Of a stretch of DNA of 64,000 nucleotides, positions 1-64,000 are shown one piece after another. The first letter of the stretch is position 1, and each line of letters starts with the position of its first letter. The position numbers and the translations under genes were made by a program. Below the pieces are notes generated by a model. The model searched no databases, was not told the origin of the DNA, and saw only the letters and a program-made list of their open reading frames with translations. Origin of the DNA: Taibaiella chishuiensis (GTDB lineage Bacteria > Bacteroidota > Bacteroidia > Chitinophagales > Chitinophagaceae); contig NZ_PYGD01000004.1 of assembly GCF_003014535.1 (NCBI RefSeq), positions 248,001 through 312,000 on the forward strand, written 5' to 3'.

Positions 1-1427
1 GCATCCGTAAATATGTGAAGAACGGGAACCTTACGGAAGAGCGTATTTACTTGGGCGATTTTGAGATATATCGTAAATTTGACAATGGTTCTTTGAAAGT
101 AAAAAGGCATACGGTACATATATCCGACGATAGCGGGCGTGTTGCCATGCTGGAGATCCGGAAAGAAGGCCTGCGGGCTGATGATGGCGATACCGAGCCT
201 AATTTAGTTAGGTATTTATATGCCAATCATTTGCAAAGCACAAACCTGGAACTGGACGAGAGCGGGGTAGTGATCAGCTACGAAGAATACCATCCTTACG
301 GTACCACCGCTTTCCAGGCCCGGAGCACAATGATAAAAGCGGCGGCCAAGCGCTACCGGTATACCGGTAAAGAACGCGACGAGGAAAGCGGCCTGTACTA
401 CCACGGGGCCCGGTATTATATACCCTGGTTGTGCCGATGGAGCGCAGCCGACCCTATGGAGACAAAGTATGCGGGTCGTACACCCTACAGCTATTGTAAC
501 AATCAGCCTGTGAGCAAGGTAGACCCTGAAGGAGAAGAGGAGTACAACAGTTACGAAGAGTACAAACAGGCAAAAGGGAATAAAGCCCTGAGTAAAATGG
601 ATGGCTCGGATGGCGCATGGCTTAAATCGGATCGTACGGATAAAAATGCAACCTGGTCCAACGCCATGGGTTATATCACCAAGAATGATCTGAAAGGTAT
701 GCTTGTCGGTTATACGACCACGCTGCATTACGATAAGAACTTTAACGGTGCTATGGTACTTGAAAAGGACCAGTATAATTTCGATATCGTAAGAGATTAT
801 TACAACTGGATACAACACCAGGTGGACGCATTGGGCTACTCTACCCAATGGGCCAAAGGCGCTTCCTATCTTGTGGATGAGCTGGCCGATACTTACCAGG
901 ACGGTGTGGAATCGGGCGCGTTTATGCCAAAATTGGGTAAGTTACTGAACGATCTGAACCAGGGCATCGCCAACTATGCTGTAGGAAGATTTAACGAGGT
1001 GCTGTACCAGGGCAAGATACCTGCCGATACCAAGCAAGGCTGGTATGAATGGGATCAAAAGTTTATCATGCAGGAGCAGGTTACCGTAGTCGCGCCTAAG
1101 ATCTATGAAAGTTATGCAGGTACCAGTACGCTCGACCGGTTTAATAGCCTGTCCCGCAAGGAAACATTCCTTGGCTTTGTTGCCGCAAAAAGTCCCGGGC
1201 ATTTCCTGCCTGATTTTAGTTTGTTTGGTGTAAGCATCAACAAGCAGAAAGGAGCGAATGAATGGAGCAATAATTTCGGCGCACTGGGAAGATACCATAT
1301 CCCCCTGTTGATGTTGTATCCTTACACGCATGGCGCGAAGTTTAAGCTGACGCCGGAACAATGGAAGGATATCCAAAAGTCCAACAAACAGATCTCCAAC
1401 TATTACCAGAATAAAATGAAATACTAA
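1..1427 (+). CDS. RHS-repeat protein, C-terminal part (5' truncated)
   Basis: The frame is open from base 3 with no start of its own: the first visible residues (IRKYVKNGN) run into the GTG at 15, so this is the end of a large RHS/YD-repeat protein cut by the window edge. About residues 65-170 carry the RHS core end (YLYANHLQSTNLELDE, YHPYGTT, YTGKERDEESGLYYHGARYY, DPEG), which in this family closes the shell that encapsulates a variable C-terminal tip. The remaining about 300 residues after DPEG form that tip. I recognise no nuclease, ADP-ribosyltransferase or deaminase motif in it. RHS tips are often toxins delivered to competitors. Here that is inference only. The next gene starts 2 bp after the stop, so the two are probably co-translated. 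Confidence 0.85.
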   Translation, partial: IRKYVKNGNLTEERIYLGDFEIYRKFDNGSLKVKRHTVHISDDSGRVAMLEIRKEGLRADDGDTEPNLVRYLYANHLQSTNLELDESGVVISYEEYHPYGTTAFQARSTMIKAAAKRYRYTGKERDEESGLYYHGARYYIPWLCRWSAADPMETKYAGRTPYSYCNNQPVSKVDPEGEEEYNSYEEYKQAKGNKALSKMDGSDGAWLKSDRTDKNATWSNAMGYITKNDLKGMLVGYTTTLHYDKNFNGAMVLEKDQYNFDIVRDYYNWIQHQVDALGYSTQWAKGASYLVDELADTYQDGVESGAFMPKLGKLLNDLNQGIANYAVGRFNEVLYQGKIPADTKQGWYEWDQKFIMQEQVTVVAPKIYESYAGTSTLDRFNSLSRKETFLGFVAAKSPGHFLPDFSLFGVSINKQKGANEWSNNFGALGRYHIPLLMLYPYTHGAKFKLTPEQWKDIQKSNKQISNYYQNKMKY

Positions 1428-1429
1428 TC

Positions 1430-2671
1430 ATGAAAACCGCAACCTATCTATCTGTATGGGCACTTACGGGCCTGCTGGCCTGTACTAGTGCCGAAACGGC
1501 AAAAAACCGGACCATGGAAACTTTGTTGAAACAATATAGCAGCAATAGCCTGCAACTCCAAGACCTGCTGGGAAAAGAATACCGGCTGTTATCCTACAAG
1601 ATCAGCAACGGGAAAATCCTTGCCCAGGTACGCAGAACCGAAAACCTGGCTGCCGGCTCGCCCATGAGCGAACTGCGTATTATTGATATCGGGCAGGGAA
1701 AAGTTATTTTTTCGGGGTCTAACCCGACGATTGACTATACCGGCCTTGACTTCGACTTCGTAAACGACAGTACTATTGCGATCAGTAATGCCCTGCAACC
1801 CGCCGATGTATATTATACGAACATCCGTTCCGGGGCGACAGAGAAAAAACAAATCCGGTTCGACAAAACCGGTAACCGCCCGGGTATCCTGGAGGCGAAC
1901 GGGAATCAGTTGTTCATGGTACGCAATGTCTACGGTTTTGCTGTTGTGGATGTAAGCGCGTCAACAGGCAAGGTCTACAGCAATCCTGCCTTTAATACCC
2001 TGCAAAGTACCGTGTCCTATCCGATAGATGCAAGCCTGAACCTGCTGTCGGGTACTGAAAGTACGGATAGTGCCTCCGGTAAGAAGCGGATCATCTTATA
2101 CGCGATCAGGAACGATGGCACGCAAGCCTGGGAGAAGGCCCTGCCACCAGAAACCTATGAAGATGGTTATGCCGGCGCTTTTAACCTGTTCAATGCCGGC
2201 GACCGTTTTATCGTAAAACATGACAGGATGGTAGAAAGCTGGCATAGGGCCGACGGTAGCGTAGCCTGGCAGTTTGTGAATGAGCAGCCGATAGTTGCTG
2301 TTTACAACGCAGGCGACCGGCTGGTGATCTATTCCTCCGCCGGTCCGGCGGAAATTCCCTCAGATGATAAACAGCGTAACGGGGAGCTAAAAAGCCGCGG
2401 GGTGGAGCAGTTCAAGATACTCGATCTGAAAACGGGGAAGGTGACCTGGAAAAAGGAGTCGCGCGGTACCAGGACGGAACTGGGTATCCTGAAAGGGAAA
2501 CTGCTCCTGGCAGGCGACAAGGGAGTTGAAGTCGTAGACCTGGAGAAAGGGCAGACCCTGGAAACTACTCCCGGCGCCCTGGCCGGGAAGGAGGACGCTG
2601 AAATGAAGCCCCATATGGATACCAAGACAGGTAAGCTTTATCTGGTCTATCATACTTCCGTTTATTGGTAG
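1430..2671 (+). CDS. beta-propeller-like lipoprotein following RHS gene
   Basis: 413 residues. The N-terminus is a lipoprotein signal with lipobox LLAC (Cys18), followed by a Ser/Thr-rich stretch, so the protein should be anchored in a membrane facing the periplasm or surface. The body contains repeating units of the PQQ/WD-like kind (DLKTGKVTWKKE, VVDLEKGQTLET, RADGSVAWQF), which suggests a beta-propeller. No enzymatic motif was seen. The ATG lies 2 bp after the RHS stop codon, implying translational coupling. A role as immunity or accessory protein for the RHS tip is possible from position only; most immunity proteins are smaller and lack a propeller, so an unrelated surface protein is equally likely. 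Confidence 0.75.
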   Translation: MKTATYLSVWALTGLLACTSAETAKNRTMETLLKQYSSNSLQLQDLLGKEYRLLSYKISNGKILAQVRRTENLAAGSPMSELRIIDIGQGKVIFSGSNPTIDYTGLDFDFVNDSTIAISNALQPADVYYTNIRSGATEKKQIRFDKTGNRPGILEANGNQLFMVRNVYGFAVVDVSASTGKVYSNPAFNTLQSTVSYPIDASLNLLSGTESTDSASGKKRIILYAIRNDGTQAWEKALPPETYEDGYAGAFNLFNAGDRFIVKHDRMVESWHRADGSVAWQFVNEQPIVAVYNAGDRLVIYSSAGPAEIPSDDKQRNGELKSRGVEQFKILDLKTGKVTWKKESRGTRTELGILKGKLLLAGDKGVEVVDLEKGQTLETTPGALAGKEDAEMKPHMDTKTGKLYLVYHTSVYW

Positions 2672-2693
2672 TACAGGTATTAAATACAAACAA

Positions 2694-2721
2694 GACAGCC
2701 ATCCTTTCCGGGATGGCTGTC
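2694..2721 (+). terminator. hairpin terminator after RHS/lipoprotein operon
   Basis: Perfect 11-bp stem (2694-2704 with 2711-2721, GACAGCCATCC / GGATGGCTGTC) and 6-nt loop, 22 bp after the lipoprotein stop. The downstream T-tract is poor, so termination efficiency is uncertain. Confidence 0.6.
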
Positions 2722-2782
2722 CTGGCTTTACGGTTTATAGTAGACCGGTAGCCGTGTTCTTTCCTTTAAATTTTGCTTCCCC

Positions 2783-3478
2783 ATGAAACTCGTATCCTGT
2801 ATTATGCCCACCTCTGCCGCAAGGCAGCAATTCATACCCCTGGCTATCGATTATTTCCTGCGCCAGGACTACCCGGATGCCGAACTGATCATTATAGACG
2901 ATAGCCCGCAATCGCAGGAGTATCTTATCCCCGCATCGCCCAAGCTGGCCTATGTGCACCTGGAGCCACGATCCTGGTCGGTAGGCATTAAACGCAACTA
3001 TGCCTGTTCGCGGGCCAAAGGCAGTATTATCCTGCACTGGGACGACGACGACTGGTATGCGCCCGATTGGATCAGCAGGCAGGTACAGGTATTGGAACAA
3101 ACCGGCGCCGGCATCTGCGGCCTCGACCGCCTGCATTTTTTTAATCCTTCGTTACAGCAGTCCTGGCAATATATTTATGATTACGATAGCCGTCCCTGGG
3201 TGGCGGGTGCTACCATGGCCTATCTCAGGGAGGTATGGGAGCGTCGTCCCTTTCCCGATATGCAGGTGGGCGAGGATAATGAGTTCGTATGGAATGCAGG
3301 CGTAGCAGTTGTTGCACACGATCATACCGATGGTTTTATATCCCTGTTGCATGGTAGGAATACCAGTCCCAAGCATACCAGTCACCGGCAATGGAAGCCC
3401 ATGCCGGTAACTGTGGTACAACAAATATTGGGGGCCGACCTGGAGCGTTATGCTTTCTGCCACCAGGAACCCCAGTAG
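2783..3478 (+). CDS. GT2-family glycosyltransferase
   Basis: 231 residues with a GT-A fold. The N-terminal strand MKLVSCIMPTSAARQQFIPLAI and IIIDDSP match nucleotide-sugar binding of family 2, and HWDDDDWYAPDW holds the DxD-type metal site. A C-terminal acidic site (GEDNEFVWN) is the likely catalytic region. The protein is short and has no membrane segment, so it is probably cytosolic and acts on a small or peptide acceptor, or joins a larger polysaccharide pathway. The donor cannot be told from sequence. It converges on the next gene and overlaps its 3' end by 31 bp. It is one of four small glycosyltransferases between 2783 and 5572. Confidence 0.85.
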   Translation: MKLVSCIMPTSAARQQFIPLAIDYFLRQDYPDAELIIIDDSPQSQEYLIPASPKLAYVHLEPRSWSVGIKRNYACSRAKGSIILHWDDDDWYAPDWISRQVQVLEQTGAGICGLDRLHFFNPSLQQSWQYIYDYDSRPWVAGATMAYLREVWERRPFPDMQVGEDNEFVWNAGVAVVAHDHTDGFISLLHGRNTSPKHTSHRQWKPMPVTVVQQILGADLERYAFCHQEPQ

Positions 3479-4143
3479 TGATGTATGGCGTAAGCCCTGT
3501 CAGCGCTGCATACCTGGTCCCGGTTCGATGTATCCAGCTTCCCGGTGTCCAGGTCTTTTTCCAGCGGGTAAAGAAACTCGGGGCCCCATATCTTAAGCTG
3601 CTCCTTATCGGGGTATTGTTCGTATACCCGGGTCAGCATAAAAGGACCGCCGCAATCCAGTACATAATTAAAGCCGGGTTCGCCACGGAATTGGATGAAA
3701 TCGTTGCGTTCCAGGTAACTGCAAAGCGCCTGTACAAAACCCGATCCGGGTTGTGCCGCCATAAAGGCATTGCTGATAATGGCGTGTTTCTTGTGGTGCA
3801 GCGCATGCGACTGCGGTTCCAGTCCCGCTACAAACTCTGCCTGGTAGAGCAGCGGACTTACATTTTTAAGGCATTCGAAATCCAGATCAACAAATAGCCC
3901 GCCCATCTTCAGCAGGATAAAGTACCGTACGGCATCTACCCTTTGTATGGCCGTGGGATAGCGGTCGTATACCGGCAGGAAGTGCGGGTGGTTGTCGTAT
4001 ATAAACTGCCGGTTCATCTCGTCGGTCCACAGCACGTATTCCCAGCCGGGATGTTGCGCGCGCCAGCCTGCAGCAAAGGTTTCGAGGTGTTGGGGTATCT
4101 TATGGTCTTTCCAGGTCTGGTGTATTATTTTAGGAATATTCAT
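3448..4143 (-). CDS. GT32-family glycosyltransferase (capsular/OCH1 type)
   Basis: 231 residues. It starts with the diagnostic MNIPKIIHQTWK of the glycosyltransferase sugar-binding (DXD) family, then HPGWEYVLWTDE, RVDAVRYFILLKMGGLFVDLDFE. The DLD within the last segment is the metal/nucleotide-sugar DxD site. The C-terminal HHYWGSWW is also typical of GT32. It is the last gene of a three-gene minus-strand operon, with 18 bp separating it from the preceding gene. Its 3' end overlaps the 3' end of the convergent GT2 gene by 31 bp. Acceptor and sugar are unknown. Confidence 0.85.
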   Translation of the reverse strand: MNIPKIIHQTWKDHKIPQHLETFAAGWRAQHPGWEYVLWTDEMNRQFIYDNHPHFLPVYDRYPTAIQRVDAVRYFILLKMGGLFVDLDFECLKNVSPLLYQAEFVAGLEPQSHALHHKKHAIISNAFMAAQPGSGFVQALCSYLERNDFIQFRGEPGFNYVLDCGGPFMLTRVYEQYPDKEQLKIWGPEFLYPLEKDLDTGKLDTSNRDQVCSADRAYAIHHYWGSWWQKA

Positions 4144-4161
4144 GGTGTTCAGGGTTGGGTT

Positions 4162-4836
4162 TTATTGCCAGCGCCAGCTGCCCTGGTGCAGGTGTGCCGC
4201 ATAATCGCCGAAATGACAGGAAGGCGTGGTACTGCACTTTTTCAGGCATTGATGCTGGTTGTTTTTTAAAAGATGGATGCCGGTGTATAGCCGGCTTTGC
4301 TCGTGGTACAGGTCTGTAAGCATGCCCGGGCCGGTACTCTCCAGGATATCGTGCTCGCTACCGATAGGCTGACTGCTGCCGGCTATAGCGCGGCTTATGG
4401 CCTCGTAGATAAAGGCCTGTCCGGGTGCTGCGCCGATCATGTAATTGGCAATACGCAGGGCATTGCGGTGTCCCAGCTGCCGGCAGCTGGCAGTGCTCAG
4501 TGTTTTTTCTTCGGCCAGCACCACCCGGTGCCCACGCAGGTCATGCAGCGGTTTATACAGGTGCATATCGGTATCCAGGTAGAAGCCGCCATAGCGGTAC
4601 AGGGCAATAAGCCGGAACACATCGGTGCGTTGTATGTTGTGCGGGTAGGCATCGTAGGCAGCAAGCCACTGCGGGTAATAATCCCGTACGGTATTGCGGG
4701 CGTCTGCATCATCGTGCAGCACCAGGTTCCAGCCGGGATGTAACTGCTGCAGCCGTTCGTATAAAGGCGCATAAACACCGGTAACGGCATGTTTATCCTT
4801 CAGGACCAGGTGTATTGTTGCAGGTATCTGTTCCAT
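4162..4836 (-). CDS. GT32-family glycosyltransferase
   Basis: 224 residues from ATG at 4836. The open frame continues upstream to 5010, but that part lies inside the preceding gene and has no family similarity, while MEQIPATIHLVLKDK is the expected GT32 beginning. Start and preceding stop are separated by one base (TGA T ATG), indicating tight coupling. DVFRLIALYRYGGFYLDTDMH carries the DxD motif, and the C-terminus (HLHQGSWRW) parallels HHYWGSWW of the downstream paralogue. Four cysteines near the C-terminus are unusual. Acceptor and donor sugar are unknown. Confidence 0.82.
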   Translation of the reverse strand: MEQIPATIHLVLKDKHAVTGVYAPLYERLQQLHPGWNLVLHDDADARNTVRDYYPQWLAAYDAYPHNIQRTDVFRLIALYRYGGFYLDTDMHLYKPLHDLRGHRVVLAEEKTLSTASCRQLGHRNALRIANYMIGAAPGQAFIYEAISRAIAGSSQPIGSEHDILESTGPGMLTDLYHEQSRLYTGIHLLKNNQHQCLKKCSTTPSCHFGDYAAHLHQGSWRWQ

Positions 4837-4837
4837 A

Positions 4838-5572
4838 TCAGGATAGTTGTTGCAGGAGCGCAGCCTGTGGTGGCGCTGTGGTTTCCCGTATTTGGATAAC
4901 TGCTTCCTGCTGCGCCTGCGGGAGTAACTGGCTGTATCGCATAAAGCCGTTGAAGTGGTTGAAGTCCCAGGTATTGGCGCCATGGAAGGTATAGATGTAT
5001 AGGTGGGCATGGTTGCTTATAGTTTGTAGTTGGCCTGTCTTTAACAACAGGTTGACCAGTGGGCTGTCTTCTCCTTTTTCAAGGTTTTGGTATTGATGTT
5101 GCAGGGCAAAATTGCGGTCGCAGAGTATACTGCCTTCCCAGTGGCGGATGCAGGAGCGGTAGGCCTGTTGATGCACTGCGTCGTAGATCAGCCATTGGTC
5201 CAGCACGCAGGCCAGGCGCTCGCCGGCGCTTCCAGCTAGTTGTTCGTATTGCACCTGCAGGCGTTCCGGATGGTACCAGTCGTCGTCATCCCACTGGCAA
5301 AAGTAAGTGCCTTCGGCAGCGGCTATGCCGAGGTTGCGGAGCTGTCCCAGCCGGTTATCCGGGCCGGGTGCTACGCTCACGATTTTGAGGGCTTTATCGC
5401 CGTTCCGGTTCCAGTGTTTTACCAGGGTATAACTGCGCTCGTCGCCCTCTTCGAGTACGAGCACCAGCTCTCTGGGCGTATAAGTCTGCATGTCGAAGCA
5501 ATGCAGTGCGGTTTGTAAGCGTTCCGGCCGGTTGCGGGTAACGCAGATGCAGGAAATTAAAGGGGCATTCAT
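4838..5572 (-). CDS. GT2-family glycosyltransferase, first gene of minus operon
   Basis: 244 residues. The start MNAPLISCICVTRNRPERLQ is the classic GT2 N-terminus, followed by LGQLRNLGIAAAEGTYFCQWDDDDWYHPERL with a DDDD metal site that closely parallels the GT2 gene at 2783 (HWDDDDWY). GEDSPLVNLLL is the likely catalytic acidic site. It heads the operon 5572 to 3448 (GT2-GT32-GT32). A candidate -7 element TAACTTTG on the minus strand lies at 5792-5785, which would give a leader of about 200 nt. The pairing of two GT2 and two GT32 enzymes suggests successive sugar additions to one acceptor, which is inference. Confidence 0.85.
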   Translation of the reverse strand: MNAPLISCICVTRNRPERLQTALHCFDMQTYTPRELVLVLEEGDERSYTLVKHWNRNGDKALKIVSVAPGPDNRLGQLRNLGIAAAEGTYFCQWDDDDWYHPERLQVQYEQLAGSAGERLACVLDQWLIYDAVHQQAYRSCIRHWEGSILCDRNFALQHQYQNLEKGEDSPLVNLLLKTGQLQTISNHAHLYIYTFHGANTWDFNHFNGFMRYSQLLPQAQQEAVIQIRETTAPPQAALLQQLS

Positions 5573-6090
5573 AGTGTTTCAGGTTTAAGGAAATACGGGC
5601 AATTCAACAGTGATCCTGCCTGTAACGATACAGCAGGAAAACATACAGTTGCTATAAAACAATGAACGGGGAAACATCCATATTCAATGTATCGCAGAAC
5701 TGGTAAATGACTAAGGACTGGCGCCGGGTAAACAGCCGGGATATATCCGGACCAGGGTGCACAGAGTCGTGCAGAATTGAAAGGCAAAGTTACAATTGTT
5801 TTTATAGATCGGGGAGGGGATTTTACCTGGAAAAATGAGGATCGGCCCGCCGGTTTATCCTGCAGCCGGCTGGGTTCGTCCCTGCTATAAAGGCGATAAG
5901 ATTAAAGTTACTTATATGTTTATTGTGAAATTGTATATTTGAAATAGACGTCGGAAAAACATACCTGCTGCACCTTAATTGTTGTGCAGTACCCTTAAAG
6001 AAACACTACCATACTGCGCGTTAGGCCGCTGCAGCGGCACAAAGAGCGGTTAACTCAAATCTTGTTTACATAACCTCAAAACAAACAAGC
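5573..6090. other. intergenic region between glycosyltransferases and RiPP locus
   Basis: 518 bp without a convincing gene. It holds a minus-strand TAACTTTG (5792-5785) that could serve the glycosyltransferase operon, and a plus-strand TATATTTG (5934-5941) ahead of the first RiPP precursor. A 72-codon open frame at 5569-5787 has no recognisable content. I see no tRNA or mobile-element trace. Confidence 0.6.
5934..5941 (+). promoter_or_regulatory. -7 promoter element (TAnnTTTG) for first RiPP precursor
   Basis: TATATTTG matches the Bacteroidota -7 consensus TAnnTTTG. No clean -33 TTG is seen at the usual 19-21 bp spacing. The implied leader is about 145 nt before the ATG at 6091, long enough to hold regulatory structure. 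Confidence 0.45.
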
Positions 6091-6321
6091 ATGAAAAAGA
6101 TCAAAATGGATGCAGGCCGCCTGCAACTGAACAAAACAAAAATTGCCGACCTGAACCAAGCCCAGATGGAACTGGTTAACGGCGGTGCTCCGGCGGGAAA
6201 TACAACCGGTGGTATCGGTGTTAACCCACGCGGGCCCGTTGTACCTTCTGTGCCTTATTATGTTACCTGCCGCAACTGCAATCCGCAGACCAACTCTGTA
6301 AGCTGCTGTGACGGCGTTTAA
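6091..6321 (+). CDS. RiPP precursor peptide 1 (class I lanthipeptide-type leader)
   Basis: 76 residues. Residues 1-32 form a leader with the pattern seen in Bacteroidota lanthipeptide-like precursors: a Lys-rich start (MKKIKM), LQLNKTKIADLN, then a double-glycine cleavage site NGG at 30-32. The predicted core (33-76) is Gly/Pro-rich at first (residues 33-53), then Ser/Thr/Cys-rich with Cys60, Cys63, Cys72 and Cys73 (TCRNC...SCCD). Thr and Ser residues next to these cysteines could be dehydrated and crosslinked by the LanC-like protein encoded at 7993. It shares length, leader and C-terminal module with the second precursor at 6571. It has its own promoter candidate and its own terminator, so it can be expressed in excess of the enzymes. 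Confidence 0.85.
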   Translation: MKKIKMDAGRLQLNKTKIADLNQAQMELVNGGAPAGNTTGGIGVNPRGPVVPSVPYYVTCRNCNPQTNSVSCCDGV

Positions 6322-6340
6322 TACAACCGTTTTTAACAAA

Positions 6341-6380
6341 GGAAAGAGGTTGCCTGCCGGCAGCCTCTTTCCTTCTTTTT
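6341..6380 (+). terminator. intrinsic terminator after RiPP precursor 1
   Basis: 14-bp stem with one G-T pair (6341-6354 with 6359-6372), 4-nt loop and the T-rich tail TTCTTTTT. A strong Rho-independent terminator 19 bp after the stop codon, separating this precursor from the second. Confidence 0.9.
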
Positions 6381-6570
6381 GTACCATACCGGTTTGGAGG
6401 TTGAAAGTGTTTGTGTGGACAATCGGATCGTTTGCCCCGACAATACGCCAGGTCCTGTAAAATCGCTATATGTTTTTTGCGCTGCACAGTACCTTAGCGG
6501 CCCCGGTTGTCCTGGTAACCAATGCCGGCGCCGTTTTTTTTCAAACAATTTTTTAACCACAAACCGTACA

Positions 6571-6801
6571 ATGAAAAAGATCAAAATGAATGCTGCTAAA
6601 CTGCAGCTCAACAAATCCCGTATCGCAGACCTGAACCTGAACGAAATGCAAATGGTGCAGGGTGGTAACGACTCCATCGGTGTTATCGACCCCATCAAAA
6701 CAAAAACCATCCAACCACCAAGGCAGTCTGTTCCTTTTTACATTACCTGCCGTAATTGCAATCCAAACACGAATTCTATCGGCTGCTGCGATGCTGTTTA
6801 A
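6571..6801 (+). CDS. RiPP precursor peptide 2 (paralogue of precursor 1)
   Basis: 76 residues, identical in length to precursor 1. The frame is open further upstream to 6379, but the shared MKKIKM start and 18 identical nucleotides at the start codon place the ATG at 6571. The leader has LQLNKSRIADLN and a QGG cleavage site at residues 30-32. The core begins NDSIGVIDP and has no similarity to the first core until residue 52, after which SVPFYITCRNC and GCCDAV mirror precursor 1. Cysteines are at the same positions 60, 63, 72 and 73. The arrangement, constant leader plus constant C-terminal Cys module plus variable N-terminal core, suggests a duplicated pair with separate activities or a two-component product (inference). 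Confidence 0.87.
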   Translation: MKKIKMNAAKLQLNKSRIADLNLNEMQMVQGGNDSIGVIDPIKTKTIQPPRQSVPFYITCRNCNPNTNSIGCCDAV

Positions 6802-6832
6802 TTATTAGTAACGCATTGGGGTAATTAAACGG

Positions 6833-6866
6833 GAGGCTGCAGGGGATCATTCTGCAGCCTCTTTGT
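6833..6866 (+). terminator. terminator between RiPP precursor 2 and enzyme genes
   Basis: Perfect 10-bp stem GAGGCTGCAG / CTGCAGCCTC (6833-6842 with 6852-6861) and the tail TTTGTT. It lies between precursor 2 and the E1-like gene, so the enzymes depend on read-through or a promoter of their own. Confidence 0.8.
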
Positions 6867-6955
6867 TATTTTGCAGCACCGGAACCTTCCGTCAGTCGGA
6901 AAACATCCTGGTATCAAAAGGATACCGGCCCCGGGTTTTTAAATACAAGACAAAC

Positions 6956-7996
6956 ATGGTCACCTTTAAGCTTAAAGAATTTCTTACACTCAGAACGGCG
7001 GGCGATACTGTTGTTGTACAGCATACCGATGGCCAGGTCCGCTCTTTCGCGATGGATGCCGCGGAGCGGGAAGTATTACAACGCTTACTATCACACCAGG
7101 GCCTGGATGACGCTGCCTTGGCCGCCTGGCAGTCGCCGTTAAAAGATTATTTCCTGGAGCAGGATCTGTTCCGGGAAGAAGAAGGCCAGCCCGCCCACCG
7201 CGAACGCCATGATCTTTATCTCGACTATATCGCCTACAAATATGCAACGCCCATCGATAAACAGCAGCTGGAAGCTAAGCGGGTATTGGTGCTGGGCGCG
7301 GGCGGCGGCGGTGCTGGTGTGCTATACCAACTGGCCCAGCTGGGTATAAAAGAACTGGCCGTGGCCGACTTCGATACCGTATCCGAAACCGATATCCGGC
7401 GTAGTATGGTCTATCGTAAAAGACATATCGGTCAGAAAAAGACGACGGTACTGCAACAGGAACTCGGGGAAAATTTTGGTACCGCACTCACCATATTCGA
7501 CGTCAAGATCGATGCCGGAAATATAAACCGTATCCTGTCTTCGGGCAGGTACGACCTGGTGGTGAACGGCATCGATCCGGATCCGGAACATAAGATGATC
7601 CTGAACCGGCTTTGTCACCAGTACCGCGTACCGGTACTGTTTATCGCTTATTCTTACGAGATGTTGCTGGTAGGCCCTCTCGTAGTGCCAGGCAGTACTT
7701 CCTGTTACGAATCCTACAATAAACATGTGCGGGAAACTGTGGAGGGGCGTTTCGATTTTTACAGCATCCGGCGTATGCCTTCCGATTACCTGCATCATCC
7801 TTCCGCTAATTTCAGCATCAATATGCTTTGTGCCTTTGCCGTAAGGGACATTCTCTTTTTTCTTGCCGGCAAATACGAGATCGTAGCCACATGGGGTACT
7901 TTACTGTTCCTGGATGGCGTGGGTATGAGCATCGATACTTTTGAACTGAACTGTACAGACGATTGCCCGGTATGTAAGCCGGGCCCAACCTTATGA
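6956..7996 (+). CDS. ThiF/E1-like adenylating enzyme with N-terminal leader-binding-like domain
   Basis: 346 residues from ATG 6956, chosen because the upstream extension runs back into the terminator at 6833. Residues 1-75 look like a small winged-helix RiPP recognition element (alternating strands, then helices AEREVLQRLL). Residues 108-330 form a ThiF-type Rossmann domain: VLVLGAGGGGAG (111-121) for ATP, acidic DFD at 138-140, IRRSMVYRKRHIGQKK for the conserved Arg/Lys contacts, and GIDPDPEHKMILNRLC for the conserved Asp. The C-terminus has Cys333 and CPVC (337-340). E1 zinc sites usually use two CxxC pairs, so the site is minimal here. The family adenylates carboxylates. In RiPP pathways it acts as a recognition partner (Ocin-ThiF type) or activates the peptide C-terminus (MccB type). 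Its stop overlaps the LanC-like start by 4 bp. Confidence 0.8.
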   Translation: MVTFKLKEFLTLRTAGDTVVVQHTDGQVRSFAMDAAEREVLQRLLSHQGLDDAALAAWQSPLKDYFLEQDLFREEEGQPAHRERHDLYLDYIAYKYATPIDKQQLEAKRVLVLGAGGGGAGVLYQLAQLGIKELAVADFDTVSETDIRRSMVYRKRHIGQKKTTVLQQELGENFGTALTIFDVKIDAGNINRILSSGRYDLVVNGIDPDPEHKMILNRLCHQYRVPVLFIAYSYEMLLVGPLVVPGSTSCYESYNKHVRETVEGRFDFYSIRRMPSDYLHHPSANFSINMLCAFAVRDILFFLAGKYEIVATWGTLLFLDGVGMSIDTFELNCTDDCPVCKPGPTL

Positions 7997-9189
7997 TAGC
8001 AGCTATACGGAATAAACACGACGAGATCGTAAAGGCGGTAACAGACTTCCTCGTACAGCAGGAAGCGCCGGTATATTGGGGATTAGCCAATGGGCGTGCC
8101 GGCGCTATGCTGCACCTGTTGTATGCGCATAAGCACGGTCTCCTTACCGACTTCGAACCCTTTGAAGCTGCGGTCCAGGAGCTGAGCGGCATCGGCCTGC
8201 AGGACGTAGATTTTAGTTATGGTATGGGAAAGGCAGGCCTGAACTGGTTTTACCAGCTCATGTTCCGGCACGGATTGCTCGACCAGGAGGATATCGATCT
8301 GCTGTGTTTTGATGATGATTACCTGGAAAGCTTTGCCCTTGCTGCATTGGAAGCCGGTAACTACGATTACCTGTACGGCGGGCTAGGCGCAGCGGCCTAC
8401 CTGTTGTACCGGCACGGTGCGCAAAAGAAAGATTACATGGCCCGTGTACTGGCCCTGATTGCGGAACAGGTGAGGGCTAACAATGGCGCCCTGCCTGCTT
8501 TTCAGCTTATGGAGCAACGGCCCGTTCCTGAAATGGTTAACCTCGGACTTGCCCACGGCCTGCCGGCGGTGATCCGCTTTTGCCTGCTTTGCTACACACA
8601 GGATGTTTGCCGCGAAGAGAGCCGGTCGCTGGCCTTGCAACTTATCCGCTATATACGGGCACAGGTGCGGGAGGGCAAAGACACCTGTTACTTTCCCTCT
8701 GTGGTGGAAAAGGGTAAATCGATAGAACAGGATACCAGCAGGCTGGGCTGGTGTTACGGCGATCTGGGTATCGCTTTTGTCCTGTATGAAGCGGGCAGGG
8801 TATTGGCGGATGAGGGGTTAACTGCTTTTGCGCTGGAGGTATTGGAGCATACGACACAACGCAGGACCAATGCACAAACCCTGGTGCACGATGCGGGCTT
8901 TTGTCATGGTAGTGCCGGTATCGCTCATTTTTACAACCGCCTGTGGTTATTATCGCAACGCCCTGTGTTTCGTGAGGCGGCCGACTACTGGATGGCCGAA
9001 ACCCTGCGCCTGGCGCAGCATTCAGATGGTGTGGCGGGTTATAAAAAATGGGATGCAGCAGGCAGCAGCTGGATGGCCGATTACAGCCTCATCGAAGGTG
9101 TGGCAGGTATCGGCCTGGTGCTGATCAGCTACCTTACCGGCGATTGTTCCTGGGATTACAGTGTTATGTTGTCCGATGGTTTCAGCTAG
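7993..9189 (+). CDS. LanC-like cyclase
   Basis: 398 residues, close to NisC size. The start overlaps the preceding stop (ATGA), so it is coupled to the E1-like gene. The alpha-toroid repeats carry the G-rich signatures of LanC, and every catalytic position is present: GLAHG with His188 (general acid/base), GWCYGD with Cys254, and FCHG with Cys304 and His305 as the other zinc ligands. LanC proteins activate a cysteine thiolate on zinc for addition to dehydroalanine or dehydrobutyrine, giving lanthionine rings. The precursors at 6091 and 6571 offer four cysteines each. No LanB dehydratase is adjacent, so the electrophile must come from an enzyme encoded elsewhere or from a different activation by the E1-like partner. 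Confidence 0.85.
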   Translation: MIAAIRNKHDEIVKAVTDFLVQQEAPVYWGLANGRAGAMLHLLYAHKHGLLTDFEPFEAAVQELSGIGLQDVDFSYGMGKAGLNWFYQLMFRHGLLDQEDIDLLCFDDDYLESFALAALEAGNYDYLYGGLGAAAYLLYRHGAQKKDYMARVLALIAEQVRANNGALPAFQLMEQRPVPEMVNLGLAHGLPAVIRFCLLCYTQDVCREESRSLALQLIRYIRAQVREGKDTCYFPSVVEKGKSIEQDTSRLGWCYGDLGIAFVLYEAGRVLADEGLTAFALEVLEHTTQRRTNAQTLVHDAGFCHGSAGIAHFYNRLWLLSQRPVFREAADYWMAETLRLAQHSDGVAGYKKWDAAGSSWMADYSLIEGVAGIGLVLISYLTGDCSWDYSVMLSDGFS

Positions 9190-9216
9190 TGCCGTGTACG
9201 GCTAGCCGCATACTGC

Positions 9217-9675
9217 TTAAGCTTTCAACGCCTGGTCGCGCAGTTCGCGGATCGTATCATGGCTCGCCTTTTGTTCTTCGGCCTGTTCGGCTATGACCTG
9301 CTGTTGCGTTTCCGTAAGCGCATTGTCCTCGTGCAGGGCCTCGTTATAGGCTTCTTTACTGGCATCTTCACCGCGTTCGCATTCGATCAGCAGGCTTCTC
9401 CGGGTATTGCCGGTAAGGCTCGATTTCAGGTCCATCCAGGCACGGTGCAGCTTGCCGGAAAAGGAAGATTCCGTTTCAGGGCTGGAGCCTGCCTGCCGTA
9501 CCAGCGAGATCAGGGCTTCGTTAAACCTTCTGCTCTGGGCCATCATCTGCCTGAAGATGTCGCGGAGATCTGCGTCTTTATCTTTTGTTTCTTTAAGTGC
9601 GCGTTCGTAACCTTTAACTCTGTCATTATTGATCAGGATAAGATCATTTAATGTTTCCACAGCCGTTAATTTCAT
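9217..9675 (-). CDS. PA2169/DUF2383-type four-helix-bundle protein
   Basis: 152 residues, all helical, with the ferritin-like four-helix pattern of the PA2169/DUF2383 family (MKLTAVETLNDLILINNDRVKGYERAL, FNEALISLVRQAGS, then a charged C-terminal helix). Members are small stress-associated proteins in environmental bacteria; the biochemical role is unknown. It is convergent with the LanC-like gene (27 bp apart) and not obviously part of the RiPP pathway. Its upstream region holds three dyad-symmetric elements, suggesting tight regulation. Confidence 0.8.
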   Translation of the reverse strand: MKLTAVETLNDLILINNDRVKGYERALKETKDKDADLRDIFRQMMAQSRRFNEALISLVRQAGSSPETESSFSGKLHRAWMDLKSSLTGNTRRSLLIECERGEDASKEAYNEALHEDNALTETQQQVIAEQAEEQKASHDTIRELRDQALKA

Positions 9676-9693
9676 ATCGCTCTGTTTTAATCC

Positions 9694-9711
9694 CGGGGAT
9701 ATAGATCCCCG
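9694..9711 (-). promoter_or_regulatory. leader hairpin upstream of PA2169-like gene
   Basis: CGGGGAT-ATAG-ATCCCCG, a perfect 7-bp stem 18 bp before the start codon. It may act as a leader hairpin or as an operator half of the palindrome set upstream. Confidence 0.45.
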
Positions 9712-9735
9712 CGGTTAAATAAAAAAATATGTCTC

Positions 9736-9749
9736 ATATACCGGTATAT
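9736..9749. promoter_or_regulatory. 14-bp palindrome upstream of PA2169-like gene
   Basis: ATATACCGGTATAT is a perfect palindrome about 60 bp before the start codon at 9675. A second partial copy of the centre (CACCGGTATT) follows at 9755-9764. Possible operator for a dimeric regulator. Confidence 0.45.
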
Positions 9750-9790
9750 ATAAACACCGGTATTAAGGACAAGTTTAATTACAGAACAGA

Positions 9791-9808
9791 TATTCTCCCG
9801 GGAGAATA
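9791..9808. promoter_or_regulatory. 18-bp perfect palindrome
   Basis: TATTCTCCCGGGAGAATA reads identically on both strands over 18 bp. It lies between the VOC gene end and the PA2169-like gene, about 115 bp before the latter's start. No T-tract follows, so an operator is more likely than a terminator. Confidence 0.5.
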
Positions 9809-9873
9809 AGCTATTTCTAAAGGCAAGATAGTAATTTTTTATAAAAGCCTGCAACGGATAGCATAGAAGCAGG

Positions 9874-10308
9874 TTATGTATCGCTTTTGTTCTGTATACG
9901 GGCCGGTTCGTAATGCAGCAACCAATGGTTGCCATAGCGGTCGGTGAGGTGGCCCGACAAGGCGCCCCAGAAATTACGACCCGGGGGCTGCAACCGGGTT
10001 CCGCCTGCGGCAAGCCGTTCGTAACTGCTCCGGATCTCCTCTTCTGTACTGCAGCAGAGCATCAGCGATACGGCATTGCCGCGGATAAGGCCCTGGTCCT
10101 GTACCAGGTCGGTAGCCATCAGGGCCCAGTTCCCTTTGCTTAATGTGGCTTGCAGGATACAGGCTTTCATGGCCAGGGGCATAGCCTCCGACAGAGGCGA
10201 TTCGCCCAGGGTCCGGAATTGGAGTTCGCCGCCCAGGCAGGACCTGTAAAAGGTCATGGCTTCGCGGCAGTTACCGTTAAAGGTGAGGTAGGAACTGATT
10301 TGGGTCAT
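9874..10308 (-). CDS. VOC-family (PhnB-like) protein
   Basis: 144 residues with the PhnB/glyoxalase-bleomycin resistance fold: MTQISSYLTFNGNCREAMTFYRSCLGGEL at the N-terminus, a central strand-helix repeat, and the end motif GHLTDRYGNHWLLHYEP. PhnB-like VOC proteins are often without known substrate; some bind a metal with His/Glu ligands. The gene follows the DinB-like gene by 4 bp in the same direction, so both are likely one operon, divergent from a GlxA/AraC regulator. Confidence 0.8.
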   Translation of the reverse strand: MTQISSYLTFNGNCREAMTFYRSCLGGELQFRTLGESPLSEAMPLAMKACILQATLSKGNWALMATDLVQDQGLIRGNAVSLMLCCSTEEEIRSSYERLAAGGTRLQPPGRNFWGALSGHLTDRYGNHWLLHYEPARIQNKSDT

Positions 10309-10312
10309 CTCT

Positions 10313-10819
10313 TTAAGACATTAAATGGCGGCTGATATTTTCCAGTTGACGGGTATGCCGTTGCGCATGGATCAGCACAAAACTAAGGAGCTCGAACTTG
10401 GTGAGCTTGCCAAAACCCGGCAGTTCGAATAAAGCACATTCGGGGCTGAGATCGGTTGTGGCGGCCAGTTGGCCGATTTCCTGCTCCACCTGCCGGAGGC
10501 TGGTCAGCAGCTCTTCCTTGTTATGTGGCCCGTTGCAGGGAACTATAAAATCAGGCGCCTGGAATTTTACCGAAAAATCGAGGAAGAGGTCGCGGATCGC
10601 TTTTACCTTTTCATCCTGTGCACGGTCTACCGCGATGCCTGGTCCGCCACAGACATGGTTAAGGCCGCCCGCCGATTTGATGATATGTTCGGTTACCTGT
10701 CCCGCGGTCCAACTGCCGGCGAAGGGTACCGTATTGACCTGTTGCTCAGAAAGTGGCGCCAGTGCATGATATAGGCCCTTAAAGGTTTTTTCGGTTTCTG
10801 ATTGAAGCTGGGCGTCCAT
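10313..10819 (-). CDS. DinB-like four-helix metalloprotein
   Basis: 168 residues from ATG 10819. A longer frame exists to 10999, but its N-terminus has no family similarity and would cross the minus-strand promoter at 10865. The protein shows the DinB/DUF1569 arrangement: a helix with AGSWTAGQVTEHIIKS (His) and the C-terminal HAQRHTRQLENI with two further histidines, together the typical three-His metal site. DinB-type proteins act as thiol-dependent transferases or have unknown roles. It is the first gene of a two-gene operon with the VOC protein. Confidence 0.78.
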   Translation of the reverse strand: MDAQLQSETEKTFKGLYHALAPLSEQQVNTVPFAGSWTAGQVTEHIIKSAGGLNHVCGGPGIAVDRAQDEKVKAIRDLFLDFSVKFQAPDFIVPCNGPHNKEELLTSLRQVEQEIGQLAATTDLSPECALFELPGFGKLTKFELLSFVLIHAQRHTRQLENISRHLMS

Positions 10820-10857
10820 AGTTTCGATTTTTTGGGGATGAGTAAGATTTGGTACTA

Positions 10858-10865
10858 CAAACTTA
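10858..10865 (-). promoter_or_regulatory. -7 promoter element of DinB-VOC operon
   Basis: TAAGTTTG on the minus strand fits TAnnTTTG and lies 38 bp before the DinB ATG. No clear -33 TTG was found. It is back to back with the GlxA-type promoter at 10914-10944. Confidence 0.5.
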
Positions 10866-10913
10866 CAGCCCATACCCGGAACCGGCGTTGGGGTAAAACG
10901 ACAATTCGGAGGG

Positions 10914-10944
10914 TTGTTTGCGACAGGGGCTTTAATTATCTTTG
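10914..10944 (+). promoter_or_regulatory. promoter of GlxA-type regulator gene
   Basis: TTG (10914-10916), 20 bp, then TATCTTTG (10937-10944), an almost ideal Bacteroidota promoter. The ATG at 10950 begins only 6 bp after the -7 element, so the transcript would be leaderless or nearly so. Confidence 0.7.
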
Positions 10945-10949
10945 TGTAC

Positions 10950-11936
10950 ATGAAACACGTATCCATCCTGGTGACCGAAACCGCGGTAATAGAGGCCATA
11001 GCTGCGCCCCGCTACCTGTTCACAGCCGTGAACCAGTTTCTCGAAGCGGCCGGTAAGCCGCCCTATTTCGAAGTGCAGCTGCTGGGGCTTTCGCGCGAGG
11101 TGCGGCTCAATAACCTGTTTTCGGTACATACCGACAGGCTGGTGGATGAAGTAAAACAAACTGATATCATTTTTATACCAGCGCTGAGCGGCAATATGGA
11201 ACAAGCGCTCGAACGCAACAAAGGGCTGGTGCCCTGGATCGTGGAGCAGCACCGTAAAGGTTCGGAAGTGGCTTCGCTGTGTATCGGCGCTTTCCTGCTG
11301 GCGGCTACGGGCCTGTTAAAGGGCAAGCAATGCTCTACCCATTGGTTGTATGCCAACGAATTCAGGACTATGTTCCCCGATGTTACCCTGGTGGATGGCA
11401 GTATCATTACCGAAGAGCAGGGCATTTATTCCAGCGGTGGCGCTAACTCTTACTGGAACCTGCTGTTGTACCTCGTCGAAAAATATACGGACCGCGATAC
11501 AGCCATCCTCGCATCGAAATACTTTGCAGTCGATATCGACCGCGAAAGCCAGGCGGCGTTTATGATGTTCCAGGGTCAGAAGGAGCATGAGGATATTGAA
11601 ATAAAAAAGGCGCAGGATTTTATCGAGGCCAATTACATGGACAAAATATCGGTAGACCAGCTGGCCGATATGTTTGCCATAGGCAGGCGTAGTTTTGAAC
11701 GCCGCTTTAAAAAAGCGACCAATAATACCGTGGCCAATTATATACAAAGGGTAAAAGTAGAAGCGGCCAAACGGAGCTTCGAATCGAGCCGGAAGAACAT
11801 TACGGAAGTGATGTACGATGTGGGGTATTCGGATACCAAAGCCTTCCGCGATATTTTCAAAAAGATAACCGGGCTTACCCCGATCGAATACCGGAATAAA
11901 TACAATAAACCTTATGCCTTGCAAGGCGCGCGGTAA
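10950..11936 (+). CDS. GlxA-family transcriptional regulator (DJ-1/PfpI + AraC)
   Basis: 328 residues from ATG 10950 (MKHVSILVTETAV). The frame is open to 10914, but the promoter lies inside that extension. Residues 1-190 form a DJ-1/PfpI-like sensor domain (VASLCIGAFLLAATGLLKG with a nucleophile-elbow-like Cys, then STHW and YSSGGANSYWNLLLYLVE). Residues about 225-320 hold two AraC-type helix-turn-helix motifs (SVDQLADMFAIGRRSFERRFKK, ITEVMYDVGYSDTKAFRDIFKKITGLTPIEYR). Regulators of this class sense small molecules or stress. The divergent DinB-VOC operon and the GNAT gene 5 bp downstream are its likely targets or partners. Confidence 0.88.
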   Translation: MKHVSILVTETAVIEAIAAPRYLFTAVNQFLEAAGKPPYFEVQLLGLSREVRLNNLFSVHTDRLVDEVKQTDIIFIPALSGNMEQALERNKGLVPWIVEQHRKGSEVASLCIGAFLLAATGLLKGKQCSTHWLYANEFRTMFPDVTLVDGSIITEEQGIYSSGGANSYWNLLLYLVEKYTDRDTAILASKYFAVDIDRESQAAFMMFQGQKEHEDIEIKKAQDFIEANYMDKISVDQLADMFAIGRRSFERRFKKATNNTVANYIQRVKVEAAKRSFESSRKNITEVMYDVGYSDTKAFRDIFKKITGLTPIEYRNKYNKPYALQGAR

Positions 11937-11941
11937 CAACT

Positions 11942-12370
11942 ATGACACAACAAAGTATAACGGTAAAAGAAATAAGCGCTGCAGCGGAACTGGAACAGGC
12001 CTTTGCGGTACGCTACGAAGTATTTGTACAAGGGCAGGGGGCGCCTGCTGCATTGGAAGTCGAGGGTAATGAAAGCGCAGTTCACTTCCTGGCCTTGCTG
12101 GAGGGGCGCCCCGCCGGCGCAGGCCGCTACCGGCAAACGGATAAGGGCTTTAAGCTGGAACGTATAGCGGTGCTGGAAGCCTGTCGGGGCCGGGGTGTCG
12201 GCGATGCCCTGGTAAAGGCCATGCTGGCAGGGCTTAGGGGTAAAGGCACCATTTACCTGCACTCCCAGCTGGCGGCCGCCGGACTCTATGCCCGCAACGG
12301 TTTTGTACAGGAAGGCCAACAGTTTACCGAAGCCGATATGCAACACATAAAAATGGTATACGCCGGTTAA
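11942..12370 (+). CDS. GNAT-family N-acetyltransferase
   Basis: 142 residues with the GNAT fold of the ElaA/YjcF type: AFAVRYEVFVQGQG at the start, GRYRQTDKGFKLERIAVLEACRGRGVGDALV holding the acetyl-CoA binding R/QxxGxG/A loop (CRGRGVG), and AAAGLYARNGFV near the C-terminus. The substrate is unknown. It begins 5 bp after the GlxA-type regulator and shares its terminator, so it is probably co-transcribed. Confidence 0.85.
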   Translation: MTQQSITVKEISAAAELEQAFAVRYEVFVQGQGAPAALEVEGNESAVHFLALLEGRPAGAGRYRQTDKGFKLERIAVLEACRGRGVGDALVKAMLAGLRGKGTIYLHSQLAAAGLYARNGFVQEGQQFTEADMQHIKMVYAG

Positions 12371-12395
12371 TGTTATGGTTCAGTACAGGTATCAG

Positions 12396-12430
12396 GCCCT
12401 TTTAATGTGGTAAAAAAAGGGCTTTCGCTT
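12396..12430 (+). terminator. terminator of regulator-GNAT operon
   Basis: GCCCTTTT (12396-12403) pairs with AAAAGGGC (12415-12422), followed by TTTCGCTTT. A moderate intrinsic terminator 26 bp after the GNAT stop. Confidence 0.6.
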
Positions 12431-12523
12431 TTAATGATACCCGTGAAAAAAATAGCGCCTTTGCTGAAATAACCGGGAGGCGTACCGGTGGGTTCTCCTA
12501 ATTTCGCAATACAAAACTAAGTT

Positions 12524-13822
12524 ATGTATTTAACGATAGCCCATAAAAATAAGCGCCCGGAGCACGTAATGCCCGGCACGAGTAAAGCGCAACGCCTTGC
12601 AGCCGCTGCCCTGCGCCTGGTGCTGCTGATCAGTATGCTGGCGCCAACGGCCTCCCACCTGTGGGCGCAAGGCAAGTACCGCAACGACTTCCAGTATTAC
12701 TGGCAGACCATCAACGATAACTTTGCTTATTTCGACCGGCAGCAATGCAACTGGTCTAAAGTAAAAGACATCTATGGCCCGGCTGTAGACACGACCCGGG
12801 ATCTCCAGGATTTTGTGCGCCTGCTGGAGAGGATCAACCATGAATTACATAACGGGCATGTGTTTCTCAATACCAATACGACGGTATCCAACCGGATGAT
12901 TCCCTCAGGCGCCGATATGAAGGTAGAGCGAAGCAATAACCAATATATAATTGTAGCGCTGCGCGAAGGCTTTAATGCCGCGGTCTGTGGCCTGAAGCCG
13001 GGAATGGTCATCACCCGATTCAACGGGCAGCCTATAGATCTTACGGTACAACCTTTCCTGCCGCAGTCGGTGGCTGCGCGGGATGACGATATGTATGCCT
13101 ACGCCGCCAATATGCTGCTGGCCGGTACGCACGACCAGCCGCGTGTGATCGAAGTAAACAATAAGGGGCGCATACAGCAATTCAGACCCGACAGCCTGCC
13201 CAATAAAACGGAACAGCCCGCCCGCGACCTGCTCGAGGCCCGCATATTGCCCGGCAATACGGGGTATATCAAAATCAACAATGCCTTGGGCAACAGCGAC
13301 CTGATTGCTGCCTTTGACCGGGCGCTGGATACGCTCCTGAATACGAATGGCCTGGTGCTCGACCTGCGCGAAACGCCGGGTGGCGGTAATACAACAGTGG
13401 CAAGGGCTATCATGGGCCGGTTTATTACACGGGAGCAGGCTTACCAGAAACATGTGTATACGGCAGAAGAAAAAGAAACCGGTATACGGCGGGCAACGCT
13501 CGAGCTGGTAGCCCCGCGGGGTAAGGTATACGGCCGGCCTGTGGTGGTATTGGCCGGCTACTGGACGGGCAGTATGGGCGAGGGGATCGTCATCGGGTTT
13601 GACGCCATGCAGCGGGGCAAAATTATGGGTACTAAAATGGCGGGCCTTTTGGGCGAGATCTTTACCTTCCGCACGCCGGAGTATAAGATCCCCTTTTCGT
13701 TTCCCTGCGTAAAGCTGCAGCATATCAATGGGCAGCCCCGGGAGGATTTTGTACCGCCTTATCCCATACCGGAAGGTATAACACCGGTAGCCGCTGCGGC
13801 AGCGCTTGTACAACAAAAGTAA
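12524..13822 (+). CDS. S41-family (C-terminal processing) peptidase
   Basis: 432 residues. The N-terminal hydrophobic stretch (LRLVLLISMLAPTASHLWAQ) is a signal peptide. Translation may start at 12524 or at the in-frame ATG 12569, and the second would give a more typical signal sequence. A degenerate PDZ region (GFNAAVCGLKPGMVITRFNGQPI, about residues 145-170) precedes the tail-specific protease domain: LVLDLRETPGGGNT and YWTGSMGEG with the probable nucleophile Ser350. S41 proteases cleave C-termini of exported proteins or degrade peptides in the periplasm. The gene stands alone, ending at a bidirectional terminator. Confidence 0.85.
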   Translation: MYLTIAHKNKRPEHVMPGTSKAQRLAAAALRLVLLISMLAPTASHLWAQGKYRNDFQYYWQTINDNFAYFDRQQCNWSKVKDIYGPAVDTTRDLQDFVRLLERINHELHNGHVFLNTNTTVSNRMIPSGADMKVERSNNQYIIVALREGFNAAVCGLKPGMVITRFNGQPIDLTVQPFLPQSVAARDDDMYAYAANMLLAGTHDQPRVIEVNNKGRIQQFRPDSLPNKTEQPARDLLEARILPGNTGYIKINNALGNSDLIAAFDRALDTLLNTNGLVLDLRETPGGGNTTVARAIMGRFITREQAYQKHVYTAEEKETGIRRATLELVAPRGKVYGRPVVVLAGYWTGSMGEGIVIGFDAMQRGKIMGTKMAGLLGEIFTFRTPEYKIPFSFPCVKLQHINGQPREDFVPPYPIPEGITPVAAAAALVQQK

Positions 13823-13862
13823 ATAATGAGTAATCCTATAAAAAGACGAATAGCGATCGTTA

Positions 13863-13899
13863 AAATCCGCGCCCGGACAGAATTTCCGGGCGCGGATTT
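13863..13899. terminator. bidirectional terminator
   Basis: Perfect 14-bp stem AAATCCGCGCCCGG (13863-13876) with its complement at 13886-13899, between the S41 protease and the convergent small gene. Confidence 0.8.
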
Positions 13900-13908
13900 C
13901 GTTTCGGC

Positions 13909-14127
13909 TTATCCGAAATGTTCTTCGAGGTGGTCGCTGGTAAGCAGAGGTTTTATAAGACTTGCTCCGTTAACCAGGAGTCGTGTACGGTATTCCGCGT
14001 AGGCTTTGGCGATTTCGTCAACTGCCTGGGCAAACATGTTGTCGTTGGCCAGGAAGCAGAAGCGTTCCCAGCTTTTGTGGCCTTTAAGCCGGGCGAAATC
14101 ATTTTTTATCTCGTCCAGGGATTTCAT
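13909..14127 (-). CDS. small hypothetical protein
   Basis: 72 residues, predicted helical (MKSLDEIKNDFARLKGHKSWERF, FAQAVDEIAKAYAEYRTRL), hydrophilic with no signal or membrane segment. I do not recognise a family. A well-placed ATG, a terminator immediately after the stop and gene-like codon use support it as real. No functional context: gyrA lies downstream in the same direction behind a separate terminator. Confidence 0.55.
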   Translation of the reverse strand: MKSLDEIKNDFARLKGHKSWERFCFLANDNMFAQAVDEIAKAYAEYRTRLLVNGASLIKPLLTSDHLEEHFG

Positions 14128-14306
14128 AGGCGGGTAGCTATTGGTTCATGAAAATAATGATTAGTTAACCTGGAATGATAAACAGCACCTGCCGGCTTAA
14201 TGTTCTGCGCCGCACCGCGAATTAACAGGTCGAAAGGGATATTGAAAAAAGATATGATTTTTGTTTAATGCAATAAAGCAGGCATACTGTTGATTAACAG
14301 TTAAAA

Positions 14307-14336
14307 AAAAGCTCCTGCCCTGAGGCAGGAGCTTTT
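14307..14336 (-). terminator. gyrA terminator
   Basis: 13-bp stem (14307-14319 with 14324-14336, AAAAGCTCCTGCC / GGCAGGAGCTTTT), followed in the minus direction by a run of T from the complement of 14303-14310. About 27 bp past the gyrA stop. Confidence 0.85.
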
Positions 14337-14362
14337 TATGCTTTCGTATTGTTTATGCTTCT

Positions 14363-17098
14363 TTATGCTTCGGGTTCGGCATCGGGCGCTTCTGCTTCGC
14401 CGTCTTCCGTATCCGTTGTTGGGGTAGCGTCGTCTGCGGCATCAGCGCCGTTTTCGATCACCATACCGTTTTCAGCGCCTTCTGCAACTTCTTCTTCAAT
14501 GTCCTCTTCCTGCTCCTGGATACGGGCAATAGCTGCGATAGCATCGCCTTCATCGAGGTTGATCAGTTTTACACCCTGGGTGGCCCTGCCGGCTTCGCGG
14601 ATGTGCTCTACCTTCATCCGGATTGTTACGCCGGATTTACAGGTAATCATCAGGTCATCCTTCGGATCTACCGCCAGCAAGCCTACCAGGCTACCGGTTT
14701 TATCGGTGATATTGATCGTCTTCACCCCTTTACCGCCGCGGTTGGTAATACGGTAAGAGAGGGTGTAGAGCGTTTCTTCGCCCGCTTCGTTCTTAATGCT
14801 GAGCGCTTTGGACTTGTCTTCTTCCGATGCATCGGCCGCAAGCGGCTCCAGGAAAGGCGTACGTTTACCCAGGCCTCTTTCCGACACCACGAGAATCTGT
14901 TTGGAGATATCCTCTTTAGGCAGGCAGATCATCCCGATCACTTCGTCCTGCTCGTTGTCGAGCTCGATACCGTATACACCGATGGCGCCACGGCCGGTAT
15001 CCCTTACTTTGGATTCTGGGAAGCTGATCGCGCGGCCCGATTTTACGGCCATCATGATATAACTTTCCCCGTCGGTAAGCGATACGTTCAGCAGTTCATC
15101 GCCTTCGTTAATGGTAATGGCATTCACCCCGTTCTGGCGCGGACGGCTAAAGTCTTTCAGCTTGGTTTTTTTGATAATACCCTGTTTGGTACACAGTACG
15201 ATGGAGTGGTTATTCACGAACTCTTCGTTGTCGAGGCGCGGCACGTCCACTACGGTACGGATCTTATCGTCCTGCGGTATCTGGATCAGGTTCTGGATAG
15301 CACGGCCTTTGGCGTTTTTATCCGTCTCCGGAATCTCGTATACTTTCAGCCAGAAGCAACGTCCTTTTTCGGTAAAGAACAGGAGCGTATGGTGCGTAGA
15401 CGCGATAAAGAGGTGCTCGATATAATCTTCTTCGCGGGTCTTGCCGCCCATGGCGCCACGACCGCCCCTGCGCTGCGAACGGTAGTCGGCTACAGAGGTA
15501 CGTTTGATATAACCCAGGTGGGAAATGGTGATGACTACATCTTCTTCCTCGATCAGGTCTTCGATACGCATCTCGTTGGCCAGGTACTGGATCTCGGAGC
15601 GGCGCTCGTCACCGAATTTCTTTTTCACTTCTTCCAGCTCTTCCTTAATGATGTCAAATTGCATCTCGGGACTATTCAGTACCGCTTTCAAATGGTTGAT
15701 GGTTTTCAGCAATTCTTCATATTCCGCGCGGATCTTGTCGATCTCCAGGCCGGTAAGGGTCCTTAAACGTAATTCGAGGATTGCCCTGGCTTGTATTTCG
15801 CTTAATTCGAAAGCCCCGATCAGGCCTTCGCGGGCGTCGTCCGGTGTTTTGCTTTCGCGGATGATGCGGATAGCGCGGTCGAGATCGTCGCGGGTACCGA
15901 TCACCTTCATATATCCTTCGAGGATATGGGCGCGTTTTTCGGCCTCGCGCAGTTCGTATTCCGTACGGCGGATCACCACCTCGTGGCGGAAGCTCACGAA
16001 CTCGGAGATGAGGTCTTTCAGGTTCAGGGTCTTGGGCCTGCCTTTTACCAGGGCCACGTTATTGATACCGTAGGAGGTTTGCAGTTCGCTGTATTTGTAC
16101 AGCTGGTTGATTACCACCTGGGCTACGGCATCGCGGCGCAGCTCTACCACCACGCGTGTACCTTCTTTATTGGATTCGTTACCCACATGGGTAATACCTT
16201 CGATAATCTTGTTGTTGACGAGGTAGCCGATCTTTTCGGTAAGGGCATCGCGGCTTACCTGGTAAGGTACTTCCGTAATGACGATCTGTTCTTTGCCGCT
16301 TTTGGTCGTTTCTACATTCACCTTACCCCGCAGCACTACGCGGCCGCGGCCGGTATGCATACCGGCTTTAATGCCTTCCACGCCGTATACGATACCGCCG
16401 GTAGGGAAGTCGGGCGCCTTTACGAACTTCATCAGTTCGTCTATGGTAATTTCGTTGTTGTCGATATAGGCCAGGCAACCGTCAATAACTTCACCCAGGT
16501 TATGGGGCAGCATATTGGTGGCCATACCTACGGCGATACCGCTCGACCCGTTTACCAGCAACTGGGGGATACGGGTTGGCAATACGGTAGGTTCCTTCAG
16601 GGTATCGTCGAAGTTGAGCTGAAAGTCTACCGTTTCCTTGTCCAGGTCTTCGAGCATGCTTTCTGCATAACGTTGCAGCCTGGCTTCCGTATAACGCATG
16701 GCCGCCTGCATATCGCCGTCCTGCGAACCGAAGTTACCCTGGCCGTCGATCATCATATAGCGCATGCTCCAGGGCTGCGCCATACGTACCATAGCTTCAT
16801 ACACGGAGGAGTCGCCATGGGGGTGATACTTACCCAGTACCTCACCAACCACACGCGCCGATTTCTTATGCGGCTTGTTGTGGGTCATACCGAGTTCGTT
16901 CATCGCAAACAGTACACGGCGGTGTACCGGCTTCAGGCCATCGCGCACATCGGGGAGGGCGCGGCCTACGATTACCGACATCGAGTAATCGATATACGCC
17001 GACTTCATCTGCTCTTCAATATTCACCGGTGTGATCCGGTTAACGGGGGCATTACTTCCATCTTCAGATGGCAAAATTTCGTTATTATTTTCGTCCAT
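14363..17098 (-). CDS. gyrA: DNA gyrase subunit A
   Basis: 911 residues, slightly longer than usual because of an acidic tail. It cleaves and rejoins DNA to introduce negative supercoils together with GyrB. Residues 30-500 form the breakage-reunion domain: catalytic tyrosine Tyr136 in [10 protein letters not shown], and the quinolone-resistance region [17 protein letters not shown] (93-108), in which Ser97 corresponds to E. coli Ser83 and Glu101 replaces Asp87. The C-terminal beta-pinwheel contains the GyrA box QRRGGRG, which separates GyrA from ParC. The last 45 residues are almost only Glu, Asp, Ala and Thr. It is a single-gene unit with a -7 promoter element at 17129-17122. Confidence 0.98.
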
Positions 17099-17121
17099 TA
17101 TGCATGTTTAGAAAAGGAACG

Positions 17122-17129
17122 CAAATGTA
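17122..17129 (-). promoter_or_regulatory. -7 promoter element of gyrA
   Basis: TACATTTG on the minus strand, 24 bp before the gyrA ATG. The -33 region is only weakly matched by TTTT at 17148-17145. Confidence 0.55.
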
Positions 17130-17334
17130 CGGAATTTAGGGGGTAAAACCCGTTTTTATGCCCGTTAAAAGGCATATAATTCTGGCTTGTTGAAAGAATG
17201 TTGATAAATGAAAATGTTTCCTGCTTTTTTAAATTCAGGATATTGACTTATAGTACTTTATGTGTATTGATTATTTTATATTTTTTACACTCCCGCCGAT
17301 CCAGGTCAACAACGCGTATAAACGATGAAAAACG

Positions 17335-17349
17335 GCCCATAAGGAGGGC
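17335..17349 (-). terminator. possible short terminator after lipoprotein gene
   Basis: In the minus direction GCCC-(TCCTTAT)-GGGC followed by CGTTTTT, directly after the lipoprotein stop. The stem is only 4-5 bp, so this is tentative. Confidence 0.35.
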
Positions 17350-17922
17350 TCAATAACAGCCGCAATCGAGCAGGAAGCACCGGATCACGTCATCATCCTG
17401 CTTGAACTCGCGGGCAGCCGGGTAGCGGATCACGACAGCCGCTTCGGGCGAACAGGAATGGAAGGTTGTGCTGTTGCTGCCATCGCAGAAGTAACCGGCT
17501 ACATAAAACCGGTCGTTATAATCCGGGCAGTTCTCAAATTGAACCACCTTTTCCCCGTCGAGCAGCCAGTATTCTATCGCGATCAGCTCCGACTTATACC
17601 AGAACCGGAACCGGTACCCCGACCGGATAACCTGCAGGTAGTCGCCCTTGCCGCCAAATAAACGGCTATGGTCGATCTTGCGGAATACCACTTTGTCGTC
17701 GGGAAAAAGTACGTCTTCTTTTTTACGCAATATAGCCAGCGCGTCCGTTATCGCAGAAGGGATATGGGCAAGCGGTATAACGCTATCGGCATATTCGCTT
17801 TCCCGGTAACGTTGTTCTACCAGGCCTTGTTCCCTGCCTGCTTCGGGGACTGCGTTACCGGGGTTGCTGTCGCTGCAGGCTGCCACGCAGAGCAGGGCCG
17901 GGATTAATAGTAAGCGGTTCAT
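17350..17922 (-). CDS. hypothetical lipoprotein
   Basis: 190 residues with lipobox VAAC (Cys16), so probably lipidated and periplasmic or outer-membrane anchored. No recognised domain. The C-terminal third is rich in cysteine (NCP, YFCDG, HSC, RCFLLDCGCY), which suggests disulfides and an extracytoplasmic location. The 200 bp in front have no strong promoter match. Function unknown. Confidence 0.7.
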   Translation of the reverse strand: MNRLLLIPALLCVAACSDSNPGNAVPEAGREQGLVEQRYRESEYADSVIPLAHIPSAITDALAILRKKEDVLFPDDKVVFRKIDHSRLFGGKGDYLQVIRSGYRFRFWYKSELIAIEYWLLDGEKVVQFENCPDYNDRFYVAGYFCDGSNSTTFHSCSPEAAVVIRYPAAREFKQDDDVIRCFLLDCGCY

Positions 17923-18124
17923 TGGTTATGGGTTCTTTAGCGGGGGCATAAATGCGGGTATCCCTCCAGGGAGTAACGCAGCAGGCGGGCCGCTTATTGC
18001 AGGGCAGGCCGGAAGATCGGGAGCGGGCAGGGTAAGGACATGAGGTTAAATTTGTTGCGCTTTACCAATTCATTAATGTTTGGCAATGCGTTTGTGTTGT
18101 ACCTTGCATCAAAATCTACCTCTT

Positions 18125-18676
18125 ATGTCAGTGCTTACATGGCTCATGTCGCTTTTGATGTTTGGCGGTTCGCCCAAAGGCGACGATACGGCCGATATCC
18201 CCAAAACTATTTACGAATTCAAGGTCGAATCGCTGGATGGCGGTACGATCGATTTTTCCGAGTTTAAAGGCAAAAAGATACTGGTGGTAAACACGGCTTC
18301 GAAGTGCGGCTTCACGCCCCAGTACGCCGAGCTGGAGAAGCTTTATGAAACGTACAAGGACAAACTGGTGATCGTAGGTTTCCCGGCTAACAACTTCCTG
18401 AGCCAGGAGCCGGGCGATAACAAACAGATATCCGAATTCTGCCAGAAAAATTATGGCGTAAGCTTTCCTATGGCATCGAAAATATCGGTGAAGGGTAAGA
18501 ATATGGCGCCTATTTACCGCTGGTTGACCAATAAGGATCTGAACCACTACCAGAGCAGTTCGGTAAAATGGAATTTCCAGAAATACCTGTTGAACGAGCA
18601 GGGCCAGCTGGTGGGCGTATTTTCGCCGGGCACCAAACCGCTGAGCGACGAAGTGGTGAATGCCATCAAACAATAA
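18125..18676 (+). CDS. glutathione peroxidase-family thiol peroxidase
   Basis: 183 residues from ATG 18125; an upstream extension to 18080 would put charged residues before the signal-like stretch MSVLTWLMSLLMFGG. Peroxidatic Cys is in NTASKCGFT, Gln in the QEPGDN motif, and Trp/Asn in VKWNFQKYL, giving the catalytic tetrad. The usual FPCNQF is FPANNF here, so its cysteine is lost. ISEFCQKNYGVSFP keeps the resolving cysteine of the two-Cys, thioredoxin-dependent type. It reduces hydrogen peroxide or lipid hydroperoxides, here probably in or facing the periplasm. It converges on surE. Confidence 0.88.
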   Translation: MSVLTWLMSLLMFGGSPKGDDTADIPKTIYEFKVESLDGGTIDFSEFKGKKILVVNTASKCGFTPQYAELEKLYETYKDKLVIVGFPANNFLSQEPGDNKQISEFCQKNYGVSFPMASKISVKGKNMAPIYRWLTNKDLNHYQSSSVKWNFQKYLLNEQGQLVGVFSPGTKPLSDEVVNAIKQ

Positions 18677-18699
18677 AGGTTGCTGCCTTCTTCTTAAAA

Positions 18700-18732
18700 A
18701 AATACCCTGACTTAATTAAAGTCAGGGTATTT
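18700..18732. terminator. bidirectional terminator overlapping the surE 3' end
   Basis: AAATACCCTGAC (18700-18711) pairs with GTCAGGGTATTT (18721-18732). The right arm lies inside the last codons of surE, and the T-rich flank TTCTTTT is also coding. One hairpin serves both convergent genes. Confidence 0.8.
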
Positions 18733-19488
18733 CTTTTCGAGCCATTTTTTGACATTGCTGTCGGTAAAGTCTACCCGTACCGGTACGATCGAAGCGTAAC
18801 CGGAATTAAGGGCTTCTATATCGGTGTCTTCGCCCTTGTCGCGGTTTACAAATTTACCGGTCATCCAGTAGTAGTCGCGGCCGCGGGGATCTTTACGTTT
18901 ATCGAAGTTCTCCGCCCATTTGGCATCTGCCTGGCGGCAGATCCGGATGCCTTTAAAATCTTTGGCTTTTACCTTGGGAATATTCACGTTCAGCAGGAAA
19001 TGCTCGGGCATTTCTTCCCGCAGCATGCGTTCGGCTACCTCGCGGGCTACCTTCGATGCGATCGAGAAGTCGGCATCGAAATTAAAGTCGCATAAGGAAA
19101 AACCGGCCGAGGGGATACCCTCTACCGCCGCTTCCATAGCGGCGCTCATCGTACCGGAGTAGATTACATTGATAGAGGCATTGGAGCCGTGGTTGATGCC
19201 GCTGAGGCAAATGTCGGGCTTGCGGTGCAATACAACATCGTGCGCCAGTTTTACGCAGTCTACGGGAGTACCGCTGCACTGGTAGGCTTCTACGCCTATG
19301 TCTTCAAAGATGTCGACGGCATCGAGCCGGAGGGGTTTACCGATGGTGATGGCATGACCCATACCCGATTGCGGGCTGTCGGGAGCGACCACCACTACTT
19401 TTCCAAGATCTTTTACTGCTTCGATCAGGTTTCTGATACCGGGGGCAGTTACCCCGTCGTCATTCGTGATTAAAATTACAGGTTCCAT
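18712..19488 (-). CDS. surE: 5'/3'-nucleotidase SurE
   Basis: 258 residues, the usual SurE length. The metal site is intact: ILITNDDG at the N-terminus (two Asp), the Ser of APDSPQSG and the Asn of LSGINHGSN. SurE hydrolyses 5'- and 3'-nucleoside monophosphates and short polyphosphates in stationary phase. The gene is downstream of an ABC-2 type permease gene in the same direction (42 bp gap) and may share its transcript. Confidence 0.96.
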   Translation of the reverse strand: MEPVILITNDDGVTAPGIRNLIEAVKDLGKVVVVAPDSPQSGMGHAITIGKPLRLDAVDIFEDIGVEAYQCSGTPVDCVKLAHDVVLHRKPDICLSGINHGSNASINVIYSGTMSAAMEAAVEGIPSAGFSLCDFNFDADFSIASKVAREVAERMLREEMPEHFLLNVNIPKVKAKDFKGIRICRQADAKWAENFDKRKDPRGRDYYWMTGKFVNRDKGEDTDIEALNSGYASIVPVRVDFTDSNVKKWLEKKYPDFN

Positions 19489-19530
19489 TATCTATAGGGT
19501 TACCGGTGTTTGGGTTCCGGTGTATATATT

Positions 19531-20325
19531 TTACCAATCGCTTTTTTCCAGTCTTTTGCGGCCGACCAGGTAATAAACAGCGATCCAGCATACCGAGGCC
19601 AGTACATAGGTCCAGGCTTCGGGTACGTAACGCACCTGCATGGCCATTTCCAATACCTTCGAAGCGCCGAAAGGCAGCAACTCATCGCTGCTCTGCAAGG
19701 GCAGGAAGAGGTTGCCGGCCGGGGCCTTATACCTGTAGGTCAGTACCGAGTGAATGATGACCTCTACGATAAGGCTGTAAAACATCAGGATGCCGATCGT
19801 AAGGCCGCCTCTTTTGAAGAGTACGGAAAGCAGCAGCGAAAAACCAAGGTAGTTGACGCTGAGCAGGAAGAGATAGAGTAATTTGCTGGCGTGTTCGGTA
19901 ATGGTGCCCAGGTCTACGCCGGCAATAAGCCCGGTGATAAGACCGAGCAGGGCGGTAAACAGCGTTGTGCCAGCGCTGAGGCTTAACACGACCATCCATT
20001 TGGCATGGTAGAACTGCATCCGGCTCCAGCCATCGATCACATGTTGCCGGTTGGTCCGGAACTGGTATTCGTTGGTGACCAGTATGGCCATCAGTATCGA
20101 AAGGGCGATGATAAAATAACTGGCAAAAAAACAGAGATCGTCCCATACCTGGCGAAAACTGGTGGCCTTGCCCAGCAGCGAAATGCCGCCTGCCCCGATA
20201 TTGATCAGGTTAAGGCTGATGGAGCTGTAAAACAGCAACAGGGGGACCGCAAAAAGCAGGGTCATGATCCAGAACGTGCGGTAGTGCCTGAGTTTTAGCC
20301 ACTCAATGCCCAATAGTGATCCCAT
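19531..20325 (-). CDS. ABC-2 type transporter permease
   Basis: 264 residues from ATG 20325, the start MGSLLGIEWLKLRHYRTFWI being typical of ABC-2 permeases. The open frame extends to 20370, but a -7 element at 20360-20353 lies in that extension. About six hydrophobic segments (FWIMTLLFAVPLLLFY, FIIALSILMAILV, FTALLGLITGLIAG, LYLFLLSVNYLGFSLLL, ILMFYSLIVEVII, WTYVLASVCWIAVYYLV). NEYQFRTNRQHVIDG resembles the EYxxxT segment of exporter subunits. No ATPase gene is adjacent, so its partner must be elsewhere. The substrate is unknown. Confidence 0.78.
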   Translation of the reverse strand: MGSLLGIEWLKLRHYRTFWIMTLLFAVPLLLFYSSISLNLINIGAGGISLLGKATSFRQVWDDLCFFASYFIIALSILMAILVTNEYQFRTNRQHVIDGWSRMQFYHAKWMVVLSLSAGTTLFTALLGLITGLIAGVDLGTITEHASKLLYLFLLSVNYLGFSLLLSVLFKRGGLTIGILMFYSLIVEVIIHSVLTYRYKAPAGNLFLPLQSSDELLPFGASKVLEMAMQVRYVPEAWTYVLASVCWIAVYYLVGRKRLEKSDW

Positions 20326-20352
20326 AGGTCCGGGTATTTTAGGTTTATCGCT

Positions 20353-20360
20353 CAAAGATA
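20353..20360 (-). promoter_or_regulatory. -7 promoter element of the permease gene
   Basis: TATCTTTG on the minus strand, 28 bp before the chosen ATG at 20325. It excludes the upstream ATG at 20370 as a start. Confidence 0.6.
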
Positions 20361-20410
20361 AGCGAAGCAAATCGGCAATTGATTATTTTCGTTGTTTAAT
20401 TTTTAGTTGC

Positions 20411-21028
20411 ATGAAAGGGGTTAGACGCATGATATGCTGCCTGTTATTACTGCCCGCGCTGCTTGCGGCGCAAGGCCGGGAGCGCAATATACCGATCCGG
20501 CTTAACGTGTCGGTACAGACAATGGATGATGGCGATAGCCTGATCGTTTACGACCCGGCACGGCCGCTGGTCCTGCGCGATTTTAAAGGACGCGTCGATA
20601 CGGGTTCCGATGGTGTTGCCGCTACGTTCAGCGGTATGCGGATGGCATTTTACGGCGAGGAAAAGAAGGGTGTGCTTCATGTGGATGTACAGGTGCTGGT
20701 TTATTTCGATAAAACGAAATCCTGGACCAAAAAAGAAGGACAGACGCCTGTCGTATTGGCCCATGAACAGGTTCATTTCGATATTACGGCCTGGTATGCC
20801 TGCCTCTTTATACATGCGGTAAAACGGTATCCCTTTACGCCCTCCAGGGTAAAGGAGGAACTGCGCGCGCTTAATCAAAAAATAATGGCGCAAATGCAAC
20901 AGGCGCAGTACGATTATGACCGCGAAACCCACCATGGAACCCTGCGTAAACAACAGGCGGCCTGGGCCGCAAAGGTCCGTATGCAGCTCGATGCACAGGA
21001 TTGCTACCGCGGGCTGGCGGCGCAGTAG
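20411..21028 (+). CDS. secreted DUF922-type putative zinc protease
   Basis: 205 residues from ATG 20411; the signal peptide MKGVRRMICCLLLLPALLAAQG follows directly, while the longer frame from 20306 adds unrelated residues antisense to the permease start. VLAHEQVHFDITAW has the HExxHF/D pattern of DUF922 predicted Zn-dependent proteases, with two His and a Glu. The C-terminal half is helical and Gln/Lys-rich. Location periplasm or exterior; substrate unknown. It is divergent from the permease. Confidence 0.75.
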   Translation: MKGVRRMICCLLLLPALLAAQGRERNIPIRLNVSVQTMDDGDSLIVYDPARPLVLRDFKGRVDTGSDGVAATFSGMRMAFYGEEKKGVLHVDVQVLVYFDKTKSWTKKEGQTPVVLAHEQVHFDITAWYACLFIHAVKRYPFTPSRVKEELRALNQKIMAQMQQAQYDYDRETHHGTLRKQQAAWAAKVRMQLDAQDCYRGLAAQ

Positions 21029-21061
21029 CAGGTACACAACGCCCAATCGTTGCAAATCACT

Positions 21062-21069
21062 TATCTTTG
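21062..21069 (+). promoter_or_regulatory. -7 promoter element close to a start codon
   Basis: TATCTTTG ends 6 bp before the ATG at 21076. As for the GlxA-type gene, this predicts a nearly leaderless transcript. No -33 TTG at standard spacing. Confidence 0.5.
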
Positions 21070-21075
21070 CCGCCC

Positions 21076-21732
21076 ATGCAACCGACTCTAAAACATTTCG
21101 ACGTAAGCCACTATAAAGGATTACGTGTGCCGGCCAAAATAATTTCCTACGTTTTTCACCCGGTATTTATGCCGCTTACCATGGCTATTATCGTGTCGAT
21201 CCTGAACAGTTCGGCCTTTGCCGCCATCGACCAGAAGCAACGTATGCAATGGTTTGGCAATATCGCCCTCAATACCGTATTCTTCCCCGTGATCACCGTA
21301 TTACTGATCAAAGCGGTAGGTTTTATCGAAAGCATACAGATGCGTACTATGAAGGAGCGGATCATCCCGCTGATCGGTACCATGATCTTTTACTTCTGGG
21401 CTTATCTTATCTTTAAAAACATTAACGCCCCGCTGGTGCTGCGCGTATTGCTGCTGGGCTCTTTCTGGGGTATTGTGGCCGTATTTATGGTCAATATCTT
21501 TATGAAGATCAGTATGCATACTTCTGCCGCAGGCGGCGCGCTGGGTATCCTTATCGTGCTGATGATGGTAAGCCATCTCAACCTGATGCTGCCCTTCCTG
21601 GCGGTGCTGCTGGTGGCCGGTCTTATCGGTACGGCACGTATGGTGCTGCAGGCACACCGCCCCGTAGAGATCTGGGCCGGTTATATTATCGGCATCGTGG
21701 TACAGGTCGCGGCTTATTTTTACCTGCGTTAA
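21076..21732 (+). CDS. PAP2-like integral membrane protein
   Basis: 218 residues from ATG 21076, supported by the TATCTTTG just upstream; the frame stays open to 21001 inside the previous gene. About six membrane segments. Near the C-terminus, SMHTSAAGGALG and ARMVLQAHRPVEIWAGYIIG resemble the second and third phosphatase motifs of type 2 phosphatidic acid phosphatases, but the first motif is not evident, so catalysis is unsure. Such proteins dephosphorylate lipid phosphates at the inner membrane. The assignment is tentative. Confidence 0.55.
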   Translation: MQPTLKHFDVSHYKGLRVPAKIISYVFHPVFMPLTMAIIVSILNSSAFAAIDQKQRMQWFGNIALNTVFFPVITVLLIKAVGFIESIQMRTMKERIIPLIGTMIFYFWAYLIFKNINAPLVLRVLLLGSFWGIVAVFMVNIFMKISMHTSAAGGALGILIVLMMVSHLNLMLPFLAVLLVAGLIGTARMVLQAHRPVEIWAGYIIGIVVQVAAYFYLR

Positions 21733-21751
21733 GATATAGCGTAACAATAAT

Positions 21752-21793
21752 ACAAAGCAAGAGGGCCGGTACATACCGGCCCTCTTGCTTTGT
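21752..21793. terminator. bidirectional terminator with 19-bp perfect stem
   Basis: 21752-21770 pairs without mismatch with 21775-21793 around an ACAT loop, between the PAP2-like gene and serC, which converge. Confidence 0.85.
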
Positions 21794-21895
21794 TATAAGG
21801 AGATCAGATGCCTTTAGGCAAAGCTTAGCGGGTGATAGATCATAATTCCGCTTATTAGCTATTAAACCAACACCTTCCGTATTGCCCCTGTGGAC

Positions 21896-22957
21896 TTACA
21901 CTGTTTTTTCGAAGTCGCGGATGGTATCGACCAGGCGTTCCACATCGGCCAGGCTGATGGCATTGTACAGCGAAGCGCGGAAGCCGCCTACACTGCGGTG
22001 CCCTTTAATGCCAACGATGCCCCTGGCTGCGGCAAAGTCGAGCAGTTGTTGGGTATGTTTGTCGTCATGTGCCCTGAAACATACGTTCATCCTGCTCCGG
22101 CTGCCCGGTTGTGCTACCCCGTACAACAGCGGGCTGTTGTCGATCGTGTCATAAAGCAAAGTCGCTTTTGCGATGCTTTCGTTTTCGATCGCTTCCATAC
22201 CTTTTTCCTGCATCCAGCGCAGCATCAGCATACTCGTGTAAATGGCAAATACCGGTGGTGTGTTGAGCAGGGAGTTGTTTTTCGCCATATCGCGGTAGGA
22301 GAGAATTTCGGGTAGCGCACGCTGTTGCTGATCCAGCATCGATTTGCGGATGGCGACCATCGTAACGCCCGCAGGTCCCAGGTTCTTCTGCGCTACGGCA
22401 TAGATCAGGCTGAAGGCGCTGTAGTCGATGCGGCGGCTCAGTATTTCCGAGCTCATGTCGGCAACCAGGGGTACTGTTGTTTCGGGGAAACTGTGGAACT
22501 GGGTACCGTATATGGTATTGTTGGTGGTCAGGTGCAGGTAAGCCAGGTCGCCCGGTATAGCGCCCCAGTCGGGTATATAGGTATACTGGTCGGCTTGGGA
22601 AGAGCCCAGCACACGGCTTTGGCCGTACAGGTGAGCATTGCGCAGGGCCTCTGCTGCCCAGTGTCCGCTGTCGATATATCCCGCAGTGGCCTCGCTGCCC
22701 AGGAAGTTCATCGGGATCATGCCGAACTGCAGTCGTCCGCCGCCCTGGAACCAAAGGATCTGGTAATCGTCGTTAAGGCCCAGCAGCGACAGGGCAAGGC
22801 TGTTGGCTTCTTCCAGTATGGCTTCGAATATTTTGCCGCGGTGGGGTAGTTCCAGCAGCGACAGGCCGCTATTATCGTATTCCAGTATAGCGGCCGAGGC
22901 CTGTGCCAGTACTTCGCGGGGTAGTGCGGCCGGACCCGCATCAAAATTCAGTAACAT
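21896..22957 (-). CDS. serC: phosphoserine aminotransferase
   Basis: 353 residues, normal for SerC. It transfers the amino group of glutamate to 3-phosphohydroxypyruvate in serine synthesis. The start MLLNFDAGPAALPREVL, the phosphate-binding FQGGGRLQFGMIPMNFL, the PLP lysine Lys191 in YAVAQKNLGPAG and the C-terminal GIKGHRSVGGFRASLYNA are all present. It follows radA by 28 bp in the same direction, so the two are likely co-transcribed, without obvious functional link. Confidence 0.96.
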   Translation of the reverse strand: MLLNFDAGPAALPREVLAQASAAILEYDNSGLSLLELPHRGKIFEAILEEANSLALSLLGLNDDYQILWFQGGGRLQFGMIPMNFLGSEATAGYIDSGHWAAEALRNAHLYGQSRVLGSSQADQYTYIPDWGAIPGDLAYLHLTTNNTIYGTQFHSFPETTVPLVADMSSEILSRRIDYSAFSLIYAVAQKNLGPAGVTMVAIRKSMLDQQQRALPEILSYRDMAKNNSLLNTPPVFAIYTSMLMLRWMQEKGMEAIENESIAKATLLYDTIDNSPLLYGVAQPGSRSRMNVCFRAHDDKHTQQLLDFAAARGIVGIKGHRSVGGFRASLYNAISLADVERLVDTIRDFEKTV

Positions 22958-22985
22958 GTCTATGCGTATTTAACGTGTTGTTGGT

Positions 22986-24359
22986 TCAGGAAAAAAGCGA
23001 CTGGTACACATCACTAACCTTGGTGGCCAGCCGTATGGCGATACCGAAATTGGCCTGGTCGAGCCCTTTGGCATTGGCTTTAGGGATAATGATCGCGTCC
23101 ATACCCATTTTGGCTGCTTCGGCTATGCGTTGTTCAATGCGGTTTACCGCCCTTATTTCGCCGCTCAGGCCTACTTCGCCCACCAGGCATATATTGGAAG
23201 GCAGGGCCGTGTCTTCGTACGAGGAAAGCAGGGCGCACACGATCGCCAGGTCTATGGAGGGGTCTTCGATCTTAAGACCACCGGCGATATTGAGGAATAC
23301 GTCTTTGGAGCCGAAATGAAAACCGCCGCGTTTTTCGAGCACAGCCAGCAGCAATTGCAGCCTGCGCAGGTCGAAGCCGTTGGTGGTGCGCTGCGGGGTG
23401 CCGTATACAGCCTGGCTGGCCAGCGCCTGTACTTCGATCATCATGGGGCGCAGGCCCTCGATGGCCGCTGCTATGGCGATACCGCTCAGCGGCTCGTCGT
23501 GCTGGGTCAGCAATACTTCCGAAGGATTGGTGATACCCCGCATACCATTGGATGTCATTTCATAAATACCGAGTTCCGAGGTGGAACCAAAACGGTTTTT
23601 CAGCGTGCGCAGTATGCGGTAGGCATAGTGGCGGTCGCCTTCGAACTGCAGTACGGTATCGACCATATGCTCGAGTATTTTGGGCCCGGCAATGGTGCCG
23701 TCTTTGGTAATATGACCGATGATGCATACCGGCGTACCGGTTTGTTTGGCAAAACGCTGCAGTTCGGCGGCGCATTCACGTACCTGCGATACGCTGCCCG
23801 GCGCGCTTTCGATATAAGGCGATTCCAGGGTCTGTATCGAATCGATGATGACCCATTGTGGTTTTATCTTTTTGATCTCCTGGAAAATAGTCGCCGTATC
23901 GGTAGCGGTAAGCAGGAACAGGTTTTCGTTTTTTTGACCTACCCGTTCCGCCCGCATCTTGATCTGGTGGGCGCTTTCTTCGCCCGAAACATAGAGGGTG
24001 CGCATGCCCTGCCAGTGCAGGGCGCATTGCAGGAAGAGGGTGGACTTACCGATACCGGGTTCGCCCGCTACCAATACCACCGAACCCTGTACCAGGCCAC
24101 CACCCAGGGTGCGGTTGAGCTCGCTGTCGGGCAGGGTTTGCCGCGTTTCTTCTTCGGCTACGATGGTCTCTATGCTTTTGGCCTTGCCGGCCTGTTTGTT
24201 CTCTTCATGCCACAGGTCCGTTACCTGTTGCTTGCCGTTCGTTTTCTCTACCCGTTCTTCCACAAAGGAGTTCCAGGAGCCGCATGCGGGGCATTTACCG
24301 GCCCATTTGGGACTTTCGTAGCCGCATTGCTGGCAAAAAAAAGCTGTTTTATTTTTCAA
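22986..24359 (-). CDS. radA: DNA repair protein RadA
   Basis: 457 residues. A four-Cys zinc finger (CQQCGYESPKWAGKCPACGSW) is followed by a RecA-like ATPase (Walker A GEPGIGKST), the RadA-specific KNRFG motif (KNRFGSTSELGIYEM) and a C-terminal Lon-like domain without protease function. RadA promotes branch migration of recombination intermediates. The start codon is TTG at 24359, directly before the zinc finger; no ATG lies nearby in frame. It heads the radA-serC unit. Confidence 0.97.
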   Translation of the reverse strand: MKNKTAFFCQQCGYESPKWAGKCPACGSWNSFVEERVEKTNGKQQVTDLWHEENKQAGKAKSIETIVAEEETRQTLPDSELNRTLGGGLVQGSVVLVAGEPGIGKSTLFLQCALHWQGMRTLYVSGEESAHQIKMRAERVGQKNENLFLLTATDTATIFQEIKKIKPQWVIIDSIQTLESPYIESAPGSVSQVRECAAELQRFAKQTGTPVCIIGHITKDGTIAGPKILEHMVDTVLQFEGDRHYAYRILRTLKNRFGSTSELGIYEMTSNGMRGITNPSEVLLTQHDEPLSGIAIAAAIEGLRPMMIEVQALASQAVYGTPQRTTNGFDLRRLQLLLAVLEKRGGFHFGSKDVFLNIAGGLKIEDPSIDLAIVCALLSSYEDTALPSNICLVGEVGLSGEIRAVNRIEQRIAEAAKMGMDAIIIPKANAKGLDQANFGIAIRLATKVSDVYQSLFS

Positions 24360-24697
24360 TGATTCTGTTTTATACTATCGCTTCCCGATAAGACTGCAAT
24401 TTACCGATTAGTTTTATTATCTGCCGGGCGATTGGTAGAAAACAGGTCCGGGTAAAAAGCGTTTACCGGTGTTTTTCTGGGTTCGCCAGGCCAAAGGCGC
24501 TAACAGGAAGGTATAAAACAGGAGGGAGCAGCATAACAGCGTATAGCCGATAGGATATCAACTCCGGGAGGACGCGTGGTGCCCCTGGGTAAAATACGGG
24601 ACCGGCATTGTGCATCGGTTGATCAGAGATAAAACACGCTATTTATTACAGCATACCGATCCTTCGGGGAGAACTTTTAAGACCGAAAAAAGGGCAT

Positions 24698-24760
24698 AAA
24701 AAAAACCGTCCCGAAAAATCAGGACGGCCTTCTTACTAACCCTTTAAATTCATTAAGCAG
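24698..24760 (-). ncRNA. candidate small RNA or mini-ORF transcript
   Basis: On the minus strand a -7 element TATTTTTG (24772-24765) is followed within about 60 nt by the hairpin CCGTCC-N10-GGACGG (arms 24727-24722 and 24711-24706) and eight T residues (24705-24698), a clear intrinsic terminator. The resulting transcript of about 60 nt contains only ATG AAT TTA AAG GGT TAG (24753-24736, MNLKG), followed by a purine-rich AAGAAGG. It could be an independent small RNA, a leader-peptide unit, or a prematurely terminated leader. No family assignment is possible from sequence alone. Confidence 0.45.
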
Positions 24761-25002
24761 GACACAAAAATAATGCGCTTCTGCGGTTCTAAAAAATCAA
24801 ATTTCTGTCACATCCCTGATTGAAATCGGCGTAGTCAGGTTTGTTTTGTTTTAAGTTATTGTATTTTAATTAGTTGTAAATATTTCCACCTTTAAGTTGA
24901 TGGTTTAATTATTTTATTTTTTATTTTAAAAAGAAATAATTTGTCCCTTTTGCTATGCTTTTGCCCTATGTCGGGAAGCCGGCAAATGGCGGGTTGATAT
25001 GC

Positions 25003-25033
25003 AACAATGCCCGGAACAGGTCCGGGCATTGTT
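25003..25033. terminator. hairpin after icd
   Basis: Perfect 13-bp stem AACAATGCCCGGA (25003-25015) with 25021-25033, 5-nt loop, 27 bp past the icd stop. The T-tract in the minus direction is weak. Confidence 0.65.
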
Positions 25034-25059
25034 TATTTCGGGTTGATGTTCACCGTGTT

Positions 25060-26415
25060 TTATTGTTCTGCTTTATTCAGCATTACCGGTTCGATCTGAA
25101 CGCCCATATTTTTAATGATCTCCGTTGCAAATTCGCTGGTCTTCAGCAGGGTGGCATCGGTCATCAGGTTGTAGAAGTCGATGGTTACGCGTTTACGCAT
25201 AATGGTAGCGCTCAGGCCGTTCACGATCAGTTGTGCGGCTTCGTGCCAGCCCAGGTATTCGAGCATCATTACTCCACTCAGGATCAGGGAGGAGGGGTTC
25301 ATGGTGTCGGTATTGGCAAAGCGCGGTGCGGTACCGTGCGTAGCTTCGAAAACGGCATAACCGGTATCGTAGTTGATATTGGCGCCCGGTGCGATACCGA
25401 TACCGCCCACCGCTGCAGCCAGGGCATCGGAAATATAATCGCCGTTCAGGTTCAGCGTAGCGACTACAGAATAATCTTTAGGCGCCAGCAGGATCTGCTG
25501 CAGGAAGTTGTCGGCGATCACATCGTTGATCACCAGTTTGCCTTTCTGTTTGGCTTCGTTGATGGCGGCATTGGCTTCGGCTTCGCCTTTCTCTTTTTTA
25601 ATGGTTTCCCACTCGTCCCAGGTAAACACTTGGTCGCCAAATTCCCTTTTCGCTACTTCGTAACCCCAGTTTTTGAAGCCGCCTTCGGTAAATTTCATGA
25701 TATTGCCTTTGTGGACCAGCGTCAGCGTAGTGCGTTTCTGTTCCAGGGCAAATTCGATGGCCGAGCGTACCAGGCGCTCGGAGCCCTCGCGGGATACCGG
25801 CTTAACGCCAAAGGAAGAGCTTTCGGGGAATCGGATCTGGGTAACGCCCATTTCGTCGATCAGGAATTTGCAGAACTTTTCGGCTTCCGGCGTGCCGGCT
25901 TTATATTCGATACCGGCATAGATATCTTCCGTGTTTTCGCGGAAGATCACCATGTCTACCCATTCCGGGTGTTTTACCGGCGAGGGTACGCCGTTGAACC
26001 AACGTACAGGGCGCAGGCATACATAAAGATCAAGCGTCTGGCGCATGGCCACATTCAGCGAACGGATACCGCCGCCTGTAGGCGTGGTCAGCGGTCCTTT
26101 TATAGATACCAGGTATTCTTTGGCAATATCCAGACTTTCAGCAGGCAGCCACTCGCCGGTTTGGTTAAATGCTTTTTCACCAGCAAGTATTTCTTTCCAG
26201 TGTATTTTGCGGCTACCGTTATAGGCTTTTTCTACAGCAGTATCCAGTACTCTTACCGATGCTTTCCATATATCCGGACCGATACCGTCGCCTTCGATAA
26301 AAGGGATGATGGGATGTGCAGGAACGTTAAGTTTTTTGCCGGCGCCCATTGTTATTTTTTCACCGGTAGTATGATTTTCTGTATGATTTTGTGCGGCTGC
26401 ATTTGCCTCTGTCAT
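25060..26415 (-). CDS. icd: isocitrate dehydrogenase, probably NADP-dependent
   Basis: 451 residues. It oxidises isocitrate to 2-oxoglutarate and CO2 in the TCA cycle. [14 protein letters not shown], the substrate segment [28 protein letters not shown], the metal-site [14 protein letters not shown] and the cofactor loop THGTAPRFA are all in place. The last matches the THGTAPKYA loop of NADP enzymes conservatively. An about 35-residue N-terminal extension rich in Asn, Thr and Ala precedes the conserved domain. The gene stands alone, divergent from the MCE gene. Confidence 0.95.
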
Positions 26416-26578
26416 GAGTATTATATTTTTGTGAAACAGAACGTAAAATTACGCATAAACAGCGGAATTCAGCGTTATTAAGCGAAAAGAATGTGCTCAT
26501 TATTTATAGATATTTTGACAGCGCATCTTCGTGTTTGGTAATCTTTTATTAGTTACTTTTACAGCAAATAAAAAATAT

Positions 26579-27532
26579 ATGGCATTTAAACTAAAGCATG
26601 AGGCGAAGATCGGGATATTGGTAGCGGTGACGATTATTTTGTTTATTCTTGGGTTTAATTTTTTAAGGGGCAGAGGGGTCTTTTCGAGCGACAAAGAATA
26701 CTTCACTTATTATGATAATGTACAGGGCCTGCAGGAGTCGGCAGTGGTGCAGCTTAAAGGACTTACCGTAGGCCGTGTTTCTGAAATCAAATTGCAGGGC
26801 GATAAGATCAAAGTAACCTTCCTGCTGAAAAAAGACGTGAAAATACCGGTGGGCTCCGTTGCCCAGCTGGCTTCCGCCGACCTGATCTCGGGTACCAAGA
26901 TCATTTCCCTTAATATGACCAACAGCACGCAGTACATCGCTGCAGGCGGCCAGGTTACGGGCAAGGCTTCAGGTGGTATTCTCGACAACCTGTCCGACCA
27001 GGTATCGCCGCTGGTGGGCGTTATGCAACATACCGTGATCTCGCTCGATACCCTGCTGAATTCTGTCAACAACGTAATTAACGAAGATGCACGGCGCCAC
27101 CTCAACAGCAGTTTCGCTTCCCTGGAATCGGGTCTGGATCAGCTCTCCGCCTTATCGGCCAAACTGAATGCCCAGAGCGGTAACCTGGCAGCCGTTATTT
27201 CCAATGCCAACAGCATTACCGGTAACCTGGCCAACAGCAATGCAAGAATTACCAATACCCTGGGCAACCTCGAAGAGTTTTCGGGTTCGCTGCGTAATGC
27301 CCCGGTAGGGCAGACCCTTGAAAAGCTGCAGCAGACGGCCGATCAGCTACAGGGTATCGTGAGCAAAATAAACAACAGCGAAGGCAGTCTCGGTTTGCTG
27401 ATGAGCGATAAAAAACTCTACAACAACCTGAGCAGTACTTTGGGCACGCTCGATACGCTGCTCGGCGACCTGAAACAACATCCTTCCCGTTATATCAATG
27501 TATCGGTATTCGGACGGAAGGCCAAAGACTAA
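26579..27532 (+). CDS. MCE/MlaD-family lipid transport protein
   Basis: 317 residues from ATG 26579 (MAFKLKHEAKIGILV); the frame upstream to 26531 is the promoter area. A single N-terminal membrane helix (IGILVAVTIILFILGFNFL) is followed by one MCE domain (VQGLQESAVVQLKGLTVGRVSEI, ADLISGTKIISL) and a long Asn/Ser/Leu-rich helical tail (200-300) that may form a coiled-coil tube. MlaD-type proteins pair with an MlaE permease and MlaF ATPase to move phospholipids between membranes. Neither gene is adjacent here. A probable promoter is TTTG (26534-26537), 16 bp, TACTTTTA. Confidence 0.9.
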   Translation: MAFKLKHEAKIGILVAVTIILFILGFNFLRGRGVFSSDKEYFTYYDNVQGLQESAVVQLKGLTVGRVSEIKLQGDKIKVTFLLKKDVKIPVGSVAQLASADLISGTKIISLNMTNSTQYIAAGGQVTGKASGGILDNLSDQVSPLVGVMQHTVISLDTLLNSVNNVINEDARRHLNSSFASLESGLDQLSALSAKLNAQSGNLAAVISNANSITGNLANSNARITNTLGNLEEFSGSLRNAPVGQTLEKLQQTADQLQGIVSKINNSEGSLGLLMSDKKLYNNLSSTLGTLDTLLGDLKQHPSRYINVSVFGRKAKD

Positions 27533-27555
27533 AAGCGGTTTTAATAAACATATAC

Positions 27556-27590
27556 AGCCCCGCAACCTCCCGGTTGGCGGGGCTTTTTTT
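27556..27590 (+). terminator. terminator of MCE gene
   Basis: AGCCCCGCAACC with GGTTGGCGGGGCT (one bulge) followed by seven T residues (27584-27590). Strong intrinsic terminator. Confidence 0.9.
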
Positions 27591-27593
27591 ATA

Positions 27594-27659
27594 GGTCAAG
27601 CAAAATTTTCTGGGCGATAAAAGCCTTGTTCTTAAAACGAGTCATCATTTTGCCTGACC
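27594..27659. repeat. 13-bp inverted repeat flanking 40 bp
   Basis: GGTCAAGCAAAAT (27594-27606) and ATTTTGCCTGACC (27647-27659) are complementary with one G-T difference, immediately after the MCE terminator. The rest of the 27533-27993 intergenic region (461 bp) shows no gene. The pair may be the ends of a small non-autonomous element or a structured RNA. Confidence 0.5.
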
Positions 27660-27941
27660 CTTATTTATTTCCTTAGCTATTTGTAGTGCCTCGCTACGAA
27701 TTTACCTGGCCTGGCAGCTAAACTATTTGCAGCAGTGGAATACGAGTTTTTCTCGCAGCGATACGGCGACGCAGCGAACGGGTGCATATTGGTCGTAACA
27801 TCTGGTCAACAGCCGCGTTGAAATGCTTTACTCAAATCAGGTAAGTATACCGGAGTCCCCCAACTTTTTCGCTTGATCCTTTTTTGTGAAGTATTGCCCG
27901 TAGCGGGACACTGTGAGTAGCGTTGGTTGCCGTAAATCGAA

Positions 27942-27967
27942 AAAAGCATGCCGGACGGCATGCTTTT
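27942..27967 (-). terminator. terminator of cold-shock gene
   Basis: AAAAGCATGCC (27942-27952) pairs with GGCATGCTTTT (27957-27967), 4-nt loop, 26 bp past the csp stop. The minus-strand T-run comes from the left-arm A residues. Confidence 0.8.
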
Positions 27968-27993
27968 CCCAATAAAAAAAATATGAATAGAAA

Positions 27994-28185
27994 TTAGAGA
28001 ACGACTACGTTCACTGCATTCAGACCTTTTTTACCATTGCGTACTTCATAGGAAACTTTATCGTGCTCACGGATCTCACCAGCGAGATCAGAAATGTGAA
28101 CGAAAACATCCTGGCTACCATCGTTAGGTGTAATGAAACCAAATCCTTTGGTAACATTGAAGAATTTTACTGTACCTTCTTGCAT
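27994..28185 (-). CDS. cold-shock domain protein
   Basis: 63 residues from ATG 28185 (MQEGTVKFF); an upstream ATG at 28215 would add MHFINFYFFK and lies on the promoter. The RNA-binding motifs KGFGFI (RNP1) and DVFVHIS (RNP2) are exact. CspA-type proteins bind single-stranded RNA and DNA and melt mRNA structure. Single-gene unit with TACCTTTG at 28220-28213. Confidence 0.96.
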   Translation of the reverse strand: MQEGTVKFFNVTKGFGFITPNDGSQDVFVHISDLAGEIREHDKVSYEVRNGKKGLNAVNVVVL

Positions 28186-28212
28186 TTTAAAAAAATAAAA
28201 ATTAATAAAGTG

Positions 28213-28220
28213 CAAAGGTA
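28213..28220 (-). promoter_or_regulatory. -7 promoter element of cold-shock gene
   Basis: TACCTTTG on the minus strand, 28 bp before the ATG at 28185. The leader is short, unlike the long thermosensing leaders of enterobacterial cspA. Confidence 0.55.
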
Positions 28221-28443
28221 AGGAAAAAATATGATCAATAATATCATTTGATCGGTATTTATATTAAAAAAGCTTATAGCACGATCAGCAGTATATTTTT
28301 GGGATGTGCCGTAAACCTGCAGGCAGCGTTTATAGCGCCCAAACCTCGTTTTCCTGGTTATGCAGCGCCTGTTGGCGCCGGTTATGGTACAGGTAGCCTT
28401 CAGATGCGTCTTTTTAATATAACCTTTATTTAATCCATATCTT

Positions 28444-30381
28444 ATGAAAAGAAGAACGACTTTTTACCGGTCGCTGGTACTGCTATGCCTGTGCCTGCTC
28501 GCCGGTACCGGAACGAGGGCACAGCCGGTACCCGATAATACCGAAGGCCGGCTTTGGCGGCTTGCCAAAACCTGGGGTTATGTACGCTACTACCATCCCG
28601 GCGTATGTACCCTTAACTGGGATAGTCTGCTGTATGCCCAGGTACCCCTGGTCGAAAGTGCGACGACCAATGCCGCCTTTAACGACCATATGCTGGCGAT
28701 GCTGGAATATGCCGGGCAGATACCGGCCGCCCAGGCAACGGTAGCGCCGGTAGCCGACACCAACCTCAACCTGGACCTGGGCTGGGTTAGCGATACCGTA
28801 TTCTCGCCGCAGGTAAGGGCCTTTCTCGATACCTTTAAAAGCAGGGCAGGGCGTAACCTGGCCCTCGGTTGTCTGCACGACGATTTCAATATCCTCGTGG
28901 GCATAGCCAAAGACACGGTAAAGTTGCCCGCCAACTACAATGACCCGGCCTTCCGGCTTACCACGGCTATTCATTACTGGAACCTGGTCAACTACCTGGC
29001 GCCTTACCGCAGCCTGGCCGACTACAGTTGGGATAAGGCCTTATTCGATGCCATAACGCCCGTAAAGGATGCCCTGGACGAAGAACGGTTCCTGTTTGCG
29101 CTGGCGGGTATGCAGGCGCGTATGGACGACTCGCACGGTTCGTTTTCCAACCTTCTGAACCGCTACTGGGGCACCTATAACCCGGGTATAGCGGTAAAAC
29201 GGGTGGAAAACAAGTACGTGGTCATGATGATTAAAGACAGTACCTGGGGCATACAGCCCGGCGATGTGCTGACCCATATTAACGGCAGCCCGGTGGATAG
29301 CTTCGTGGGGGCAGGCAAACGGCTTATGGCTTATTCCAACGACGATGGGCTGTACCGTAATGTAAGCCGTATACTGTTCAAAGGGATGAACAATACCCTT
29401 GTCAACCTGGAATTGCGCAATGCGGCAGGACAGGCCTACAACAAGAGCCTGACGCGCAACATGGACCTGGATACCTGGACCAGCTGGCGGCAGAACCTGC
29501 CGCAGCAAGCCTGGCGCGTATTGTGCAACGGGTATGGCTATGCGCATATCGGTATGCTTAACGAAGATAATATCGATAGTATGTACGATGCGCTGAAAGA
29601 CCGGCCCGGTATCGTTTTCGACAGCAGGACCTATCCCAATTTCTCCTTCCTGGAGTTGTACAGGCGGTTTATGACCGGGCCGGTGCATTCTGCCAATATC
29701 TTTGAGCCCGATCGTTTTTCGCCGGGTTTGTACCGCGTAAAAAGCGATGCCGGCAACTATAACTTCACGAATCCCCAGGCTTACAACGGTAAGATCTTTT
29801 TTATTGTTAATGAAGAGACGCAAAGTGCCTCTGAATGCATGGTACAGTATATGCGGCGGGCGCCCGGCGTCAGGGTGGTGGGTACGCAAACGGCCGGGGC
29901 CGATGGCAATGTCAATATGTTTAGCCTGCCGGGCGGCAACCATACCCTTTATTTTACGGCTATAGGATATTACTACCACGACTGGTACCAATGCCAGCGT
30001 AACGGGCTCCGCATCGATGAGGTAGTGCCGCAGACCATTGCGGGCATCAGGGCAGGGAAGGACGAGCAACTGGAGTACATTACCGGCTGCACCACCGGTA
30101 TCAAAGGCGGCGCCGGCCAGGCGCCGGAGATACTGGTATATCCCAACCCGGCCGGAAAGTTGCTGTATATCGACCTGCAACTCCGGCAGGCTACACAGCT
30201 CCATGGCCGGGTAACCGATATGACCGGCCGGTTGCTTATGACCGTAGACTTTGGAAAAGCAGGGGCGGGCAGGGCTACACATACGCTCGAACTGGGCGGC
30301 CTGGCGCCGGGTTTGTACCTGTTGCAGATCAGTACGGATACCGGGCAGTCGCAGACCCTGAAGATCAGTGTGCAGGGATAG
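28444..30381 (+). CDS. secreted S41-family peptidase with T9SS type A sorting domain
   Basis: 645 residues. A signal peptide (LLCLCLLAGTGTRAQ) starts the protein. The N-terminal domain (about 25-200) is of the kind found before TSPc domains. GIQPGDVLTHINGSPVD (about 270) is a degenerate PDZ region. The S41 core has RPGIVFDSRTYPN and NEETQSASECMVQYM, with Ser463 in the SASE nucleophile motif. The last about 85 residues (ILVYPNPAGKLLYID..., GRLLMTVDFG, GLYLLQIS) form a T9SS C-terminal sorting domain, so it should be exported through the type IX system to the cell surface. It converges on atpA across a terminator. Confidence 0.9.
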   Translation: MKRRTTFYRSLVLLCLCLLAGTGTRAQPVPDNTEGRLWRLAKTWGYVRYYHPGVCTLNWDSLLYAQVPLVESATTNAAFNDHMLAMLEYAGQIPAAQATVAPVADTNLNLDLGWVSDTVFSPQVRAFLDTFKSRAGRNLALGCLHDDFNILVGIAKDTVKLPANYNDPAFRLTTAIHYWNLVNYLAPYRSLADYSWDKALFDAITPVKDALDEERFLFALAGMQARMDDSHGSFSNLLNRYWGTYNPGIAVKRVENKYVVMMIKDSTWGIQPGDVLTHINGSPVDSFVGAGKRLMAYSNDDGLYRNVSRILFKGMNNTLVNLELRNAAGQAYNKSLTRNMDLDTWTSWRQNLPQQAWRVLCNGYGYAHIGMLNEDNIDSMYDALKDRPGIVFDSRTYPNFSFLELYRRFMTGPVHSANIFEPDRFSPGLYRVKSDAGNYNFTNPQAYNGKIFFIVNEETQSASECMVQYMRRAPGVRVVGTQTAGADGNVNMFSLPGGNHTLYFTAIGYYYHDWYQCQRNGLRIDEVVPQTIAGIRAGKDEQLEYITGCTTGIKGGAGQAPEILVYPNPAGKLLYIDLQLRQATQLHGRVTDMTGRLLMTVDFGKAGAGRATHTLELGGLAPGLYLLQISTDTGQSQTLKISVQG

Positions 30382-30428
30382 TATGGTTCAGGTAGTATCG
30401 CTGTCCTGCAACAAACAGGCTGCAAAAG

Positions 30429-30457
30429 CAAAGCCCCGCAAGATTTGCGGGGCTTTG
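30429..30457. terminator. bidirectional terminator between S41 protease and atpA
   Basis: CAAAGCCCCGCAA (30429-30441) pairs with TTGCGGGGCTTTG (30445-30457) around a GAT loop. It ends the ATP synthase operon, 28 bp past the atpA stop. Confidence 0.85.
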
Positions 30458-30485
30458 TCTATATAATTTATCGTGTCGGATACGA

Positions 30486-32063
30486 TTATTTGAACTGGGG
30501 GATAAGGCCCTGAGCCAGGCTTACCATTTTGTTCAGGCCGTCTTCAGGCAGGTTGCCTTTTTTGAATTCAACCAGCAGTTCCGGCATTTTAGATTCCATT
30601 TCCAGCATGAACGCATCTTCAAAAGCACGGATGTTTTTAACCGGTACTTCACGCAGCAGGTTGTTGGTACCTAAGTAGATAATCGCAACTTGTTTTTCTA
30701 CGGGGTAAGGGTTGAACTGGGCCTGCTTCAGGATTTCCACGTTACGGGCGCCTTTATCGATTACGTTTTTAGTAGCGGCATCAAGGTCACCACCGAATTT
30801 GGAGAAGGCTTCCATCTCGCGGAAGAGGGCCTGATCCAGTTTCAGGGTACCGGATACTTTTTTCATGGATTTGATCTGAGCGCTACCACCTACACGGCTT
30901 ACCGAGATACCTACGTTGATCGCAGGACGGATACCGGCGTTGAACAGGTTACCTTCCAGGAAGATCTGTCCGTCGGTAATGGAGATTACGTTGGTAGGGA
31001 TATAAGCAGATACGTCACCAGCCTGTGTTTCGATGATCGGCAGTGCCGTCAGGGAACCACCGCCTTTAACCATGTGGCGGATGCTTTCCGGCAGATCGTT
31101 CATGTTCTTAACGATCTCGTCGTTGTTGATCACTTTCGCAGCACGCTCGAGCAGACGGCTATGCAGGTAGAATACGTCACCAGGATAAGCCTCACGACCC
31201 GGAGGACGACGGAGCAGCAGGGACACCTCACGGTAAGCTACGGCCTGTTTGGACAGATCATCGTATACTACCAGTGCAGGACGTCCGGTATCGCGGAAGA
31301 ACTCGCCGATCGCAGCGCCGGCAAACGGAGCATAGAACTGCAGCGGGGCCGGGTCAGCGGCCGATGCGCAGACGATGGTGGTATAAGCCATCGCACCATT
31401 TTCTTCCAGTACTTTCATTACGTTGGCTACGGTAGATGCTTTCTGACCGATTGCTACATAGATACAATATACGGGTTTGCCCGCAGCATAAAATTCTTTC
31501 TGATTGATGATGGTATCGAGACAGATAGCGGTTTTACCGGTACCACGGTCACCGATTACCAGCTCACGCTGGCCACGGCCGATGGGGATCATGGCATCGA
31601 TAGATTTGATACCCGTCTGCAGCGGCTCTTTTACCGGCTCACGGAACAGTACGCCCGGAGCTTTACGTTCGATCGGCATTTCGTACAGTTCGCCTGCGAT
31701 CGGACCTTTACCGTCGATAGGCTCGCCCAGTGTGTTTACCACCCGACCGATCAGGCCTTCACCTACTTTAATGGAAGCGATGTTACCGGTACGGCGTACT
31801 TTAGCACCTTCTTTAATACCAGCGCCTTCACCCATCAATACCACACCCACGTTATCTTCTTCCAGGTTAAGGGCGATTGCTTTGGTTCCGTCTTCAAACT
31901 CAACCAACTCACCCTGGCGCACACCGCCCAGGCCGTATACACGGGCAATACCATCACCCACTTGCAGTACCGTACCTACCTCTTCAAGATCGGCAGAACC
32001 GTTAAAGTTGCTTAGCTGCTGGCGTAATATCGCCGATATTTCATCAGGTTTAATCTCAACCAT
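30486..32063 (-). CDS. atpA: ATP synthase subunit alpha
   Basis: 525 residues. Non-catalytic nucleotide-binding subunit of F1. Walker [57 protein letters not shown] region and the N-terminal beta-barrel with [21 protein letters not shown] are all conserved. Last gene of the atpB-E-F-H-A operon: a terminator follows directly and the convergent S41 gene excludes atpG downstream, although atpG normally follows atpA in this phylum. Confidence 0.98.
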
Positions 32064-32121
32064 TGTTTAGGAATATTAAGAAGTTTGAACTGTTATTTTA
32101 TTGTCTGTATCCTGTTGCAGC

Positions 32122-32685
32122 TTAGATGTCTGCGATGTACAGGTTCTTGGTAAATTGTTTTTTAATGTCATTCAGGTCACGGCGAACGCTTGCATCGAAG
32201 AATCTGTCTCCGATCTCAAGAATGAATCCGCCGATCAGGCTGGCGTCGACGCTGGTTTTGAGGGCAACGGTACCGCCGTCTTTAATCGATGCGGCCACTT
32301 TGCTTTCAATCAGGTTGGTCAGCTCGGTATCGATGGCTGTAGCTGTGGTCAGGTGTACGGTCTTCACATTCCTAATTTCGTTGTCCTGGTCTACATAAGC
32401 CTGTACAATTTCAGGGAGGAAGAACTCGCGTCCTTTTTTGATCATCAGCTCGATAAAGCCAAGGGTAACAGCGCTGATCTTGCCTTCGAACAGGATTTTG
32501 ATCAGTGCGGTTTTTTTATCCCCTTTAACTACCGGGCTTTTCAGCATCAGCACAAAATCAGGATTACTCTGGCAAACTCCTTTGATTAATTCTATGTCCT
32601 TCAACACCGCATCCAGCGAATTTTGCTCTTTAGCGAGGTCAATCAGCGATTTGGCATATCTTGAAGCGAGACGAGGGTTCTGCAT
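32122..32685 (-). CDS. atpH: ATP synthase subunit delta
   Basis: 187 residues, normal for the delta (OSCP-like) stalk subunit that joins F1 to the b-subunit stator. The N-terminal helical domain begins NPRLASRYAKSLIDLAKEQ, and the C-terminal motif ASLIGGFILEIGDRFFDASVRRDLNDIKKQF is diagnostic. 58 bp from atpA and 76 bp from atpF. Confidence 0.95.
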   Translation of the reverse strand: MQNPRLASRYAKSLIDLAKEQNSLDAVLKDIELIKGVCQSNPDFVLMLKSPVVKGDKKTALIKILFEGKISAVTLGFIELMIKKGREFFLPEIVQAYVDQDNEIRNVKTVHLTTATAIDTELTNLIESKVAASIKDGGTVALKTSVDASLIGGFILEIGDRFFDASVRRDLNDIKKQFTKNLYIADI

Positions 32686-32761
32686 TATTTTGATTTGATA
32701 TTATTTCTTAATTCGGTAACCGGTACTCTTTGTAGTACTGCCGGGTAGGGCAGCAACAGGC

Positions 32762-33256
32762 TTAGTTCAGTTTGATTTCGTCAGCCAGCATTTTCACGTA
32801 GTCGGTCTGGGCTTCCTGGCTTGCCAGTTGTTTGCGCAGGATTTTTTCTGCAACTTCTACAGCCAGTTTGCCGATTTCATTTTTCACCTCGGTCAGGGCA
32901 GCGTTTTTCTGGCGTTCGATCTGGGCGCGGGTATCGTCCATGATCCTGTTAGCCTCAACTTTAGCCTGATCTTTGGCTTCATTAATCATTTTGTCTTTTG
33001 TCTCTTTTGCTTCTTTCAGCATAGCAGTACGCTCTTCGCGTGCCTGGATCAGCAGGGTTTCGTTCTGGGCCTGCATTTGTTTCATTTCTTCTTTCACTTT
33101 TTCGGCAGCAGCAATGCTGTTAGCGATACCGGTTTCGCGCTCCTGTAACATATTTACAATAGGCTTCCAGGCAAATTTTTTCAAAATGAAAAGAACAAGA
33201 AGGAACGCAAGCAGCGTCCAGAAGAATAGACCAAAATCAGGTATGAGCAAATCCAT
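32762..33256 (-). CDS. atpF: ATP synthase subunit b
   Basis: 164 residues from ATG 33256 (MDLLIPDFGLFFWTLLAFLLVLFIL); the frame is open to 33334, but the added residues lack the membrane start. One N-terminal membrane helix is followed by a long charged coiled coil (ERETGIANSIAAAEKVKEEMKQMQAQNE) that dimerises as the peripheral stalk. Lies between atpE and atpH in the operon. Confidence 0.96.
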   Translation of the reverse strand: MDLLIPDFGLFFWTLLAFLLVLFILKKFAWKPIVNMLQERETGIANSIAAAEKVKEEMKQMQAQNETLLIQAREERTAMLKEAKETKDKMINEAKDQAKVEANRIMDDTRAQIERQKNAALTEVKNEIGKLAVEVAEKILRKQLASQEAQTDYVKMLADEIKLN

Positions 33257-33361
33257 GGAAAAGTAATTATGAAGTTTTAATAATTGATTTTTGTAGGTAT
33301 TAATTGCGCCCTCGGCCCTTTGCGTTGGGCGCAATTAAGTTTTTTTGCGTACAGTAATAAA

Positions 33362-33619
<258 letters not shown>

Positions 33620-33664
33620 TTAAAAAATGAAAAAACGAAATTAAAAAACCTAAAAACTAATCAA

Positions 33665-34786
33665 TTATGCAACTATAGTATTGTCAGAAACATTGTACTC
33701 CTGGCCCGTTTCAGGGTTATGAGCATGGTACTTTTCGTGTTCGTGATCGTGGTGGTGTGCCTCTTCTACGGCCTGACCGATAAATACCGCGGTAAGGTTG
33801 GTAAAGATGAACGCCTGGATCGCAGCTACCAGCAATTCGAGGAAGAACATGAATACCGAGAACGCAAGGGATACCGGTACAAAACCCCAGCCTGCAAATT
33901 TACTTAATGCGCCGAAGATAAAGATCATGGATACTACGCTCAGGATAATGATGTGACCAGCCAGGATGTTCGCAAAAAGACGGATCATCAGGGCGATGGG
34001 TTTGATAAACAGGGAAATGATCTCGATCGGAACCAGCAGGAATTTAATACCCAGGGGAACGCCGGGAGGATTGAACAGGTGACCCCAGAAATGTTTGTTA
34101 CCGCTGAAAATAATAACGATGAAGGAGATCAGCGACAGGGCGCCGGTAACGGCGATATTGCCGGTAAAGTTGGCGCCGCCTGGCAACAGGCCCAGCAGGT
34201 TGTTGATCCAGATAAAGAAGAATACGGTCAGCAGCAGCGGCATGTAGCGCATGTATTTATGACCCAGGTTGGGCTTGGCTACTTCGTCGCGTACAAACAT
34301 GATTACCGGCTCGAGTGCGTTCTGGAAGCCTGACGGTGCTTTCATCACACCGTTTTTCTTGTATTTGTTGGCTACACTGATCATGATCAGCAGCAAAAGC
34401 ACTACTGAAATGAGCATGGAAGCTACGTTCTTGGTAATGGAAAGATCTTTGATGGCCGCGCCGTCTTCAGATACTACTTTGTTCTTTTCGTTGAGGCGGT
34501 AACCTTCGTAGCTGGCGTGACCATGCTCGAAGTTTTTGGAGGAAAATACGGACAATCCTTTTTCGGGATGGTAGATAATCACGGGCAGCGGGATCGAAAC
34601 GGGATGCCCGTTCAGATCGAACAAATGCCAATCATGATTGTCGCCGATGTGGCCAAAAATTACTTCCGAAGCATTAAAGCCTTTTTTCTCCCCGGATTCG
34701 TGCTCATGCCCTTCGGAGGCAGAGGCGCTGAAACCCGCTAAAACAAAGAATAAAGCAGCAAAAACCTGTTTACATTTAATTAACAC
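33665..34786 (-). CDS. atpB: ATP synthase subunit a, with signal peptide and His-rich tail
   Basis: 373 residues, starting at GTG 34786. The frame runs on to 34846, but the promoter -7 element TACCTTTG (34811-34804) lies there, so only GTG 34786 or a later codon can be used. That start gives a clean signal peptide MLIKCKQVFAALFFVLAGFSASASEG. A periplasmic about 100-residue domain then precedes the membrane part (FFFIWINNLLGLLPGGANFTGN, KPIALMIRLFANILAGHIIIL with the essential Arg, and the C-terminal helix). The tail EEAHHHDHEHEKYHAHN is unusually rich in histidine. First gene of the operon. Confidence 0.94.
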   Translation of the reverse strand: MLIKCKQVFAALFFVLAGFSASASEGHEHESGEKKGFNASEVIFGHIGDNHDWHLFDLNGHPVSIPLPVIIYHPEKGLSVFSSKNFEHGHASYEGYRLNEKNKVVSEDGAAIKDLSITKNVASMLISVVLLLLIMISVANKYKKNGVMKAPSGFQNALEPVIMFVRDEVAKPNLGHKYMRYMPLLLTVFFFIWINNLLGLLPGGANFTGNIAVTGALSLISFIVIIFSGNKHFWGHLFNPPGVPLGIKFLLVPIEIISLFIKPIALMIRLFANILAGHIIILSVVSMIFIFGALSKFAGWGFVPVSLAFSVFMFFLELLVAAIQAFIFTNLTAVFIGQAVEEAHHHDHEHEKYHAHNPETGQEYNVSDNTIVA

Positions 34787-34803
34787 GACACTGAAATTTT
34801 GCG

Positions 34804-34833
34804 CAAAGGTACGCGTTTTAAATTCAAAACAAA
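34804..34833 (-). promoter_or_regulatory. promoter of the atp operon
   Basis: On the minus strand TTTG (34833-34830), 18 bp, TACCTTTG (34811-34804). The distance from the -7 element to the GTG start is 17 bp. One of the best promoter matches in the window. Confidence 0.7.
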
Positions 34834-34894
34834 GTTTCGGGCACAAAAATGAAGCGAATTTTCAAGATTTTTTTTGAGTAATTTTTGATAAAAA

Positions 34895-34953
34895 TTGCAT
34901 GCGAGGATCTTTATATGTGAAAGTGTGTGGCAGGGAAATCGGTCCGCATGCAA
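34895..34953. promoter_or_regulatory. inverted repeat between divergent atpB and acyl carrier protein
   Basis: TTGCATGCG (34895-34903) and CGCATGCAA (34945-34953) are perfect complements 41 bp apart, each holding the palindrome GCATGC. The spacing would fit two sites for one regulator, but this is tentative. The rest of 34834-34994 is AT-rich without genes. Confidence 0.35.
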
Positions 34954-34994
34954 CTATATTTTTAGGGCGATTTTATGAGCTGGTAACATAAAAC

Positions 34995-35026
34995 TTGCAT
35001 TTTGGAAAAAATAATAACTATCTTTG
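34995..35026 (+). promoter_or_regulatory. promoter of acyl carrier protein operon
   Basis: TTG (34995-34997), 21 bp, TATCTTTG (35019-35026), 74 bp before the ATG at 35101. Confidence 0.6.
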
Positions 35027-35100
35027 CCTGTTTTATTTTGTGCAGGGTAGGGCCGCGTTGGCCCAACCGCACCCCAATCGAACCTGAAGCAGTACGCGAC

Positions 35101-35358
35101 ATGAATTACCAGGAAATAGTAGATCGTATAAACGATTTTTTGACGGAAGATTTTGAAGTAGAGCCGTCAGCCATTACTCCGGAAGCCACCCTGAAGGAAA
35201 CCCTGGACTTGGACAGTCTGGATTATATTGACCTGATCGTAGCCATTGAAAGTAATTTTGGCTTTAAAGTAAAACCGGAGGATTTTCAAACGATGGTAAC
35301 CATCAAGGATTTTTACGACTATGTCGATCACCGTCTTCATTCTAATATAACAGCCTGA
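35101..35358 (+). CDS. acyl carrier protein
   Basis: 85 residues from ATG 35101 (MNYQEIVDRINDFL). Ser39 in LDLDSLDYIDL is the phosphopantetheine attachment site, and the acidic helix-rich layout is standard. The sequence differs from the housekeeping AcpP-type (DSLDYIDLIVAIE instead of DSLDTVELVMALE), and it heads an operon with an LpxL-like acyltransferase and a dehydratase, so it probably serves a specialised lipid or polyene path rather than general fatty acid synthesis. Confidence 0.93.
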   Translation: MNYQEIVDRINDFLTEDFEVEPSAITPEATLKETLDLDSLDYIDLIVAIESNFGFKVKPEDFQTMVTIKDFYDYVDHRLHSNITA

Positions 35359-35361
35359 TAA

Positions 35362-36267
35362 ATGTCCAATTGGGACGGACAATCCAAAGGTAACCGCCTC
35401 GGCTATTCCATCTTTATTTTTTTGTTACGCTGGGGAGGTATTACACCTGCCTACCTGCTGTTGCGCTTTGTAGTACTTTACTACATCTGGTTTGTGCCCG
35501 CGGCTACCGGCCCGCTGCGCGACCTCTACCGCAACCGCCTGCAGCTCGATGCCCGTACCGCCCGCAGGCTGATCCGTAAAAATATCCTCACCTTCGGGCA
35601 AACCATCATCGACCGTATCGTGGTGATGAGCGGGCTGAAACACCGGTTTAAGGTAGACCGTACGGGCGGCCATTACCTCAACGAACTGGCCGAAGGCGGC
35701 CAGGGAGGTATCCTCGTAAGCGCGCACCTGGGCAATTACGAACTGGCCGGGCACCTGTTGCAGCGGCTCAATTCTGTGATCAATATCGTTATGTATGACG
35801 GAGAGGCCGAACAGATCCGGCAATACCTCAATAAGGTGACCGGTCCCAAGACCTTCAATATTATTTTTATCCGCGAGGACCTGTCGCATATCTACGAAAT
35901 GTCGGCTGCCCTGCGCCGCAACGAACTGATCTGCATCCATGCCGACCGTTATGTGGCCGGCAACCGGACCATTACCCACGATTTCCTGGGCGCCAAAGCA
36001 CATTTCCCGCTGGGCCCCTTTGTACTGGCCAGTAAGCTGCGCGCCCCGGTGTGTTTTGTGTTTGCGGTAAAACAATCCAAATACAGTTACCATTTTTACG
36101 GGTTCCCGCCCAAGGTATACGAAGGCAGGGGCACTACGGGCGCGGCCGCTATGCTGGAAGACTATGTAGGCTTGCTCGAGGATAAAATAAAGCAGTATCC
36201 CGAACAGTGGTTTAATTACTTCGACTTCTGGGCCGAACCCGAAACCACGGCCGTCCCATCTGTCTAA
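35362..36267 (+). CDS. LpxL/HtrB-like lysophospholipid acyltransferase
   Basis: 301 residues, 3 bp after the acyl carrier protein gene. An N-terminal hydrophobic helix (ITPAYLLLRFVVLYYIWFV) anchors it in the inner membrane. The HX4E catalytic motif is His122 to Glu127 in SAHLGNYELAGHLL, as in LpxL/HtrB. RNELICIHADRY and GFPPKVYE are further family segments. It should transfer an acyl chain from an acyl carrier protein to a lipid or small acceptor. The adjacent carrier protein and dehydratase indicate the donor. Confidence 0.88.
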   Translation: MSNWDGQSKGNRLGYSIFIFLLRWGGITPAYLLLRFVVLYYIWFVPAATGPLRDLYRNRLQLDARTARRLIRKNILTFGQTIIDRIVVMSGLKHRFKVDRTGGHYLNELAEGGQGGILVSAHLGNYELAGHLLQRLNSVINIVMYDGEAEQIRQYLNKVTGPKTFNIIFIREDLSHIYEMSAALRRNELICIHADRYVAGNRTITHDFLGAKAHFPLGPFVLASKLRAPVCFVFAVKQSKYSYHFYGFPPKVYEGRGTTGAAAMLEDYVGLLEDKIKQYPEQWFNYFDFWAEPETTAVPSV

Positions 36268-36278
36268 AACCGGACCTT

Positions 36279-36677
36279 ATGAAATATATACCCCAGGGCC
36301 CTCCCTTTGTAATGATCGACGAATTGCTGCGTACCGGCGATACGGAAACCCTGACCGCTTTTACGGTGCGCGAAGGACATTTGTTTGTCGACAACGGGCA
36401 TTTTACAGAACCCGGCCTGATGGAGAATATGGCGCAGACAGCCGCAGCAGGTATGGGTAAAAAAGCGGAAGATAACCAGGAGCCCGTACGGGTCGGCTTT
36501 ATCGGGGCCATCAAGAACTGGCAGCTGCATCGCCTGCCTGTTATCGGCGATACCCTGAATACCCGCATCTCGGTATTGCACCAGGTGATGAATGCACATA
36601 TCGTACAGGCCGTTATTACCTGCGGCGGCGCCCCTGTTGCCGAAGCAGAATTTAAAATATTTTTGCAGGAAGCTTAA
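36279..36677 (+). CDS. FabZ/ApeP-like 3-hydroxyacyl-ACP dehydratase
   Basis: 132 residues, hot-dog fold. IPQGPPFVMIDELL at the start corresponds to the FabZ substrate tunnel, and NGHFTEPGLMENMAQTAAA carries catalytic His41 and Glu49. The family removes water from 3-hydroxyacyl-ACP. The variant motifs (no leading His in PPFVMID, Thr after HF) resemble the dehydratases of aryl polyene and flexirubin-type clusters rather than FabZ of fatty acid synthesis. It lies 11 bp after the acyltransferase gene. Confidence 0.82.
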   Translation: MKYIPQGPPFVMIDELLRTGDTETLTAFTVREGHLFVDNGHFTEPGLMENMAQTAAAGMGKKAEDNQEPVRVGFIGAIKNWQLHRLPVIGDTLNTRISVLHQVMNAHIVQAVITCGGAPVAEAEFKIFLQEA

Positions 36678-36710
36678 TGCTTATTTATTTAACCCCATAA
36701 TACAACAACC

Positions 36711-37322
36711 ATGAAACGTTTTACCCTGTTATGTGCTGTATTGATGCTGGCTTTTAACGCCGTGCAGGCACAGGACCCTTTCGATTACAAACAACCCGTA
36801 ACCTGGCTGGGCCTCGACTTTTCCGAGCTGAAACTGGTTAAGCGGGACGAAACCGTTACGGAACAAGAGTTACAGGACAAATACTTCCCGGGCTGGAACG
36901 ACCTGGTGGTATACGAAAAGGAGAAATACGATATTGCCAAAGCTTCGGGGCACGATGAAGTAAACTACGATATCGATGCCGTAAAAGCCGTAAACAGCAG
37001 CGCCAAAGGCAAATTCATTACCGACGATGCCAAAGCCTTTACCCATCTCGACGAAGCCAGGGTAAAACAAATGGTGAAGAAATATAACCTGAAAGGGAAG
37101 AGCGGCCTGGGCCTGGTATTTATCGTAGAAGGTATGGATAAGATGGCGAAGGAAGCCGCCATGTGGGTAGTCTTTATTAAAATGGATACGAAAGAAGTAC
37201 TGCTTGCCAAGCCGGTAACCGGCGCCAGCGGCGGCTTTGGATTCCGTAACTATTGGGCCGGATCGATCAATAAAGTATTGAAAGCCCTGCCGGGCAATAT
37301 GAAGAAATGGAAAAAGGGATAG
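36711..37322 (+). CDS. secreted hypothetical protein
   Basis: 203 residues with a clear signal peptide (MKRFTLLCAVLMLAFNAVQAQ), ending at QDPFDYK. The mature protein is a basic alpha/beta protein with the conserved-looking VTWLGLDFSELKLV and GASGGFGFRNYWAGSINKVLKAL. No family recognised. Same transcription unit as the carrier protein, acyltransferase and dehydratase (33 bp gap) and ended by a terminator, so it may assist the same pathway in the periplasm. Confidence 0.72.
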   Translation: MKRFTLLCAVLMLAFNAVQAQDPFDYKQPVTWLGLDFSELKLVKRDETVTEQELQDKYFPGWNDLVVYEKEKYDIAKASGHDEVNYDIDAVKAVNSSAKGKFITDDAKAFTHLDEARVKQMVKKYNLKGKSGLGLVFIVEGMDKMAKEAAMWVVFIKMDTKEVLLAKPVTGASGGFGFRNYWAGSINKVLKALPGNMKKWKKG

Positions 37323-37344
37323 TCCTGCTTTCCTCCCGGTTTTC

Positions 37345-37373
37345 AAACCCCATAAGCCCTGCTTACGGGGTTT
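37345..37373 (+). terminator. terminator before ketosynthase gene
   Basis: AAACCCCATAAG (37345-37356) pairs with CTTACGGGGTTT (37362-37373) with one mismatch, followed by ATTTATA. Confidence 0.65.
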
Positions 37374-37413
37374 ATTTATAAATTGCAGTTCCAAACCAAT
37401 AAAAATCTGATCT

Positions 37414-38553
37414 GTGCAAACTGTTTATGCGATAGGCCATGCGGTGCTGAGCCCCTTGGGTAGCGATACGATGGGGAATGTAAAAGAAGCGCTGGCGCAA
37501 CATACGGCCATACAACACTACCAGGATGCGGCCGTGCAGGACGAGCCCTTTGCAGCGGCCAGGCTATCGCCCGCCCAATTGCAGATGATTGCTGCACGGT
37601 ATCCACATAAAGGGCTTAGTCCTTTCGAGCAGATGTGCCTGTACGTGGCCGGGGAGGCGCTGACCCCAACCGGTATCAATGCACAGGATAAAGATTGCAT
37701 CCTTATCCTGTCGACCACTAAAGGCAATATAGAATGGTTGGGGCAGCAAAGCGACGACCGCATCAGCCTGCACCGCTCGGCCAGCCTCATAGCGGAAACC
37801 CTGCAGCTTGCCCATAAGCCACTTGTTATTTCCAATGCCTGTATTTCCGGTTCCGTAGCACTTATCGCAGCCAAAAGAATGCTGGAGACCGGCCGTTATA
37901 AACATGCCCTTGTAATAGGCTGCGACCGTTTTTCCGGTTTTGTGTTCAAGGGTTTCCAGTCCTTTCATGCCCTGGCGCCCGGCCCTTGCCGTCCTTTCGA
38001 TAAAGACCGTGCCGGTATTAACCTGGGCGAAGCTGCCGCGGCCATGGTGCTGTCGGTAGACCCGGCACTTGCCGGAACGGCGCCACTGGCGGTACTTGCG
38101 GGCGGCGGCATCAGCAACGATGCCAACCATCTCTCCGGCCCATCGCGTACGGGCGAGGAGCTGGCCGCAGCTATTACCGCGGCCCTGGGCGAAGCCGGTA
38201 TAACACCGCAGGCTGTCGGCGCCATATCGGCACACGGTACCGCTACTTTGTATAACGATGAGATGGAAGCCAAAGCCCTGCATCATGCCGGGGTAGCCCA
38301 TGCAGCAGTGCATAGCCTGAAAAGTTATATCGGTCATACCCTGGGTGCTGCCGGTATTATAGAATCGGTGGTGGCATGTGTCGCGATGCAGCAAGGCATA
38401 CAGCTGGCATCGCTTGGTTACGCATCTAACGGTGTATCGCAGGCCTTGCAGGTAAACACCCAGACAAGGGCGGCGGACTACTCGGTGCTGCTCAAAACGG
38501 CATCGGGCTTTGGTGGCTGTAATGCTGCCCTGGTATGGAGAAGGGCAGGTTAA
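37414..38553 (+). CDS. beta-ketoacyl-ACP synthase (KAS II-like)
   Basis: 379 residues from a GTG start at 37414; the family start (MQTVYAIGHAVLSPLG) allows no other codon. The catalytic triad is Cys143 in NACISG, His274 in ISAHGTAT and His308 in KSYIGHTLGA, so it condenses acyl chains by itself. It lacks the signature of FabF-type elongation enzymes of housekeeping synthesis and is shorter, as seen for KS units of flexirubin/aryl polyene clusters. It is behind a terminator, but is the only further lipid gene of the group that begins at 35101. Confidence 0.88.
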   Translation: MQTVYAIGHAVLSPLGSDTMGNVKEALAQHTAIQHYQDAAVQDEPFAAARLSPAQLQMIAARYPHKGLSPFEQMCLYVAGEALTPTGINAQDKDCILILSTTKGNIEWLGQQSDDRISLHRSASLIAETLQLAHKPLVISNACISGSVALIAAKRMLETGRYKHALVIGCDRFSGFVFKGFQSFHALAPGPCRPFDKDRAGINLGEAAAAMVLSVDPALAGTAPLAVLAGGGISNDANHLSGPSRTGEELAAAITAALGEAGITPQAVGAISAHGTATLYNDEMEAKALHHAGVAHAAVHSLKSYIGHTLGAAGIIESVVACVAMQQGIQLASLGYASNGVSQALQVNTQTRAADYSVLLKTASGFGGCNAALVWRRAG

Positions 38554-38614
38554 GTATCCGGGCGTTTTTTGGCTGTGCAACGGGGAATAGCTACATTTAT
38601 TCAAAATTACGATC

Positions 38615-39310
38615 ATGCCCCCGCTTTTAGTATTCCAGACTTTCCCTACCCGGGACCAGGCCATGCGCAATGCAGCCCTGCTGGAAAACAGGTCGATACC
38701 GGTAGAAGTGGAAGAGCTGCATGGCCCGCTCGACGCCAATTTTATCGGTCAGCAATTCAGTAACCCTTTCCTGCTTAAGGTGCCCGGCGAGCAGTTTGGC
38801 ACTGCCCGCGCCATCCTGATGGAAGCCGTGACGGTAGACCTGGATGAAGTGGATAAAGGGTATATGCTGCTCGACTTTAATGATCGTGAATTGCTGGAGG
38901 TACTTGCAAGTCCCGACGAATGGGGTATTTACAACTATAAGCTGGCCGAAGCCCTGTTGCAACAGCGGGGCATGGCGATACCCGAGCAACGGGTAGCGCA
39001 GATGGCCGGCGAACGTTTGGCTGAATTGAAGAAACCGCAACGTGCAAGCTGGGTATGGATTATTTTTGGGTATCTATCCGCTTTGCTGGGTTCGGGCATA
39101 GGGCGCGACAACCTGATGATGATCTACCTGCCGGGACTCTTTGCATTGGCTACGGGCTTTGCCCTGGCTTTCAGTAAAAAGACTGTACCTGATGGCAGCC
39201 GTATCCCGGTGTTTGATAAGACAGCCCGGACGCATGGCCTGGTCATCTTTGTGCTGGCGATCTTACTCTTTATGATCCGGATAGCAGGCGTTATCCTGTT
39301 TTCAAAATAA
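38615..39310 (+). CDS. DUF2007-like membrane protein
   Basis: 231 residues. The N-terminal about 65 residues (MPPLLVFQTFPTRDQAMRNAALLENRSIPVEVEEL...NPFLLKVPGEQFGTARAIL) follow the small DUF2007/putative signal-transducing pattern, an aspartate-rich middle comes next, and two or three hydrophobic helices close the protein (WVWIIFGYLSALLGSGIG, LMMIYLPGLFALATGFALAF, LVIFVLAILLFMIRIAGVILF). Role unknown. It starts 61 bp after the ketosynthase gene and ends 4 bp before the sirtuin gene. Confidence 0.7.
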   Translation: MPPLLVFQTFPTRDQAMRNAALLENRSIPVEVEELHGPLDANFIGQQFSNPFLLKVPGEQFGTARAILMEAVTVDLDEVDKGYMLLDFNDRELLEVLASPDEWGIYNYKLAEALLQQRGMAIPEQRVAQMAGERLAELKKPQRASWVWIIFGYLSALLGSGIGRDNLMMIYLPGLFALATGFALAFSKKTVPDGSRIPVFDKTARTHGLVIFVLAILLFMIRIAGVILFSK

Positions 39311-39314
39311 AACT

Positions 39315-40010
39315 ATGGACAAGAAAAAAATTGTAGTGCTTACCGGCGCCGGTATCAGCGCCGAAAGCGGGTTACGTACTTTCCGGGACAGTGATGGCCT
39401 CTGGGAAAATTACCGGGTACAGGATGTGGCCACGCCCGGGGCCTGGCAAAAAGATATGGAACTGGTATTGCGTTTTTACAACGAACGCCGGCGCGATATA
39501 CTCGCGGCTATGCCCAATGCGGCTCACCTGGGCCTGGCGCAGTTGGAAGAGCAATACGATGTGCACATCATTACCCAGAACATAGACGACCTGCACGAAC
39601 GGGCCGGCAGTACGCAGGTGATGCATTTGCATGGCGAAATACTGACGATGCGCAGTGTTGACGACAAAAGTATCATCTACGAGATCAGGACCGATATCAA
39701 TAAGGGTGACCTGGCGCCGGACGGTGGTCAGCTGAGGCCCAATATCGTTTGGTTCCAGGAGGAAGTACCCATGATCGAGCATGCGATACCCGTTATGCAA
39801 TCGGCCGATATTTTTGTGCTGATCGGTTCGTCGCTGTTGGTATATCCGGCTGCCGGACTATTGCAGTTCCTGCCGCGGGATACGCCCAAGTACGTGATCG
39901 ATAAAGTGGTGCCGGAGGTGTCGTACGATCATATTATCCCGATCGAAAAGCCGGCCACGGAAGGTATTGTGGAATTGCTGGATGTGTTGTTAAAGCAGGC
40001 TAGGGGATGA
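39315..40010 (+). CDS. SIR2-family NAD-dependent protein deacylase (cysteine-free)
   Basis: 231 residues with all NAD motifs: VVLTGAGISAESGLRTFRD, TQNIDDLHERAGS, LIGSSLLVYPA, and catalytic His106 in HLHGE. Tyr55 and Arg58 of FYNERR match the residues that read succinyl and malonyl groups in CobB/SIRT5-type enzymes, which supports desuccinylase activity. The usual four-cysteine zinc site between strand and HLHGE is missing: the protein has no cysteine at all, and the loop is replaced by ILTMRSVDDKSIIYEIRTD. Its stop codon shares bases with the first repeat at 40009. Confidence 0.9.
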   Translation: MDKKKIVVLTGAGISAESGLRTFRDSDGLWENYRVQDVATPGAWQKDMELVLRFYNERRRDILAAMPNAAHLGLAQLEEQYDVHIITQNIDDLHERAGSTQVMHLHGEILTMRSVDDKSIIYEIRTDINKGDLAPDGGQLRPNIVWFQEEVPMIEHAIPVMQSADIFVLIGSSLLVYPAAGLLQFLPRDTPKYVIDKVVPEVSYDHIIPIEKPATEGIVELLDVLLKQARG

Positions 40011-40670
40011 GATCCTTCGCTAGGCTCAGGATGACAGGCTTCCTCGGGGTAGTTGATGCTTTACACGCTGGGAAAGCCAGCTAACTGCTGAGTTCCTTCG
40101 CTGCGCTCAGGATGACAATCGTCCTCTTGGTAGTTGATGCTTTACACGCTGGTAAAGCCAGCTAATTGATGAGATCCTTCGCTGTGCTCAGGATGACAAC
40201 GGACCTCTTGGTGTTCATGCTTTACACGTTAATAAAGCCAGCTTACTGGTGAGATCCTTCGCTGTGCTCAGGATGACAACGGACCTCTTGGTGTTCATGC
40301 TTTACACGTTAATAAAGCCAGCTTACCGGTGAGATCCTTCGCGATGCTCAGGATGACAACGGACCTCTTGGTGTTCATGCTTTACACGCTGGTAAAGCCA
40401 GCTAAGGGATGAGATCCTTCGCGATGCTCAGGATGACAACGGACCTCTTGGTGTTCATGCTTTACACGTTAATAAAGCCAGCTTACCGGTGAGATCCTTC
40501 GCGATGCTCAGGATGACAACATTCCCCGTGGTGCTTGATGCTTTGCACGCTGGTAAAGCCAGCTAAGGGATGAGATCCTTCGCTGCGCTCAGGATGACAA
40601 TCGTCCTCTTGATACTTGCTACTTGATACCTGATACTAAAAAAATGAGATCCTTCGCGATGCTCAGGATG
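40009..40670. repeat. nine tandem copies of an about 80-bp two-hairpin repeat
   Basis: The 25-mer pattern GAGATCCTTCGC-N3-GCTCAGGATGACA starts at 40009, 40090, 40171, 40251, 40331, 40411, 40491, 40572 and 40646, so the period is 80-81 bp with a short last unit. Each full unit holds a hairpin ATCCTtcGC-N3-GCtcAGGAT and a second one, GCTTTA-N-TAAAGC (gctttacacg...taaagc). Two unit types alternate in the second half (CACGCTGGTAAAGC or CACGTTAATAAAGC). The units at 40171 and 40251 differ by one base, indicating recent duplication. The repeat resembles a widespread dispersed intergenic element of the REP type, according to memory only. The first copy begins inside the sirtuin stop codon. Confidence 0.85.
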
Positions 40671-40672
40671 AC

Positions 40673-40728
40673 ATCTAACATCTATCGTCTAATATCTATC
40701 ATCTAACATCTAACGTCTAACCCCTAAC
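40673..40728 (+). repeat. perfect 8 x 7-bp array directly before kir start codon
   Basis: Eight in-register heptamers (ATCTAAC, ATCTATC, GTCTAAT, ATCTATC, ATCTAAC, ATCTAAC, GTCTAAC, CCCTAAC) end one base before the ATG at 40730. The array forms the whole proximal leader of the potassium channel gene. Copy-number change could alter leader length and expression. Confidence 0.8.
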
Positions 40729-40729
40729 A

Positions 40730-41698
40730 ATGAACACCCATAAAAAGCGCCCGAAGGCGGTCGATAACTCGGGCTTCAGCGATAACAGCAGTGCGGAAGG
40801 CTGGCGCCTGATCAACAAAGATGGTAGTACCAACCTGAAAAAGACAGGCATTCCTTTTTACCGCAGGATCAGTATCTACCATACTTTACTGAAGATGAAA
40901 CGGGGCAAGTTCCTCGTTGCGGTATTCCTGTTTTATACCGTTATGAATCTCTTCTTCGCCTGCCTGTATATGCTGATCGGTATCGACCGTTTATCGGGCA
41001 GTACCCGGGGCAGTACTTTCTTCGACGATTTTTCGCAGGCCTTTTTCTTTAGCTCGCAAACCCTTACCACGGTGGGTTATGGGCACATTGCGCCGGTGGG
41101 CCTTATTGCCAATTCCCTGGCTTCTATCGAATCGTTCCTGGGTATTATGACCTTTGCTCTGGTTACCGGTATGTTCTATGCGCGCTTTTCCCGGCCCAAG
41201 GCCTATATCCGTTTCAGCGATAATGTGCTGGTGGCGCCGTTCAAGGAGGGGCGTGCATTGATGTTCCGTATGGCGACCGATAAGAACAACCATCTTACCG
41301 ATGTGGAAGCCCAGGTTACCGTAGCGGTACATATCCTGGAGGAAGGTAAACGGTCTACTAAATTTTACCAGCTGCCCCTGGAGATCAACCGGATCAATTC
41401 GCTGGCCATCAGCTGGACCTGTGTGCACCACCTTAACGAAGATAGCCCGCTGAGCGGCTTCGGCGCCCAGGACTTTAAGAACGGTGCTGTAGAATTGATG
41501 GTAACGGTAAAAGCCTTCGACGATCATTTTTCCAATACGGTTCAGCAACGTACCTCTTACGCTGCCGAAGAACTGGTGTACGGCGCCAGGTTTTCTATGA
41601 TGTACGAAAGAGCGGGCTCGGGTCGCTATACCCAGGTTATGCTCGATAAGCTTAATGCTTACGAAGTCCATACCTTCAGTGCTGATCCGTCGGCTTAG
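40730..41698 (+). CDS. KirBac-type inward-rectifier potassium channel
   Basis: 322 residues. An amphipathic slide helix ([14 protein letters not shown]) leads into outer helix ([22 protein letters not shown]), a pore with the selectivity filter [10 protein letters not shown] (TVGYG, residues 114-118) and the inner helix ([20 protein letters not shown]). The cytoplasmic beta-rich domain ([24 protein letters not shown]..., [25 protein letters not shown]) is the Kir C-terminal domain. It should conduct K+ under control by lipids or pH. Its 3' end overlaps the convergent rnhB by 4 bp. Confidence 0.93.
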
Positions 41699-42297
41699 TC
41701 TTCCAGCACCTTTTCCTTGCCGGGTTTTATCTTGAAGGTAATACGGTGGTAAGGGCTATGGCCTAATGCCATCACCTGCTTTTTATGAAAAGGGGTGGGG
41801 TATCCCTTGTTCTGTTTCCAGTTATATACGGCATAAGACTCGTGCAGGTCTTCCATATAAGCATCGCGATGCGTTTTGGCCAGGATGCTGGCTGCCGCTA
41901 TGGCTGCGTACTTACCGTCGCCTTTAATAATGCATTCATGGGGAATGCCGAAGTAGGGCGTAAACCGGTTGCCGTCGATCAGCAACAGTTCCGGTACCAG
42001 GTGCAATTGTTCTATAGCCATATGCATGGCTTTGAACGAGGCTTTGAGGATATTGATACGGTCGATCTCGTGGTTGTCCACAAAGGCTACGGCCCAGGCC
42101 AGGGCCTGTTCTTCCACTACCGGGCGCAACAGGGTACGTTGTTCTTCCGTAAGCTGCTTACTATCGTTCAGCAGGGGATGGTAGAAGTGGGCAGGCAATA
42201 CCACGGCAGCCGCTACTACCGGACCGGCCAGGCAGCCTCTTCCGGCTTCATCGCAGCCGGCTTCGATCAGGTCTTTGTTAAAGTAAGGCAGTAGCAT
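41695..42297 (-). CDS. rnhB: ribonuclease HII
   Basis: 200 residues. [20 protein letters not shown] holds the first Asp-Glu pair, and LLLIDGNRF and [18 protein letters not shown] complete the acidic active site. RNase HII removes ribonucleotides from DNA and RNA/DNA hybrids. Terminal overlap of 4 bp with the kir gene. It is followed by a single-gene region on the same strand. Confidence 0.96.
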
Positions 42298-42351
42298 AAG
42301 GGTATCGGTATCGGGGCGTAAAAGTAGCTAAAAATGGGCGTAGCGGCGGGG

Positions 42352-43419
42352 TTATTTTTCGGTCTTCGGGCCGGGCAATACATCGCTTACCGGTTTGATA
42401 GCCTTTTTTACCTTACGGCTAAGGGTAAAGCGCCGGGCTACCGTAAGCCGGTAATTGCCGGTACGTATGGCATACACGCCTTCGTTCGACTTGCCTTCTG
42501 TCGTTACCGTACTGTTGACGAGCGAGGCTGTGTAAACCCACCTGCGGCTGTTATATCCCAGGGCCACACGATAGGTAAAGTTGGGCGAAAAACTGATCTT
42601 GTCCACATCGCCTTCGTGGGTGCTTTCCCGGCCAAAGTCGATGGGAAGATTGACGGTAAGTGAGCCTGTGGCAAACCAGTTGCGCTTATACACGAAAGTA
42701 TAGGCATAACCGCCTCCCGGACCGATATTGATGAAGCGGAGCCGTTTTACCTTGCCCTGTGGAAACCGTGCGGCAATTTCGACCGGTATGATCAGGCTAT
42801 CGCTGTTGATGATGCCGTAATGTACATCGCCGCCCAGCAGGAAGGTGCCCGCCGACCGGGTCTGCCACTCGTTCTGGATCAGGCCGGCCCTGTAGGAGAA
42901 GCGCCGGTTGTTGAAGGCATAATAGGCCGAAGCGCCGATAAGCCGCACCCTTATATCGGGACGGATGTAAAAGCCATCCTGGCCCGCAATATAGTCCCTG
43001 GGTGAGAGATAATATCCTTTGTAGAACTGCCCGTAAAAATCGATTACCCATTTGCGGCCGTAGAGGTGCGCCTGCATATCGAGGTAGCGGGTCTTACCCC
43101 GTTCGCTCCCGTCGCCGTTAAGCCCGGGGAAGCCATAGGCCAGGTTAAGGGAAAAAGAGCGGTACGTAGCGCCCACCCCAAGATTCAGGGTGGTATTGGG
43201 CCGGTACCGGAAGGAGGGTATACTGCTGGTGCCGGGCACCTGTATACTGGTATATTTCTGGGAAAGGTAAATACGGCCTGTAATTTCCTGGTCGTAAGAC
43301 CTGATGTAGGCAGTATCCCTCCCGGCTTTCACCGGGAGGGGCTTTTCTTTTTTCTGTGCAGATGCATTATTTATGGCAAATATGCATATTGCAGCGCATG
43401 TTAATCCTGTTCTTACCAA
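42352..43419 (-). CDS. DUF4421-type outer-membrane barrel protein
   Basis: 355 residues from TTG 43419, the only start before the signal peptide (LTCAAICIFAINNASAQ). The mature part consists of amphipathic beta strands with repeated aromatic-rich turns (TTLNLGVGATYRSFSLNLAYGFPG, RLIGASAYYAFNNRRFSYRAG, INIGPGGGYAYTFVYKRNWFATGS), as expected for an outer-membrane barrel of the DUF4421 family common in Bacteroidota. Function unknown. The rnhB start (42297) and this gene's stop (42352) are 54 bp apart on the same strand. Confidence 0.75.
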   Translation of the reverse strand: MVRTGLTCAAICIFAINNASAQKKEKPLPVKAGRDTAYIRSYDQEITGRIYLSQKYTSIQVPGTSSIPSFRYRPNTTLNLGVGATYRSFSLNLAYGFPGLNGDGSERGKTRYLDMQAHLYGRKWVIDFYGQFYKGYYLSPRDYIAGQDGFYIRPDIRVRLIGASAYYAFNNRRFSYRAGLIQNEWQTRSAGTFLLGGDVHYGIINSDSLIIPVEIAARFPQGKVKRLRFINIGPGGGYAYTFVYKRNWFATGSLTVNLPIDFGRESTHEGDVDKISFSPNFTYRVALGYNSRRWVYTASLVNSTVTTEGKSNEGVYAIRTGNYRLTVARRFTLSRKVKKAIKPVSDVLPGPKTEK

Positions 43420-43477
43420 AACTGAAAAAGTTAGATTTTATAAAAAAAGTAACCAGTCTGGCCGGCGGCAGGTTATT

Positions 43478-44011
43478 TTATTTTCCGCCCTGGTCCGGCT
43501 CGAAATCGAGCGAGATGGAATTCATACAAAAACGTTTGTGTGTAGGAGGTGGTCCATCGTCGAAAATATGCCCCAGGTGTGCATCACACCTGCCACACAA
43601 TACTTCGGTGCGGTTCATACCATAGCTATGGTCGGGTTTATAGATAACACTATTCGACCGGATCGGTTCAAAAAAACTGGGCCAGCCACAGCTGCTTGCA
43701 AATTTTGCGTCCGAGCGGAACAACACGTTACCACAGGCTGCGCAGTAATAGGTGCCTTTAGTATCGGCATCCCAGTACTGCCCGGTAAAAGCTCTTTCTG
43801 TGGCTGCCTCTCTTGCAACTGCATAGAGATCAGGCGATAATACTTTCTTCCATTCTTCGTTGCTGACTTTCAGATGCGTGGTGTCCGTACGCGAGTAATA
43901 CGGGTTATTTTTTTGTTGTTTGTCCATTTGGCTGTTAATATTTTGTTTTTGTGCATTACCTTCGCAGCTTGATAATAATATTCCAAGCATTAAAATTGCT
44001 GTAATTCTCAT
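43478..44011 (-). CDS. msrB: peptide-methionine (R)-S-oxide reductase, lipoprotein form
   Basis: 177 residues. A lipoprotein signal with lipobox LSSC (Cys16) puts the enzyme in the periplasm. The zinc site is formed by CAAC and CGRC, the resolving Cys lies in SSCGWPSFF and the catalytic one in HKRFCMNSISLDF. MsrB reduces methionine-R-sulfoxide in proteins. A fused MsrA is absent. The gene is divergent from the first barrel paralogue. Confidence 0.94.
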   Translation of the reverse strand: MRITAILMLGILLSSCEGNAQKQNINSQMDKQQKNNPYYSRTDTTHLKVSNEEWKKVLSPDLYAVAREAATERAFTGQYWDADTKGTYYCAACGNVLFRSDAKFASSCGWPSFFEPIRSNSVIYKPDHSYGMNRTEVLCGRCDAHLGHIFDDGPPPTHKRFCMNSISLDFEPDQGGK

Positions 44012-44058
44012 TTTTTAAGCGTTTTTCTGCTGAGCATTCCTTTCAACTACGTTTTTAT

Positions 44059-44781
44059 ATGAAGAAAAGTTTGTTAACCTTCCTGTTAATGTTCTGCGGT
44101 GTTGCAACTTTTGCCCAGGTCAGCGTCCGTGTTGGTGCCGAGGCCGGCGCTACCATGACTATGTTGCGCTACAAAAATAGCGCTTCTGAGTCGAATGCTT
44201 CGCCGGCATCACGTATTACCACGCCCGGTGTACGGGCCGGGCTGCTGGCCGATATCGCGCTGACCAAACGTTTTTACCTGCAACCTGGCGTGTTTTACGC
44301 CTGGACCAATAGCCGTACCGAACCGGATGCCTTCTATGATAAGGATGTCAAATACCAGGCGTTTAATAAATACAGTATCCATAACCTGCAGATACCTTTA
44401 TATGCCATGTACAAATCCTCGGTAGAGGGTACGGGCAGGTTTATTATTGGCGCCGGGCCTTACCTGGGTTATGCGTTTTCCGGAAGGCTTAAAGAAAGAA
44501 GTTATACGTTTCAACCAATGGGCTCCCAGTTTGTTGTAGAACCAATACAGCAATCGCGGTCGCTTAAGATCGGCGACGACAAAGCAACTGACGAGTTTCG
44601 GCCCCTGGACTATGGTGCTACGGCCACCATCGGTTACGAATCCAATGTAGGCTTATATTTCAGGGCACATGGCACCTACGGGCTGGCTAACCTGATGCCG
44701 GGCGGAGATAGTGATCATGCGATCCGCAACTGGGGAGTGGGCTTATCGATAGGGTACCTGTTTGGCAGGGATACCTGGTAA
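44059..44781 (+). CDS. PorT-like outer-membrane barrel protein, paralogue 1
   Basis: 240 residues with a signal peptide (MKKSLLTFLLMFCGVATFAQ). The mature protein is a small barrel with the characteristic segments VGAEAGATMTML, RAGLLADIALTKRFYLQPGVFYA, LQIPLYAMYKSS, GRFIIGAGPYLGYA, DEFRPLDYG and YFRAHGTYGLANLMPGGDSD. The repeat of these with the next gene shows a tandem duplication. PorT-family barrels have no single known role. The short 44782-44879 gap suggests co-expression with the paralogue. Confidence 0.85.
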   Translation: MKKSLLTFLLMFCGVATFAQVSVRVGAEAGATMTMLRYKNSASESNASPASRITTPGVRAGLLADIALTKRFYLQPGVFYAWTNSRTEPDAFYDKDVKYQAFNKYSIHNLQIPLYAMYKSSVEGTGRFIIGAGPYLGYAFSGRLKERSYTFQPMGSQFVVEPIQQSRSLKIGDDKATDEFRPLDYGATATIGYESNVGLYFRAHGTYGLANLMPGGDSDHAIRNWGVGLSIGYLFGRDTW

Positions 44782-44879
44782 GGCACGATTTTTGCAAGAA
44801 GTAATAGTACTGGTTAAATAAAGAAATTGCCGGATAGGGGTAATCCCTTTTTTGTTCATCTTAATCTAACAGAATCCAC

Positions 44880-45587
44880 ATGAAGAAACTATTGCTTGCA
44901 GGTACTTTGGCAACAATAAGCATGGCTGCTTCGGCGCAATTGAAAATAGCACCGGAGATCGGCGCTACGATGTACAGTCATTCCAATAAAACCACCATAT
45001 TAGGACAATCCGCCACTGAATCTACGGACTTGCAGCCCGGGCTTCGTGCCGGCGCCGTGCTGGACCTTACCCTTTCCGATCATTTTTCGCTGCAGCCCGG
45101 TGTGTTTTATGCCTTAAACCGGACCAAATCCGAGTCGTCCAGTACTACGGGAAGTTATACGTATTTAAACAAGAATTCAGTACTCCTGCATGCGGTACAG
45201 GTACCCATATATGCCGTTTATAAAACCGGCGAAGAAGGTAGCGGCCGTTTCTTCGTTGGGCTGGGTGGTTATATCTCCTATACGATTGCCGGTACGCAGA
45301 AATCTGAAACCGCTACGACAGCGGGCGGTATAACCACAGATAAAAAAAGCAGCCTGAAAATGAAGTTAGGGAATGATAAAACCGATGAATTGCGACCGCT
45401 CGACTATGGCCCGAGTGCCATGCTGGGTTATGAACTGGCCAACGGGCTCTATTTCCGTGGTCATTTTAACTATGGACTCGCCAATATGTTGCCCCAGGGT
45501 AATAGCGATGCGTATACGAAAAGTATGAGCTTCGGTATATCGGTAGGCTATTTCTTTGGCAGCGCCGGTGGTTATAACGGCTGGTAA
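44880..45587 (+). CDS. PorT-like outer-membrane barrel protein, paralogue 2
   Basis: 235 residues, signal peptide (MKKLLLAGTLATISMAASAQ). Shares layout and landmarks with paralogue 1 (PEIGATMYSHS, QPGLRAGAVLDLTLSDHFSLQPGVFYA, VQVPIYAVYKTGEEGSGRFFVGLGGYISYT, DELRPLDYGPSAMLGYE, FNYGLANMLPQGNSD). Divergence in the surface loops between the two copies suggests distinct surface functions. Ends at a terminator at 45623. Confidence 0.85.
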   Translation: MKKLLLAGTLATISMAASAQLKIAPEIGATMYSHSNKTTILGQSATESTDLQPGLRAGAVLDLTLSDHFSLQPGVFYALNRTKSESSSTTGSYTYLNKNSVLLHAVQVPIYAVYKTGEEGSGRFFVGLGGYISYTIAGTQKSETATTAGGITTDKKSSLKMKLGNDKTDELRPLDYGPSAMLGYELANGLYFRGHFNYGLANMLPQGNSDAYTKSMSFGISVGYFFGSAGGYNGW

Positions 45588-45622
45588 GCCATCCTAATCT
45601 TCTGAATCAACTTTATAATTAC

Positions 45623-45650
45623 AGGGATCCCTGCCAGGGGATCCTTTTTT
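45623..45650 (+). terminator. terminator after barrel paralogues
   Basis: AGGGATCCC and GGGATCCTT pair (45623-45631 with 45638-45646, including one G-T), loop TGCCAG, then T-rich tail to 45650. Confidence 0.75.
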
Positions 45651-45768
45651 ATCTCCGGGCGGTTCCCGGCTTCCCGGTCAGGGGCGGCTGATTTGCTTTT
45701 GGGCGTTCCGGGAAGCATGCCGCAGCCCCTTCATCCGGAGCAAATGCTGTGCAACCCTGGTATAAGGC

Positions 45769-45800
45769 ATCTAAGGCAACTCGTGTTAGCTGCCTTAGAT
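45769..45800. promoter_or_regulatory. 10-bp inverted repeat upstream of ctaA
   Basis: ATCTAAGGCA (45769-45778) and TGCCTTAGAT (45791-45800) are perfect complements with a 12-nt loop and no T-tract, about 70 bp before the ctaA -7 element. Could be an operator or the remnant of a small element. The rest of 45651-45871 shows no gene. Confidence 0.4.
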
Positions 45801-45871
45801 TGTTGTCCTATCTACAGATGAGCGCTACAGATATCTGAGTTCCGGTCCGGCTTTATTGGCGCTTTGCCCTT

Positions 45872-45879
45872 ACCTTTGC
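45872..45879 (+). promoter_or_regulatory. -7 promoter element of ctaA
   Basis: TACCTTTG, 27 bp before the ATG at 45907. It lies after an in-frame upstream ATG at 45856, so that start is excluded. No -33 TTG at standard spacing. Confidence 0.55.
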
Positions 45880-45906
45880 GCAAAATTTACCATTCAGGGC
45901 AATAAA

Positions 45907-46971
45907 ATGGATACGAATCGCAAGAATAAGATCGTCGCTTACTGGTTGTTAACCGGCATTTTTATGATCATCGTCCAGGTACTTTTGGGTGGCGTTACCC
46001 GCCTTACCGGTTCCGGGCTTTCGATTACCGAATGGAAACCCATTATGGGCGCATTGCCCCCGATGGGCGAAAGCGAGTGGCAGGCTGCCTTTCAGAAGTA
46101 CCAGGGTATTGCCCAGTACAAGTATCTCAACAATCACTTTACCCTTGGCGATTTTAAATTTATCTTTTTCTGGGAATGGTTTCACCGGTTGTGGGCCAGG
46201 TTCCTGGGCGTGGTGTTCGCCATACCGTTTATCTATTTCATCGTTAAACGGTACTTCAGCAAGGATATGGTTATCCCCCTGGTGATCCTCTTTATCCTGG
46301 GCGGTGCACAGGGCCTTATCGGCTGGATCATGGTAGATAGCGGGCTGAACGATACCAACCTGTATGTAAATCATATCAAGCTGTCGATACATTTTATATC
46401 GGCACTGGTATTGCTGTGTTATACCCTTTGGTTTGCGCTTAAGCTACTCGTACCTGCACGCGATATTGTGCGCGATAAACCACTGCACAATTTCCTGCTG
46501 GGCGCTATCGTGCTGCTTACCGTACAGCTGATCTACGGCGCTTTTATGGCAGGACTCAAAGCCGCTATGGCAGCCGCTACCTGGCCTACCATTAACGGCG
46601 ACTGGATTCCTGCGGGCCTGGGCAGCAATAGCTGGATCAACCACCCGATCAATGTCCACTTTGTACACCGTGGCCTGGCTTATATCTTATTTGTGGTGGT
46701 AATTGCCGGCTTTGTAAAGGTGAGCCGTGTGGCTCGTCAAACGGGCTCTGCAACGCTTTTGCGTTCGGCGCGTTACCCGCTCGTGCTGGTATGCCTGCAG
46801 GTATTGCTGGGTATCTTTACCGTGATCAGTGCACCTAAGATCGTACCCGGCCACTTCGGCCTGTTCGAGATCCTGGCCGAAGCGCACCAATTGGTTGCCA
46901 TGTTCCTGCTCATTGCGCTTACCGTTCAGTTGTTCCTGGTCCGGAGCAAAGGAGCCGGCAGCCTGGCCTGA
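45907..46971 (+). CDS. ctaA: heme A synthase (COX15/CtaA)
   Basis: 354 residues from ATG 45907, placed after the promoter. Converts heme O to heme A for cytochrome oxidase. Eight hydrophobic segments; the signatures GGVTRLTGSGLSITEWKPIMGALPP, EWFHRLWARFLG, NHIKLSIHFISALVLL, VHFVHRGLAYILF and EAHQLVAMFLL supply the conserved histidines of the COX15 class (larger than the Bacillus type). It is a single-gene unit, stop codon adjacent to that of the response regulator gene. Confidence 0.95.
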   Translation: MDTNRKNKIVAYWLLTGIFMIIVQVLLGGVTRLTGSGLSITEWKPIMGALPPMGESEWQAAFQKYQGIAQYKYLNNHFTLGDFKFIFFWEWFHRLWARFLGVVFAIPFIYFIVKRYFSKDMVIPLVILFILGGAQGLIGWIMVDSGLNDTNLYVNHIKLSIHFISALVLLCYTLWFALKLLVPARDIVRDKPLHNFLLGAIVLLTVQLIYGAFMAGLKAAMAAATWPTINGDWIPAGLGSNSWINHPINVHFVHRGLAYILFVVVIAGFVKVSRVARQTGSATLLRSARYPLVLVCLQVLLGIFTVISAPKIVPGHFGLFEILAEAHQLVAMFLLIALTVQLFLVRSKGAGSLA

Positions 46972-47622
46972 TCAGCTGACGATGCCGTTTTTAACGGCAT
47001 ACATAACCAGGCCCGCCGTGTTGCGCACACCGATTTTTTCGAGCAGTACCGAACGGATACCTTCCACGGTGCGGGGACTTAAGAAGACCATTTTACCGAT
47101 CTCGGCGGCGGTATGTTCCTGGCAGATGAGTTTCAGGATCTCGGTCTCTTTTTCATTCAGTTTTATCTCTTCCCTGAACCTGGGTTCGCGCCTGTTCTGC
47201 TGTACGATCTTTCGCAGCATCACGGTATTGACCAGGTCGTTAAAGTAATAGCCGTTTTCGACTGCGGCATGTATGGCGTTTTTGATCTCGGCCGGTTCTG
47301 CATTTTTAAGCAGGTAACCGTTGGCGCCGGCTTCCATCATGTGCAGGATAAAATGCTCGTCGTCGAACATGGTCAGCACAATAACCTTCAGGTCCTCGTA
47401 ACGGGTCCGTATCTCTTTCAGCACTTCCAGCCCGTCCATCTCCGGCATTTTCAGGTCGAGCAGTATCACCTCGGGTTGCGCCTGTTCCAGCAGGCGAAGC
47501 AGCTCCGTGCCGTTGGCCGCTTCCCCCGTGCATTTGATCTTATGATCGTCGGCCAGGGTCATCTTAAGGCCCTGCCTGAATATCTTGTGGTCGTCGGCGA
47601 TAATGTATTGAATAATGGCCAT
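46972..47622 (-). CDS. NarL/LuxR-family response regulator
   Basis: 216 residues. The receiver domain has the acidic pair Asp10/Asp11, phosphoacceptor Asp56 in VILLDLKMPEMDG, Thr of IVLTMFDD and Lys of YLLKNA. The C-terminal LuxR-type helix-turn-helix (LNEKETEILKLICQEHTAAEIGKMVFLSPRTVEGIRSVLLEK) binds DNA. Last gene of a four-gene minus operon beginning at 49597, 12 bp after the kinase gene that probably phosphorylates it. Confidence 0.95.
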   Translation of the reverse strand: MAIIQYIIADDHKIFRQGLKMTLADDHKIKCTGEAANGTELLRLLEQAQPEVILLDLKMPEMDGLEVLKEIRTRYEDLKVIVLTMFDDEHFILHMMEAGANGYLLKNAEPAEIKNAIHAAVENGYYFNDLVNTVMLRKIVQQNRREPRFREEIKLNEKETEILKLICQEHTAAEIGKMVFLSPRTVEGIRSVLLEKIGVRNTAGLVMYAVKNGIVS

Positions 47623-47634
47623 GGATATATGTTT

Positions 47635-48417
47635 TTAGGGTAGCGTAAACGGTACGGTTAAGCGGATCGCAAATGCATTAGCCTCCAGCTGCTCGAAGCA
47701 GATCTGTGCCCGGATGGACTTTAGCCGGGTCATGATATTCTTGAGGCCGATGGCTCCTTTTTTATAGATCAATTCTTCGTACAGTTGCTGGGTAATGCCG
47801 ATACCGTTATGATGGATCGATACAATCAGTTGTTGTTCCTGCAGGGCCGAGCTTATCGTCAACGAACGGGCATGGGCATGTTTGATGATATTATTCGTCA
47901 GCTCTTGTACCACGCGGTATACCGACAGTTCGGTCTGCTCTTCCAGTCGCGGTATATCCTGTGCTATGGTATAGGAGGCCTGTACGCTTTCCGAATTATT
48001 GATCATATCGGCCAGCGACTGCAGCGATACCTGCAGGCCCAGGTAGTAAAGCGTGGAGGGTTGCAGTTTATGGGCGATGTTGCGGATCTTTTGCAGGCTC
48101 TCGTCCAGCAATACTTTCGATTGCAGGATAAGGCTGTTGTCGTCGGGCCGGCCGGCGGCCGTGGACAGGTATAGCCGTATAGAGGCAAGGGTAGGGGCTA
48201 CATCGTCATGCAGTTCAGATGCGATGCGCATGCGTTCTTCTTCTTCGCTTTGTATCGATGCATGCAACAGTTCCTGTTGTTTGCTGTGGTTCAGTTGCTC
48301 GATCTGGATCTGGGTCTGGATTACCCGGCGTTGATACAGGACTACGAACACGATCACGCCCATGGCCATGAGTAACATGGCCGAAACGCCCAGTATCACG
48401 ATCGAGGTAGTGTTCAA
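47635..48417 (-). CDS. membrane sensor histidine kinase (HisKA_3) with altered G1 box
   Basis: 260 residues from TTG 48417, which overlaps the preceding stop (TTGA). One N-terminal membrane helix (IVILGVSAMLLMAMGVIVFVVLY), a coiled coil, then HisKA_3 dimerisation with phospho-His70 in ASELHDDVAPTLAS. The ATPase domain keeps the N box (QELTNNIIKHAH) and G2 (GLKNI), but the usual Asp-x-Gly of the G1 box is His203-Asn-Gly (SIHHNGIGI). That Asp binds the adenine ring, so ATP affinity could be changed. Partner of the following response regulator. Confidence 0.9.
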   Translation of the reverse strand: MNTTSIVILGVSAMLLMAMGVIVFVVLYQRRVIQTQIQIEQLNHSKQQELLHASIQSEEEERMRIASELHDDVAPTLASIRLYLSTAAGRPDDNSLILQSKVLLDESLQKIRNIAHKLQPSTLYYLGLQVSLQSLADMINNSESVQASYTIAQDIPRLEEQTELSVYRVVQELTNNIIKHAHARSLTISSALQEQQLIVSIHHNGIGITQQLYEELIYKKGAIGLKNIMTRLKSIRAQICFEQLEANAFAIRLTVPFTLP

Positions 48418-49025
48418 CGTTCCTGTTTTTGTATTAAAGCTATGCCTAATAAGATATTTTTCAAAATATTGATTACCTGGAAGAGGGTGAACCAGAGTTG
48501 AGACAGCGCTTTTTTATCTGCTGCAGATTTGATATTGGCGGTATAAAGGAACATAAAGAAGGCGCCGGAAGCAAACAGCAGCACAGCCGTATTGACCCAG
48601 AAAAAAGACGAACGTTCGGCGGAGCGGCTATTCTGCTCCCGGAGCAGCATATAAAAACCGGTAAGCGCAAGTACAATGTAGAGCAACAGGAACATGGTGA
48701 TGCCCATGCGGTTCAGTGTGAACCAGCCCGGGCCCAGACTGGTTGTTGTCAGAAAAAACAGGATGCCGCTGGCCAGTATGATATAAAACAAGGTATTCCT
48801 CCGGAGGAATACCTTGTTCTTATAAAAGAAAAGTAAACATAGAAATTCAATCCCGGCAAAAATATTACCCGGCAGGGAAAGTTGTATCTCCTGTTGCCTG
48901 AGGTAATAAGTAAGCAGGTCTGTCGTGAGGCTGAACAGGCAGTACCACCAGATTATACTTGATCGCTGTCGAAAGCCGGCGATCAAAGGAAAAAAGGGAG
49001 CAAGCGTTGACAGCAGTACTAGCAT
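48414..49025 (-). CDS. five-to-six-pass membrane protein in kinase operon
   Basis: 203 residues with about six hydrophobic helices (LLSTLAPFFPLIAGF, IWWYCLFSLTTDLLTYY, FAGIEFLCLLFFY, TLFYIILASGILFFL, MFLLLYIVLALTGFYMLL, WVNTAVLLFASGAFFMFLY). No catalytic motif. Its start overlaps the previous gene's stop by one base (TAATG) and its stop overlaps the kinase start (TTGA). The tight coupling suggests it senses the signal for the kinase, which itself has only one helix. This is inference. Confidence 0.82.
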   Translation of the reverse strand: MLVLLSTLAPFFPLIAGFRQRSSIIWWYCLFSLTTDLLTYYLRQQEIQLSLPGNIFAGIEFLCLLFFYKNKVFLRRNTLFYIILASGILFFLTTTSLGPGWFTLNRMGITMFLLLYIVLALTGFYMLLREQNSRSAERSSFFWVNTAVLLFASGAFFMFLYTANIKSAADKKALSQLWFTLFQVINILKNILLGIALIQKQER

Positions 49026-49597
49026 TATTTGGGCATCAGGTTTTGGGTAAATTCCTGAACAAGCGCAGCAGTAATTCTGGGGTCTTCAGAGCTGTAGTCA
49101 TAAAACTGCATACCTCTGTCCTGGGCAAGGAAACGGAAAATAACAACATCATCCATGCATCCGTTGACATTAATCCGTTTGCCTAGTGAAAACTCAATTT
49201 CTGAAATGGCTGACCAGGTGTAAAACTCCATGAGGCTTATGAACAGGGTCAGCGGATAAAATGCAATATCGTTAGCCGGAGTCGCGATAGCGCGCTCTTG
49301 CAGTGTGAGGTCGAATTTAGGAGCATCGTCACTGCCTGTATTTTTAAGTTGTATACAATACTTTGCATAGTCTTGATAACCTTTGCCATTTTTGATAAGC
49401 GTTTTTATATCCTTGACGCTTTTTCTGTCAAATGGGATTCTGGCATATTCATTGATATTGAATTGTCTGAAATGAAGTAAGGCCATGTTCTGAAATTCAG
49501 CTTCCTCCCGTTTATGGGCGCCTAAGACATATAAGATATGACTAAGGTTTTCCCAATCGAAAACCATCAATACGGAATGTGCTTGGATGTTGCTCAT
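49025..49597 (-). CDS. hypothetical protein, first gene of kinase operon
   Basis: 190 residues from ATG 49597 (MSNIQAHSVLMVFDWENL); the frame stays open to 49657. No family recognised. VLMVFDWENLSHILYVLG and VKDIKTLIKNGKGYQDYAKYCIQL are the most structured-looking parts. The coding region is visibly poorer in GC than its neighbours, which suggests recent acquisition or relaxed composition. The ATG of the next gene overlaps its stop codon. The 388 bp upstream carry dyad repeats. Confidence 0.6.
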   Translation of the reverse strand: MSNIQAHSVLMVFDWENLSHILYVLGAHKREEAEFQNMALLHFRQFNINEYARIPFDRKSVKDIKTLIKNGKGYQDYAKYCIQLKNTGSDDAPKFDLTLQERAIATPANDIAFYPLTLFISLMEFYTWSAISEIEFSLGKRINVNGCMDDVVIFRFLAQDRGMQFYDYSSEDPRITAALVQEFTQNLMPK

Positions 49598-49700
49598 AAG
49601 AAATGTTTTTGTGAATGAATAAATGATTTTTAGTAAATGTAGTGCAACATCATTCACCTTGCAATAGTACGCATTTTAACTAAGTATTTCTATTTTTTGT

Positions 49701-49722
49701 ATAATAGCTACAGTGCTATTAT
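49701..49722. promoter_or_regulatory. dyad ATAATAGC-N6-GCTATTAT
   Basis: Perfect 8-bp inverted repeat with 6-nt spacer, about 100 bp upstream of the minus operon start and 130 bp upstream of the patatin -7 element. It looks like an operator for a dimeric regulator. Confidence 0.45.
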
Positions 49723-49828
49723 TCAGCGTTTTGATCTCTTTTAAAATCCGTATTTCCCCGGCCGGATCACGTAGTTCCACGCAGCCTTTTTGTAAATTAT
49801 TACGTATTAAATTTACGTGAATTTCCTA

Positions 49829-49859
49829 TTGTGGGGCATTAATCAACACGCTAATTTTG
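49829..49859 (+). promoter_or_regulatory. promoter of patatin gene
   Basis: TTG (49829-49831), 20 bp, TAATTTTG (49852-49859), giving a leader of about 120 nt to the ATG at 49986. Confidence 0.6.
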
Positions 49860-49985
49860 TATACAAACCGGTAGCCGCCAGCATCGCCATCACCTGCACA
49901 ACACCATCTTACCGGCAATACGGTCCGGCCCTGTTATACTCCCCGTTATCCCGTCTCTCCCCCACAACACTAAAACACAACCACC

Positions 49986-52724
49986 ATGAAAGGAATCGAT
50001 ATATTGACGCCGGTGCGCAAATTCGCCAGTTTCCTGTTTGCCCATTTTTTTGAAAAGATCAGCGAACTGCTGCATGCAAGGGGCAGTATACCGGCTAATG
50101 ACCTGATGAAAGATACGCTCGCGACCCTGTTGAGTGCGGGTATGATGCTGATCTTCAACCTTACGGGCCTGCTGGTCTTCCTCTTCCTGCCGCAGGGACG
50201 CGATGTATTGCTTATCGTGTCGGAAGATATTACCGATGGTAAGATCGGCAGTCTTTTCTGGCTGGCCTTCGGAACGCTGGTCTGGAGCCTGTTTTCGGAG
50301 TTTGGTATGCGTTACGCTATCTATGTGACCGACAATTCGGGTGTCAGTCTTTCTGAAGCAAGGGTCAACTGGCGCAGGAGCCTGCAGGTGGTTATCTCCG
50401 ATGTCTTTATTATCCTGCCTTTTCTTATCGTTATCCTGGGTATGGTCTTTAACCGGCCCATAAGCGATGTGATCGCCAACGCCCGCAACTGGTATGTGGC
50501 CCAATGGGCGCCGGTCGTAGTACTTTACCTGCTCATGACGGCTGTGGCGCATGTTTATTTTATCCGTAAGAAAGATACCCCCGCAGTTGCAACGGCTGCT
50601 GTTACCGGCGACCAGACGGCTATAGCGGCAGTGCAGTCCGATATGCCCGGCAGTAATAAACCCACTAAGCCCTTGCCGCAACAAAGTAAGCTGATGGATA
50701 AACTGCGTGATTTTATACAGCTTTCTAAAGAAGAACAGGAATGGTGCGGAAAACTGACCGGTATTTATAACCCTTTTATCTTTTTACTGCCCAAGCCTTC
50801 CAACTTTATCGGCGAGGCCAGGGAGCGCTATCTTAATTTTGAACAGTTGTTCTCGCAATTGTCACCTGCAGAGCGTAACCGTTTCCCGCAGAACACCGCC
50901 TACCTTTCGGAGTGTTCGGTAGTACCCGCGGCCTTTTCCCTGATCAAGTATACCGAAGACTATAATTACAAAGACGCCGATAATGGCGGCAAGCAGGAAT
51001 GGGAGCTGCCGGGAGCCATCTGTAACGGGCGGTACCGTTGGGTATATTTCGTACCCGGTAGCTTTTATGCCCGGCTGCATCGCATGCTCTATCTTATCGT
51101 CGGGCTTAGCCTGTTGTTCCTGGTTTTGATGTTGCTGTTCCCGGCAACCTATTACGAAAACATCGGCGCACCGGGTTTGCTTACCCTTGCTTTCGCTTGC
51201 TGGACCGGCGTTTATATCGGTGTGCTTTACGTGGATTATGCTGTGTTCCGCAGGGGCAAGCCTTTACAGCCCGGTATGCCTGAAGAGCCGGAAGGAGGCC
51301 CGCGGCGGTATATAGAACCCCTGTATGGCAAAGGCAACTGGTGGCGCAGCGTGCTGTCTTTAAGAGCTATCCTGCTGACCCTCGTATTGCTGAGTTCCGC
51401 CTTTAACGACGATCACCCGGTACGGATGAACGGGCAGGCTGGTATGGATAACCGGCCGGATATGATCGTTCATTTCAGGGAATGGTTCCGGCATTACCAG
51501 CTTACTGCTTCCCGCTTCCGGGACCTGGAAACAAAAACCAGCGACAGTGTGTTCTACCCCATAGTATTGGTTTGCGCAGAAGGCGGCGCCTTGCGCACTG
51601 CGGCGTATACCAGTATGATGCTGGGCACGATACAGGACAGTCTTGTGAAAGAAGGCATTGACTTTAAAAGCACGGTATATGCTTATTCCGGTATATCGGG
51701 AGGTAGTCTTGGCCTGGCTTTTTTCAACACCATCGCGTATATGGATGGCCGGCATAATGCTGCTTTCAGCTACCGTGCCAAGGGCCGCGATTTTTTTACG
51801 GCCGATTACCTGGCTGCCGTCATTGCCCGTATGTGTTACTCCGAAGTGGTGCAATTGCTCCTGCCCTGGCATGTCGAAAAGTTTGACCGGGCCATAGCCC
51901 TGGAAAGCAATTGGGAAAGCAGCTACGACAAGATCGGGCCGGATAATTATTTTTCTACCGACTATTTGACCTTATGGCACAGGATTGGCCGTGAGCGTGG
52001 CATTGGCGCTTACCCGGCCTTGTTTATCAATACCACCGAAGTAGAATCGGGTCTTCAATGCTGGCTTACCAATGTGAAGCCCGATACTGCTATGTTCTAC
52101 GCCCAGGAGCGCGACCTGTTGCGGAACAAGATCAGGGGTGGTATCAATTACAGCACCATGATCAATTTCAGTACCCGTTTCCCGCTCTTGTCTCCCGCCG
52201 GTTGCCTGCCGCAAAGCCCTGCTCATAAGTTACATTATGTAGATGGCGGTTATGTAGAGAATACGGGTTCGGCTACCATGACGGAGATCCTGCGTTGTAT
52301 CGGGCCGGCCATCGATACCTTTGCAGCCCATGGTATTTATATCCGCCCCTTCGTAGTTACGCTCCGCTTTGGTGAAGATGCTACCAACAGCGGCGAACTG
52401 AATATGGGTAACGAACTTTCGGAAATTGTAGCCGGCATCTATAACGTAAGAGGCGGCAGAGTAAGGATGGCAGAACGGGAACTGGAAGACATGGTGCATA
52501 AGCGCCAGGGCAGGGTAATACCATTAAGACTGGCGCGGAATGTAAAGGAAGTACCGATGAACTGGGTACTCTCGGCGCGAAGCCTCCGGAACCTGGATAC
52601 CTTCGTCAACATAACCTGGAAGCAGCGTTGGGATAATTGTCTGTCCGGGATGTATTGCTTTAATAAGCAAAAGTACCTGCGGTTATCGCAGGCGCAACCG
52701 GCAACGGGCAGTCCCTGTGAATAA
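49986..52724 (+). CDS. patatin-like phospholipase with large membrane N-terminus
   Basis: 912 residues. The first about 480 residues hold about seven hydrophobic helices (LLSAGMMLIFNLTGLLVFLFL, LFWLAFGTLVWSLF, VVISDVFIILPFLIVILGMVF, WAPVVVLYLLMTAVAHVYF, MLYLIVGLSLLFLVLMLLF and a second block after 380). The catalytic part starts near 530: EGGALRTAAY (oxyanion hole), AYSGISGGSLG with nucleophile Ser571, and VDGGYVENTG with Asp753 of the Ser-Asp dyad. A lipid hydrolase acting on the membrane is the natural reading. Such an N-terminal membrane region is unusual for bacterial patatins. Its own promoter and terminator enclose it. Confidence 0.85.
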   Translation: MKGIDILTPVRKFASFLFAHFFEKISELLHARGSIPANDLMKDTLATLLSAGMMLIFNLTGLLVFLFLPQGRDVLLIVSEDITDGKIGSLFWLAFGTLVWSLFSEFGMRYAIYVTDNSGVSLSEARVNWRRSLQVVISDVFIILPFLIVILGMVFNRPISDVIANARNWYVAQWAPVVVLYLLMTAVAHVYFIRKKDTPAVATAAVTGDQTAIAAVQSDMPGSNKPTKPLPQQSKLMDKLRDFIQLSKEEQEWCGKLTGIYNPFIFLLPKPSNFIGEARERYLNFEQLFSQLSPAERNRFPQNTAYLSECSVVPAAFSLIKYTEDYNYKDADNGGKQEWELPGAICNGRYRWVYFVPGSFYARLHRMLYLIVGLSLLFLVLMLLFPATYYENIGAPGLLTLAFACWTGVYIGVLYVDYAVFRRGKPLQPGMPEEPEGGPRRYIEPLYGKGNWWRSVLSLRAILLTLVLLSSAFNDDHPVRMNGQAGMDNRPDMIVHFREWFRHYQLTASRFRDLETKTSDSVFYPIVLVCAEGGALRTAAYTSMMLGTIQDSLVKEGIDFKSTVYAYSGISGGSLGLAFFNTIAYMDGRHNAAFSYRAKGRDFFTADYLAAVIARMCYSEVVQLLLPWHVEKFDRAIALESNWESSYDKIGPDNYFSTDYLTLWHRIGRERGIGAYPALFINTTEVESGLQCWLTNVKPDTAMFYAQERDLLRNKIRGGINYSTMINFSTRFPLLSPAGCLPQSPAHKLHYVDGGYVENTGSATMTEILRCIGPAIDTFAAHGIYIRPFVVTLRFGEDATNSGELNMGNELSEIVAGIYNVRGGRVRMAERELEDMVHKRQGRVIPLRLARNVKEVPMNWVLSARSLRNLDTFVNITWKQRWDNCLSGMYCFNKQKYLRLSQAQPATGSPCE

Positions 52725-52753
52725 AAAAGAGGAGCGCAATGCTCCTCTTTTTT
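52723..52753. terminator. bidirectional terminator
   Basis: AAAAAAGAGGAGC (52723-52735) pairs with GCTCCTCTTTTTT (52741-52753), between the patatin and the convergent binding-protein gene. Long A and T runs support both directions. Confidence 0.9.
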
Positions 52754-52772
52754 TATGTAATCTTCTACTGCT

Positions 52773-54068
52773 TTATTCTTCTACTACGAAGCCGCCGTTC
52801 TGGTAGTGTATGATGTATAACTTATTATTTTCGAGGTACTGGAAGTCGTTATCCTTAGACCAGGAATATTCGATATCATAGCGGGTAAACTGCGCTGCGC
52901 TTACATCGGAGATATGCCTGTTGAACACGGGACCGTACTTGTCCAGCAGCGAAGCCGTCCAGTACAGGGTTTCGTAGCCCCGGTACACCATTTCGTTCGG
53001 GCTGCCCCCGAAATTATTTTTGTAAGCCGTATTGATATACCGCCCCGGCCCGGTAGTGGGATCGAAGTAGAATGGCGAGGTATAATAAATGCTCATACCC
53101 ATGTAGGCGCTGCTCTGGCTCAGGCCACGCATCGACTTCCAGGAGGGCATTCCGAAGATCTCGAAGCGGTATTCGCGGGGCAGGGTGGCGATTACATTCA
53201 GCACCTGTTCGGCCTTGGCTGTTTCCAGGATGCCGATAAACACTACGTTCACCTCGTTTTTACGGAACATTTTAGCCATAGCGGCAGAGTCGGGAATCTT
53301 TGCCGAGCAATCGACTGCATCCAGGTGCTTCTCATCGGCGAGGGCATCGGTAAGCTGGTTGTAGGCTTCTTTCTCACCCGCTGTAGCGCTGCTGTGGAAA
53401 ATAAATTTAGGGCTGCGGTTAAATTTCTTGTCTGCGTATTTGATCAGCTGCCTGAGGTGCGTCTTCAGTGTAGGTTGCAGCAGGACGAAATAAGGATTGT
53501 CTTTTACCCCGGCATCCGAAGGCGATAAGGCGGAGATGAAATTGATCTTATGTTTTTTTGCGAATGTGGCAATGGCCGGTATATCGGGCGATTGCAGGGA
53601 TCCGATAATGAGGTCAGAAGAGTCGAGCACGCGGCGGGTGGTCAGTTGGGCGATGGTGCTGGTCGCGTTGCTGATATCGTGCACGTACAGCTCTATCTTA
53701 TACCGTTTGGTCTTTAGCGAGTCGGCAGCGATACTGATGCCTTCATAAAAGCTGAGCGATTGCTGCAGGTGCTCCGGCACTTTGCTGTATACGGGTTTAC
53801 CGTTCTGTACCAGGCTGTTCAGTTGCAGGGGTAGTAATACATCGATGCGGTACACTTCTTTAAGGTCGCGCTCGTCGTATTCCGGCTCCTTCTTCTGCTT
53901 CAGTTTAGGCTCGTCTTTTTTCGTTGTTTTTTTATTGTTGTTGTTCTTCTTGGGTTTGCTTTTTTCTTCTTTTTTAAAGATCTTTTTCCAGAACTGCGCA
54001 TGAACGGGCGTAGTGCTGAAGCAGGAACAGGCAAAGCAGAAAAACAGGATGGTGTAGTATTTTTTCAT
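52773..54068 (-). CDS. type 1 periplasmic-binding-protein-like protein
   Basis: 431 residues from ATG 54068 (MKKYYTILFFCFACSCFS), with signal peptide ending at VHAQ. An about 35-residue Lys/Asn/Glu-rich linker (KKIFKKEEKSKPKK...KKEPEYDERD) precedes the two-lobe domain: YRIDVLLPLQLNS, AADSLKTKRYKIELYVHDISNATS, SSDLIIGSLQSPDIPAIATFAKKHKINFISALSPSD and NEVNVVFIGILETAKAEQVLNVIATLP follow the LivJ/leucine-binding fold. No transporter genes are adjacent, so it may be a sensor or a structural protein, possibly in cell-wall biology. Ligand unknown. Confidence 0.72.
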   Translation of the reverse strand: MKKYYTILFFCFACSCFSTTPVHAQFWKKIFKKEEKSKPKKNNNNKKTTKKDEPKLKQKKEPEYDERDLKEVYRIDVLLPLQLNSLVQNGKPVYSKVPEHLQQSLSFYEGISIAADSLKTKRYKIELYVHDISNATSTIAQLTTRRVLDSSDLIIGSLQSPDIPAIATFAKKHKINFISALSPSDAGVKDNPYFVLLQPTLKTHLRQLIKYADKKFNRSPKFIFHSSATAGEKEAYNQLTDALADEKHLDAVDCSAKIPDSAAMAKMFRKNEVNVVFIGILETAKAEQVLNVIATLPREYRFEIFGMPSWKSMRGLSQSSAYMGMSIYYTSPFYFDPTTGPGRYINTAYKNNFGGSPNEMVYRGYETLYWTASLLDKYGPVFNRHISDVSAAQFTRYDIEYSWSKDNDFQYLENNKLYIIHYQNGGFVVEE

Positions 54069-54275
54069 AGGTCGGAAAGCGGGCCGGATTGCCGCAGCAA
54101 TAACGGTTGTTATTTTATACAAAATGAAAATACCAGCCGGGGGCCGGTTGCAAATCTAAATAAAAGCCGGCGACAGACGGTATTTTAGCAATATTTTTTG
54201 AATTCATAATATTGTCAGACAGCTCTTTAAAACGGGGCAATTGGATAAACCTATAATTCTCTTTACTTTCGCGGC

Positions 54276-54953
54276 ATGTCCGAATTAAGTTTTACAGAAG
54301 AGAATTACCTGAAAGCGATCTACTACCTGCAACAGGAAAGTGCGACGCAGGATGTGTCTGTAAATGAGATCGCAGAACGCATGAGCACCCGGCCCGCTAC
54401 GGTAACGGACATGCTGCGCAAACTCTCGGACAAAAAACTGATCCATTACGAAAAATACAAAAAGACCAAACTCAGTAAAACCGGCACGGGCAGCGCTTTG
54501 CAGATCATCCGCAAACACCGCCTCTGGGAAGTATTCCTGCATGAAAAACTGAAGTTCTCCTGGGACGAGGTGCATGTAGTGGCCGAAGAGCTGGAGCATA
54601 TCCGGTCGGCACAACTGATCGAACGCCTCGACGAGTTCCTGGGGTTTCCCCGTTTCGATCCGCATGGCGATCCTATTCCCAATGCGGCGGGCGAAATTAT
54701 GCCGGCCTCCAACACCACGTTGGCCGAGTCGGAGCCAGGTAAAAAGTTAAAACTGGTGGCGGTAAAAGACACTTCTTCCGCCTTCCTGCAGCATCTCGAG
54801 CGCTTTGGCCTGCATATCGGCATTGCCTTACTGGTGAAGGAACAGCTGCCTTTCGATAAAAGCGTTATGGTCGCAATCGGTAATAAAGAACCGGTGATGC
54901 TCTCCGAAAAAATAGCCGTAAACCTACTCGTGATCGAAGCCGGTAAAAAATAG
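54276..54953 (+). CDS. DtxR/MntR-family metal-dependent regulator
   Basis: 225 residues. A winged helix-turn-helix (TEENYLKAIYYLQQES, VNEIAERMSTRPATVTDMLRKLSDKKLIHYEKYKKTKLS) is followed by the metal-binding dimerisation domain (HRLWEVFLHEKLKFSWDEVHVVAEELEHI) and a C-terminal FeoA/SH3-like domain (about 150-225). It should repress metal uptake genes when Mn2+ or Fe2+ is bound. No transporter gene is next to it, so targets are elsewhere. Promoter candidate TACTTTCG at 54264-54271. Confidence 0.92.
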   Translation: MSELSFTEENYLKAIYYLQQESATQDVSVNEIAERMSTRPATVTDMLRKLSDKKLIHYEKYKKTKLSKTGTGSALQIIRKHRLWEVFLHEKLKFSWDEVHVVAEELEHIRSAQLIERLDEFLGFPRFDPHGDPIPNAAGEIMPASNTTLAESEPGKKLKLVAVKDTSSAFLQHLERFGLHIGIALLVKEQLPFDKSVMVAIGNKEPVMLSEKIAVNLLVIEAGKK

Positions 54954-54982
54954 CCGGTATTGGTTAATCCCGCCCGATCCTA

Positions 54983-54990
54983 TAGTTTTG
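54983..54990 (+). promoter_or_regulatory. -7 promoter element of yggS
   Basis: TAGTTTTG, 22 bp before the ATG at 55013, separating this gene from the DtxR-type regulator. No -33 match at standard spacing. Confidence 0.5.
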
Positions 54991-55012
54991 CCGCTACGAA
55001 TATCCAGACATT

Positions 55013-55690
55013 ATGATCCAGACTGCCACTTATACCGCGCTTTGCGAAGAGCTGAGCCGTAGCCATACGACCCTGATCGCCGTATCTAAAATGAAACCCG
55101 CGGGTGATATCCAGGCCCTGTACGACCTGGGACAGCGCGACTTCGGCGAGAACTACGTACAGGAACTGGTCGAAAAACAGGCGCAGTTGCCCGGCGATAT
55201 CCGCTGGCATTTTATCGGGCACCTGCAATCCAATAAGGTAAAATACATAGCGCCCTTCGTCTCCCTCATTCACGGCGTCGACAGTTTTAAACTGCTGACC
55301 GAGATCAATAAACAGGCCGAAAAGCTGGGCCGCAACATCGAATGCCTCTTACAGGTACATATTGCTACCGAAGAGACGAAGTTTGGCCTGGATGAAAAAG
55401 AATTGCTGGAAGCCCTGGAGTATTATACGGCACAGCAGGATAAACTGCAGCATATAACCATCCGCGGACTGATGGGCATGGCTTCTTTTTCGGAAGACGA
55501 GGCGCAGGTACGTGCCGAATTCCGTAGCCTGAAGGCCCTGCACCACCTGGCGGCGAAAAGTTATTTCCTGGGCGATAGCAGGTTCAATATCCTTTCGATG
55601 GGTATGAGCGGCGACTATAAAATGGCGATCGAAGAGGGTAGTACCCACGTGCGGGTAGGCAGCCTGCTGTTCGGTAACCGCAAGCCCTGA
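55013..55690 (+). CDS. YggS-family pyridoxal phosphate homeostasis protein
   Basis: 225 residues, single TIM-barrel domain. Lys26 in LIAVSKMKP binds PLP. DFGENYVQELVEK, WHFIGHLQSNKVK, SMGMSGDYKMAIEEGSTHVRVGSLLFG are the family signatures. It keeps free PLP low and affects amino acid balance; no catalytic reaction is known. Small 60-bp intergenic gap to the regulator, about 95 bp to the efflux adaptor gene. Confidence 0.95.
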   Translation: MIQTATYTALCEELSRSHTTLIAVSKMKPAGDIQALYDLGQRDFGENYVQELVEKQAQLPGDIRWHFIGHLQSNKVKYIAPFVSLIHGVDSFKLLTEINKQAEKLGRNIECLLQVHIATEETKFGLDEKELLEALEYYTAQQDKLQHITIRGLMGMASFSEDEAQVRAEFRSLKALHHLAAKSYFLGDSRFNILSMGMSGDYKMAIEEGSTHVRVGSLLFGNRKP

Positions 55691-55784
55691 CCGGTTTCAA
55701 AAAATACTTTACCAGGGTTTTTAACCTTTGCGCTTTCTCCCGGTCTAACCCGAGCTGAATTTTCTTCAGATATCCGTTCCTTTT

Positions 55785-56891
55785 ATGAATTATAATTTAT
55801 CTCCAGGTTTTACGATACGGCTGCATCGCCGCGCAATTACAGATCCGTTGAGGCGTGTGCTGGTTTCCGGCGGGCTCTGCTGCCTGGCTTTGCTGGCGGG
55901 ATGTAAGGGTAAGGGCAAGGAGAAGGAAGGCAAAGGCGGCGGTCCCAAGGTATTGCAGGCCGAAGCCGTAGTGGTAAAGGCAGCGCCCCTTTCTTCCGTA
56001 TATCAAAGCAGTGGCACTTTGCTGGCCAACGAAGAGATCAGCGTGTACCCCGAAGTAAGCGGCAGGATCACCGCCATCAATTTTAAAGAAGGCACCAATA
56101 TAAAAAAAGGCGATCTGCTGGTCCAGCTTTTCGATAGCGACATCCGGGCCCAGATCCGTAAGCTGAATGCCCAACGCGAACTGCAGATCATTACCAAAGG
56201 ACGCCAGGACGAACTCCTGCAGATCAATGGCATCAGCCGGCAGGAGTACGATAATACCGTTACGCAAATCGCGGCTATCGATGCCGATATTGCGGCCGGC
56301 GAAGCGCAGCTGCGACGCCTGCAGATACGGGCCCCCTTCGATGGGGTAATCGGTCTGCGTAATGTAAGTGTGGGGGCCATTGTGTCTATGACCACGCTTA
56401 TTACCACCATTCAACAGGTCAATCCCTTAAAACTCGACTTCCCCGTTCCCGAACAATATAACGGCGCTATCCGTACCGGCGATCCGGTACATTTTACCGT
56501 GGCCGCCCTGCGCGATACGCTGAAAGGCAATATCACTGCGTTGCAGCCCTTAGCCGACGCCACTACCCGCACTATCACGATGCGCGCCCTGGTACCCAAT
56601 GCCGATCGCAAACTGATACCCGGTGCTTTTGCCAATGTGTTTATTACCCTGGGCAGGAATAATAATGCCATTATGATTCCTTCGCAGTGTATCATCCCGA
56701 CTACAAGAGATAAAAAAGTAGCCGTGCTGCGTAACGGCAAGGTAGACCTGGTGACGGTGACCACCGGTATGCGCCTGGTAGCTGAAGTAGAGATCCAGCA
56801 TGGCTTACAGCCCGGCGATACCGTAATCGCAACGGGTATTATGCAACTTAAAAAAGATATGGAAGTAAAAGTGACTAAAATCAGGGAATAG
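55785..56891 (+). CDS. RND efflux periplasmic adaptor (MFP), lipoprotein, without pump gene
   Basis: 368 residues. A signal with lipobox LLAGC (Cys40) follows a long basic N-terminus, then a Lys/Gly linker. The barrel-sandwich domain (ISVYPEVSGRITAINFKEGTNIKKGDLLVQLFDSDIRAQI), coiled-coil hairpin and beta-barrel (IRAPFDGVIGLRNVSVGAIVSMTTLITTIQQVNPLKLDFPVPEQ) are of the RND membrane fusion type. It normally links an RND pump to TolC, but both are absent: the next gene converges (thiL). It may serve a pump encoded elsewhere. Confidence 0.9.
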   Translation: MNYNLSPGFTIRLHRRAITDPLRRVLVSGGLCCLALLAGCKGKGKEKEGKGGGPKVLQAEAVVVKAAPLSSVYQSSGTLLANEEISVYPEVSGRITAINFKEGTNIKKGDLLVQLFDSDIRAQIRKLNAQRELQIITKGRQDELLQINGISRQEYDNTVTQIAAIDADIAAGEAQLRRLQIRAPFDGVIGLRNVSVGAIVSMTTLITTIQQVNPLKLDFPVPEQYNGAIRTGDPVHFTVAALRDTLKGNITALQPLADATTRTITMRALVPNADRKLIPGAFANVFITLGRNNNAIMIPSQCIIPTTRDKKVAVLRNGKVDLVTVTTGMRLVAEVEIQHGLQPGDTVIATGIMQLKKDMEVKVTKIRE

Positions 56892-56934
56892 CAAAATTCC
56901 TGTTTTGCACAGCATTACCGCTCTATGTAATACC

Positions 56935-56965
56935 AAAGCAGCGCCTCTTTCAGGGGCGCCGCTTT
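56935..56965. terminator. bidirectional terminator between adaptor and thiL
   Basis: AAAGCAGCGCC (56935-56945) pairs with GGCGCCGCTTT (56955-56965) with one mismatch, then TATATAG. Confidence 0.7.
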
Positions 56966-56992
56966 TATATAGTTTAGTTTAAACAAAACTTC

Positions 56993-58027
56993 TTACTGAC
57001 CAAAAGCGGTCCAGCCCTGCGCAATCAGTTTATGTTTATTGCCGTTGCGGGTAATCAGCTGCGCGCCTTCCGACTCTTCGGTCATATAACCGATCACGCT
57101 GATCTTTTCGGAGATACGCAGTTTATCATAGTCCTCCTGTTTTACGGTAAAGAGCAATTCGTAGTCTTCGCCGCCGCTCAGGGCGCAGGCTGTAGGATCG
57201 ATATCGAATTTATAAGCCACTTCACGGGTTTCGTCGTGAAAGGGTATTTTATCTTCATGGAGTACGCAGCCCAGTTTGCTTTGTTTGCACAGGTGCAGGA
57301 TCTCCGAGCTCAGGCCATCGCTCACATCCATCATCGAAGTAGGCATAATATCCTGTTCGGCCAGCCATTCTACAATGTCCACACGGGCTTCGGGTTTCAG
57401 CAGGCGGCCCACTACATAGGCCCTGTTGTCCAGGTCGGGCTGGATGCCGGAGTTTTCGAGGAATATTTTCTTTTCGCGTTCCAGCAATTGCAGGCCCAGG
57501 TAAGCCGCGCCCAGGTCGCCGCTCACACAGAGCAGGTCGCCCTTGCCGGCGCCTTTACGGGTAACGAATTTATTGGGTGTTACCTCGCCTATAGCCGTTA
57601 CGCTGATGATAAAGCCTTTCTGCGAGCTTACGGTATCGCCGCCCACGAGGTCCACATTGTACTGTTCGCAGGCTGCATATACGCCTTCGTAGAACTCTTC
57701 GAGCGCTTCTACCGAAAAGCGGTTGCTGATGCCGATATTGAGGGTGATATGGGTTGGCGTGGCATTCATGGCGCAGATATCGCTCAGGTTCACCACCACC
57801 GATTTGTAGCCCAGGTGCTTGAGCGGCGTATACATCAGGTCGAAATGAATGCCTTCTACCAGCATATCGCTCGAGATCACACTCTGTTTCCCGAACTGGT
57901 CGATTACTGCGGCATCGTCGCCGATGCTTAAAATCGTTCCCGCCTGGCGGGTATCGTTGTTCTTGGTTAAATGATCGATCAGGCCAAACTCCCCAAGCGT
58001 CCCTATTTCCGTACGTTCTGCGTCCAT
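56993..58027 (-). CDS. thiL: thiamine-phosphate kinase
   Basis: 344 residues, normal length. The ATP-dependent phosphorylation of thiamine phosphate to the diphosphate is the last step of thiamine biosynthesis. ILSIGDDAAVID, VVNLSDICAMNATPTHI, GGDTVSSQKGFIISVTAIGEV, CVSGDLGAAYLGL, MMDVSDGLSSEILH and SGGEDYELLFTV supply the acidic metal sites. No TPP riboswitch is seen in front. Single gene, divergent from the lipoprotein at 58117. Confidence 0.96.
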   Translation of the reverse strand: MDAERTEIGTLGEFGLIDHLTKNNDTRQAGTILSIGDDAAVIDQFGKQSVISSDMLVEGIHFDLMYTPLKHLGYKSVVVNLSDICAMNATPTHITLNIGISNRFSVEALEEFYEGVYAACEQYNVDLVGGDTVSSQKGFIISVTAIGEVTPNKFVTRKGAGKGDLLCVSGDLGAAYLGLQLLEREKKIFLENSGIQPDLDNRAYVVGRLLKPEARVDIVEWLAEQDIMPTSMMDVSDGLSSEILHLCKQSKLGCVLHEDKIPFHDETREVAYKFDIDPTACALSGGEDYELLFTVKQEDYDKLRISEKISVIGYMTEESEGAQLITRNGNKHKLIAQGWTAFGQ

Positions 58028-58081
58028 ATGTTTTTTATTTGTATTGATAAGGATAATAGAAAAAGAGCGGGCCAGGTTTAT

Positions 58082-58089
58082 TACATTTG
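58082..58089 (+). promoter_or_regulatory. -7 promoter element of lipoprotein gene
   Basis: TACATTTG, 27 bp before the ATG at 58117. No -33 TTG in the right place. Confidence 0.55.
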
Positions 58090-58116
58090 TAGCTTAAAAT
58101 TGCTCAACAGCCCGTT

Positions 58117-58731
58117 ATGCGTATTTCTTTTGTCGTTGTTTTAGCGTTGCTGCTTTCTTTTTCCGCCTGCAAAGAAAAGCAAAATTCTACATCTGCTAAA
58201 AAAGAACCTGTAGCCGATACTACAGGCCAAGTTGTGGACACGACCTCGGGCGAGACGTATTTCTCGATCAGGGCCTTCTTCGACGATCAGTGGACCACCC
58301 GTAAAGGTATGCCTTACACCTTATTGCGTGTCGAGAAAAACGATGGCAGGACCGACAGCGCATTTGCCGACCTCGACAGCTTGTTGTGGCAGGAACTGCG
58401 CGGGCCTTTCGACCGGGCCGATATCAGCGATAAAAAGTTTGCCGGCTTATATAATTTCGAGATGTTCGACGATGAGGCCACACAGACCTCCAACCTGAAT
58501 TTCGATGCCAAAAAGCCGGAGCTTTACATGCAGAAGATGTATATCACCGTCGACCAGTTTTCCCGCAGGGTGCAATCGGTATATATCGAAACCCGCGCCA
58601 CAGGCGAAGGGTACACCCACAGCCAGAAACTGAACTATATTCCCGATCGCATAATACAGATCCAGGACTTTGAAACACCTGCGGGCGCGCCGGCCCGGCA
58701 CCGTACTGTCGAATACCGTTACAAATATTAA
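58117..58731 (+). CDS. hypothetical lipoprotein
   Basis: 204 residues with lipobox FSAC (Cys18), followed by a Lys/Thr/Ser-rich linker (KEKQNSTSAKKEPVADTT). The mature protein is a beta-rich, acidic domain (TYFSIRAFFDDQWTTRKGMPYTLLRVEKNDGRTDSAFADLDSLLWQELRGPFDRADI...) that I do not recognise. It ends 30 bp before the rsmE start and could share its transcript. Function unknown. Confidence 0.75.
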   Translation: MRISFVVVLALLLSFSACKEKQNSTSAKKEPVADTTGQVVDTTSGETYFSIRAFFDDQWTTRKGMPYTLLRVEKNDGRTDSAFADLDSLLWQELRGPFDRADISDKKFAGLYNFEMFDDEATQTSNLNFDAKKPELYMQKMYITVDQFSRRVQSVYIETRATGEGYTHSQKLNYIPDRIIQIQDFETPAGAPARHRTVEYRYKY

Positions 58732-58761
58732 CCCTTTACCGGCCCCGGGGCCCGTTTGATC

Positions 58762-59472
58762 ATGCTTCCATTTTTTTATCAGCCATCAGTGCCCGCAGGC
58801 GACAGCTTTACGCTCGACGAGGCTACCTCCAAACATGTGATCCAGGTATTGCGTATGCAGGAAGGCGAACCGCTTATCATTACCGATGGCAAGGGGCTGA
58901 AATGTACTACCCGGATTGCCGTAGCCGAACGTAAGCGATGCCTGGTCAGGATTACAGAGCGGCATACCGCGCAACCCAGGCCCAGCGCCTTTTCGTTGGG
59001 TATCGCCTTTACCAAAAACAACAGCCGTAACGAATGGCTGCTCGAAAAGGTAACGGAGCTGGGCGCCGAACATATTTACCCGATCATCTCGGCCCGTACG
59101 GAAAAAGATAAGTTTAATGCCGAGCGGCTCAATAATATCCTGGTGTCTGCCATGCTCCAGTCCCAACAGTCCTTCCTGCCTGTACTGCACGAACCGGTAG
59201 CCCTGAAGAAGCTGGTAGCCGGCGTGGGCGAAGCGCAGAAGTTCGTGGCCCATTGTATGGACGGCGATACGAAGAGGTCGCTGGTACGCGAACTGCAACC
59301 CGGCAGGGATACCCTGGTGCTTATCGGCCCCGAGGGCGACTTTACGGCAGATGAAGTATCTTTATGCCTGGCCCATGACTTTGTCCCGGTAAGCCTCGGC
59401 GATAACCGCCTGCGTACCGAAACAGCCGGATTGTATGCCTGTACTGTTTTTAATGCTTTGAACTATGCGTAA
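58762..59472 (+). CDS. rsmE: 16S rRNA (uracil(1498)-N(3))-methyltransferase
   Basis: 236 residues from ATG 58762 (MLPFFYQPSVPAGDSFTLDEATSKHVIQVLRMQEGEPL). The N-terminal PUA-like domain precedes a SPOUT/trefoil-knot domain: KNNSRNEWLLEKVTELGAEHIYPIIS, VLIGPEGDFTADEVSLC and the knot SLGDNRLRTETAGLYACTVFN. It methylates U1498 in the ribosomal decoding region. The next gene starts 8 bp before its stop. Confidence 0.95.
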   Translation: MLPFFYQPSVPAGDSFTLDEATSKHVIQVLRMQEGEPLIITDGKGLKCTTRIAVAERKRCLVRITERHTAQPRPSAFSLGIAFTKNNSRNEWLLEKVTELGAEHIYPIISARTEKDKFNAERLNNILVSAMLQSQQSFLPVLHEPVALKKLVAGVGEAQKFVAHCMDGDTKRSLVRELQPGRDTLVLIGPEGDFTADEVSLCLAHDFVPVSLGDNRLRTETAGLYACTVFNALNYA

Positions 59473-60130
59473 TGTTGTAGCCGGATTGCTTTTGTTGTTA
59501 GGTTGCTATAGCCAGGCCCATGCACAGCGGGCCAGGCTGGCCTTGCTTGTCTATGGCGGCGGCGGCGACTGGTATGCCAATCCTACGGCGCTTAAAAACC
59601 TGGCCCAGTTCTGCAACCAGCAGATGCATACCAGCTTCGATACCCGGGAAGCCCAGGTGGAGGCGGGCAGCGCCGAGCTGTTCAACTATCCTTTTGTACA
59701 TGCCACGGGGCATGGCCGTATGACCTTTAGCGATGCCGAAGCGCAAAACCTGCGCATCTATCTCGAAGGCGGCGGCTTCCTGCATATCGACGATAACTAT
59801 GGCATCGATCCGTATGTGCGGCCCGAAATGAAAAAAGTATTCCCCGAACTGGACTTCGTTGAACTGCCGTTCAGCCACCCGGTATACCACCAGCAGTTTA
59901 ATTTTCCGAATGGTCTGCCCAAGATCCATGAACACGACGGCAAACAGCCGCATGGTTATGGCCTGGTCTACAAAGGCCGCCTGGTCTGCTTCTACACCTA
60001 CGATTGCGATCTGGGCGACGGCTGGGAAGACGCCGAAGTGCATAACGACCCGGCCGAAAAACGGCAACAGGCGCTGCAGATGGGCGCCAATATTATCCGT
60101 TATGTCTTCTCCGGCAAGCCGCAGTCCTGA
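59465..60130 (+). CDS. DUF4159-family exported protein
   Basis: 221 residues with a signal peptide (VVAGLLLLLGCYSQAHAQ). DUF4159 features are present: RARLALLVYGGGGDWYANPTALKNLAQF, VHATGHGRMTFSDAEAQNLRIYLEGGGFLHIDDNYG and HPVYHQQFNFPNGLPKIHEH. The fold is like class I glutamine amidotransferase, but no enzymatic activity is known. The start overlaps rsmE by 8 bp, so it is translationally coupled. It converges on the acyl-CoA ligase with a 5-bp gap and no terminator. Confidence 0.88.
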   Translation: MRNVVAGLLLLLGCYSQAHAQRARLALLVYGGGGDWYANPTALKNLAQFCNQQMHTSFDTREAQVEAGSAELFNYPFVHATGHGRMTFSDAEAQNLRIYLEGGGFLHIDDNYGIDPYVRPEMKKVFPELDFVELPFSHPVYHQQFNFPNGLPKIHEHDGKQPHGYGLVYKGRLVCFYTYDCDLGDGWEDAEVHNDPAEKRQQALQMGANIIRYVFSGKPQS

Positions 60131-60135
60131 GCAGC

Positions 60136-61605
60136 TCAGAACAGGTTGCGGATCTCCGATTTCAATAACTTACCCATAGCATTGCGGGGCAGGCTGTCGG
60201 CTACGATCCAGCGCCTTGGCGTTTTATAGGCTGCAAGCCTGTTGCTCAGCCATTCCTTTACGGTATCTACCGTTGCGGTGCCGGTAAAGGCCGCAGCAAT
60301 TACCTCGCCCCATTCTTCGCTGGGCAGGGCCACTACCGCGCATTCCTTTACTCCGTTGCATTCCAGTATTTCGTTCTCGATCTCGAGTGCCGAGATCTTA
60401 TAACCGCCCGATTTGATAATGTCGCTCGAACTGCGCCCCAGGATGCGGTAATCGCCGTCTGCATCGAACTCCACGATATCGCCCGTCCTGAACCACTTAC
60501 CGGAAAAGGCTTTGCGGGTTGCCTCTTCCTTTTGCCAGTACCGGCGAAACACCGTAGGACCGCATACCTGCAATTCGCCCGGTATGCCCGGGGCCTGTAT
60601 CTCGGCTTCCTGTTCATCTACGATCCTTATCTGCACAAAAGGCAGGGGAAGGCCTACATAACCCGGTTTGCGCAGCCCCTGCAGCGGGTTAGAGAGGATC
60701 ATGCCGGTTTCGGTCATGCCATAACGTTCCAGGAGGGTATGCCCGCTGATCTGCCGCCAGCGTTCCAGCACCGAAAGGGGCAGCGCCGCCGAACCGCTTA
60801 CCATCAGCCGCATGGCCTGCATGCCCTGTTGCCAGGATTGCTGTTGCTGCTGCGGCAACTGGTCGAAGTATTGGATCAGTTTATGATAAACCGTCGGAAC
60901 GGCCATAAACAGGCTCAGCGCGCCGCTGCCCAGGCGGCCGGCTACATAGGCGGCATCAAAGCCGCTTCGCATCTCGCAGGCAGCACCGTTGTACAGGGCG
61001 CAGCAGGTAATATTGATCACGCCATGCACATGGTGCATGGGCAGTACATTCAGGATACGGTCGGCCGAGGTCCAGCCCCAGGCCTGTGTCAGCGACTCCA
61101 GCTGGGTGGCGATCTGTTCGTGCGACATCACCACGCCTTTAGGCTTGCCCGTTGTACCGCTGGTATAGATCATCAGGGCATCGGCCGGGGGAGCCACATC
61201 GGGCAGGGGGCTTGCTGCTGCCGCTGTTTCCAGTGCCGTGTATGCTACCGCTACCGGTTGCTGCCGGTTGCTTTCCAGGGCCAGGGTTTCAAAATTGCTG
61301 TCGTAGATCAGTAAACGGGCGCCGGTATCGGCCAGCAGGTAACGGATCTCTTCGGCCGTGTGTGCTGTATGTACCGGCACGGCTATACCCCCCGACAGCC
61401 ATATCGCCCATTGTGTTACCACGTATTGATAACCCGATGGCATGAGGTATAATACCGGCCCGGGCGCGCTACCGGCCTGGTCCAGGATGTTGCGGGCCAG
61501 GGTCGTGGCGGCTTCCAGCAGGTTGCCGTAATTATAGTTGCCCGAGTCATCGATAATTGCAATATTATCTGTAAATTGGCGGCTGCGTTCAATAAGCGGG
61601 ATCAT
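60136..61605 (-). CDS. AMP-dependent acyl-CoA ligase, ACSF3/MatB-like
   Basis: 489 residues, ANL superfamily. The ATP loop is YTSGTTGKPKGVV, A5 LERYGMTETGMILSNPL, A7 WFRTGDIVEFDADGDYRILGR, A8 GYKISALEIENEIL and A10 PRNAMGKLLK (catalytic Lys). The segment ERYGMTETGMILSNPLQGLRKPGYVGLPLP corresponds to that of malonyl/methylmalonyl-CoA synthetases (MatB, ACSF3), which makes a short dicarboxylic acid substrate plausible. This could feed malonyl-CoA into chain building (inference). Single gene, divergent from the DUF1573 gene. Confidence 0.8.
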   Translation of the reverse strand: MIPLIERSRQFTDNIAIIDDSGNYNYGNLLEAATTLARNILDQAGSAPGPVLYLMPSGYQYVVTQWAIWLSGGIAVPVHTAHTAEEIRYLLADTGARLLIYDSNFETLALESNRQQPVAVAYTALETAAAASPLPDVAPPADALMIYTSGTTGKPKGVVMSHEQIATQLESLTQAWGWTSADRILNVLPMHHVHGVINITCCALYNGAACEMRSGFDAAYVAGRLGSGALSLFMAVPTVYHKLIQYFDQLPQQQQQSWQQGMQAMRLMVSGSAALPLSVLERWRQISGHTLLERYGMTETGMILSNPLQGLRKPGYVGLPLPFVQIRIVDEQEAEIQAPGIPGELQVCGPTVFRRYWQKEEATRKAFSGKWFRTGDIVEFDADGDYRILGRSSSDIIKSGGYKISALEIENEILECNGVKECAVVALPSEEWGEVIAAAFTGTATVDTVKEWLSNRLAAYKTPRRWIVADSLPRNAMGKLLKSEIRNLF

Positions 61606-61757
61606 GAAAAGGGTAGAATTTAGGCAATTTTAGGCATCAGGAGGCATAAAACCAAAGAGATGCAAATTAATCTTATTCGTTAGTTAAAACCCTTTACAAA
61701 CCGCGTTTTTGGCCGAACCTTAACCTGCAATTAACAGGTATAGATATACGCAGGATA

Positions 61758-61765
61758 TAACTTTG
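61758..61765 (+). promoter_or_regulatory. -7 promoter element of first DUF1573 gene
   Basis: TAACTTTG, 32 bp before the ATG at 61798. The intergenic 61606-61757 holds nothing else recognised. Confidence 0.55.
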
Positions 61766-61797
61766 TACTCAACGAAAAAATAAAAATATAATCAGTT

Positions 61798-62325
61798 ATG
61801 AAAAAGACTTTCCTTGCCTTAACACTGGTTGCTTTTGCAGGTTCTGCGGTATTTGCACAAACAAAAAAACTGAAACCCGTACAAAAAGCAACAGCGACAG
61901 AAACTAAGGTGACTACTGTAGCTCCTGCTGCCGCTACCCCTGCAGCAGCTCAGGCCACACCGGCAGCGCCTACCACAACCATTAAGTTCAAAACAGAAAC
62001 ACACGACTTCGGTACTTTACAGGAAGGCGATGCTGCTGAAGCAGAATTCGTATTTACCAACACCGGTAAAGAGCCCCTGATCATCCAGAATGTTCACCCG
62101 TCTTGCGGTTGTACTACTCCGTTCTGGTCTAAAGATCCTGTTGCTCCTGGTAAAACCGGTATCATCAAAGCTTCTTACGGTACTACCGGCCGCGTTGCTC
62201 CTTTCAACAAGAGCATCACCGTTACCTCTACTGCCGGTACAAACGTGATCTATATCAAAGGTGTAGTGGAAAAAGCTCCGGAAGGTTCTGCTCCTGCTAA
62301 CACTTCAATGATCAAAACCAACTAA
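61798..62325 (+). CDS. DUF1573 protein with Ala/Thr/Pro-rich linker
   Basis: 175 residues. The signal peptide (MKKTFLALTLVAFAGSAVFAQ) is followed by a linker of almost only Ala, Thr, Pro and Lys (residues about 25-60). The DUF1573 beta-sandwich, KFKTETHDFGTLQEGDAAEAEFVFTNTGKEPLIIQNVHPSCGCTTPFWSKDPVAPGKTGIIKASYGTTG, is complete with the CGCT turn. The family occurs in many Bacteroidota exported proteins; the role is unknown. The codon choice is strongly biased, suggesting high expression. Paralogue follows at 62433. Confidence 0.88.
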   Translation: MKKTFLALTLVAFAGSAVFAQTKKLKPVQKATATETKVTTVAPAAATPAAAQATPAAPTTTIKFKTETHDFGTLQEGDAAEAEFVFTNTGKEPLIIQNVHPSCGCTTPFWSKDPVAPGKTGIIKASYGTTGRVAPFNKSITVTSTAGTNVIYIKGVVEKAPEGSAPANTSMIKTN

Positions 62326-62432
62326 GACATACGCCTTTCCGCAAGGAAACGGATCCGACTCAACACTACAGAGAAATTAAACCCCGCGTTTATTTTTCCA
62401 TCTATGGTGTTGAGTTTTTTTAACCCTGAAAA

Positions 62433-62846
62433 TTGAATGCGTTTATGAAAAAAATAATGGCAGGTATTATGCTGGTGGCTGCATCCGCTGCAGGCGCCTA
62501 TGCACAGAAAGGAGCCAAATTCGAGTTTAAGGATAAAAATGATACCTACGATTTCGGAACCGTTAAAGAAGGTGCGAAAGTGGTACACGTATACGAGTTC
62601 AAAAACGCAGGCGATCAGCCCTTGCAGATCCTGAGAGCAGAAGCCAGCTGCGGCTGCACCACACCGGAGTGGACCAAAACCCCGGTATTGCCCGGTAAAA
62701 CAGGTACCATCAAAGTTACCTTCAATACGGAAGGCAAAGCCGGTCCGTCTATTAAAGAGGTAACCATCCAGTCCAACGCGGTACAGGCCGATAAGTCCAA
62801 AGAGCGTTATGTACTGACCCTGAAAGGTACCGTAACAGCGAAATAA
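62433..62846 (+). CDS. DUF1573 protein, paralogue without linker
   Basis: 137 residues, signal peptide (MKKIMAGIMLVAASAAGAYAQ), then a lone DUF1573 domain (FEFKDKNDTYDFGTVKEGAKVVHVYEFKNAGDQPLQILRAEASCGCTTPEWTKTPVLPGKTGTIKVTFNTEGKAG). Compared with the preceding gene the domain is clearly homologous but the linker is missing. The 107-bp gap between the two holds the inverted repeat CTCAACAC/GTGTTGAG (62358-62365, 62406-62413), possibly attenuating. Ends at a terminator. Confidence 0.88.
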   Translation: MNAFMKKIMAGIMLVAASAAGAYAQKGAKFEFKDKNDTYDFGTVKEGAKVVHVYEFKNAGDQPLQILRAEASCGCTTPEWTKTPVLPGKTGTIKVTFNTEGKAGPSIKEVTIQSNAVQADKSKERYVLTLKGTVTAK

Positions 62847-62868
62847 GCGCCCTGGCGCCGGTTATACA

Positions 62869-62896
62869 AAGGCCCACTACAACCGTAGCGGGCCTT
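62869..62896 (+). terminator. terminator after DUF1573 genes
   Basis: AAGGCCCACTAC (62869-62880) pairs with GTAGCGGGCCTT (62885-62896), one mismatch. The tail TCGCCGTTT is T-poor. Confidence 0.6.
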
Positions 62897-62957
62897 CGCC
62901 GTTTATGACCCGGGTGGATTTTTTATACTGCGAAATGCGCTATTCATGCATTTGGGT

Positions 62958-62965
62958 TATATTTG
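62958..62965 (+). promoter_or_regulatory. -7 promoter element of eno
   Basis: TATATTTG, 26 bp before the ATG at 62992. The -33 site is not recognisable. Confidence 0.55.
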
Positions 62966-62979
62966 CACCCAAATTATAA

Positions 62980-64000
<1,021 letters not shown>

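What the first reader, a model, noticed from the sequence alone, without database searches (positions are those of the whole stretch)
6091..9189. Compact RiPP cluster: two lanthipeptide-type precursors with an E1-like enzyme and LanC but no dehydratase
Seen: two 76-residue peptides with LxLNKxxIADLN leader and GG site, then an E1/ThiF-like gene (6956) and a LanC-like gene (7993) overlapping by 4 bp. Known: class I lanthipeptide pathways need LanB to make dehydro-amino acids before LanC adds cysteine. No LanB, LanM, YcaO, peptidase-exporter or radical SAM gene lies within the window. Inference: either dehydration is done in trans, or the E1-like protein replaces LanB by activating a carboxylate that LanC-bound cysteine thiolate attacks, giving a different crosslink (for example a thioester). 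The order precursor-E1-LanC does not match a class I pathway I know.
Basis: partly seen in the sequence, partly recalled or inferred. Interest (0 to 1): 0.82.

Follow-up and report, generated by a model that had tools for sequence, protein, structure and literature searches.

The report
Lanthipeptide satellite operon with E1-like enzyme
A small bacterial peptide operon seems to borrow its missing dehydration enzyme from elsewhere in the genome and carries a rare extra enzyme that probably ties off a shared four-residue tail (Cys-Asp-x-Ala/Val) of the peptides, which can be tested in a test tube.

Summary
The genes are real. Two 76-residue precursors with a class I lanthipeptide leader precede an E1/ThiF-like gene and a LanC with its zinc and active-site residues. 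No LanB was found in the window.

E1 probably does not replace LanB. The same genome has two full-length LanBs, a C39 exporter and three LanCs on another contig, and two more LanB-less LanC loci. Six of the nine LanCs grouped with this one have LanB next door. In the family, 27 of 28 genomes with this LanC type hold a LanB; in a 79-genome sample, 2 of 69 genomes without it do. Dehydration in trans is the best reading.

The E1 resembles MccB and PaaA. One homologue turned up in five overlapping sampled searches. It lies in another class of the phylum, beside a GG-type peptide and a C39 exporter; its 28-kb contig shows no LanC or LanB (the rest of that genome was not searched). That peptide ends CDNA, the window's CDGV and CDAV. 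Of 1833 small ORFs examined, only these three end C-D-x-x.

I infer that E1 activates a carboxylate in this tail, most likely closing a Cys thiolactone (precedent GrcB), or else an aspartimide. The chemistry is untested. New variant of a known kind.

The parts
6091..6321 (+). Precursor A1, 76 aa; L1a leader, GG at 31-32; core with C60, C63, C72, C73 and tail C-D-G-V
6339..6374 (+). Hairpin (16 pairs) plus T-run after A1; attenuator-like terminator
6571..6801 (+). Precursor A2, 76 aa; L1a leader, GG at 31-32; same four Cys and tail C-D-A-V
6831..6863 (+). Hairpin (14 pairs) plus T-rich stretch after A2, before the enzyme genes
6956..7996 (+). E1/ThiF-like adenylyltransferase, 346 aa; RRE-like N-terminal domain (about 1-70) and MccB/PaaA-like adenylation domain
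7993..9189 (+). LanC cyclase, 398 aa; starts 4 bp inside E1 (ATGA); D125, H188, C254, C304 and H305 in place
6307..6318 (+). Codons of the C-terminal tail C-D-G-V of A1, shared with the E1-linked precursor of G1003 (C-D-N-A)
6787..6798 (+). Codons of the C-terminal tail C-D-A-V of A2

Best explanation
A satellite class I lanthipeptide operon with an added E1-type tailoring step. The two precursors are transcribed ahead of the enzymes, with hairpins after each precursor that would keep enzyme transcripts lower (inferred). Ser/Thr residues are dehydrated in trans by a LanB encoded at the hub on contig C1, most likely LanB2. The local LanC adds Cys thiols to form (methyl)lanthionines; conserved S53, T59, T67, S69 face C60, C63, C72, C73. 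The E1 binds the leader through its RRE-like domain, adenylates a carboxylate in the C-terminal C-D-x-(A/V) tail, and a nucleophile in the peptide displaces AMP. Most likely Cys73 attacks the C-terminal carboxylate (thiolactone, GrcB-like); second choice, an aspartimide at Asp74. The hub C39 exporter would cut at GG and export. Shown by sequence: genes, leader class, enzyme families, residues, hub genes, shared tail. Inferred: every reaction. My odds: trans dehydration 0.75; E1 acts on the tail 0.65; thiolactone in particular 0.4.
For: Own genome: 6 LanC. Two full-length LanBs (both PF04738 and PF14028), a C39 exporter and HlyD lie on contig C1. L1a-leader precursors score above cut-off at the hub and at both other LanB-less LanC loci, C2 and C11 (6 of 7 ORFs). 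LanC tree: window LanC falls in a 10-row group (99/95) with nine others, six of which have a LanB alongside (L079, L082-L085, L090); own LanB2 falls with exactly those six LanBs plus one more (100/99). Family-wide: LanB in 27 of 28 genomes with this LanC type. In a sample of 79 genomes, LanB in 10 of 10 LanC-positive and 2 of 69 LanC-negative. Of 44 LanC places, 29 have LanB within 10 kb, 14 have one elsewhere in the genome, 1 has none. E1: best solved relative by sequence is MccB (63 bits); with a two-sequence profile MccB (88 bits) and then PaaA (57 bits) lead; the first 24 Foldseek matches are MccB chains, the next PaaA. R149, K162, D207 align with MccB and are invariant across 21 MoeB/ThiF-like proteins. 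Homologue in G1003: GG-type peptide, E1, hydrolase, C39 exporter, HlyD. Tail: 3 of 1833 small ORFs end C-D-x-x, all three E1-linked; column frequencies predict about 0.1% per ORF.
Against: Only two independent E1 loci are known, and A1/A2 are paralogues, so the tail rests on two cases and was noticed after the fact. The G1003 peptide matches no Pfam or NCBIfam precursor model; I call it a precursor from its place, its GG and the C39 exporter. Its contig starts 723 bases before it, and LanC or LanB elsewhere in that genome was not searched for, so the same trans argument could apply there. G1003 E1 has lysine where the window E1 has R149. The RRE-like domain has no convincing Pfam match; its fold is moderately confident in the window E1 and poorly predicted in the homologue. 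The MccB and PaaA matches superpose loosely (TM about 0.5, rmsd about 14-15). In the single-sequence search eukaryotic SUMO E1s rank above PaaA. LanB2 has two other LanCs beside it, so it is not left over for the window LanC alone; the LanB tree carries a long-branch warning for two of the six partners. Four conserved Ser/Thr match four Cys, which would leave no free Cys if all form lanthionines; this speaks for aspartimide over thiolactone. Trans action is inferred from co-occurrence, not shown.
Confidence: 0.55

Rival explanations
1. Same operon and trans dehydration, but the E1 forms an aspartimide: it adenylates the Asp74 side chain and the following backbone NH attacks, as MccB forms a succinimide on its way to microcin C.
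For: The tail residue after Asp is Gly, Ala or Asn, small residues that favour aspartimide (recalled). Asp74 is the only side-chain carboxylate in the A1 core. The nearest solved enzyme, MccB, goes through a succinimide (PMC12250964 section 7). It leaves all four Cys for lanthionines.
Against: It does not explain why Cys precedes Asp in G1003, whose core has a single Cys and no LanC on its contig. No activation of an Asp side chain by this family was described in the passages and sections that I read.
Confidence: 0.25
2. The E1 is a leader-binding scaffold without catalysis that brings the precursors to the distant LanB, as ThiF-like proteins do for YcaO enzymes.
For: ThiF-like docking proteins are known in YcaO and thiopeptide pathways (PMC7470986 and PMC12150305 passages). 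A satellite would gain from an adaptor.
Against: Nucleotide-site residues are conserved. The other two LanB-less LanC loci of this genome manage without an E1: the genome's only other match to E1 is a MoeB-like stretch on C16. The G1003 contig shows no LanB or LanC to dock to (rest of that genome not searched).
Confidence: 0.12
3. The E1 replaces LanB: it activates a carboxylate and LanC-bound cysteine thiolate attacks it, giving thioester rings without dehydration.
For: Order precursor-E1-LanC and overlap of the two genes; thiolactone formation by a ThiF-like enzyme is known (GrcB, via PMC12250964).
Against: LanBs are present in the genome and track this LanC type. LanC keeps the residues that align with NisC's active site. 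The E1 homologue has no LanC on its contig. The A1 core has two carboxylates in all, Asp74 and the C-terminus, so E1 cannot supply partners for four Cys.
Confidence: 0.06
4. A decaying cluster that lost its LanB and makes nothing.
For: No LanB, exporter or protease was found in the operon; the other three genomes of the genus that were searched have no full-length E1 match.
Against: All four reading frames are intact; the precursors differ most at third codon positions; the four Cys and tail are kept in both paralogues; LanC residues are intact; 14 of 44 LanC places in the family are likewise more than 10 kb from a LanB of the same genome.
Confidence: 0.05

Closest known systems
Class I lanthipeptides of Bacteroidota with L1a leader (NCBIfam NF038153)
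   Same: Leader class over cut-off, GG site, LanC with zinc ligands; six of nine LanCs of its tree group pair with a full-length LanB
   Different: LanB is not in the operon but elsewhere in the genome; an E1-like gene sits between precursors and LanC
MccB (microcin C) and PaaA (pantocin A), RRE-fused ThiF-like adenylyltransferases
   Same: Best structure matches and, with the two-sequence profile, best sequence matches; same two-part architecture
   Different: 16-20% identity in the Foldseek alignments; no C-terminal Asn (MccB), and no lanthipeptide leader or LanC partner in those systems (recalled)
GrcB thiolactone synthase of streptococcal GRC peptides
   Same: RRE plus ThiF-like enzyme acting near a C-terminal Cys and carboxylate (PMC12250964, PMC12150305, passages)
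   Different: GRC clusters have a radical SAM partner and a Glu35/Cys39 pair; here the order is Cys-Asp-x-x and the partner is LanC. GrcB's sequence was not compared here
ThiF-like gene beside a lanthipeptide dehydratase in Abiotrophia defectiva, mentioned in PMC12250964 section 4.2
   Same: ThiF-like enzyme in a lanthipeptide setting, uncharacterised
   Different: Other phylum (recalled), dehydratase in the same cluster; sequence not compared

Membership tests
Class I lanthipeptide pathway | Precursor with a recognised class I leader | tested here: met
   NF038153, 33.3 and 29.2 bits, cut-off 22
Class I lanthipeptide pathway | Stand-alone LanC with zinc ligands and active-site residues | tested here: met
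   C254, C304, H305, H188, D125 align with NisC; residue roles recalled
Class I lanthipeptide pathway | LanB dehydratase in the cluster | tested here: not met
   None found in the window
Class I lanthipeptide pathway | LanB available in the cell | tested here: met
   Two full-length LanBs on C1 and one shorter on C7
Class I lanthipeptide pathway | (Methyl)lanthionine in the product | not testable with these tools
   Needs mass spectrometry or NMR
MccB/PaaA-type RiPP adenylyltransferase | N-terminal RRE-like domain fused to ThiF domain | tested here: inconclusive
   Predicted 4 strands and 3 helices before the ThiF domain, MccB best match, but no convincing HMM match for the domain alone and low confidence in the homologue
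MccB/PaaA-type RiPP adenylyltransferase | Nucleotide-site residues (R149, K162, D207) | tested here: met
   Alignment with MccB and 21 MoeB/ThiF-like proteins; R149 is Lys in the G1003 homologue; roles recalled
Microcin C pathway | Short precursor ending in Asn | tested here: not met
   76-aa precursors ending in Val
GRC-type thiolactone pathway | Radical SAM partner and Glu/Cys pair at the C-terminus | tested here: not met
   No radical SAM among 33 window proteins scanned; tail is C-D-x-V
Azole/TOMM pathway | YcaO with ThiF-like C protein | tested here: not met
   No YcaO among 33 window proteins scanned (not searched genome-wide); TIGR03882 and TIGR03603 below cut-off

The most novel reading that the evidence does not exclude
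An uncharacterised, rare family of RRE-ThiF enzymes reads a C-terminal Cys-Asp-x-(Ala/Val) tag and closes it by ATP-driven thiolactone (or aspartimide) formation, as a portable module: with an exporter and no nearby LanC in one lineage, and plugged onto a lanthipeptide made with a genome-borrowed LanB in this one. The product would be a lanthipeptide with an E1-made C-terminal ring, a hybrid that my literature searches did not show.
Probability: 0.4. Interest if true: 0.75.

Novelty: new variant of a known kind. Interest (0 to 1): 0.6.

Why it matters
If right, it adds a ThiF-like reaction with a predictable four-residue target to lanthipeptide chemistry. It would also show that class I lanthipeptide pathways in this family can be spread over the genome, with one hub of LanB and exporter serving several precursor-LanC satellites. 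Mining rules that demand a dehydratase gene near LanC discard such loci: Walker et al. (PMC7268733, passage of the methods) discarded LanC clusters without class-defining partners within seven genes as unclassified. The tail gives a clear substrate hypothesis that one in vitro assay can decide.

Tried and rejected
E1 replacing LanB was set aside for the reasons given above. YcaO-type docking was set aside because no YcaO was found among the window proteins scanned.

Searches that led nowhere: genome contigs with E1 and with the precursor alignment gave no confirmed relatives; both used few exact or near-exact peptide patterns, so they do not show absence. Viral contigs with the E1 alignment gave none. 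Plasmids gave 14 Helicobacter pylori plasmid records annotated as ThiF family adenylyltransferase, about 22% identity, for the window E1, and none for the G1003 E1. E1 searches in 394 family, 395 class and 395 phylum genomes, 197 of the G1003 class and 109 of its relatives (draws overlap) gave one homologue. The other matches listed cover only about residues 79-254 and look like MoeB/ThiF. Those E1 searches used cut-offs of 1e-10 to 1e-18, so a very divergent member could be missed.

Glycosyltransferase genes upstream (2783-5572) were considered as cluster members and set aside: the nearest three are on the opposite strand; their conservation with the operon was not tested. A Bacteroidota-type promoter was looked for; one -7-like TAnnTTTG lies at 5934 without a convincing -33 element by eye (consensus recalled), so no claim is made.

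Papers: passages and named sections only. PMC12250964: outline with abstract, passages, sections 7, 16, 20. PMC12150305: passages and part 1 of section 4. PMC7268733: passages and section 8. Passages only of PMC10352776, PMC9993889, PMC12710340 and PMC7470986. The GrcB primary paper was not read. The statement that no E1-LanC lanthipeptide was found in print rests on searches of a library that lacks most subscription journals.

Full report
WHAT IS THERE. Two precursor ORFs (6091-6321, 6571-6801), an E1/ThiF-like gene (6956-7996) and a LanC gene (7993-9189) lie head to tail. Both precursors pass the cut-off of NCBIfam's class I lanthipeptide leader L1a, share 53% identity and differ most at third codon positions. 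Strong hairpins follow each precursor. E1 and LanC overlap by ATGA. No LanB was found in the window.

THE GENOME AROUND IT. The window lies at C4:248001-312000 of a 5.8 Mb, 24-contig genome. That genome has six LanCs. Contig C1 carries a hub: two LanBs with both dehydratase domains, three LanCs, a C39 peptidase exporter and a HlyD. A shorter LanB lies on C7. Two more LanC loci, on C2 and C11, have precursors but no LanB on their contigs. Seven precursor ORFs from the hub, C2 and C11 were scanned against NCBIfam; six pass the L1a cut-off and one, at C2, does not (14.7 bits).

RELATIVES OF THE LanC. In 394 genomes of the family, 28 have a relative of this LanC at E <= 1e-15 (at most four candidates scored per genome). 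I fetched 20 of the 44 places listed. In the LanC tree the window protein joins nine others at 99/95. Six of the nine have a LanB alongside (L079, L082, L083, L084, L085, L090) and three do not (L080, L081, L086). LanB2 of this genome groups with exactly those six LanBs plus L098 (100/99); the program warns of long branches for L082 and L090. Two other LanCs flank LanB2, so it is a fitting partner but not a proven one. LanB occurs in 27 of the 28 LanC-positive genomes: the own genome, seven (the eighth genome there, G174, has neither), and 19 of 20. The exception is G292, whose LanC match begins at base 4 of its contig in a 170-contig assembly. In a sample of 79 family genomes, 12 have LanB: 10 of 10 LanC-positive and 2 of 69 LanC-negative ones by the list (recount). 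Of the 44 LanC places, 29 have LanB within 10 kb, 14 have one elsewhere in the genome, and 1 has none. LanB-less LanC loci are therefore not rare, and nearly always sit in a genome that has LanB. The LanC keeps the residues that align with the zinc ligands and active site of NisC, unlike the LanCs of three Bacteroidales radical-SAM clusters that PMC10352776 (passages) reports to lack the motifs.

WHAT THE E1 IS. By sequence the closest solved protein is MccB (63 bits), followed by eukaryotic SUMO E1s (about 48 bits); PaaA comes lower (26 bits). A profile of the window E1 and its homologue puts MccB (88 bits) and PaaA (57 bits) first. The AlphaFold2 model (mean pLDDT 71) has four strands and three helices before the ThiF domain, as in an RRE. 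Foldseek's first 24 hits are MccB chains and the 25th is PaaA, with alignments of about 350-370 columns but TM near 0.5 and large rmsd, so the domain packing is not reliable. R149, K162 and D207 align with MccB and are invariant in 21 MoeB/ThiF-like proteins, so adenylation is likely; the roles of these residues are recalled. The first 90 residues alone have no convincing Pfam match (best E 0.054, below cut-off).

A SECOND E1 LOCUS. Searches of 394 family and 395 class genomes found no full-length homologue. A search of 395 phylum genomes found one, in G1003 of another class (E = 8.8e-49; 30% identity over 344 columns). Searches in 197 genomes of its class and 109 relatives found no more; the draws overlap. 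In G1003 the order is: a 69-residue GG-type peptide (724-933 of L112, AGGAG upstream), a hairpin, the E1, an alpha/beta hydrolase, a C39 exporter, and further on a HlyD. The peptide itself matches no Pfam or NCBIfam precursor model; its role is inferred from place, GG and exporter. The contig (28,004 bases) begins 723 bases before it. The rest of the G1003 genome was not searched, so a LanC or LanB acting in trans there is not excluded.

THE SHARED TAIL. The three E1-linked peptides end CDGV, CDAV and CDNA. I took every ORF of 45-140 aa (both strands, real genes or not) in 26 fetched loci and the window: 3 of 1833 end C-D-x-x, and they are these three. Column frequencies predict about 1.9 in 1833, or 0.1% per ORF, so three in all is not an excess; the point is that the one ORF next to the second E1 is among them. 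A1 and A2 are paralogues, so the support is one independent coincidence of about 1 in 1000, noticed after the fact but at the end where MccB, GrcB and IndF act (PMC12250964, PMC12150305, passages and sections). In A1 the only carboxylates of the core are Asp74 and the C-terminus. In G1003 the tail Cys is the only Cys.

MECHANISM. Best reading: LanB2 (or LanB1) dehydrates in trans, the local LanC forms thioether rings, and the E1 adenylates a tail carboxylate. Attack by the tail Cys on the C-terminal carboxylate would give a four-residue thiolactone; attack by the next backbone NH on activated Asp74 would give an aspartimide. For the thiolactone: the single Cys of G1003 and the GrcB precedent. 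For the aspartimide: small residues after Asp, MccB's succinimide step, and the match of four conserved Ser/Thr to four Cys in the window precursors. No step has been tested.

KNOWN OR NEW. It works like a class I lanthipeptide pathway with the dehydratase supplied from elsewhere, and like the RRE-ThiF enzymes at the tail. Membership in class I fails on one defining feature, LanB in the cluster, and is untested on the product. A ThiF-like gene beside a lanthipeptide dehydratase in Abiotrophia defectiva is mentioned in print without data (PMC12250964 section 4.2). My searches did not show an E1-LanC pathway or the C-D-x-x tail. I rate it a new variant of a known kind.

Noticed in passing
L014:1515-3915 (contig C1, beside LanB1): Graspetide-like cluster: two MvdD-type ATP-grasp proteins (PF21068) and a small ORF with repeated K-Y-P-S-D motifs, next to a LanB.
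   Followed up: no
L013:12663-13652, L084:2542-5173 (two genes), L081:7045-8250, L098:6607-7668: Erythromycin-esterase/ChaN-like proteins seem to recur inside lanthipeptide loci (PF05139 for L013; ChaN below cut-off for L098 and no Pfam match for L081; the L084 pair by eye only). Role unknown.
   Followed up: partly
L016:9102-13911 (contig C2): LanB-less LanC locus with regulator genes (sensor kinase and response regulator by eye) and four precursor ORFs, three sharing an S-(F/Y)-G-x-C-S-G-F-L-C-C core.
   Followed up: no
window 2783-5572: Four glycosyltransferase genes in a row (GT2 and DXD sugar-binding types) directly upstream, three on the opposite strand.
   Followed up: partly
L081 (G101, same genus): Precursor-X-LanC locus without LanB nearby; its core (N-A-C-S-Q-R-N-S-C-A-R) resembles the hub precursor of the window's genome (L013:9133-9417, V-A-C-S-E-R-N-S-C-A-R), as if precursor types move between hub and satellites.
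   Followed up: no
window 40730-41698: Inward-rectifier-type potassium channel (IRK) homologue in a bacterium.
   Followed up: no
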